Positions 1-38,149 of a stretch of 38,149 nucleotides of DNA are shown here, in pieces. The stretch's first letter is position 1. Every line of letters begins with the position of its first letter. The position numbers and the translations under genes are program-made. The notes beneath the pieces were generated by a model. It did not search any database and had not been told where the DNA came from. It was given only the letters and a program-made list of their open reading frames with translations. The DNA comes from Candidatus Parakkermansia intestinigallinarum (GTDB taxonomy: Bacteria > Verrucomicrobiota > Verrucomicrobiia > Verrucomicrobiales > Akkermansiaceae): contig DXFQ01000046.1 in assembly GCA_019114365.1 (NCBI GenBank), forward strand, positions 1 to 38,149, in the 5' to 3' direction.

Positions 1-227
1 CGGGCTGGAGTGTCGGCCAGCCCCGCCTCGATTCCTACTACATGCTGCGCTGGTATGCAAGCTACGAGGTGAATGAGAACCTCACCCTGCACTTGCGCGT
101 CGAGAACCTGACGAATCAGAAGTTCATCACGGCGCCGAGCTACAACGGGGCGGCGGGGCTCGATCCGGCCTGCTCCGTCATCAACGCGGGGGTGGGCGTC
201 TTCGGCGGCGCGACGATCAAGTTCTGA
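1..227 (+). CDS. TonB-dependent receptor, C-terminal fragment (5' truncated by window edge)
   Basis: Frame open from nt 3; beta-strand pattern YYMLRWYASYEVNENLTLHLRVENLTNQKF...GATIKF ending in aromatic F, typical of TonB-dependent receptor C-termini. Confidence 0.8.
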   Translation, partial: GWSVGQPRLDSYYMLRWYASYEVNENLTLHLRVENLTNQKFITAPSYNGAAGLDPACSVINAGVGVFGGATIKF

Positions 228-234
228 TGCCGCG

Positions 235-2379
235 ATGAAGACGCGATGGCTCGTCGCGGCGGCACTTGTTGTGCTGCTGCTCTTCGCGCTGCGGCTGTGC
301 CGGTGTTCCGGCACGGCCGGCAGTGCGCCGCCGGCTCAGACCGCGGCACGCCTGCTGCCGCCGGCGGATTACCCGGCTGAGCTCTGGCGCGACACCCATA
401 CCCCGCCCCGCCCCGAGGCGCTGCACATTCTGCGCGGCAGCGAGGATGAGCTGCCGGCCGAGCTCCACTGGCAACGGGGGCTTGAGGAGCCGGAGATCGG
501 CGATCCCGCCGCTCTCAAGGGCGGGTGTCTGCGGCTGAGCAATGCCGGCCCCTTTCCGGCGAACTTTCTCGCCTTCGGAAGTCCGAGTCCGCAGTTTTTT
601 CACTACAACTGCTTTGAGCGCATCGAGCTGCCGCTGGTGGAAAGCCACCCCGTGACGGGCCGAGCCATTCCGGGGGTCGCCTGCGCATGGGCTACGCAGG
701 GGCGCTGCGTCTTCTTTCGCCTCGACGCCGAGGCTCGCTACAGCAATGGGCGCCCCGTTCGCGCAGGGGACTACGCGCTCGGGGCGCACCTGCGACGTCG
801 GCTGGCCGAGATGGGAGGCCCCGCTGCGGATGCGGCCGCGCAGGAGGCGGGGCTGGCAGAGATCCGCGTGCTGGCTGACGATCTGCTGATGGTGAAGCTG
901 AGGCACGAAGCCGGAGACCGCGCTCCTCTTCAGGCCGCAGCTCTGCTGCATGCGGCGGAGCCTTCCTTCTACGCCGACTTCGGCAGCGACTACACGGAGC
1001 TCTACCGGCAGCGCATTCCGCCGACAAGCGGAGCCTACACCATCGGCCGCATCGAGCGCGGGCGGATGATTGAGCTGCGGCGCGTCGCCGGGTGGTGGGC
1101 CGAGAAACGCCGCTACCGACGCTACACCTGCAACGTCGACGCCATCGAGCACCACTTTCTGACGGACGAAGCTCAAGCGCGCGAATTTTTGCTGCGCGGC
1201 AAACTCGACCTCCTGCAGACGCGCGACCTCGTGGCTTGGCGCGATCAGTTTGAATCGGGCACGCACCCGGCCGTGCGCGACGGGCTCATCGAGCTGCACC
1301 GTTTCCGCGCCGACTACCCCATGCCGCCCTACGGCATCGCCTTCAATACCAAGCGCCTGCCCGACGCCGACCTGCGCCGAGGCATCATGCAGGCGATGGA
1401 TATGCCCGGCGTTCTCGAGTTGCTCTATCTCGGAGAGGGCGAGCAGCTGGGCACCTTCAGCTCCGGCTACGGGGCGCTGACGCCTCGTCATACGCCTAGC
1501 TGTCGCTACGACCCGGCCGCAGCCCGCGCCGCTTTCGCGCGCGCCGGTTACGGCGAAGCGGGCTCCGACGGCATTCTGCGCCGCGCGGACGGGCAACGCC
1601 TCAGCGTTCGCCTCGGCTACACGCCGAGCGAAAAAAACTCTGCGGCAGCCTCACTGCTGGCTCAGCGTGCTGCGGCGTGCGGTCTGGAGCTCCGCCTCGA
1701 GCCCCTGCCTTGGCAGCTGAGTGCCTCTCAGTTGCAGCGCGGCGAGCATGAGCTGATTTTCTGGGCCACCATGGCGAGCAGCCCCCTGCCGGACTATCGC
1801 CGCTTCTTCACGAGCGACGCCCGCGGCTACGACGCTCCCTTTCTGCTCGCCGATGCCCGCATGGATGCCGCCGTCGCCGCCATGGAGCAAGCCGGCAGCG
1901 ACGCGGAACGCGCCGCCGCCATGGCGGAAGTTGATCGCCTCGTCGCCGAACTCGCCGTCTGGTTGCCCGGGCACAAGGAAAACCTCGTGCTGCTGGCCTG
2001 CCGCAGCCATGTTCGCTTTCCCGATTGCGACTCATGCCGCTTCTCCACCCCCGGCCCCTATGAGGTCGCCGAGGCGCATCTGTATTGGATCGACCCGCAG
2101 CGCCTCGGTCGCGGCGCGGGGCACGAGGTTTCGCAGGTCCACGAAGCGGCGGTGAGGCCCCCCGCCGCCGAAGCGGGACAGTCACCTGCTGACCCCCCGA
2201 CTCAGGCCCCCGAAGCGGAGCCACCCTCGGCCGAGGCCACGCCCTGCGCAGCCGAAGCGGAGCAAGCCTCTGCCGAAACCCCGGCTCAAGCCCCCGAAGC
2301 GGAGCCACTCTCCGCCGAGGCCACGCCCTGCGCCTCTGATACGGAGCCACTCTCTGCGGAAACCTCGCCTCCCCGTTGA
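235..2379 (+). CDS. ABC transporter substrate-binding protein, family 5 (oligopeptide-type), with repetitive C-terminal tail
   Basis: 714 aa, N-terminal hydrophobic signal; SBP_bac_5-like pattern (VFFRLDAEARYSNGRPVRAGDYALG..., YGIAFNTKRLPDADLRRGIMQAMD). Confidence 0.8.
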   Translation: MKTRWLVAAALVVLLLFALRLCRCSGTAGSAPPAQTAARLLPPADYPAELWRDTHTPPRPEALHILRGSEDELPAELHWQRGLEEPEIGDPAALKGGCLRLSNAGPFPANFLAFGSPSPQFFHYNCFERIELPLVESHPVTGRAIPGVACAWATQGRCVFFRLDAEARYSNGRPVRAGDYALGAHLRRRLAEMGGPAADAAAQEAGLAEIRVLADDLLMVKLRHEAGDRAPLQAAALLHAAEPSFYADFGSDYTELYRQRIPPTSGAYTIGRIERGRMIELRRVAGWWAEKRRYRRYTCNVDAIEHHFLTDEAQAREFLLRGKLDLLQTRDLVAWRDQFESGTHPAVRDGLIELHRFRADYPMPPYGIAFNTKRLPDADLRRGIMQAMDMPGVLELLYLGEGEQLGTFSSGYGALTPRHTPSCRYDPAAARAAFARAGYGEAGSDGILRRADGQRLSVRLGYTPSEKNSAAASLLAQRAAACGLELRLEPLPWQLSASQLQRGEHELIFWATMASSPLPDYRRFFTSDARGYDAPFLLADARMDAAVAAMEQAGSDAERAAAMAEVDRLVAELAVWLPGHKENLVLLACRSHVRFPDCDSCRFSTPGPYEVAEAHLYWIDPQRLGRGAGHEVSQVHEAAVRPPAAEAGQSPADPPTQAPEAEPPSAEATPCAAEAEQASAETPAQAPEAEPLSAEATPCASDTEPLSAETSPPR
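2164..2373 (+). repeat. Coding minisatellite: about 5 x 42 bp (14 aa) at the 3' end of the SBP gene
   Basis: AAEAGQSPADPPTQ / APEAEPPSAEATPC / AAEAEQASAETPAQ / APEAEPLSAEATPC / ASDTEPLSAETSPP. Confidence 0.8.
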
Positions 2380-2382
2380 CCC

Positions 2383-3276
2383 ATGAGCCGATTCGAGCGC
2401 TTCAGCCGCGTCAGCCCCGTGCAGCTCTACCATGAGCGCCTGAGGCTGCTGAGACGGGCAGCCCTCGCCGTGCTGCTCCTGTCGGCTGCGCTCGCGGCGC
2501 TCCTGCTGCTGCCCGGCCTGCACACGGACGGTTCGGCCACGTCTCCCGTCGCGCCGGGCGTGTCGGCCGCTCTCTGCGCCCCGCGCCCTCCGGCTGAGCC
2601 GGAGAGCGCGGCCATCCCCCCCGCCCTCGACCTCACGGCCCTCGCAGCGACTCTCCACCCCCCGCTCCGTCTGCTGCCCGAACCGGCGGCCGCAGATCCC
2701 CGCCCCGTGATGCTCCCGGAGCCGCAGCTCGACATCGCCCCGCAAGACCCGGCGGAGGATGGCGTGCTCCTCGCCGCCATGACCGCTGAAATTGCCTTCC
2801 CCAGTACGGAGATATCATCCGCTGCCGCCCCGGCAGCTTCCCCCGCAGCTCCGTCCCTTCCCCGAGCAGGCGCCCCGACGCGGCAGGCGGCGCGCGCAGC
2901 AGGACAGGAACGAAGGGCGCCCCAAGCTCGCAGCGCGGCCTCATCGGCAAACAGCCGTGCAGCCGACGCCCGCGCCGCCGCCGCGGCGGGCTCCTCGGGC
3001 TCCTACAGCCCGCCGCGCTACCTCGAGGCGCCGCCGCCGCCCTACCCGCCCGACATGCGAGCCGGGCGCTACTCGGGCAGCGTCGGCGTGCTCATCAAGG
3101 TCGGGGCGGACGGCACCCCCCTCGCCGTGCACATCACCCGCTCCGGCGGTCGGCGTGAATTTGACACAGCCGCCCGCGATTGGATTCTCAAACACTGGCG
3201 CTTTCACCCGGCCCGTCGCGGCGGCGCCGCGGTGGCCGCCGACGTGAAAACCAGCGTGATATTCCGCGCGGACTGA
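2383..3276 (+). CDS. Energy transducer TonB
   Basis: N-terminal TM, Pro/Ala-rich linker, C-terminal TonB pattern PPPYPPDMRAGRYSGSVGVLIKVGADGTPLAVHITRSGG...FDTAARDWILKHWRFHPA. Confidence 0.85.
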   Translation: MSRFERFSRVSPVQLYHERLRLLRRAALAVLLLSAALAALLLLPGLHTDGSATSPVAPGVSAALCAPRPPAEPESAAIPPALDLTALAATLHPPLRLLPEPAAADPRPVMLPEPQLDIAPQDPAEDGVLLAAMTAEIAFPSTEISSAAAPAASPAAPSLPRAGAPTRQAARAAGQERRAPQARSAASSANSRAADARAAAAAGSSGSYSPPRYLEAPPPPYPPDMRAGRYSGSVGVLIKVGADGTPLAVHITRSGGRREFDTAARDWILKHWRFHPARRGGAAVAADVKTSVIFRAD

Positions 3277-3313
3277 AGCCTCGGCCTTTTTTCGTCATGG
3301 GGCGGCATTGCTC

Positions 3314-3342
3314 TTGCATTCCGCCATCCGCCTGTGTACAAT
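3314..3342 (+). promoter_or_regulatory. Putative sigma70 promoter TTGCAT-17-TACAAT, 9 nt before ATG
   Basis: -35 at 3314-3319, -10 at 3337-3342, start codon at 3352. Confidence 0.6.
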
Positions 3343-3351
3343 GCGTCGCGC

Positions 3352-4572
3352 ATGATTCCCGAAGACAACAGAAAGCGTTCACAGCCTTACACCAACCGCC
3401 TCTATCTCAAAGACGGAGCCGGCGTCGTGCTGACTCTGGCCGCCATCATCATCATCCTGCTCGGGCTGCAACAGGCAAGTTCCGTCGTCGTTCCCATCCT
3501 CATGGCGAGCTTTCTGGCCGTCATCAGTTATTCGGTAACGGTCGCGCTCCGCCGCTATCTGAAATTCCCGCACTGGCTGGCCGTTTCTCTGACCGTGGTC
3601 GTCGACAGCGCCATCATCTACGGCGTTTTCATGCTCATCAGGTTCTTGGCGGCGGACATGAAAGCCACTCTTCAGGGCGACCTCATCGCCCGCTTCACGC
3701 GCAAGTATGAGGAGCTCATGGGTTTTCTGGACAACATCGGCATCGGCGAGCAAGCCCGCGGGCTGATCAGCTCGCCGACCGAGATCATCAACCCGCAAAA
3801 CGTCCTCTCCATGACGCAGGCTCTCACGGGCTTCATGACCTCCACCGCCCTCGTGCTCGTGCTCATGACCTTCCTGCTGGGTGAAACACCCCTCTTCCGC
3901 CGCAACCTCGACAGCCTCGGCAACTCCGAAGAGAGCAAGAGCAAAGTTGTCCATGCCGTGCTGGGCATCCAGCGCTACCTCTTCATCAAAACGGTTGCCA
4001 GCGCCATCACGGGGCTGTTGGCGTGGGGCGTCTGCGCTTGGATGAACGTTCCCTTCGCCTTCCTCTGGGGGCTGGTAGCCTACCTGCTCAACTACATCCC
4101 CACCATCGGTTCGATTGCCGCGGCCATTCCTCCCATTCTGCTGGCCATGTCGCTGGGCACGTGGACGGAGACCTTCGTCGTCGCCGGCGGCTATCTGGCC
4201 ATCAACTCGGCCATCGGCAACTGCATTGAGCCGCTCTTCCTCGGCAAGGAGTTCGGCATTGCCACGTCGGTGGTGCTGCTCTCGGTCATGCTCTGGGGCT
4301 GGGTGCTCGGCCCCTGCGGCATGCTGCTGGCGGTGCCGATCACGGTGCTGCTCAAGCTGGCCATGGAGAACTCGCAGGATCTCGCTTGGATCGCCAAGCT
4401 CATCGACGACAGCGGCGCCGAAAAAAGCCGCAAGGCTCACGCTGCGGCCGAAAACGCAACGACAGCATCAGCCTCCCGACCGAAGGCTGACTCCCCCCTT
4501 CAAACAACAGACAGAAACACAGCATGCATGCATTCGCGTACAAAAACGGCTCCCTGCACTGCGAGGGAGTGA
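3352..4572 (+). CDS. AI-2E family transporter (PerM-like permease)
   Basis: Multiple TM helices, family pattern VAYLLNYIPTIGSIAAAIPPILLAM and WGWVLGPCGMLLAVPITVLLKL; start placed at MIPEDNRK. Confidence 0.85.
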   Translation: MIPEDNRKRSQPYTNRLYLKDGAGVVLTLAAIIIILLGLQQASSVVVPILMASFLAVISYSVTVALRRYLKFPHWLAVSLTVVVDSAIIYGVFMLIRFLAADMKATLQGDLIARFTRKYEELMGFLDNIGIGEQARGLISSPTEIINPQNVLSMTQALTGFMTSTALVLVLMTFLLGETPLFRRNLDSLGNSEESKSKVVHAVLGIQRYLFIKTVASAITGLLAWGVCAWMNVPFAFLWGLVAYLLNYIPTIGSIAAAIPPILLAMSLGTWTETFVVAGGYLAINSAIGNCIEPLFLGKEFGIATSVVLLSVMLWGWVLGPCGMLLAVPITVLLKLAMENSQDLAWIAKLIDDSGAEKSRKAHAAAENATTASASRPKADSPLQTTDRNTACMHSRTKTAPCTARE

Positions 4573-5810
4573 ATCTGGCCGACATTGCCGCCGCCGTCGG
4601 CACCCCGACCTTCGTCTACAGCCGCAAAACCATCACCGACGACCTCGCTGAGCTTCAGCGAGCCCTCGCCCCGCTCGACGCCCACGTCGCCTACGCCGTC
4701 AAGGCCTGCTCGAACAAAGCCATCCTCAACCTCATGGCCCGGCAGGGCGTCGGCTTCGACATCGTCTCGGGCGGCGAACTCTGGCGCATCGTCAACGCCG
4801 GCGGCGACCCGACTCTCTGCACCTACGCCGGTGTTGCCAAGACGGAGGCCGAGATTCGTTACGCGCTCAGTCTGAATATCTACTGCTTCAACTGCGAAAG
4901 CGAGAACGAGCTGCGCCAGATCAACCGCATCGCCGGAGAGATGGGCGTCAAGGCTCCGGTCGCCGTCCGCGTCAACCCGAACGTCGACGCCCACACGCAC
5001 AAATACATCACCACCGGCACAAACGAGAACAAATTCGGCGTCGACATCAGCCGCATCGAAGAGCTCTACGCCACCATCGCCGCCGAGATGCCCAACCTGC
5101 ACATCCGCGGTCTTCAGATGCACATCGGCTCGCAGCTCACCGAAGTGGCGCCCTTTGTGATGGCCATCGAGAAGGTGGCGCCCATCGCGCTCAAGTTCAA
5201 AGAGCTCTACGGCATCGAGTTCTGGTCCATCGGCGGCGGCATCGGCATCGTCTACGACGGCTGTCTGGCTTCGGGCAAGCCCGAGTGGTGGGCCGCTCAC
5301 CCCGAGCAGATCACGATTCAGAGCTACGCCGATGCCATTGTGCCGCTGCTCAAGCCGCTGGGGCTCAAGATTCTCGTTGAACCCGGCCGCCGCATCATCG
5401 GCAATGCCGCCGTCATGCTCACCACCTGCGTCTGCGAGAAGAAGGGCGAAGCCAAGACCTTCAAGATGATCGACGCGGGCATGAACGACATCATCCGCCC
5501 CGCCCTCTACGAAGGCTATCACGAAATCTGGCCCGTCAGCGAACACAGCGGCGACACCATCACGGCAGACATCGTCGGCCCGATCTGCGAATCCGGCGAC
5601 TTCCAGGCGCAGAACCGCGCCATTGCCGACGTCAAACCCGGCGAGGTTCTGGCCGAGATGAGCGCCGGAGCCTACGGCTTCAGCATGTCCTCCACCTACA
5701 ACTCGCGCCCTCTGGCTGCCGAGGTGTTGGTCGACGGTGACAAATGGAGCATCATCCGCAAGCGCCAGACCCTCGAGCAAATCGTCGAAGGCGAGCAGCT
5801 CCCCGAATAA
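4524..5810 (+). CDS. lysA: Diaminopimelate decarboxylase
   Basis: PLP decarboxylase fold III: YAVKACSNKAILNLMARQGVGFDIVSGGELWR, VRVNPNVDAHTHKYITTGTNENKFGVD, LVEPGRRIIGNAAVMLTTC. Confidence 0.95.
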   Translation: MHAFAYKNGSLHCEGVNLADIAAAVGTPTFVYSRKTITDDLAELQRALAPLDAHVAYAVKACSNKAILNLMARQGVGFDIVSGGELWRIVNAGGDPTLCTYAGVAKTEAEIRYALSLNIYCFNCESENELRQINRIAGEMGVKAPVAVRVNPNVDAHTHKYITTGTNENKFGVDISRIEELYATIAAEMPNLHIRGLQMHIGSQLTEVAPFVMAIEKVAPIALKFKELYGIEFWSIGGGIGIVYDGCLASGKPEWWAAHPEQITIQSYADAIVPLLKPLGLKILVEPGRRIIGNAAVMLTTCVCEKKGEAKTFKMIDAGMNDIIRPALYEGYHEIWPVSEHSGDTITADIVGPICESGDFQAQNRAIADVKPGEVLAEMSAGAYGFSMSSTYNSRPLAAEVLVDGDKWSIIRKRQTLEQIVEGEQLPE

Positions 5811-5905
5811 CGCAAGGCTTCCATACCCTCGGCGCTCTCAGCGTCGAAGCGACTCGGGACACGGGCGCAGGCAAGGAGCGCAGCCCGGCAGAGCCCGATG
5901 CCATC

Positions 5906-5940
5906 GCCCCCGCCGTCGCGTCGCGACGGCGGGGGCTCTT
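5906..5940. terminator. Putative bidirectional terminator between convergent lysA and glsA
   Basis: Inverted repeat gcccccgccgtcgcg/tcgcgacggcgggggc followed by tctt. Confidence 0.65.
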
Positions 5941-6000
5941 GTCACTCAGCTTCACCGCCTCCCGGTGAACCCGACGGCGGGCAACGAGCCCACGCGGAAC

Positions 6001-6942
6001 TCAGCGAAGAAGACTCAGTCCCAGCTCATCAATCACGTAACTGAGAGCCAGCTGGCCGCGCACCGAATTGCCGGCCTCATCCAGCGGGGGCGAGAAGGCC
6101 GCCAGCGCGAGACGTCCGGGCACCACACAGACGAGGCCGCCGCCCACGCCGCTCTTGGCCGGCAGACCGTTGGCATAGAGCCAGTCGCCGGAGCCGGTGT
6201 AGAGCCCCTCCATCATCATATCGGCCAGAATCTGCGGCACGTGCTCGCGGCGCACCACGCGGCGCGTCGTGAGCGGGTTGATACCGCCGGCGGCGTAGCA
6301 GGCTCCCATCACGGCCAGATCGCGCGTTGAGACGGCGAGACTGCACATGCGCGTGTAGAGGTCGACACTCTGCGTCGGGTCATTGTACAAAAAGCCGTAG
6401 CTATCCAAGAGCCAAGCCAGTCCCTTATTGTGCTGATTGGTCGCGCTCTCGGACTCATAGACCTCGTTCATCACCGGCAACTCGTGGCCGGCCAGCTCAG
6501 TGAAGCGCGCCATCATCTTCGTCCACACCGCTGCGGCATTGCCGCCCGGCACCAGACTGACGGCCGAAATGGCTCCGGCATTCACAAGCGGATTGAGCGG
6601 GCGGCCGCCGTGCAACTCGAGCGCCATGACCGAATTGAAGGCCTCGCCCGTCGCCTCCGCGCCAATCTTGCGCCGCACGGTTGCAGCGCCCAACACATCC
6701 ATCACCAGCGACAAATTGAAGGCCTTGGAAATCGACTCAATCGCGAAGGGCACCTCGCTGTCGCCCACGGTAATCACCTGCCCGTCCACCGTCGCGGCAG
6801 CGAGCCCGAATAGCTTGGAATCAACCCTTGCTAGGGCCGGAATGTAAGAGGCATTCTTGCCTCCCGGAGCCAACAGGAAGCGGTCGTGCGCCTCCTGAAG
6901 GCATTGGCGGATCTGATCCGCAGATATGGCAGTCGTGTTCAT
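6001..6942 (-). CDS. glsA: Glutaminase
   Basis: Serine-dependent glutaminase: [48 protein letters not shown]. Confidence 0.95.
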
Positions 6943-8486
6943 TGTTCGGAAGAATCAGTGTTTTGAGAAGCATGGTGCGACGATGCGGCAGAGGCCCCGC
7001 CGCGGCCGGCTTTCTCCCAGCCGAAGGGCTCGAACTCCGCGACGCTGCGCGGGTCGGCCCACTCAGGGCGCCTCATCGCGTAAATGATGAAAGGAATACC
7101 CGCAAACACCAGCATGCCGACAATCAGAATACCCACGTACACCGCAGGGCTGCCCACCGGAATCTGACTCGGCGGCACAAAGCTGAGCACGAAGGCAATC
7201 ACGCTTCCCAGAAGCCCGAGCCCGCCCACGAGCCACATCCCGAACTTGCCGCCCGGAATGCGGAAACTGCGAGGCGTGTCCGGCTCGCGGTAGCGCAGAT
7301 AAATGCCAGCGGCAAACATCAGCAGATACATGATCAGATACAGGATAATCGTCAGCTGCGAGATAATCTGGTAAGCCGTCTGCACACTCGGCAGCACGAC
7401 GAAGAAAATCGACAGCAGCGTCACCACCCCGCCCTGCAAGAGCAAAATGCCCACCTGCACACCGCGTTTGTTCGTCTTCTGCATGAAAGGCGGCAGGTAA
7501 CCGGCACAGCCCACCTGCAAAAGCCCCTTCGACGGGCCGCCCACCCAAGCCACCACCTGAGCCAGCACACCGAAAGCGAGACAAACCGCCATCGCCGGCC
7601 CCAGCCAAGGCACCTCAAAGTAAGCGAAGAACTTATCAAACGCCACCAGCAAACTCTGCACGAGATTGATTTGGCTTTCGGGAATAATAAAGCCGATAGC
7701 GAGTGTGCCCAGCACGAAAATCGCCACCGTCATCACCGAAGCAATAAAAATCGCCTTGGGGTAATTGCGGCCGGGATTATCCACATCCTTGACGTGCACG
7801 GCACTCATCTCCATGCCCGCATAAAACAGGAAAATACTGGCAGCGAGAACAATGTTATTGAAATTGGTCAAATCCGGGAAAAACTCCCCGGGAGCCATTG
7901 AAATATCAAGAGCATTGCCCGAAGCCCAGTAAACAAGCCCCATGAGCACGAGGAGAGCCGCCGGAATCACCGTTCCGATCAGGGTGCCCCACTTCGTGAT
8001 CGCGCCGCTCATGCTCATCCCTCGGAAATTGAGTAAGGTCGCCGCCCAATAAACCAGCAGAACCATGATGAGCACGTAGTAATCGTTGGCGGAAACCGCC
8101 TCATCCCAACTCTGATTCGGCCCCACAAAGGCAATGGAAACCGCAGCGAAGGTCAGCACCGTCGGGAACCAAATCGTACTCTCAATCCACTGCAACCAGA
8201 TCGCCAGAAAGCCGAAACGCGTACCGAACGCCTCGCCCACCCAGCGGAACACACCGCCCTTCTGCGGCCAACCGGTGGTGAGCTCGGCCGCGACCAGCGA
8301 CACGGGAATGAGGAAAAAGATAGCCGCGAAGATGTAATAGAAGGCGGAGCTCAGCCCGTAGGTACTCTCCGCCGGCAAACCTCGCAGACTCACAATCGCA
8401 GAGACATTGATCATCGCCAGCGTGAAGACGCCCATCTTGAGGGCGGATCCGCCGGGCGAACCGGTCTTTTTAGGTGTTTGATTCAT
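6939..8486 (-). CDS. Amino acid permease, glutamate:GABA antiporter type
   Basis: APC superfamily TM protein: [53 protein letters not shown] overlap with glsA. Confidence 0.85.
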
Positions 8487-8497
8487 CGTTTTAGGAG

Positions 8498-8695
8498 TTA
8501 GGGTTCTTGTCCAGCCTCCGCAGGCGAAGGCAACTCGGGCTCGCGGTGGCTGCTCTCGACGTAGAGCGACCACAGAAGAGAAAGCGGGCGACCCTCCGCG
8601 CGCTCGATAAAGACATCCGTCTCAGGGCACGGGGCATCACCTTCAAACTCCGTCGAAACGCCCAAGGGCGGCTTCACATCGGTATGACTGTCCAT
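8498..8695 (-). CDS. Possible small hypothetical protein upstream of the permease
   Basis: 65 aa MDSHTDVKPPLGVSTEFEGD...; stop 11 nt before the permease start; no recognised family. Confidence 0.35.
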   Translation of the reverse strand: MDSHTDVKPPLGVSTEFEGDAPCPETDVFIERAEGRPLSLLWSLYVESSHREPELPSPAEAGQEP

Positions 8696-8986
8696 GCCGA
8701 TCAGACACGGAGCCGCTGTCCGCCGTTGCAAAGCGGGTAGAAACACCCCTCCCGCACCCCCCCGCCTCACCCGGCTCACATGACGCAAAAAAATCCCCCT
8801 CTCAATTCAGAGTCATTCTAAGGTGAAAGCCCGTGAAAGCAGAGCGATTAACCCTCCGAATGCCGGCTACTCTAAAACGCGGGCCGGAGCATCCGCCCTC
8901 TTTTTTGCTGTACAAAGAGCGGCCGCCCCCTATAATGCCCGCGACACGGGCCGCCCCGAGCGACGCCCGCAATCAACAACACCGGC

Positions 8987-10123
8987 ATGAGGCAACAGAG
9001 CATCTACACCCCCGACTACATCAACTTCAACAGCGAAAAACTCTTTCTGGGCAAAGGGAAAAACTCGCAGCGCTACGACGTCCTCAAATACCCCTTCTTC
9101 GACACCATGGCCGACAAGATGATGGGGCAGGACTGGACGCACGACGAAGTCAACTGCGTGAAAGACAAGCAGGACTTCCGCTTCTTGAGCGACGCGATGA
9201 AACACGCCTACACCGGCGTCCTCCAAAAACTCATCTTTCTGGACTCCATCCAAGGCCGCGGCCTGCTGCAAAGCTTCGGCAGCATCATCACCCTGCCCGA
9301 GCTCGAAGCCTGCATCACCGTCTGGCAGCACTTTGAAATCGACAAGCACTCGAAATCCTACACCCACATCCTGCGCTCCGTCTACGACAACCCGACAGCC
9401 GTCTTCGACGCCTCCTTCGCCATCCCCGAGCTGGTGAAACTCACGCGCAGCATCTCCGAGCCCTACGACGACTGCTTCAACGCCGTCACCGAATACAACT
9501 ACAAACTCATCAAAGGGCAAACCATCACCCCCGCCTTCGAGCAGGAACTCCGCAGGGCCATCGTACGCCTCTTCATCGAAATCAACATTCTGGAGGGCAT
9601 CCGCTTCTACTCCGGCTTCGCCACCGTCTGGAGCATGCACTACAGCCAAGGCCTCATGGAGCGAACGGGCAAAGTCCTGCAACTCATCTGCCGCGATGAA
9701 AACCTGCATCTGGCCATCACGCAATACCTGCTGCGCCTCTTCCGCACCGCGCCCGAAGAAGGCTTCCGCGACGCATGGGAGTACTGGCAGCCGCAGATCG
9801 CCGAGCTCTACAGCGAAGCGCTCGATCAGGAATACGAATGGATCGGCTACCTCTTCCGCAAAGGCTCCTTCCTGGGCATGACCCCGGACCTCGCCCGCCT
9901 CTACCTGCGCTACCTCACCGACAAACGCCTGCGCGCCATCGGCGAGCCGCCCCTCTTCTCCGGCGCAACGCAGAATCCGCTCGAATGGATCGAAACCTAC
10001 ATCAACAACGACCTCACCGAAAACCTCCCGCAGGAAAGCGAAATCCTCAACTACAAAATGGACATCCTCGACCAGTCCATCACCGACTCGGAAATCCGCA
10101 AACTTCAAGCCCGCCTCAAATAA
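8987..10123 (+). CDS. nrdB: Class I ribonucleoside-diphosphate reductase beta subunit
   Basis: LDSIQGR, HSKSYTHILR (radical Tyr region), LEGIRFYSGFA, RDENLH di-iron motifs. Confidence 0.95.
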   Translation: MRQQSIYTPDYINFNSEKLFLGKGKNSQRYDVLKYPFFDTMADKMMGQDWTHDEVNCVKDKQDFRFLSDAMKHAYTGVLQKLIFLDSIQGRGLLQSFGSIITLPELEACITVWQHFEIDKHSKSYTHILRSVYDNPTAVFDASFAIPELVKLTRSISEPYDDCFNAVTEYNYKLIKGQTITPAFEQELRRAIVRLFIEINILEGIRFYSGFATVWSMHYSQGLMERTGKVLQLICRDENLHLAITQYLLRLFRTAPEEGFRDAWEYWQPQIAELYSEALDQEYEWIGYLFRKGSFLGMTPDLARLYLRYLTDKRLRAIGEPPLFSGATQNPLEWIETYINNDLTENLPQESEILNYKMDILDQSITDSEIRKLQARLK

Positions 10124-12379
10124 ATGGCCGATTCCCGCATCAACCTCGATACCATCACCATCATCAAAAACTCGGGCGAGCGCGAAGCCTTCCGCCCCGA
10201 GAAAATCCACGAACACGTTCGCAAAGCCTGCGAAGGACTCGCCGTCCTGCACTCGAGCATCATCATGGATGCCCGCCTCAAAATCTTTGACGGCGCCCGC
10301 TCCGTCGACATCCAAGACGCCCTCATCCAAGCCGCCGCCGAAAAAATCAGCGAACTGACCCCCGACTACGAAATCGCCGCCGGCCGCCTCCTCAACCAAA
10401 AAATACGCAAAGAAGTCTACGGTCGCTACGAAGCGCGAGAGTTCAGCAGCGAAGTCATGCAGCGCATCGACAAAGGCTACTACAGCCGCGAGCTGCTCCG
10501 CTACAGCCCGGAAGAAATGCGCGTCTTCGGGCAACTCATCAACTACGACCGCGACAACGAGACGCCCTACTCAGCCCTCAGCCAACTGCACGGCAAATAC
10601 CTGATTCGCCGCGACGGGCGACTCATCGAAGTCCCGCAGGAAATCTACATGCTCATCCCAATGGCCATCTTCGCCCGCATGGATGACACGGCACGCCGCC
10701 ACACCCTCGTGCGCACGGGCTACGAACTGCTCTCCGAGCACAAAATCTCGCTGCCCACCCCCATCATGAACGGCGCCCGCACCGACTACCGCCGCTACAT
10801 CTCCTGCAACCTCATCAACGCCGGGGACTCCACCCTCTCCCTCTCCCGCGCCGTCGGCAAAATCATGGAGTGCACCGCCGCCAAATCCGGCATCGGCCTC
10901 AACGCCTCCTTCATCCGCGGCATCGGGGCAGACATCGGCAAACCCGCGCGCATGCAGCACGCAGGCATCCTGCCGCTGATGAAAACCTTTGAAGCCGCCG
11001 TCGGCTCGCTCAGCCAAATCTCGCGCTCGGGCTCAGCCAACGTCACCATGCCCTTCTTTCACTACGAAATCGAGCTCTTCAGCCAGCTGGGCGACTCGCG
11101 CGGCTCTCTGGAAAACCGCACCCGGCACATCGACCAAACCATCATCCTCAACCGCTGGTTTCTGCAAAAAGCCCTTCAGCGCCAAGACATCTGCCTCTTC
11201 CACATGAACGAAGTACCAGGGCTCTACGAAGCTCTCGGCTACCGCGATCGCTTCGCCGAACTCTACGAGCGCTACGAAGCCGAGCTGCCCGACGCGCACA
11301 AAAAGCGAGTCAACGCCTGGGAACTGCTCAACCTCTTCATCTTCGAGCGCTCCATCACCGGGCGCGTCTACTTCACCTTCGCCGACAACTTCGTCAACTC
11401 CAGCTTCCGCGAACCGCTCTACTTCACCAACCTCTGCACCGAAATCTCCCTGCCGGCACGCCCGCTCGACGGCTCGGAAGGGCAGCCGGAAATCGCCTGC
11501 TGCATCCTCGGCAACATGAACCTCGGCTACACCCGCAGCGCCGAAATACCGAAAGTTGCCCACTTCCTCGTCAACTTCCTCGAGCAACTCATCGACGCCT
11601 CCGACTACAGCATCCCCGAAGTCGAATACGCCGCCCGCAACCGCCGCACACTGGGCATCGGCATCTCCAACCTCTTCGGCTACCTCGCCCGCAAAAAACT
11701 CAAATACAACAGCAGCGAAGCGCGCCGACACATCCATGAAATCATGGAAAGCTTCTACTACCACCTGCTGCGCGCCTCGAACGAACTCGCCAAAGAAAAA
11801 GGCCCCTGCCCCCTCTTCAAGGACACCATCTACGCCGACGGCCAAGTCGTCTTCGACCGCTACCGGCGCCACGCTTGGAACGACTACCCCCTGCTCTGCG
11901 ACTGGGAAAGCCTGCGCGACTCCATCCGCCGGCACGGCCTGCGGCACTCAACCCTCTGCGCCATCCCCCCCGCCAGCAACTCCAGCAAACCCTCCAACTC
12001 CACCGCCGGCGTCGAACCCCCGCGAGAACTCGTCACCGTCAAAGCCGACAAAAACTCCACCATCAAGCAACTCGTCCCCTACTACAAAACCAGCCGGAAC
12101 CACTACACCACCGCCTGGAGCGACGAGTTCAACAACATCGACTACTTCCGCCTCATCTCCTGCATCCAAAAATTCGTCGACCAGTCCATCTCCCTCAACC
12201 AGTACTCCAACGCCCTGCGCTCCCCCGACCGTCACCTGCACCTCAGCGACGTGCTGGCCGAAATCATCGAATGCTTCAACCTCGGCATCAAAACCCTCTA
12301 CTACCAGAACTTCCTCTCCGCGGAAAACAGCGACGGCCTCCGCGAAGAAGGCTGCGCGGGCGGCGCCTGCACCGTCTGA
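10124..12379 (+). CDS. nrdA: Class Ia ribonucleoside-diphosphate reductase alpha subunit
   Basis: N-terminal ATP-cone, SCNLINAGDS, TNLCTEISLP active-site motif, C-terminal GCAGGACTV cysteine pair. Confidence 0.95.
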   Translation: MADSRINLDTITIIKNSGEREAFRPEKIHEHVRKACEGLAVLHSSIIMDARLKIFDGARSVDIQDALIQAAAEKISELTPDYEIAAGRLLNQKIRKEVYGRYEAREFSSEVMQRIDKGYYSRELLRYSPEEMRVFGQLINYDRDNETPYSALSQLHGKYLIRRDGRLIEVPQEIYMLIPMAIFARMDDTARRHTLVRTGYELLSEHKISLPTPIMNGARTDYRRYISCNLINAGDSTLSLSRAVGKIMECTAAKSGIGLNASFIRGIGADIGKPARMQHAGILPLMKTFEAAVGSLSQISRSGSANVTMPFFHYEIELFSQLGDSRGSLENRTRHIDQTIILNRWFLQKALQRQDICLFHMNEVPGLYEALGYRDRFAELYERYEAELPDAHKKRVNAWELLNLFIFERSITGRVYFTFADNFVNSSFREPLYFTNLCTEISLPARPLDGSEGQPEIACCILGNMNLGYTRSAEIPKVAHFLVNFLEQLIDASDYSIPEVEYAARNRRTLGIGISNLFGYLARKKLKYNSSEARRHIHEIMESFYYHLLRASNELAKEKGPCPLFKDTIYADGQVVFDRYRRHAWNDYPLLCDWESLRDSIRRHGLRHSTLCAIPPASNSSKPSNSTAGVEPPRELVTVKADKNSTIKQLVPYYKTSRNHYTTAWSDEFNNIDYFRLISCIQKFVDQSISLNQYSNALRSPDRHLHLSDVLAEIIECFNLGIKTLYYQNFLSAENSDGLREEGCAGGACTV

Positions 12380-12430
12380 GCCGCCCGGGTCGCGCAGCGC
12401 GACTTTTTGAGGCGAAATACAAAATTTCGC

Positions 12431-12459
12431 TTGACTTTTCCGTCGAGTTACTGTAAATA
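12431..12459 (+). promoter_or_regulatory. Putative promoter TTGACT-17-TAAATA for rpsN
   Basis: -35 12431-12436, -10 12454-12459 with extended TG; ATG at 12476. Confidence 0.6.
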
Positions 12460-12475
12460 CTTCCCCCACAAAGTT

Positions 12476-12745
12476 ATGGCTAAGAAAAGCTGGATCGAAA
12501 GAAACAAGAAGAAGGCAGCTGTCGCCGCTCGCTACGCTGAGCTCCGCGCCAAGCTGAAGAAAGAGGGCGACTACATCGGTCTGACGATGCTTCCGCGCAA
12601 CGCCTCCCCTGTTCGCCTGGTGAACCGCTGCGAGCTCACGGGCCGTCGCCGCGCTTTCCTGCGTCGCTTCCACCTCTCCCGTATCGCCTTCCGCGAGCTG
12701 GCCAACGCCGGCATGATTCCCGGCGTCACGAAATCCAGCTGGTAA
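12476..12745 (+). CDS. rpsN: 30S ribosomal protein S14 (89 aa, cysteine-poor form)
   Basis: [13 protein letters not shown]...[40 protein letters not shown]. Confidence 0.97.
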
Positions 12746-12759
12746 GACGAACTGCGAAC

Positions 12760-12807
12760 TTGACACCTTTTGCAGCGCGGGTTATTCTTGTACGGAATAA
12801 CCCGCGC
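12760..12807 (+). promoter_or_regulatory. Promoter TTGACA-17-TATTCT overlapped by perfect 13-bp inverted repeat
   Basis: -35 12760-12765, -10 12783-12788; arms gcgcgggttattc 12775-12787 and gaataacccgcgc 12795-12807. Confidence 0.7.
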
Positions 12808-12812
12808 ACGCT

Positions 12813-13073
12813 ATGCCAATCTACGAGTATATCTCCGAAAACCCCGATGACCCCGGTCGATCGTGCCCGATCTGCCGCAAGGGTTTTGAATTGATGCGAC
12901 CCGCCGACAGGGCTCCGCTCACCCATTGTCTGTACTGCAAGAACCCGGTGCGAAAAAAAATCAGCACCGTCAGTGTCCCCAAGCTTCTTGCTCCCACCTC
13001 GTACACGGACGCCAAAAAAGCAGGCTTCACCGTCCTGCAAAAACGAGACACCGGCGTCTATGAAAAACTCTGA
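12813..13073 (+). CDS. FmdB-type zinc ribbon protein
   Basis: MPIYEY start plus two CxxC pairs (CPIC, CLYC). Confidence 0.8.
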   Translation: MPIYEYISENPDDPGRSCPICRKGFELMRPADRAPLTHCLYCKNPVRKKISTVSVPKLLAPTSYTDAKKAGFTVLQKRDTGVYEKL

Positions 13074-13185
13074 CCGCGCAACATCAGCGTTTATCGCGAC
13101 GCCCGGCCACGCTGCACCTTCCCCCTCCCCCGACGACTGCAACTCCAAGCACCCGCATCTCTGCACCCCACCTGATAACTGATCT

Positions 13186-14631
13186 ATGAACATCTTTCTG
13201 ACGCAAGAGGAAATCGCCCAACTCACCTGGAGCTACCCCACCTTCGGAGAAATCATCCTCTTCCTGCTGGGCACCGGCTTCTTCCTCTTCCTCAACGCCT
13301 TCTTCGTCGCCAACGAATTCGCCGCAGCCCGCGTGCGCGAAAGCCAGCTGCTGGAAAAGGAAGGCGAGACCAAAGCCCAAGTGCGGCGCCGCAAAAACAC
13401 CATCCGCATCGTCAACCACCTCGACGCCTACCTCTCCGCCAACCAGCTCGGCATCACCATCGCCTCGCTGGCACTCGGCGGCCTCTGCGAACCCTTCATC
13501 GAAGCCCTCATCGCGCCGCCGCTCTCCTACTACTGCCATCTGGCCCCCGGCGTCGTGAGCACCATCTCCTACATCGTCGCCTATACCCTCTTCACCTTCG
13601 CACACGTCGTGCTCGGCGAACTGGTACCCAAGAGCCTGGCCATCCGCCACCCGCTTGAAGTCTCACTCGGCACGGCCACGGCCATGGTGCGCTTTGCCCG
13701 CATCGCTGCGCCCGTCATCAACCTCTTCAACAACACGGCCAACATCATCGCCCACCGCCTCTTCGGCGTCGACCCCCACTACTCGCCGAACAACCACCAC
13801 AGCGCCGAAGAAATCGCACACATCGTCGAAGAAAGCGGCCGCAGCAACGAAGTGACCGAAACCGAGGCCGAAATCTCGATGAACGCGCTGGAGCTCAACG
13901 ACCGCAGCGTGCGCGACATCCTCGTGCCGCGCAGCTCCGTCGAACTGCTCGACATCAACACCCCCTTCGAGAAAAACCTCGACATCGTCACCAACAGCCG
14001 CCACAGCCGCTTCCCGCTCGTCGACGGACACCTCGACAAAGTCTGCGGCTGGCTGCATGTCAAAGACATGCTCAAACTCGTCAAAATGCCCCAGCCCGAC
14101 GTGAGAAGCGTCGCACGCGAGCTCAAAGTCGTGCCCGAGACGATGAAACTCGACACCCTGCTCGACTTCTTCTCGAAAGAGAAAACGCACTTTGCCCTCG
14201 TCGTCGATGAATACGGCGACGCGCTCGGCATCGTCTTCCTCGACGACGTCCTCGAAGAAATCGTCGGCGACGACATCCAAGACGAATTTGAAGCCGAAAA
14301 CACCGAAGACTTCATGCCCACGGGTCGCGGCGAATACATCGTCAACGGCTCCATGGCCCTCTTCGACCTCGAGGAAGCCCTGCCCAAAATCGGCGAAATC
14401 GAAAGCGACGGCGGCATCACCACCATCGGCGGCTACATCACCGATCGCCTCGGCCACATGCCCGAATGCGGCGAGGAAGTGCGCGTGAAAAACTACATCT
14501 TCACCGTGACGGGCACCGACGGTCGCCGCGTCAACCAAGTGCGCGTCCAGTACGCACCCGTCAGCGACGATGACTCCGAGGATGACACGCCCGCCACTCC
14601 CGCGCCCGGCGCCTGCCCCCTGAGCTCGTAA
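13186..14631 (+). CDS. CNNM/HlyC-CorC family protein (DUF21, CBS pair, CorC_HlyC domain)
   Basis: LFLNAFFVANEFAAARVRESQL, ALELNDRSVRDILVPRSSVELLD, FALVVDEYGDALGIVFLDDVLEEIVGDI. Confidence 0.9.
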   Translation: MNIFLTQEEIAQLTWSYPTFGEIILFLLGTGFFLFLNAFFVANEFAAARVRESQLLEKEGETKAQVRRRKNTIRIVNHLDAYLSANQLGITIASLALGGLCEPFIEALIAPPLSYYCHLAPGVVSTISYIVAYTLFTFAHVVLGELVPKSLAIRHPLEVSLGTATAMVRFARIAAPVINLFNNTANIIAHRLFGVDPHYSPNNHHSAEEIAHIVEESGRSNEVTETEAEISMNALELNDRSVRDILVPRSSVELLDINTPFEKNLDIVTNSRHSRFPLVDGHLDKVCGWLHVKDMLKLVKMPQPDVRSVARELKVVPETMKLDTLLDFFSKEKTHFALVVDEYGDALGIVFLDDVLEEIVGDDIQDEFEAENTEDFMPTGRGEYIVNGSMALFDLEEALPKIGEIESDGGITTIGGYITDRLGHMPECGEEVRVKNYIFTVTGTDGRRVNQVRVQYAPVSDDDSEDDTPATPAPGACPLSS

Positions 14632-14705
14632 GCCCCCTGCTCCGCTTCAGCCCGCAAGCCGCGCCCCGCGCCTCCTCCCCCCTCCTCCCCTGAGGGGGGA
14701 ACACG

Positions 14706-14741
14706 AAAAAGCCCCGCCGTACCGCACGGCGGGGCTTTTTC
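14706..14741. terminator. Rho-independent terminator (bidirectional) between convergent CNNM gene and rimO
   Basis: aaaaagccccgccgtaccgcacggcggggctttttc. Confidence 0.9.
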
Positions 14742-14805
14742 GCAAACCGATAAACGGGCCTCAGCGGCGCACGCTAAGCCGCACCCGCAGGCGGCACAGG
14801 TCAAA

Positions 14806-14876
14806 GCTCCGCCGCCTCCTCAGTCTCCGCAGATTCCAAGCCTCCGCAGACACCGCAGCCTCCGCCGCCTCCGCTC
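14806..14876. repeat. Degenerate 9-bp tandem array directly after the rimO stop
   Basis: gctccgccg/cctcctcag/tctccgcag/attccaag/cctccgcag/acaccgcag/cctccgccg/cctccgctc. Confidence 0.65.
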
Positions 14877-16266
14877 AAAGCTCGCAGCCCGACTCATCCT
14901 GCGAGAACGCCTCCTCGGCACCCTCGGCAAAAAGCTCGTAAGCAATCGCATCCGCAATCATCACCTCGGCGAACTCACCGACCGGCAACTGCGGATCAAC
15001 ATGAATCGTACCGTCCACATCCGGCGCATCCCAAGGCCCGCGAGCGAGCCCCGGCTCATCCACCAGCACCCGAATCGTCTTACCCACGGCAGCCTGCCCG
15101 ATCTCATCGGCAATCCCCGCCTGAATCATCGACAACTCATTGGCGCGGCGCTTGCGCGTCGCGTGGTGCACCTGATTCTTCATCTTGGCGGCCAGCGTCC
15201 CCTCCTCGCGCGAATACGGGAAAACCCCGGCGCGCTCAAAACGGAACTCGCGGATAAAATCGCGCAACTCCGCGTGATCCTCCTCCGTCTCCCCCGGCAG
15301 GCCGCTGATAAACGTCGTACGCAGACCGATATCCGGCATCGCCTTGCGCATCTCGCGCAGCAAGCGGCGAATATCATCGCCATCCGTCATGCGCCGTTGC
15401 TCCTCGAGAATGTGATCCGCAATATGCTGCAAGGGAATATCCACATACTTCACCACCTTCTCGCAAGACGCCATCGTCTCAATCAACTCGCGGCTCCAAT
15501 GTGCCGGGTGCGTGTAGAGCACGCGAATCCAAAAATCGCCGGGAATCCCGTTAATCTCGCGCAACAGCGAAGCAAGCGACTCACCGCGGCCGGAATCCAC
15601 CCCGCTCGTCTTCGTCGCCTTCTGCTCCCAGCGATCCATACCGTAATACGTCGTATCCTGTGCAATGAGATTAATCTCCTTCACCCCCCGAGCCACAAGC
15701 CCCTGCACCTCGCGCAGCACATTCGCCTGCGGACGGCTGCGATGGCGGCCGCGAATGCGCGGAATCGCGCAGTACGCACAAGCATGATTGCAGCCCTCCG
15801 CAATCTTCACGTAAGCATAGTGAGACGGCGTCAAACGAAAGCGAAACGCCGAGAAATCCGGCAGCAGCGTCGACACCTTCGTGCTGTAAATCTTATCAGC
15901 CCGCCCCTCCAGCACCGCCTGAACAATCGGCACAATCTCACCAATCAAATCCACCCCCACGAAGCAATCCGCCTCGGGCAGAGACTTCACCAAATCCTTA
16001 GCGTAGCGCTGCGACAAGCAACCCGTTACCACAATCTTCTGATCGGCCGGAGACTCGCCAGCCTCGCGCGCGCGAGCCGCCGCCAGAATCGTATCAATCG
16101 CCTCCTGCTTAGCCGGGTCGATAAAAGCGCAAGTATTGATCAGCAACACCTCCGCCGCCTCCGGCTCAACCTTCTCATAACCCGCCGCCAGCAAGCCGTC
16201 GGCCATGAGTTCCGAATCCACAAGATTTTTCGAGCAACCGAGCGAAATGAGGGCGAAGCGAGCCAT
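14875..16266 (-). CDS. rimO: Ribosomal protein S12 methylthiotransferase
   Basis: MARFALISLGCSKNLVDSE and radical SAM CNHACAYCAIPRIRGRHRSR. Confidence 0.95.
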   Translation of the reverse strand: MARFALISLGCSKNLVDSELMADGLLAAGYEKVEPEAAEVLLINTCAFIDPAKQEAIDTILAAARAREAGESPADQKIVVTGCLSQRYAKDLVKSLPEADCFVGVDLIGEIVPIVQAVLEGRADKIYSTKVSTLLPDFSAFRFRLTPSHYAYVKIAEGCNHACAYCAIPRIRGRHRSRPQANVLREVQGLVARGVKEINLIAQDTTYYGMDRWEQKATKTSGVDSGRGESLASLLREINGIPGDFWIRVLYTHPAHWSRELIETMASCEKVVKYVDIPLQHIADHILEEQRRMTDGDDIRRLLREMRKAMPDIGLRTTFISGLPGETEEDHAELRDFIREFRFERAGVFPYSREEGTLAAKMKNQVHHATRKRRANELSMIQAGIADEIGQAAVGKTIRVLVDEPGLARGPWDAPDVDGTIHVDPQLPVGEFAEVMIADAIAYELFAEGAEEAFSQDESGCEL

Positions 16267-16360
16267 GAGCGCAGCATAGCACGAAAGCCTCCCCTTGGCA
16301 AACTTATTTGCAGACCGTCATCAGGCATCGCGTACAGACGCCGAAAGAAGTCAACTATCT

Positions 16361-17263
16361 CTACGCCCAACCCGACTCGCAATCCCACGCTTGGGAAAAG
16401 GTTAAACCATTCACCATAGCAGTCACCGGGGGCTCCAGAAACTCACCGAAGCGCTGCATGACGAGATCAAAGCCCCATTCATCCGATTTTAGGTTCATAT
16501 GTGCACGGAAATTGCTCCATTTCTTACGCATTACCGACGAATCTCTTAAATCCGACAACCTACGGAACGTACGAGCGTCGTGGGGCGTCCCCCGCTTCTG
16601 CAAGGTCTCAGCAATCGCTTTTTGCAAAAGTTCACCGTCAAAACAACGTGTTTGACTCAGAAAAACGATGTCATAGATATCCTTCATGTGGCTGAAAAGC
16701 TCCATTCGCAGCACAAAAGCGTCATACTTCTCCGCAATCAAACTCTCTACGGAGTAGCTCAAAACAGTGACGAGCTCTCCATCGCCGGGGATTGTCTTGA
16801 GATCCAACTTCTGAGGGCTTGGAACAATGGTGTCCCCCACCCCTATATCAATATTGAGACGAACCCTTTCATTCATGATCGTGACATCCAACTTAGCCTG
16901 AAATCCGTGATACAAACGATTTGCGGTGATTGATGTTACGGAACGTATCGAAAATTTCACAAACTCAAAAGGCGAGGAGTTTTGCAATATAGCTGATAAC
17001 ATCTTACGAATATTCTCTTCGCTGTTGCCCGGCCGATGTAGCAAATAATCCGCATCCAAGGTCGGTCGGGATTCACAGTCCGTCACAAGATAAAGAAAGA
17101 GACCGCCTTTGAGAATTAAGTGATCTCTGTAGACGCTACGGCTCAGACGTCGCAAAAATTCCGGATGGCAGAATAACATCTGCTCCTGCTGATAACTTAT
17201 CCCCTTTCGCCGAGCCTCATTTCGAAGTCGCTGTAACAAGGAAGCCGGCGGATTCTTAGTCAT
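16361..17263 (-). CDS. AbiEii-type nucleotidyltransferase toxin
   Basis: LILKGGLFLYLVTDCESRPTLDADYL (TxDxD), SVESLIAEKYDA; ATGA overlap with upstream antitoxin. Confidence 0.9.
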   Translation of the reverse strand: MTKNPPASLLQRLRNEARRKGISYQQEQMLFCHPEFLRRLSRSVYRDHLILKGGLFLYLVTDCESRPTLDADYLLHRPGNSEENIRKMLSAILQNSSPFEFVKFSIRSVTSITANRLYHGFQAKLDVTIMNERVRLNIDIGVGDTIVPSPQKLDLKTIPGDGELVTVLSYSVESLIAEKYDAFVLRMELFSHMKDIYDIVFLSQTRCFDGELLQKAIAETLQKRGTPHDARTFRRLSDLRDSSVMRKKWSNFRAHMNLKSDEWGFDLVMQRFGEFLEPPVTAMVNGLTFSQAWDCESGWA

Positions 17264-17859
17264 TGGTATAATGAAATAATTTCTCGGGTCATGTTTTCTA
17301 TTCTCAATCGGCGAGCGTAGTCGAGAAGCGTCGATATATTTCTCAGAGGATCCCGACCGTACGCCTCCATGGCCTTGTTGAAGATCTCCCTGTCCATGCG
17401 GTTGCGCGCACGTATACAATCGCATATCGTCCTTTCGCGGTCATAAATGCGGATACGGATACCGTCATACACCATTTCCGTTGCCCCGATGGAGAAGCTT
17501 GGTTCATGGCGGAAATAAACTCGGACAGGAAACCGACGCGTCTTGAACTTGCTTCTCGACGCATGTTGCGGTGCCGCCAGATGCCAGCAAAGCGGAATGC
17601 GATCACTGTACTCGTAAATGAGCAGTGCACTGTCCATACAGATCAGACATTCCGGAAAGAGATAAGGGATAAGGTAAAGCTCATTGCCCGGCTCCTGCTC
17701 AGCCCAAAGGTATACCCCTCGCTCAACCCGATGAACGTAACCGGCATCCAAAAAACGCCGGAGAGTGTAATAATCCACACCTTCGCCTATCAAATCACGG
17801 CTCCTCATGAGGTTGTTATACTTGGCAAAAACACGCCGGATTCTTTCGAAATGAAGCAT
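17260..17859 (-). CDS. AbiEi-type antitoxin (type IV TA)
   Basis: N-terminal winged-helix YYTLRRFLDAGYVHRVERGVYLW followed by AbiEi C-terminal pattern; adjacent to AbiEii. Confidence 0.88.
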   Translation of the reverse strand: MLHFERIRRVFAKYNNLMRSRDLIGEGVDYYTLRRFLDAGYVHRVERGVYLWAEQEPGNELYLIPYLFPECLICMDSALLIYEYSDRIPLCWHLAAPQHASRSKFKTRRFPVRVYFRHEPSFSIGATEMVYDGIRIRIYDRERTICDCIRARNRMDREIFNKAMEAYGRDPLRNISTLLDYARRLRIENMTREIISLYQ

Positions 17860-17874
17860 GACTACTTTTCCTGT

Positions 17875-17903
17875 AGTTTACAAAACGCCTTCAATAAAAT
17901 CAA
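17875..17903 (-). promoter_or_regulatory. Putative abiE promoter TTGATT-17-TAAACT
   Basis: -35 at 17903-17898 and -10 at 17880-17875 on the minus strand, 15 nt before the AbiEi ATG. Confidence 0.6.
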
Positions 17904-17967
17904 GTATAAAATCAATAAATTCAGTCATTCTATTTCATAACTTTGACTGATTTTCTCGATTTTATAC
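17904..17967. promoter_or_regulatory. 24-nt imperfect inverted repeat (21/24) with 16-nt spacer, candidate AbiEi operator
   Basis: gtataaaatcaataaattcagtca ... tgactgattttctcgattttatac, abutting the -35. Confidence 0.7.
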
Positions 17968-18268
17968 CATATATTGCGATATTGCCAACCCGCTCAGTTC
18001 ATACCGGCAGAAGCATACGGCACCTCCTCATCATCGGCGCAAGACGGACGATTACCGGACGCCTGTCACGCTACAACGCCGAAGCGTCTTCGCCCAACGC
18101 GCCTGCACTCGCTTCTCTGAGGGCTGAATCGAATGAAAGCGCGTGAACCCGCCATCGCAAGCCCACTTCAGGCTTGTCATACGGGCCGCCCCCCTGTACA
18201 ATGAACCGCGGCGAGCAACAGCTCTCCCGCCGATGCGGAAGAGCCCGGCCTTGCCGCCCTTTGACCAC

Positions 18269-19519
18269 ATGAAGACAGCCGCAGTTATCGGAGCCGGCGT
18301 ATCCGGCCTTGCCTCAGCCCACATTCTCTCCAAACGATACAAGGTCACCGTCTACGAGAAAGACGCACGCCCCGGAGGCCTCATCAAGTGCGACGAGGTC
18401 AACGGCGTCCTTTATCACAAGGTCGGCGGCCACGTGTTCAACTCCCGCCGAGCTGATGTGCTGGAATGGTTCTGGACCTTTTTCCGCCGCGAGCAGGACT
18501 TCACCAAAGCCACCCGCAACGCCGTCGTCTCACTCCGCGACGGAACCTGCGTCAGCTACCCCATCGAGAATCACCTCTACCAGCTGCCCCGCCCCACGGC
18601 GCAAGCCGTCATCCGCGACCTCATCGACATGGCGGGCAAGGGCTACGGTGAGCCTCAAAACTTCGACGAGTTTCTCCGCGCCCGCTTCGGGCAGACGCTC
18701 TACAGCGAATACTTCGAGCCCTACAACCGCAAAATCTGGCAGTGCCCGCTGAGCGAGATTCCCTTGGCTTGGCTCGAAGGCAAATTGCCCATGCCCGGCA
18801 TCGACGAAATCCTGCAAGCCAACATCCTGCGCCTCCAAGAGGTCAACATGGTGCACAGCAGTTTCAACTACCCCGTCCGCGGAGGCTCACAGTTCATTGC
18901 CGACACCCTGGCCCGGGGGCTGGCGGTGCGCTACGGCACTCCTGCCGAGGCGCTGGAGCGCCGTAGCGACGGCACGTGGCGCGTCAACGGTGACAGCTAC
19001 GACCTCGTCGTGTTCTGCGGCAACATCAAGCAGCTCGCCTCCCTGCTGAAAGGCGGCGTCTCACTGGGCAGCGAACTGGAGCAAGGGATTCAGGCTCTCC
19101 GAGCCCACGGCACCACCTCCGTCCTCTGCGAGGTCGAAGCCAACCCGTACAGCTGGATTTACCTGCCGGACACGGCATACGCCTCGCACCGCATCATCTG
19201 CACCGGCAACTTCTCCCCTAACAACGCGCCCGTCGGCAAACACACGGCCACCGTCGAGTTCACCGGAGAAGTCAGCAAAGACTCCCTCCTCGAGCAACTC
19301 GCGCGCATGCCCTTTGCGCCGCGCTATCTGGCGCACCACTACGAACCCTACACGTACCCGATTCAGGACGGGCACACCCGCCCGTGCATCCAAGCGGCCA
19401 AAGCCCTGCTGGAGCCGCAGGGGCTGCACCTCATCGGGCGCTTTGCCGAATGGGAATACTACAACATGGACGCAGCCATCGGAGCCGCCCTCGACCGCCT
19501 GACAAGCATCATCAACTGA
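18269..19519 (+). CDS. FAD/NAD(P)-dependent oxidoreductase (protoporphyrinogen-oxidase/UDP-galactopyranose-mutase-like)
   Basis: AVIGAGVSGLASAHIL Rossmann motif, YEKDARPGGLIKCDEVNGVLYHKVGGHVFNSR. Confidence 0.85.
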   Translation: MKTAAVIGAGVSGLASAHILSKRYKVTVYEKDARPGGLIKCDEVNGVLYHKVGGHVFNSRRADVLEWFWTFFRREQDFTKATRNAVVSLRDGTCVSYPIENHLYQLPRPTAQAVIRDLIDMAGKGYGEPQNFDEFLRARFGQTLYSEYFEPYNRKIWQCPLSEIPLAWLEGKLPMPGIDEILQANILRLQEVNMVHSSFNYPVRGGSQFIADTLARGLAVRYGTPAEALERRSDGTWRVNGDSYDLVVFCGNIKQLASLLKGGVSLGSELEQGIQALRAHGTTSVLCEVEANPYSWIYLPDTAYASHRIICTGNFSPNNAPVGKHTATVEFTGEVSKDSLLEQLARMPFAPRYLAHHYEPYTYPIQDGHTRPCIQAAKALLEPQGLHLIGRFAEWEYYNMDAAIGAALDRLTSIIN

Positions 19520-19534
19520 TACCCCTCCCCTCTC

Positions 19535-20041
19535 GTGCAGAAGCTCATCAACCTGATGCGCCGCCAAGCCGACGTCGTCAAGTTTCTCGTTGTCGGCGTC
19601 ACGGCGTCGATCGTACACGGCGCCATCTCTTGGATTTTTTACTACCACGTTCTGTCGGGACAAACCATCCTGTCAACCCTCATCGGGTACGGCGGCGGGT
19701 GGATATGCTCCTACACCGGCAATCGCTTGTGGAGCTTCAGGAGCCGGACTCATGAGCTCCCCGTGGTGACGTCCTTCTCCAAGTTCATCCTCAGCCAGCT
19801 CGTGTGCATGTGCATCCTGCTGAGCACGACTTGGCTCACCCAGCAACTCATCATCCTGTACTTCTGGTGGTACATCATCACCAATCATCTTTGCATGACA
19901 CCGGAGCTTGCAGCCTTCAGCGCAGGCGCCTCGTACCCGCCGGCGCTCCTCTCGGGCATGTTCTTTGCCGCGCTTGTCTCGTACGTCATCATGAAGAAAT
20001 TCGTATTCACTCAACAAAGCTCATCCCCTGAACACCCATGA
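19535..20041 (+). CDS. GtrA family membrane protein
   Basis: VVKFLVVGVTASIVHGAISWIFY, GYGGGWICSYTGNRLWSFRS, four TM helices. Confidence 0.85.
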   Translation: MQKLINLMRRQADVVKFLVVGVTASIVHGAISWIFYYHVLSGQTILSTLIGYGGGWICSYTGNRLWSFRSRTHELPVVTSFSKFILSQLVCMCILLSTTWLTQQLIILYFWWYIITNHLCMTPELAAFSAGASYPPALLSGMFFAALVSYVIMKKFVFTQQSSSPEHP

Positions 20042-20769
20042 CTCAGCCCCGATTTGCCGTCTGCATTCCCATGGCTAACGAAGAGGAATCCTTCCACTCC
20101 TTTATCGACTGCCTCGACGGCGTGCTGGAAAACTATCCGCTCTCGTCCGTCTACTTGGTCGTAGACAAAGCCTCCACGGATGCCACGCCCGAACTCTGCC
20201 GACAGCTCAGCGAACAAAACAGCCGCTACCACTACGTCTGGGCTCCGGAGAATAAAAACGTCGTCGATGCGTACCTGCGAGGCTTCCGCGAGGCCATGGC
20301 TGAGAATCCGGATTTCATCATTGAGATGGACGGCGGCGGCTCGCACGACCCGCGAGTCATCCCCGCCTTCGTGCGCGCCATGACCGAGGGCAATGAATGC
20401 GCCTTCGGTTCCCGCTACATCAACGGCGGATCCATGGTAGGCTCTCCGTTCAAACGGCGCTTTCTCTCCAAGTTCGGTTCCTTTCTCGCCAGAACGCTGC
20501 TCAGCTGCCCGATGAAAGACGTGACGAGCGGATACGAGGCCTTCAGCCGCGACGTCATGAGCCGCCTTCTGGCCTATCCGCTGCGTTCTCAAGCGCATTT
20601 TTACCAGACGGAGCTGCGCTACCTGCTTCGCAAGAGCCGCTGGATTGAAATCCCCATCCACTACACCTCACCCTCGCCGCGCGTCTCGCCCAAGGCACTG
20701 GCCAACGCGCGGCAGTGCCTGATCTACTACGTCCTCCGGCACTGGTTTGCCGGAGGGAAAGAGATTTGA
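20038..20769 (+). CDS. Glycosyltransferase family 2 (dolichyl-phosphate-sugar synthase-like)
   Basis: VCIPMANEEESFHSFIDCL, IIEMDGGGSHDPRVIPAF, FGSRYINGGSMVG; ATGA overlap with gtrA-like gene. Confidence 0.88.
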   Translation: MTQPRFAVCIPMANEEESFHSFIDCLDGVLENYPLSSVYLVVDKASTDATPELCRQLSEQNSRYHYVWAPENKNVVDAYLRGFREAMAENPDFIIEMDGGGSHDPRVIPAFVRAMTEGNECAFGSRYINGGSMVGSPFKRRFLSKFGSFLARTLLSCPMKDVTSGYEAFSRDVMSRLLAYPLRSQAHFYQTELRYLLRKSRWIEIPIHYTSPSPRVSPKALANARQCLIYYVLRHWFAGGKEI

Positions 20770-21081
20770 CGCAATCTTTGTCTGAAAAGTCTATGGGTCG
20801 AGAAGAAAGATCACCTCTTCCCTGACCTTATCGAATCGACGAGACTCGGAGGCTCAGCCTTTGATGCGCAGCCGGCGTCTGGACCTCTTGAGCAAAGCCC
20901 AAGCATCAAGGAGTTCTTTGCCGACACTGTCAGCTGCAGTCTGCTGCCGAGATCCGATACCCTTTGAAGAACAGCGAACTAAAGCAGCTCACTCTGAAGT
21001 CAGAAAGAAACGCACCTCGCAGACTCGTGCCTGCGGGGTGCTGAAATTTGCGGCTGAAGAATCCGCAAGGCCGTGGCCTTC

Positions 21082-22602
21082 TCAATAGCTGCGGGCCCAG
21101 AGCACGCGGCGCGTAGTCGGGCGACCGGTGAGGATGCAGGGGGCCTCGGGGCCGCAGCCCATGTCTCCCTGCGGGATGCAGCGGATGGAGATGCGAAGGC
21201 TCTTGCCGAGCTCCTCCTCCTGCTCGGGAGTGCCGTCCCAGGGGCAGAGCAGCCAGTCGGCATCGCCCTCGCCGCTGAAGTTCGCCTTGAGTTCCTCGAG
21301 GCTGTTGCAGGGGCGAATGTGGCTGTCGCGGAACTGCTGCTGGCGCGTCAGAAGGGCATTCTGAATGTCGTCGAGCAACTCGACAACACCGTCGACCAGC
21401 TCGGCTTCCGCGACGAAGGCTTTGTCGCCCGTCGGCTGATCGCGGCGGCAGAGACAGACGCTGCCCTTCTCAAGATCGCGCGGGCCGATTTCGAGGCGCA
21501 CCGGCACACCCTTCTTGATCCACTCCCACTTCTTCGTGCCGCCGCCGAGGTCGCGCTCGTCGACGGTGACGCGGATGGGCAAGCCGTGGAAGCTCTGAGC
21601 GCTGAGCTTGTCCGCGAGCTCGCGGCAGTGGGCGAGAATGGCCTCGCGGGTCTCGGCCTTGGGGGTGACGGGGATGATGACAACCTGCTTCGGCGCCACG
21701 CGGGGCGGGCAGACGAGACCGTCGTCATCGGAATGCGCCATGATGAGCGTGCCGATCATGCGCGTCGAGACGCCCCACGAGGTCGTCCAAGCGAACTGGC
21801 GCTGGTTGTTGCGGTCGGCAAAGCTGATGTTTTGAGCCTTGGCGAAGTTCCGGCCGAGGAAATGCGAGGTGCCGGCCTGAATAGCCTTGCGATCCTGCAC
21901 CATGGCTTCGACCGTGAAGGTGCGCACTGCTCCGGGGAAGCGCTCGTGCTCGGTCTTTTCACCGGGGATGGAGGGCACGGCAAGCACATCGCGCTGGAAG
22001 TCCTCGTAGACCTTGTGCATCGTCGCCGTCTCGAGCTCGGCCTCTTCGCGGGTCTCATGGGCGGTGTGGCCTTCCTGCCACAGGAACTCGGCGGTGCGCA
22101 GGAAGATGCGCGGGCGCATTTCCCAGCGCATCACGTTGCACCACTGATTGACTTTGAAGGGGAGGTCGCGGTAGGACTCGAGCCAGCGCGAGAAGGCGGC
22201 ACCGATGACGGTCTCGGAGGTCGGGCGGATGACGTACTTATCGGTCAGCTCGCCGGCCGGAATCATGCGAGTCTTGCCGGTTTCGGGGTCTTTGACGGCC
22301 TCGAGGCGGTGGTGGGTGACGACGGCACACTCGGTGGCGAAGCCTTCGGCATGCTCGGCTTCCTTCTCCAGATAGGCGACGGGGATGAGCATGGGGAAGT
22401 AGGCGTTGGTGTGGCCGGTGCGCTTGAATTCCGCGTCGAGCTGCTGCTGGATGAGTTCCCAGATGGCGTAGCCCCAGGGCTTGATGACCATGCAGCCGCG
22501 CACCTCGGAGTTCTCAGCGAGGTCGGCGGCTTTGATGACTTGCTGGTACCATTCGGGGAAGTCCTGGGCGCGGGTGGGGGAGATTGCGTTCTGTTGAGCC
22601 AT
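21082..22602 (-). CDS. proS: Proline--tRNA ligase, archaeal/eukaryotic-like type
   Basis: IRPTSETVIGAAFSRWLESYRDLPFKVNQWCNVMRWE, LWQEGHTAH; C-terminal VLWARSY. Confidence 0.95.
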   Translation of the reverse strand: MAQQNAISPTRAQDFPEWYQQVIKAADLAENSEVRGCMVIKPWGYAIWELIQQQLDAEFKRTGHTNAYFPMLIPVAYLEKEAEHAEGFATECAVVTHHRLEAVKDPETGKTRMIPAGELTDKYVIRPTSETVIGAAFSRWLESYRDLPFKVNQWCNVMRWEMRPRIFLRTAEFLWQEGHTAHETREEAELETATMHKVYEDFQRDVLAVPSIPGEKTEHERFPGAVRTFTVEAMVQDRKAIQAGTSHFLGRNFAKAQNISFADRNNQRQFAWTTSWGVSTRMIGTLIMAHSDDDGLVCPPRVAPKQVVIIPVTPKAETREAILAHCRELADKLSAQSFHGLPIRVTVDERDLGGGTKKWEWIKKGVPVRLEIGPRDLEKGSVCLCRRDQPTGDKAFVAEAELVDGVVELLDDIQNALLTRQQQFRDSHIRPCNSLEELKANFSGEGDADWLLCPWDGTPEQEEELGKSLRISIRCIPQGDMGCGPEAPCILTGRPTTRRVLWARSY

Positions 22603-22665
22603 AAATGTGTTGTTCCGAGGGGATTTTAGAGAAACTTGCGGAAATGTCAACCGGAAAAGCGCGGC

Positions 22666-23355
22666 TCAGCCCGCCTGCCGACGCTCGGCCCCTTGCCGCT
22701 TGCGGCAACTGAAAGCTAAGCAGACAAGCAGCAGGCTGAAGGGCCAAAGCTTGGTGAAAAGCAGAGCGAGGGCGAGCGTGCATGAAGCGGCGCGGCTGAT
22801 GCGCTGCGCGAGAGCCGGCGAACGCAGGACTTCAGCCAGAAGGCGACCGCCGTCGAGAGGGATGACGGGCAGGAGGTTGAACAGACTCCACCAGAACGAG
22901 ACGGGCAGCAGGATGTCGCCGACGGCGCAGGCAATCCCCTGCCCCGCGGCTCCGCTCAGCGCCGGGTCGCGTCCGCAGAGCACCTCGCTCGCGCGTCGCA
23001 GCACATCGGCCTCGCCGCCCGCCATGAGCAGCAGAGCGAGGAGCGCCGGCAGAAGCCCCGCGAGAGGGCCGGCGAGGCTTGTGATGATGCTGCCCGTGCG
23101 CGAGAGCCGGGCATCGGCATGCAGGCAGCCGCAGCCGGCGGCGGAGAGCAGGATGACGGGATGCCCGCCGCCGAGGGCCCGGCCGACCAGAGCGTGCCCG
23201 AGCTCGTGCAGCAGCAGGCAGAGCAGGCTTGCCGCCATGAAGATGAGGACGTCCGCGACCGAGCGGCTCCCGAAGAGCAGCGCGGCTGCGGCAAGGGCCG
23301 CCCAGAGCGAGGGCGCGACGGCGACGGGGATGCGAAACAGGCGCAGGCGTATCAT
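22666..23355 (-). CDS. M50 family (site-2 protease-like) metalloprotease
   Basis: HELGH motif and NLLPVIPLDGGRLLAE; start placed at MIRLRLFRIPV. Confidence 0.85.
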   Translation of the reverse strand: MIRLRLFRIPVAVAPSLWAALAAAALLFGSRSVADVLIFMAASLLCLLLHELGHALVGRALGGGHPVILLSAAGCGCLHADARLSRTGSIITSLAGPLAGLLPALLALLLMAGGEADVLRRASEVLCGRDPALSGAAGQGIACAVGDILLPVSFWWSLFNLLPVIPLDGGRLLAEVLRSPALAQRISRAASCTLALALLFTKLWPFSLLLVCLAFSCRKRQGAERRQAG

Positions 23356-23473
23356 CCGCCCTTCATTGTACGCGATGCGGGGCGGCAACACAAGAGCTGC
23401 CGCGCTTTTTTGGCGCGGCGCATCATTTCCCGCATGACAGCCGGGGCGCCTTCATGTATAATGCCCCTGCGCC

Positions 23474-26992
<3,519 letters not shown>

Positions 26993-27027
26993 AGAACGCC
27001 GCCGCCCGCCACCGGCAAAGCTCCGCC

Positions 27028-28395
27028 ATGGATAAGCCTGACACCCCCTCTCCCGACAAGCCCGCACGAGCCGCAGCCTCGCCCGTCTCACCCCCATCGG
27101 ACGCAAGCCCGACCGCCGCCAGCGCGCCGACCGCCGCCCCGCAACACGCAAGCCCGACCGCCGCACCCGCGCCGAGCGCCGCCCCGCAACATGCAAGCCC
27201 GACCGCCGCACCCGCGCAGCCGAGCTCCCGCCCCTCCCTCTGGCAGGGCGCCCTCGCCCTCAGCCTGCTGGGCATCGTCGCCTGCCTGCTCTACCTCTAC
27301 GCGATACCGCAGCAGGACAGCGATGCGCCCGAGACGCAACCCACCATCACCCTGCCCGAGGGCGGCGTCCGAAGCGACGCCTTTTCGCTGCGCCTGCTGC
27401 AAGCGGCTGCACGCCAGAGCAGCGGCAACGCCGTCGTGTCCCCGGCCATGGTGACGGAGATGATACTGGCGCTGCGCGAAATCGACGGCCGGCCGATCGA
27501 CGAAAGCTGCCGCCACTTCGGGCTGAGCGCGACGCAAATCTCCCCCTCGACCCTGCCGCTCTACGCGATGCAACTCTTCGCCGACGAGCAGCAGGAACTC
27601 ACGGCAGAACACCGAGACATCGTCTCCGTACCGCTTGCGCGCCAATACCGCTCCTGCCTCAGCCTCATCAACCGCCTGAGCGCCGCCGACCCCGGCAAAA
27701 ATTCCCTGGTGCTGATCGACTCGGATCTCTCACCGCAGATGCAGATTCTGGCGGTCGCCGACCTGAGCTGGGAGCCGCGATGGCTCACCCCCATCAGCAA
27801 AGACCTGCGGCAAAACCTCCCCTTTTACGGCCGAGGGGCCCAACCCGAAGTCCCCACCATGTGCACAACGGCCCGCTACCGCTGCGCCGAAGCAGCCGAC
27901 GGCTCGTGGACGGCAGTGACGCTTTTTCTGCGCCGCGATGAAAAAGAAGGCGACTCGCTGGGCTACACCATCGTCATGCCGAAAGGCAACGTGCGAGACT
28001 TCGTCGGCCACATGACCCTCGAACAACTCAACGCCATACGGGCGGCTCTTCTCGAAGCCCCCGAGCGCCCCGTCTGCCTGCAGATTCCCGTCCTGCACAT
28101 CAGCTCCGGCGGCGTGCAGGACATGCTGCCCCTGCTCCGCAGCATGAACATCGACCCCATGCCGCGCTCGCGAGCCGGAGAGAACGAAGGGCAAGCCATG
28201 CGGGGAGCGCTCTACCTGCGCTTCAACCTGCGCCTGGCGGAAAGCACGGATGAGGAAATCGAAAACACCGGCGGCGCTTCGCGTGCGGGCAACGACGGCC
28301 CGACGCTCACCTTCTCGCGTCCCTTTGTCTGGTGGATCAGCGACGCCGCATCCGACGCCCCCTTCCTCTTCGCCGGCATCACCGAAGCGCCGTGA
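27028..28395 (+). CDS. Divergent membrane-anchored serpin-like protein
   Basis: Ala/Pro-rich N-term, one TM helix, then serpin landmarks: FSLRLLQAAARQSSGNAVVSPAMV, ADLSWEPRWLTPISKDLRQNLPFY, PTMCTTARYRCAE, IPVLHISSGG, LTFSRPFVWWISDAASDAPFLFAGI. Confidence 0.75.
   Translation: MDKPDTPSPDKPARAAASPVSPPSDASPTAASAPTAAPQHASPTAAPAPSAAPQHASPTAAPAQPSSRPSLWQGALALSLLGIVACLLYLYAIPQQDSDAPETQPTITLPEGGVRSDAFSLRLLQAAARQSSGNAVVSPAMVTEMILALREIDGRPIDESCRHFGLSATQISPSTLPLYAMQLFADEQQELTAEHRDIVSVPLARQYRSCLSLINRLSAADPGKNSLVLIDSDLSPQMQILAVADLSWEPRWLTPISKDLRQNLPFYGRGAQPEVPTMCTTARYRCAEAADGSWTAVTLFLRRDEKEGDSLGYTIVMPKGNVRDFVGHMTLEQLNAIRAALLEAPERPVCLQIPVLHISSGGVQDMLPLLRSMNIDPMPRSRAGENEGQAMRGALYLRFNLRLAESTDEEIENTGGASRAGNDGPTLTFSRPFVWWISDAASDAPFLFAGITEAP
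27100..27225 (+). repeat. Coding 45-bp (15 aa) tandem repeat in the serpin-like N-terminus
   Basis: ASPTAASAPTAAPQH / ASPTAAPAPSAAPQH / ASPTAAPAQPSS. Confidence 0.8.
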
Positions 28396-28595
28396 GGGAT
28401 GGGGCCGTCTTGTCCGGTTTGCCCTTCCCGCTCCCGGAAAGCGCTCATTTCTCCGCCGTCCGCCCGGCTCGAAGCTATGCGGGAATCCGACGGGCGCCGA
28501 TGAGACGCGACGCTCGGTCGTGCCGCATGCCGACTCCGAACGGGCTGACGGCACGTTGTGCCCGGTTTCGGTGATGAGCGATGGCGGTCTCGGCT

Positions 28596-29810
28596 TCAGC
28601 GCAGCATGGCGAGGGCTCGCTCGGTGCAGGCGAGGGCGCGCTCGACGTCTTCTTCGGTGTTGTTGACGCCGAAGGAGTAGCGCGTGGTGCCGCTGATGCC
28701 CAGCGCTTGCATGAGGGGCTGGCAGCAGTGGTGCCCGGTGCGCACGGCGACGCCCATCTGGTCAAGCAGGGTGCCGAGGTCGTAGTGGTGTACGCCCGGT
28801 ACGCTGATGGAGATGAGCGCTCCGCGCCCGTCTTTCGGGCCGAGGATGTTGATGCCGCCGATGGCTTGCAGCCCTTCGTAGAGGCGGTGCGTGAGCTTTT
28901 GTTCGTGGCGGTCGATGGCGTCCGCACCGATGTTTTGCACGTAGCGCAGGGCTTCGGCAAGGACGATGTTGCCGCCGATGTTGGGGGTTCCGGCTTCGTA
29001 TTTGAAGGGGAGTTCGTTGTAGGTGGTTTTGGCGAAGGTGACTTCGCGGATCATTTCGCCGCCGCCTTGCCAGGGCGGCAGTTCGCTGAGCAGGGCTTCG
29101 CGCCCCCAGAGGACGCCGGTGCCGGTGGGGCCGTAGACTTTGTGCCCGGAGAAGGCGTAGAAGTCGCAGCCGAGGGCTTGGACGTCGACGGTCATGTGCG
29201 CGGTGCTCTGCGCGCCGTCGATGAGGACGAGGCAGTCGGCGTTGTTGTGTTTGGCGGCGGCGGTGATGCGCGCAACGGGGTTGATGCAGCCGAGGGCGTT
29301 GGAGACCCAGGGGACGGCGACGAGGCGGGTTTTCGGGCTGAGCAGGCGCAGGTAGGCATCCTCGTCAAATCGCAGCTCGGCCGTGAGGGGGATGGGTTTG
29401 AGGACGGCGCCCGTGCGCTCGCAGAGCATTTGCCAAGGGACGATGTTGGAGTGGTGGGCGTCGGTGGTGACGAGGATTTCATCGCCTTCGCGCAGGCGTC
29501 CGGCGATGCCGAGGACCATGGCAACGAGGTTGATGCCGGCGGTGCAGCCGGAGGTGAAGATGATTTCCTTGGGCGAGGCGGCGTGCAGGAAGTCGGCGGC
29601 GCAGGCTCGCGCTTGTTCGTGGGCTTCGGTGGCGAGGCGGCTCAGGTAGTGGGCGCCGCGGTGGATGTTGGCGTTCTGCTCTTCGTAGTAGCGACGCTCG
29701 GCGTCGATGACGCAGTGGGGTTTCTGGGTGGTGGCGGCGTTGTCGAGGTAGACGAGGGGGTTTTTGCCGATCGTCGTGCGCAGGATCGGGAAGTCGGAAC
29801 GATGGTTCAT
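28596..29810 (-). CDS. sufS: Cysteine desulfurase, SufS type
   Basis: YLDNAATTQKP, DGAQSTAHM, AFSGHKVYGPTGTGVLWGRE, RTGHHCCQPLM; start at MNHRSDF. Confidence 0.93.
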   Translation of the reverse strand: MNHRSDFPILRTTIGKNPLVYLDNAATTQKPHCVIDAERRYYEEQNANIHRGAHYLSRLATEAHEQARACAADFLHAASPKEIIFTSGCTAGINLVAMVLGIAGRLREGDEILVTTDAHHSNIVPWQMLCERTGAVLKPIPLTAELRFDEDAYLRLLSPKTRLVAVPWVSNALGCINPVARITAAAKHNNADCLVLIDGAQSTAHMTVDVQALGCDFYAFSGHKVYGPTGTGVLWGREALLSELPPWQGGGEMIREVTFAKTTYNELPFKYEAGTPNIGGNIVLAEALRYVQNIGADAIDRHEQKLTHRLYEGLQAIGGINILGPKDGRGALISISVPGVHHYDLGTLLDQMGVAVRTGHHCCQPLMQALGISGTTRYSFGVNNTEEDVERALACTERALAMLR

Positions 29811-31210
29811 CAGTTGCTCTCTTTGATGTGCTCGACCATGCGGTAGGCCTGCTCGGGGACGTACTCTTTCCACTGTTCGTCGTCGGCGCGTATCATGCGG
29901 ATGATGTCGCGCGGGGTCTGGAAGAGGAGTTTTTGGTTGAAGTAGGGGACGTCGACGATGTCTCCGTTGGCGCAGAGGTGGCGGTAGAGGTAGTGGTATT
30001 TCTCCGGGGCGCGGTAGGTGGTGGCGGTGACGAATTCTCCGGTTTTGCGGTTGATCCACGGGGTGACGTAGAATTTCGTGCGGTTGACGAAGATGTGCCC
30101 CATGGTGGCGAGGATGCCGCCGGGTGTGTCAGCCCATTTTTCTTTGAAGACTTCGTTGAGCAGGCCGATGGAGAGGGCGATGGCGACGGGTTCTCTGGTG
30201 TATTGGTTGAGGAGGGTGGAGATGCGGTGGAAGTGGGTGATGTTCGTCACCATGACGGTTTTGCCGAGGGCGGCGAGGGCGTCGGCTCGGTCGATAAAGT
30301 CGAGCAGGTCGACGTCGCGCCCGCGCAGGAGGTTGGAGAGGGAGATTTCGCAGATGTCGATTTCTCGGCTGCGCTGCTCTTCGGGCAGGGATTCGTAAAA
30401 TTTGCTCCGCACGCTGTCCATCATTTCCATGTGGATTTTGCACAGCGGCAGGAAGCTGCCGCGCATGAGTACGATGGGGCGTTTGTAGAGGAGGTCGGCC
30501 GGCTGCGCGACGGTGCCGTCGGGGCAGAAGAGGGTGGCTTCGGAGAGGCCGCTCTGGACGAGTTGGAGGGCGAGTATTCGGTTGTCGAACATGCTGAAGC
30601 CGTGCCCCGAGAAGCGCATGAAGTCGACTTCGTAGAAGCTGCGATCGAGGTTGGCGCCGATGTTGAGGACGAACTCGTCCATGCGCTCGCGCTTGTAGAA
30701 GAGCGAGTAGAGGACGTTGACGCCGAGGATGCCCAGCACGCGCATCTGGATGTCGTGGTCGGGGACCAGGAGGCGGACGTGGAGGACGAAGTCGCTGGGC
30801 GGGGCTTCGGGTTTGAGCTGGAAGCGCACGCCGATCCACGCGGCCCAGGGGCCGTTGTCTCTGTAGCCTTTGCATTTGACGGTGTTGCAGAAGGCGAAGA
30901 AGCAGGTGTCTTTGCCGCGCTTTTCTCCGAGGTGGTTGATGAGGGTTTCGTATTCGCACTCCATCATTTGCTTGAGGCGCTCTTCGGAGACGTAGCGTTT
31001 GACGGGGCCGTAGAGGCTGTCGCTGACGGTCATGTCGTAGGCCGAGATGGTTTTGGCGACGGTGCCGGCGGCTCCGGAGGAGCGGAAGAACCAGTTGGCG
31101 GTTTCTTGCCCGGCGCCGATTTCTGCAAAGGAGCCGTAGCACTGCTTGTCCATGTTGATGCGGAAGGCTTTCTCCTGCGTGGCGGCAAGCGACTGGGTGA
31201 CGGAGGACAT
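29810..31210 (-). CDS. Conserved uncharacterised protein (SFAEIGAGQE...GGAAGT-like family)
   Basis: 466 aa ORF with non-repetitive globular composition, coupled (TGATG) to sufS. Confidence 0.75.
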   Translation of the reverse strand: MSSVTQSLAATQEKAFRINMDKQCYGSFAEIGAGQETANWFFRSSGAAGTVAKTISAYDMTVSDSLYGPVKRYVSEERLKQMMECEYETLINHLGEKRGKDTCFFAFCNTVKCKGYRDNGPWAAWIGVRFQLKPEAPPSDFVLHVRLLVPDHDIQMRVLGILGVNVLYSLFYKRERMDEFVLNIGANLDRSFYEVDFMRFSGHGFSMFDNRILALQLVQSGLSEATLFCPDGTVAQPADLLYKRPIVLMRGSFLPLCKIHMEMMDSVRSKFYESLPEEQRSREIDICEISLSNLLRGRDVDLLDFIDRADALAALGKTVMVTNITHFHRISTLLNQYTREPVAIALSIGLLNEVFKEKWADTPGGILATMGHIFVNRTKFYVTPWINRKTGEFVTATTYRAPEKYHYLYRHLCANGDIVDVPYFNQKLLFQTPRDIIRMIRADDEQWKEYVPEQAYRMVEHIKESN

Positions 31211-31250
31211 GGGGAGTTGTGAGTGCAAGGTTATACGGGGTTCGGATGGG

Positions 31251-33830
31251 TCAGATTTCAAGAGGCAGGACGGGGATGGAGCGCATCGGCCGCGGGGCCG
31301 GCAGTTTGATGGTGGTGTCGACTTTGGGGCCGTCGGAGCGCGAGGGGTCGGTGTCTCCGAAGTTGATTTGCTCGGGCATGCCGCTGGAGGCGATGTCTTT
31401 TTCGGTGCGGTAGCGCGGGTTGAGTTCGAGGTTGCAGCCGTAGGGGTCTTCGCCGATGAGGGCGGAGCCCTTGGGCAGGACGGGCAGGACGGGCAGGACG
31501 CGCGAGTTGTTCAGGTCGCTCGCGTCGAGGAAGTCGACAAGGGTGGGCGAGCCGTCTCCGTGCACGGTGCAGCTGCCCAGGGTGACGTCGCCTTTCGGGA
31601 AGTATTCGCGGTAGACGGAGCGCGTGAGGACGGGGTTGCCGTCGCGCATGCGTGTCTCAAAGCAGAAGTTGGAGGCCATTTGCCCCGAGGCGGTGCAGAT
31701 TTCGACTTCTTCGGTGTCGGCCGGCATGGGTATGGGCTCGTCAGGGTAGCGGCCGGAGGCGGCTTTGAAGACGGCGCCGAGGATGGGGCCGCAGGTGTCG
31801 GACGAGAAGGCTTCGGTGTAGATGGCTTTGTGGTCGTTGAGGAAGCCGATCCAGACGCCGCAGGTGAGGGATGAGTTGTAGCCGAAGAGGGCGTTGTCGG
31901 CGAAGTCGTAGTTGGTGCCGGTCTTGACGGCGCCGTTGAAGCTGTCCGGCAGGAAGGGTTGGACGCGCTGCGAGGCGCCTTTGAGCAGGGCGTCGCGCAT
32001 GATGGAGTGCAGCCGGAAGGCGGTGCAGGGCTGCGTGGCGTTGGCCAGAACGGGCTTGATGGAGCGCGGGTTCTCCCAGAGGATTTTGCCTTGGCTGTCG
32101 GTGATTTTGGTGATGATGAAGGGGGCGACGGGCCGGCTGCCTGTGTTGGGGAAGACGGTGTAGGCGAGCACCATTTCACGCAGGGAGGCGGGTTCCGTCC
32201 CCAAGAAGGTGCGCGGGTAGTACTGCGGGCGGGCTTCGGTGCTCTCAGGGTTGCGCGGCGGCGGGGTGATGCCGCAGTTTTGCAGGGTGGTGACGAAGGG
32301 TTTGGCGCAGCGTTTGGGGTCTGAGCTCAGTGCGATGGCGAGTCGCGCCGAGGCGGCGATTTTCGACCACTGGAGGGCTTGGCGCAGGGTGACGGAGTCC
32401 AGATAGCGGCCTTTGCTCACTTCCATGCCCCATTCGCCGAGCACGCCTTCGGCGCCGCCGATGCCGGCGAGGCGATTGTCCATGGCGTCGTCGATGAGTC
32501 GCGAGCAGGGGGAGTAGCCGTTTTCCAGAGCGCTCATGTAGAGGAAGGGCAGCATGGCCGTGCCGACGGGGCGCTTGCCGGCGTCGATGATGTCGAAATT
32601 GTCTCGCTCAAAGTTGCGCCCGCCTACGTAGACGAGGACGCCGCCGGTCTTGTTATCCACGGCGTAGACGGCACCGTCGACGTAGCGGTGCTGCATGCTC
32701 TGCGGGTTGTCGCGATCGGAGAAGCGGACGTGCTGATAGTCTTCGCGGTTCTCGATGTTGTCAAGCTGGGCGGTCAGGGCTTGCTCGGCCGCGTCCTGCA
32801 TGTCTTTATCGATGGTGGTGTGGATGCGCAGCCCGGCGGTCTTGACGATTTCTTCGCCGCGCGCGGGGTCTTGGAAGACGGAGATGGCCTGATTCTGCAC
32901 GATGGAGTGCAGGAAGGAGGTGTTGCGGCGCAGGGGTTTGGGGTTGAGTTCGAGCGGCAGTTTTTTCACGCGTTCGGCGTCTTCCGCGCTCAGGTAGCCG
33001 GCGCGCTGCATGCGGTCGATGACGTCGTTGCGCCAGCGGAAGTTGAGGTCGGGGTTGCGAACGGGGTTGTAGTTTTCCGGGTTTTTGATGAGGGCGGCGA
33101 TGCTGGCGGCCTCGCGGACGGTGAGGTCTTTGGGCTCTTTGCCGAAGTAGCCCAGCGAGGCGGCGCGAATGCCGTAGTAGCCGCGCCCGAAGTAGACGCG
33201 GTTGAGGTAGAATTCCATGATCTGGCGCTTGTCATAGGTTTCTTCGATGCGCATGGCAAGGAAGATTTCGATGATTTTGCGCTCGTATTTGTCCCCGCCC
33301 TTGGCTTTGACGCGGCGCTCGAGGTCGTAGGAGTTGCGGGCAAGCTGCTGCGTGATGGTTGAGGCGCCTTGGTTGATTTCGCCGTGGGCGGCCACGGCTT
33401 CTTTGGCGGCGCGCAGGATGCCCATGGGGTCAAAGCCGCTGTGCGACCAGAAGGTTTTGTCTTCCTGTGCGACGACGGCGTTGATCAGGTGGGGGGAGAT
33501 TTGATCGAAGGTGACGTAGCTGCGATTTTCGTCGAAGATGCGGCCGATTTCCTTGCCGTTGCGGTCGTAGATGATGCAGGGGTGCTCGAGGTTGTTGATT
33601 TCGTTGAGGTCGAAGCTTTCGGCGTAGCGGCGGTATTTGTCCGTGACGAGCTGAAAGGCGAAGTAGCCGATACCCCCGAGCACGAGGGTCGTGATGATAC
33701 CGAAGAGAAAGAGCATCAACAGACAACATTTGAAGCGCGAGCCGGACGACGCCGGTTTGCGATCGGCGCGTTGCCGCCTCCGATTTTCTGCCGCGCTGCG
33801 GCGCTTCTGGTAATCCTCAAGGTCGTCCAT
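31251..33830 (-). CDS. PBP1-like GT51 transglycosylase with degenerate transpeptidase domain
   Basis: N-terminal TM, EDKTFWSHSGFDPMGILRA, GASTITQQLARN, RKIIEIFLAMRIE, FYLNRVYFG; later KTGTNYDFADNALFGY. Confidence 0.92.
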   Translation of the reverse strand: MDDLEDYQKRRSAAENRRRQRADRKPASSGSRFKCCLLMLFLFGIITTLVLGGIGYFAFQLVTDKYRRYAESFDLNEINNLEHPCIIYDRNGKEIGRIFDENRSYVTFDQISPHLINAVVAQEDKTFWSHSGFDPMGILRAAKEAVAAHGEINQGASTITQQLARNSYDLERRVKAKGGDKYERKIIEIFLAMRIEETYDKRQIMEFYLNRVYFGRGYYGIRAASLGYFGKEPKDLTVREAASIAALIKNPENYNPVRNPDLNFRWRNDVIDRMQRAGYLSAEDAERVKKLPLELNPKPLRRNTSFLHSIVQNQAISVFQDPARGEEIVKTAGLRIHTTIDKDMQDAAEQALTAQLDNIENREDYQHVRFSDRDNPQSMQHRYVDGAVYAVDNKTGGVLVYVGGRNFERDNFDIIDAGKRPVGTAMLPFLYMSALENGYSPCSRLIDDAMDNRLAGIGGAEGVLGEWGMEVSKGRYLDSVTLRQALQWSKIAASARLAIALSSDPKRCAKPFVTTLQNCGITPPPRNPESTEARPQYYPRTFLGTEPASLREMVLAYTVFPNTGSRPVAPFIITKITDSQGKILWENPRSIKPVLANATQPCTAFRLHSIMRDALLKGASQRVQPFLPDSFNGAVKTGTNYDFADNALFGYNSSLTCGVWIGFLNDHKAIYTEAFSSDTCGPILGAVFKAASGRYPDEPIPMPADTEEVEICTASGQMASNFCFETRMRDGNPVLTRSVYREYFPKGDVTLGSCTVHGDGSPTLVDFLDASDLNNSRVLPVLPVLPKGSALIGEDPYGCNLELNPRYRTEKDIASSGMPEQINFGDTDPSRSDGPKVDTTIKLPAPRPMRSIPVLPLEI

Positions 33831-33910
33831 CTTGCGGGTTCAGGTTACCAGAATCGGGCGCGTAAATCAAGCGACAAATCCGCGCGCGCGCTGCTTCTTC
33901 GCAACATGAC

Positions 33911-34086
33911 GCAGTTGCGGCTTTCTTTCCGTGCCCTTCTCGGTTCTTTCTCCGCCACCTTCCGATCGCTGTCCGTTTGCTCCGCGGCAGCCCTTCGGTC
34001 TCTTCGGGGTCTCTTCGGGGTCTCTTCGCGATCTCTTTGCAGCCTCTCCGAGGCCCCTTCACGGCTGCCTCGCGGCTTGCTCTGCT
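33911..34086. repeat. Degenerate 11-bp tandem array (about 16 units) directly after the cstA stop
   Basis: e.g. cagcccttcgg/tctcttcgggg/tctcttcgggg/tctcttcgcga/tctctttgcag/cctctccgagg/ccccttcacgg; C at position 4 and G at position 10 in most units. Confidence 0.65.
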
Positions 34087-34090
34087 CGGG

Positions 34091-35596
34091 TCACTTTTCG
34101 AGCGAGTCACAGCCGCGCCTGATGCGGAAGAAGCCGATGAGAGCGAGGACGCAGAGGCCGACGCCGATCCACGTCGAGACGCCGACGGGCAGGCCGATGG
34201 CGCACTCGGGGGAGCAGAGGAGGTAGGCGCTGCAGACGGTCGTCATGAACAGTGCCGGCAGCAGGGCCATCCAGTACCAGCGGTTGCGACGGCGGAGCAA
34301 GACGGCAATGGCCCAGAGGGTGAAGCACGAGAGGAGCTGGTTGGACCAGCCGAAGTAGCGCCAGATGATGCCGAAGTCGATTTCGGAGATGATGATGACG
34401 GCAGCAAAGAGCGGGATGGCGATCCCGAAGCGCTTGAGTTTCGGCTCTTGGTTGATGTGGAGCATGTCGGCAATCATCAGGCGGCAGGAGCGCATGGCGG
34501 TGTCTCCGCTGGTGATGGGCAGGACGACGACGCCGATGACGGCAATGATGGCGCCCACGCTGCCGAGGTAGTCGGTGCAGGCTTGGTTGACGGCGGAGGC
34601 CGGGTCGGCAATGCAAAGTTGCATGAAGGTGGCGCGTACGGCCGATGCGTCGGCCCCGACGGCGTGCGCGACCATTTTGCCGCCCTGCTCCACTAGGGTG
34701 TAGTCGGTGAGCACGTTGCGCAGGGTCAGGCCGACCGTGGCCCAGATGAGCGCGACGAGGCCCTCGACGATCATGGCGCCGTAGAAGACGCGGCGCATGT
34801 TGCGGCGCTCGGGCAGGCAGCGCACCATCAGCGGGCTTTGCGTGGCGTGGAAGCCGGAGATGGCGCCGCAGGCGATGGTGACGAAGATCATCGGCCAAAT
34901 GCTCAGGTGGGCATCGGGATGCACGTTGGTGAAGAAGTCGAGCTGCGGCAGGACTTCGTATTCGCCGAAGGGCATGCTCACCAGCAGGCCGACGGCCATG
35001 AAGATGAAGAGGGCGCCGAAGATGGGGTAGATGCGGCCGATGATGACGTCGATGGGCAGGACGGTCGCGAGGAAGTAATAGAGAAGGATGATGCCGCACC
35101 AGAGCATGACGGAGACCTCGGGCAGAAGGCCGTGGAGCATGCGGGCGGGACCCGTGGTGAAGACGACGCCCACGAGCAGCAGCAGCAGGATGCAGACGAT
35201 GCGCATGGTCCACTGCGCCACGGGGCCGAGGTAGCGGCCGATGAGCTCAGGCAGGTTGGCGCCTTTGTGCTCCAGGGACATCATGGCGGCGAGGAAGTCG
35301 TGCATGGCGCCCGCCAGAATGCAGCCGAACACGATCCAGAGGAGGGCAGCGGGGCCAAAGAGGGCGCCGGACAGTGCGCCGAAGACCGGCCCGAGGCCCG
35401 CAATGTTGAGCAGTTGGATCAGGAAGACCTTCCACGTCGGCAGCGGGATATAATCAACGCCGTCGCCCGCTGACACGGCGGGCATCACTTTCGGGCCGAA
35501 GGGGCCGTAGACGCGCTCCGCCAGACGCCCGTAGCAGAAGTAGCCGATGGCGAGTATGGCTACGCAGACAACAAAAACAGATAAGCCGGTTAACAT
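34091..35596 (-). CDS. cstA: Carbon starvation protein A family (peptide/pyruvate transporter)
   Basis: GPVFGALSGALFGPAALLWIVFGCILAGAMHDFLAAMMSLEHKGANLPELIGRYLG. Confidence 0.93.
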   Translation of the reverse strand: MLTGLSVFVVCVAILAIGYFCYGRLAERVYGPFGPKVMPAVSAGDGVDYIPLPTWKVFLIQLLNIAGLGPVFGALSGALFGPAALLWIVFGCILAGAMHDFLAAMMSLEHKGANLPELIGRYLGPVAQWTMRIVCILLLLLVGVVFTTGPARMLHGLLPEVSVMLWCGIILLYYFLATVLPIDVIIGRIYPIFGALFIFMAVGLLVSMPFGEYEVLPQLDFFTNVHPDAHLSIWPMIFVTIACGAISGFHATQSPLMVRCLPERRNMRRVFYGAMIVEGLVALIWATVGLTLRNVLTDYTLVEQGGKMVAHAVGADASAVRATFMQLCIADPASAVNQACTDYLGSVGAIIAVIGVVVLPITSGDTAMRSCRLMIADMLHINQEPKLKRFGIAIPLFAAVIIISEIDFGIIWRYFGWSNQLLSCFTLWAIAVLLRRRNRWYWMALLPALFMTTVCSAYLLCSPECAIGLPVGVSTWIGVGLCVLALIGFFRIRRGCDSLEK

Positions 35597-36499
35597 CGCG
35601 CGGGCATGCTACACCATGAGGGACAGAAGCGCAAGCTTTTTTATCCGTTTGTTTGTCTTCGCGCTCGAGCTTAGAGCTTGTTTTCGGGTCATCGGCGCTT
35701 GGCGCGACTTTATTCCCGGGGCACACGGTGCATCACCATGCATATTTAAGCGATGTGAATTGATTGGCGATTTGAGCTTATATGCATATTTCGATAATCA
35801 TATTGTTTTTGTCCGGTGATTTTCTTTTTCATCGAAAACCAACTCGCGAGTCGAATGGGTACCCGTCTCTTTCTCCCCGTCGGCTCCGCTAGATTATGAG
35901 CGCGGCTTATTCCTAGCTAAGATCGGGATTTTGAGCGATATGAGCGCTCGCTATTATATGTGTTAATATCGCGAAGGCTTATTGGTGCCGGCCCGCATTC
36001 TGATTAACAAATTTTTATTTCGTTTGATCGGATGCTATGGGTCATCAGATAGAGCTTTGTGATTCTTTTGTCATTTTCGTGTTCGCTTTGTCTTTTGATT
36101 ATCGCAAGTTCTGCTCCATTCTTCTCTTGACTGGCAAGCTTCTGGGGACGGACATCGCCGCGTTGGCGCAGATGCGGGACGGAAGCACCGGGATGGTCGG
36201 GGAGAGACTTTTTCATGACTTTGTTGCGAAGGAGGCGTCGTCGGATGCCGTGAGAGTCGGCCGCGGACGGCAGCCTCCCTGCTTCCGGAAAGGGGGCGCG
36301 GGTGCCGATGCGGCTTCCGTGGTATCGAAAGGTCTGACTGTGCAAGCTGCGCTTTCGATATTTCGTTAGACTCTCTTTTCTCAGGCGGGTTTTCCGAAAT
36401 GTCTCTCTCAGATGAGCTTCTCCGATGAAAATGAATGAAAGAAATCTCATTGCAGGCTTGACAAAGAGGCAAAATATAAGATACCATCTCTGCGGTAAT

Positions 36500-36937
36500 A
36501 TGATGAGGATATCGACCAAAGGCAGATACGCGCTGCGAATCATGATTGATCTCGCACGGCACGCTCAGCATGAGCCGATCTCTCTGCGGGGTATTGCCGA
36601 ACGGCAAAACATCACCAGCAAGTACATGGAGGGCATCATGGCGCTGTTGCTGCGCCATGAGTTGCTGATCAGTTCTCGCGGCAAGATGGGCGGCTACCGT
36701 CTCTCCCGCTCGCCCGAGGAGTACACGGTCTACGAGATTCTCTGCGCCGCCGAGGGCGCGCTGGCTCCCGTGCAATGTTTGTCCGTTCAGGTCAACACCT
36801 GCCCGCTGCAGGATCAGTGCTCGACACTGCCGCTCTGGAAGGGGTTGGAGCTCGTTGTCAAGGATTATCTTGAAAAGGTTACTCTGGCTGATATTCTCGA
36901 GCGCGGGGAGCGGCCGGAGAACTGCGCGAGTTTGTGA
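36500..36937 (+). CDS. Rrf2 family transcriptional regulator (IscR-like cysteine set)
   Basis: MRISTKGRYALRIMIDLA, ITSKYMEGIMALLLRHELLISSRGKMGGYRLSR; three Cys QCLSVQVNTCPLQDQC. Confidence 0.92.
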   Translation: MMRISTKGRYALRIMIDLARHAQHEPISLRGIAERQNITSKYMEGIMALLLRHELLISSRGKMGGYRLSRSPEEYTVYEILCAAEGALAPVQCLSVQVNTCPLQDQCSTLPLWKGLELVVKDYLEKVTLADILERGERPENCASL

Positions 36938-36973
36938 GAACGGATGCCTCTTGCTCTCCCCCGAAGACGGAAC

Positions 36974-37003
36974 AACCCGCTGCCGGAAGGCTGCGGGTTT
37001 TTG
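36974..37003 (+). terminator. Rho-independent terminator downstream of the rrf2-like gene
   Basis: aacccgc ... gcgggtttttgctt. Confidence 0.7.
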
Positions 37004-37090
37004 CTTGTTGGCGCAGGCTCCTTCCCCGCCGTCGGTCAGCGCAGCGCTCTGCCGCGGCTGTAAGGGCAAGGCGGAGCCGATTCAGCAATC

Positions 37091-37260
37091 GGCCAGGCCG
37101 CGCAACGGCACGCAAAGCCGCGCCAGGCCGCGCAACGGCACGAAACGGCACGAAACGGCACGAAACGGCATGCAAGGGCACGATACGGCGCACAAGGGTG
37201 CACAAGGGCCGAACGACGGCGCGATTCGGTGCGACACGGCACCTGCGTTTCTCCCGCGAG
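37091..37260. repeat. Degenerate 10-bp tandem array directly after the stop of the secreted protein
   Basis: cgcaacggca/cgaaacggca/cgaaacggca/cgaaacggca/tgcaagggca/cgatacggcg/cacaagggtg. Confidence 0.85.
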
Positions 37261-37264
37261 CTTC

Positions 37265-37954
37265 TCAGCGCACCCACTGCCCCGCGCCTTCAGGCATCTT
37301 GCCCTGCGTGATGGGGTAGTAGAGGGTGGATTCGGTGTTCCCCATGAGCGGGATACCGAAGGCGGCCTTCCATTTCCGGCTCATGCTCTTGCCGGTGTAG
37401 CAGCCGTAGCTGCGGCAGTCGGCGTTGGGGGCGAAGATGTCCCGACGCACGGATTTGGCGAGGTCGTCTTCGTGAATCCACTGTTTCGAGGCGGCCATGA
37501 TCGAGTTGCTGTAGTCGAGCATGAACGCAAAGCGGTTAGAGTGGCCGAAGTAGGTGAAGCTGGTGACTTTATCCCGCCCCTGCGGCGCGGCGTTGAGGGC
37601 TTTAATTGCCTGAGCGGCGGTATCGACCCACACGATGCGAACGCTGCGCTTAGAGGCTTCGGCGCTGATTTGGGATACGTAGTTCTGTCCGTCCTCGCGG
37701 CCGCGTGCGATGTAGGCGGGGCGGTAGACGATCCAGATGATGCGTGCGCGGGGGTTGGCGGCTTTGAGGTCGTCGATGCGGTTGGTGGCGGAGCGGATAA
37801 AGTTGGCCCACCATTTGTCGTGCTGAGAGGAGCCGCGAAGGTGTTCCCACGAGGTCAGAGCCACTCCTCCCGAGAGGACGACGTCCACGGCCTCTGCCAG
37901 CGAGCTGCAGAGTACCGCCATGCCACAGATCCATGCACAAAGCCGGCGTTTCAT
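37265..37954 (-). CDS. Secreted protein, possible caspase/CHAT-like (clan CD) fold
   Basis: Signal peptide MKRRLCAWICGMAVLCSSLAEA; TYFGHSN and RSYGCYTG motifs. Confidence 0.75.
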   Translation of the reverse strand: MKRRLCAWICGMAVLCSSLAEAVDVVLSGGVALTSWEHLRGSSQHDKWWANFIRSATNRIDDLKAANPRARIIWIVYRPAYIARGREDGQNYVSQISAEASKRSVRIVWVDTAAQAIKALNAAPQGRDKVTSFTYFGHSNRFAFMLDYSNSIMAASKQWIHEDDLAKSVRRDIFAPNADCRSYGCYTGKSMSRKWKAAFGIPLMGNTESTLYYPITQGKMPEGAGQWVR

Positions 37955-38026
37955 CGCGGCGCATTGTAACACAGGCATTCTGAGGCTGTCAAGCGCTGAT
38001 CCGCGGGGCTTGAATGAGCCGCACAC

Positions 38027-38100
38027 GGACAAAAATCCGCACCATAAATCGAGCGAGAAAAGGACATGCGCAGTTGACTGGACAAAAATCCGCACCATAA
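38027..38100. repeat. Perfect 21-bp direct repeat, two copies 53 bp apart
   Basis: ggacaaaaatccgcaccataa at 38027-38047 and 38080-38100. Confidence 0.9.
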
Positions 38101-38149
38101 TCCGTTCATGGCTTTGAGGATTAGTAGGCAAGAACTAGTGCAGCTCATA

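What the first reader, a model, noticed from the sequence alone, without database searches (positions are those of the whole stretch)
27028..28395. Membrane-anchored divergent serpin with atypical reactive-centre loop
The protein follows serpin landmarks in order from helix A (SGNAVVSPAMV) through strand 5B (LTFSRPFVWWI...FLFAGI). The segment corresponding to the hinge/RCL is ESTDEEIENTGGASRAGNDGPTLT, polar and acidic with no Ala/Thr-rich P12-P8 hinge and about 2 residues shorter than in alpha1-antitrypsin. It sits behind one TM helix and an Ala/Pro repeat stalk. It could be a non-inhibitory serpin or one with different loop chemistry facing the periplasm or outside. Bacterial serpins are known; this form looks unusual.
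Basis: partly seen in the sequence, partly recalled or inferred. Interest (0 to 1): 0.6.

Follow-up and report, generated by a model that had tools for sequence, protein, structure and literature searches.

The report
Membrane-tethered serpin that lost its trap
In gut bacteria of the genus Akkermansia, a gene that sits directly behind a DNA-polymerase gene encodes a protein with the shape of a serpin (a protease-killing protein), anchored in the membrane and with its trigger loop lost in all 44 species that carry it, so it most likely does something other than inhibit proteases.

Summary
ORF 27028-28395 (+) is a serpin by sequence (Pfam E 1e-12) and by predicted fold, with one N-terminal membrane helix and no inhibitory hinge. 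Two details are corrected. The Ala/Pro repeats lie on the cytoplasmic side of the helix, so they are not a stalk. The window's loop is not short (24 residues), although its orthologs' loops are.

It is not a one-off. It belongs to a clade of 44 orthologs among 76 genomes of one genus (Akkermansia, mostly MAGs from herbivore guts). All sit directly downstream of dnaE on the same strand, usually with the start codon on or within a few bases of the dnaE stop. The clade is monophyletic (100/99), nested among the genus's canonical serpins, inherited with dnaE and under purifying selection. All members lost the E-x-G-T-x-A-A-A hinge; the loop is usually shortened and shutter residues are lost. The genus's canonical serpins, including this genome's second serpin, keep the hinge. 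By my reading, half the carriers have no other detectable serpin.

Best reading: a non-inhibitory serpin, tethered in the inner membrane and facing the periplasm, probably a binding or scaffold protein co-expressed with dnaE. New variant of a known kind; the ligand is unknown.

The parts
27028..28395 (+). dnaE-linked serpin (DLS), 455 aa: membrane-tethered serpin-fold protein without inhibitory hinge
   Evidence: ORF; PF00079 E 1.2e-12; AF2 model and Foldseek; 43 syntenic orthologs
27028..27237 (+). N-terminal Ala/Pro/Ser-rich tail (residues 1-70), predicted disordered and cytoplasmic; contains three 45-nt repeat units at 27070-27217
   Evidence: pLDDT below 50; repeats; positive-inside topology; absent or short in orthologs
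27238..27303 (+). single transmembrane helix, residues 71-92, uncleaved signal-anchor type, N-in/C-out
   Evidence: helix in the model, block pLDDT 90-95 over residues 71-90; hydropathy 2.41, no lipobox, N-side charge +1, C-side -3
27376..28392 (+). serpin domain, residues about 117-455
28204..28236 (+). strand s5A equivalent, residues 393-403
   Evidence: DSSP on the model, joint alignment
28240..28311 (+). reactive-centre-loop position, residues 405-428 ESTDEEIENTGGASRAGNDGPTLT, hinge lost
   Evidence: joint alignment with 22 canonical serpins of the genus
28324..28383 (+). C-terminal strands s4B/s5B, residues 433-452 (FVWW...FLFAG), with invariant W435 and G450
23474..26992 (+). dnaE (DNA polymerase III subunit alpha), upstream gene of the conserved pair; 35-nt gap to DLS here
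   Evidence: NCBIfam NF004226 1277 bits; pair conserved in 44 of 76 genomes

Best explanation
The gene encodes a paralogous serpin that has given up protease trapping. It is inserted in the inner membrane by one N-terminal helix (N-in) and presents a serpin-fold domain to the periplasm. Because the hinge is gone, the loop is usually too short and shutter residues are lost, it should not insert its loop into sheet A after cleavage and should not form covalent protease complexes. It most likely works as a membrane-tethered binding or scaffold protein, functionally comparable to non-inhibitory serpins such as HSP47, ovalbumin or maspin, and is made together with DnaE by read-through and usually translational coupling. 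SHOWN by computation: serpin homology and fold, hinge loss across the clade, conserved position behind dnaE, single clade, purifying selection, one TM helix. INFERRED: periplasmic face, absence of inhibition, coupled expression. GUESSED: that it binds a client or ligand; none is identified, and no functional link to replication is shown beyond the shared gene arrangement.
For: All 44 members hit PF00079. Their profile finds 199 PDB serpin sequences, best 7e-34. Two AF2 models, pLDDT 83.8 and 90.9, match native-state serpins. 44 of 76 genomes of the genus have the gene directly behind dnaE. Among the 43 others, 42 start within -26..+9 nt of the dnaE stop and 22 overlap it as T(G/A)ATG. DLS forms one clade, 100/99, separate from canonical serpins. 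P15 Gly and P14 Thr are each 0.86 and P12 and P10 Ala 1.0 in canonical genus serpins; at these positions DLS has no dominant residue. Loop length is median 20 (14-24, one 42) against 28.5 (24-31), and small residues at P14-P9 are 0.42 against 0.84. The shutter Ser of 'SP' is S 1.00 in canonical and A 0.66 in DLS, and the s3A Asn goes from 0.82 to 0.18. dN/dS is about 0.08-0.42 in the domain. DLS and DnaE distances correlate (Mantel r 0.86, 0 of 2000 permutations). Only DLS is found as a serpin in about 22 of 44 carriers (my reading).
Against: No biochemistry exists. A few eukaryotic serpins with poor hinges still act as weak or substrate-like inhibitors (general knowledge). The window's own loop is full length and the G089 ortholog has a 42-residue loop. 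The dN/dS test could not be made for the window gene itself, because its nearest relative is 40% identical. The missing canonical serpins are judged from MAGs of 71-99% completeness. No ligand or partner gene is conserved next to it.
Confidence: 0.78

Rival explanations
1. It is still a protease inhibitor, using an atypical loop (reversible or substrate-like, without full loop insertion) to protect the cell envelope from host or self proteases.
For: Serpin fold kept. The loop is the fastest-evolving part, with dN often 2-3 times the body, as expected of a bait loop. Canonical serpins in the genus look inhibitory. Membrane-anchored prokaryotic serpins are known (PMC8233489).
Against: Hinge lost in all 44 members, loop shortened in most to 14-21 residues, shutter residues lost. 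Fast loop change also fits loss of constraint.
Confidence: 0.12
2. It is a decaying duplicate of a canonical serpin that persists only because it hitchhikes behind dnaE.
For: Low identity between orthologs (mean 31% against 79% for DnaE). Not found behind dnaE in 32 of 76 genomes of the genus.
Against: Open reading frames across 44 species, dN/dS well below 1, several invariant or near-invariant residues, conserved TM helix, confident folds, and kept as sole serpin in about half of the carriers.
Confidence: 0.07
3. It is a partner or regulator of the canonical secreted serpins, for example a tethered decoy or chaperone for them.
For: It arose among the genus's canonical serpins, and half of the carriers also have canonical ones, including this genome.
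Against: About 22 of 44 carriers have no other PF00079 hit (my reading), and several genomes have canonical serpins without DLS (G013, G015, G033).
Confidence: 0.08
4. It releases a signal peptide or switches affinity when cut in the loop, like angiotensinogen or hormone-binding serpins.
For: Tethered and periplasmic by prediction, and the loop is predicted without strand insertion in the models.
Against: Hormone-binding serpins use the S-to-R transition (PMC8233489), which needs the hinge lost here. No conserved loop motif exists.
Confidence: 0.04

Closest known systems
Canonical (hinge-bearing) serpins of the same genus, e.g. this genome's G000:C35 (L001)
   Same: Same PF00079 fold, and many shared conserved positions (I337-R338, W435, G450). 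DLS arose among them.
   Different: They keep E-x-G-T-x-A-A-A-x-T, loops of 24-31 residues, the shutter S and N, and mostly cleavable signal peptides or lipoboxes. None of those in the tree clusters with DLS.
Streptomyces Group U serpins proposed to be non-inhibitory (PMC8233489)
   Same: Bacterial serpins deviating in breach and shutter regions.
   Different: Many of those retain the RCL hinge motif; DLS lost it in every member, is membrane-tethered and is locked to dnaE. Sequence comparison between the two groups was not run.
Non-inhibitory eukaryotic serpins (HSP47/SERPINH1, maspin, ovalbumin)
   Same: Serpin fold without working hinge. Maspin and HSP47 structures are among the Foldseek matches, S-ovalbumin among those of an ortholog.
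   Different: Different clades and cell type; no shared ligand evidence.
Inhibitory bacterial serpins chloropin, miropin, siropins, thermopin, tengpin
   Same: Bacterial, serpin fold (chloropin 8gxv matched), usually exported.
   Different: Chloropin has the ExGTEAAAA-type hinge and forms covalent protease complexes (PMC10090351), and the paper on Groups T and U calls most of them inhibitory (PMC8233489); DLS lacks the hinge.

Membership tests
Serpin superfamily (PF00079) | Sequence match to the family above its cut-off | tested here: met
   Window 48.2 bits, cut-off 27; all 44 orthologs match at E 0.01 or better
Serpin superfamily (PF00079) | Serpin fold with sheets A, B and C and s4B/s5B at the C-terminus | tested here: met
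   AF2 models and Foldseek, top 50 matches all serpins in both searches
Inhibitory serpins | Hinge P17-P9 of the ExGTEAAAA type | tested here: not met
   Lost in the window and with no consensus left in the 44-member clade; kept in 22 canonical genus serpins
Inhibitory serpins | Loop long enough to insert as strand s4A | tested here: inconclusive
   Window 24 residues, normal length; orthologs median 20, minimum 14
Inhibitory serpins | Conserved shutter residues (Ser of 'SP' on helix B, Asn on s3A) | tested here: not met
   Clade-level: S 1.00 to A 0.66, N 0.82 to 0.18. The window itself keeps the Ser (S138) but has A244 for the Asn
Inhibitory serpins | SDS-stable covalent complex with a protease, S-to-R transition | not testable with these tools
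   Needs purified protein
Membrane-tethered (signal-anchor) proteins | One N-terminal helix, positive-inside, no lipobox or clear cleavage site | tested here: met
   Hydropathy and charge scan (one row, L114, picked a wrong segment) and model helices; cleavage not excluded experimentally
dnaE-linked clade (defined here) | Directly downstream of dnaE, same strand, monophyletic | tested here: met

The most novel reading that the evidence does not exclude
A genus-wide bacterial serpin family that abandoned protease inhibition and became a periplasmic, membrane-tethered chaperone or receptor-like binding protein, with its production wired to the replicative polymerase gene. It would be a clear orthologous family of non-inhibitory serpins in bacteria, and possibly an envelope factor dosed with replication.
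Probability: 0.35. Interest if true: 0.72.

Novelty: new variant of a known kind. Interest (0 to 1): 0.52.

Why it matters
Bacterial serpins are generally read as protease inhibitors, and PMC10090351 states that it remains unknown whether prokaryotic serpins have non-inhibitory functions. Here is a natural experiment: 44 orthologs that all lost the trap, about half of them in species with no other detectable serpin, beside canonical paralogs that kept it. It gives a concrete gene family to test, and a way to see what the serpin fold is kept for when inhibition is gone. It also warns that a PF00079 hit in these gut bacteria must not be annotated as a protease inhibitor without checking the hinge.

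Tried and rejected
1) Chance or a non-serpin ORF: rejected. 2) Window-specific oddity: rejected, 43 syntenic orthologs. 3) A conserved operon beyond dnaE-DLS: the genes after DLS differ between species; only G089 appears, by the start of its proteins, to share the convergent cysteine-desulfurase neighbour. 4) DLS in viral contigs: none found with the window protein. 5) DLS outside the genus: among 289 genomes of the order, non-genus matches stay at or below 96 bits, against 287 or more for the true members listed. 6) Hidden divergent DLS behind dnaE in DLS-less genomes: an unfiltered HMM search found nothing; G008 and G014 carry what looks like a signal peptidase I (lepB) there, read by eye. 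7) NCBIfam has no model for this protein or for the canonical paralog. 8) Terminator between dnaE and DLS: none found. 10) A paper search for serpin + Verrucomicrobia + hinge region found nothing.

Full report
What is there. The ORF 27028-28395 on the + strand is real. Its 455-residue product matches Pfam Serpin at E 1.2e-12 over residues 229-450. A profile of its family finds 199 distinct serpin sequences in the PDB, best E 7e-34. The AlphaFold2 model of the window protein (pLDDT 83.8; 277 residues at 90 or more) shows a disordered tail 1-67, a helix 71-92 and a serpin domain from about 117 to the end. Foldseek returns serpins only among the top 50: antithrombin 3.8e-21, PAI-1, maspin, conserpin, chloropin. 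An ortholog with a 14-residue loop folds even more confidently (pLDDT 90.9) with the same kind of matches.

Where it comes from. The window lies in a 2.1-Mb draft genome. A search with the C-terminus of its dnaE finds genomes titled Akkermansia sp. or Akkermansiaceae from goat, sheep, cattle, buffalo, deer, horse and rabbit guts. The same genome carries a second serpin on another contig (L001), with a perfect-looking inhibitory hinge EQGTKAAAVTG and a cleavable-looking signal peptide.

A conserved dnaE-serpin pair. dnaE was located in all 76 genomes of the genus and the DNA behind it was fetched for 69 of them; the window supplies its own. In 43 of the fetched loci plus the window, a homolog of the window protein sits immediately behind dnaE on the same strand. 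Its start codon lies within -26 to +9 nt of the dnaE stop in 42 of 43, and in 22 it overlaps the stop as T(G/A)ATG. In the window the gap is 35 nt, with no terminator-like site in it. I call the family DLS, dnaE-linked serpin. It was not found behind dnaE in the Akkermansia genomes with larger assemblies that were fetched, where an unrelated ORF (by its start, an acetyltransferase-like protein) usually takes the place. An unfiltered HMM search of 18 DLS-less loci found no hidden copy. In 289 genomes of the order, nothing outside the genus scores above 96 bits with the family profile, whereas the members listed score 287-489.

One origin, vertical descent, selection. In a maximum-likelihood tree of 71 serpins, the 44 DLS form one group with support 100/99, next to canonical serpins of the same genus. 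One member, G089, has a long branch. DLS and DnaE distances over 30 genomes correlate (Mantel r 0.86, 0 of 2000 permutations), although DLS is far faster (mean identity 31% against 79%). For pairs with at least 55% identity, dN/dS in the domain is about 0.08-0.42, so the protein is maintained. The window gene itself has no relative near enough for this test.

The trap is gone. Joint alignment with 22 canonical genus serpins gives a clean contrast. Canonical: P17 E 1.00, P15 G 0.86, P14 T 0.86, P12 A 1.00, P10 A 1.00; loop from P17 to F-x-R-P 24-31 residues; small residues 84% at P14-P9. DLS: P17 E kept in 0.77, but the rest has no consensus; loop median 20, minimum 14, one outlier of 42; small residues 42%. 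The shutter Ser before the invariant Pro of helix B is 1.00 in canonical serpins and mostly Ala in DLS (the window keeps Ser 138); the s3A Asn falls from 0.82 to 0.18. The window protein has a full-length loop, ESTDEEIENTGGASRAGNDGPTLT, that is acidic and hinge-less. P17-P9 ExGTEAAAA is the motif used in the literature to call a bacterial serpin inhibitory (PMC8233489, PMC10090351). What DLS gained is a partly conserved F-x-N-A-x-G-x-x-P turn (N 0.75, A 0.86, P 0.89) at the equivalent of the s4C/s3C turn near the gate. The window itself has lost the N and A (F-Y-G-R-G-A-Q-P). This is a candidate contact surface, inference only.

Topology. DLS members have one N-terminal hydrophobic helix, usually with positive charge before it, no convincing lipobox and no obvious cleavage site, whereas canonical paralogs look like signal-peptide or lipoprotein exports. 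The serpin domain should therefore face the periplasm. The Ala/Pro repeats of the window protein (three 45-nt units) precede the helix and would be cytoplasmic; they are a species peculiarity and not a stalk.

Mechanism. The most economical account is a paralog that duplicated inside the genus's serpin expansion, landed behind dnaE, lost the suicide-trap machinery and was kept as a tethered serpin-fold domain. Since about 22 of 44 carriers have no other PF00079 hit (my reading; MAGs, so some may be missed), it does not depend on canonical serpins. Binding or scaffolding in the envelope is the likeliest role, but no ligand is identified and the genes after DLS are not conserved. The link to dnaE is shown as a conserved arrangement; a functional link to replication is not shown.

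Novelty. Non-inhibitory serpins are well known in eukaryotes. For bacteria a Streptomyces clade has been suspected on breach and shutter grounds, although many members keep the hinge (PMC8233489), and a 2023 paper states that it remains unknown whether prokaryotic serpins have non-inhibitory functions (PMC10090351). The paper searches and look-ups made here turned up no mention of this family, but most subscription journals are not in the library. I rate it a new variant of a known kind.

Noticed in passing
G013:C1, G013:C18, G013:C36; G002:C19 and G070:C17: Some genomes of the genus hold many canonical serpins in tandem arrays: 12 matches in G013, including equal-scoring arrays on two contigs, and several adjacent copies in G002 and G070. 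Their loops may diversify for host or diet proteases.
   Followed up: no
L144 and L147 (G008, G014), just behind dnaE: In two DLS-less species the slot behind dnaE holds what reads like a signal peptidase I (lepB), judged by eye only.
   Followed up: partly
window 23489-27211, - strand: A 1240-aa open frame lies antisense to dnaE; most likely an artefact of the high GC at codon position 3 (0.86 in dnaE).
   Followed up: no
window 29813-31225, - strand: A protein of about 470-480 aa with no Pfam match, downstream of the cysteine desulfurase-like gene; G089 appears to have the same order behind its DLS.
   Followed up: partly
G031:C58, G001:C4, G019:C35: One search reported in-frame stops for some homologs (for example G031:C58, 2 TAG). 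For these the match begins inside the end of dnaE (coordinates), so the stops probably lie before the DLS start and the genes look intact.
   Followed up: partly
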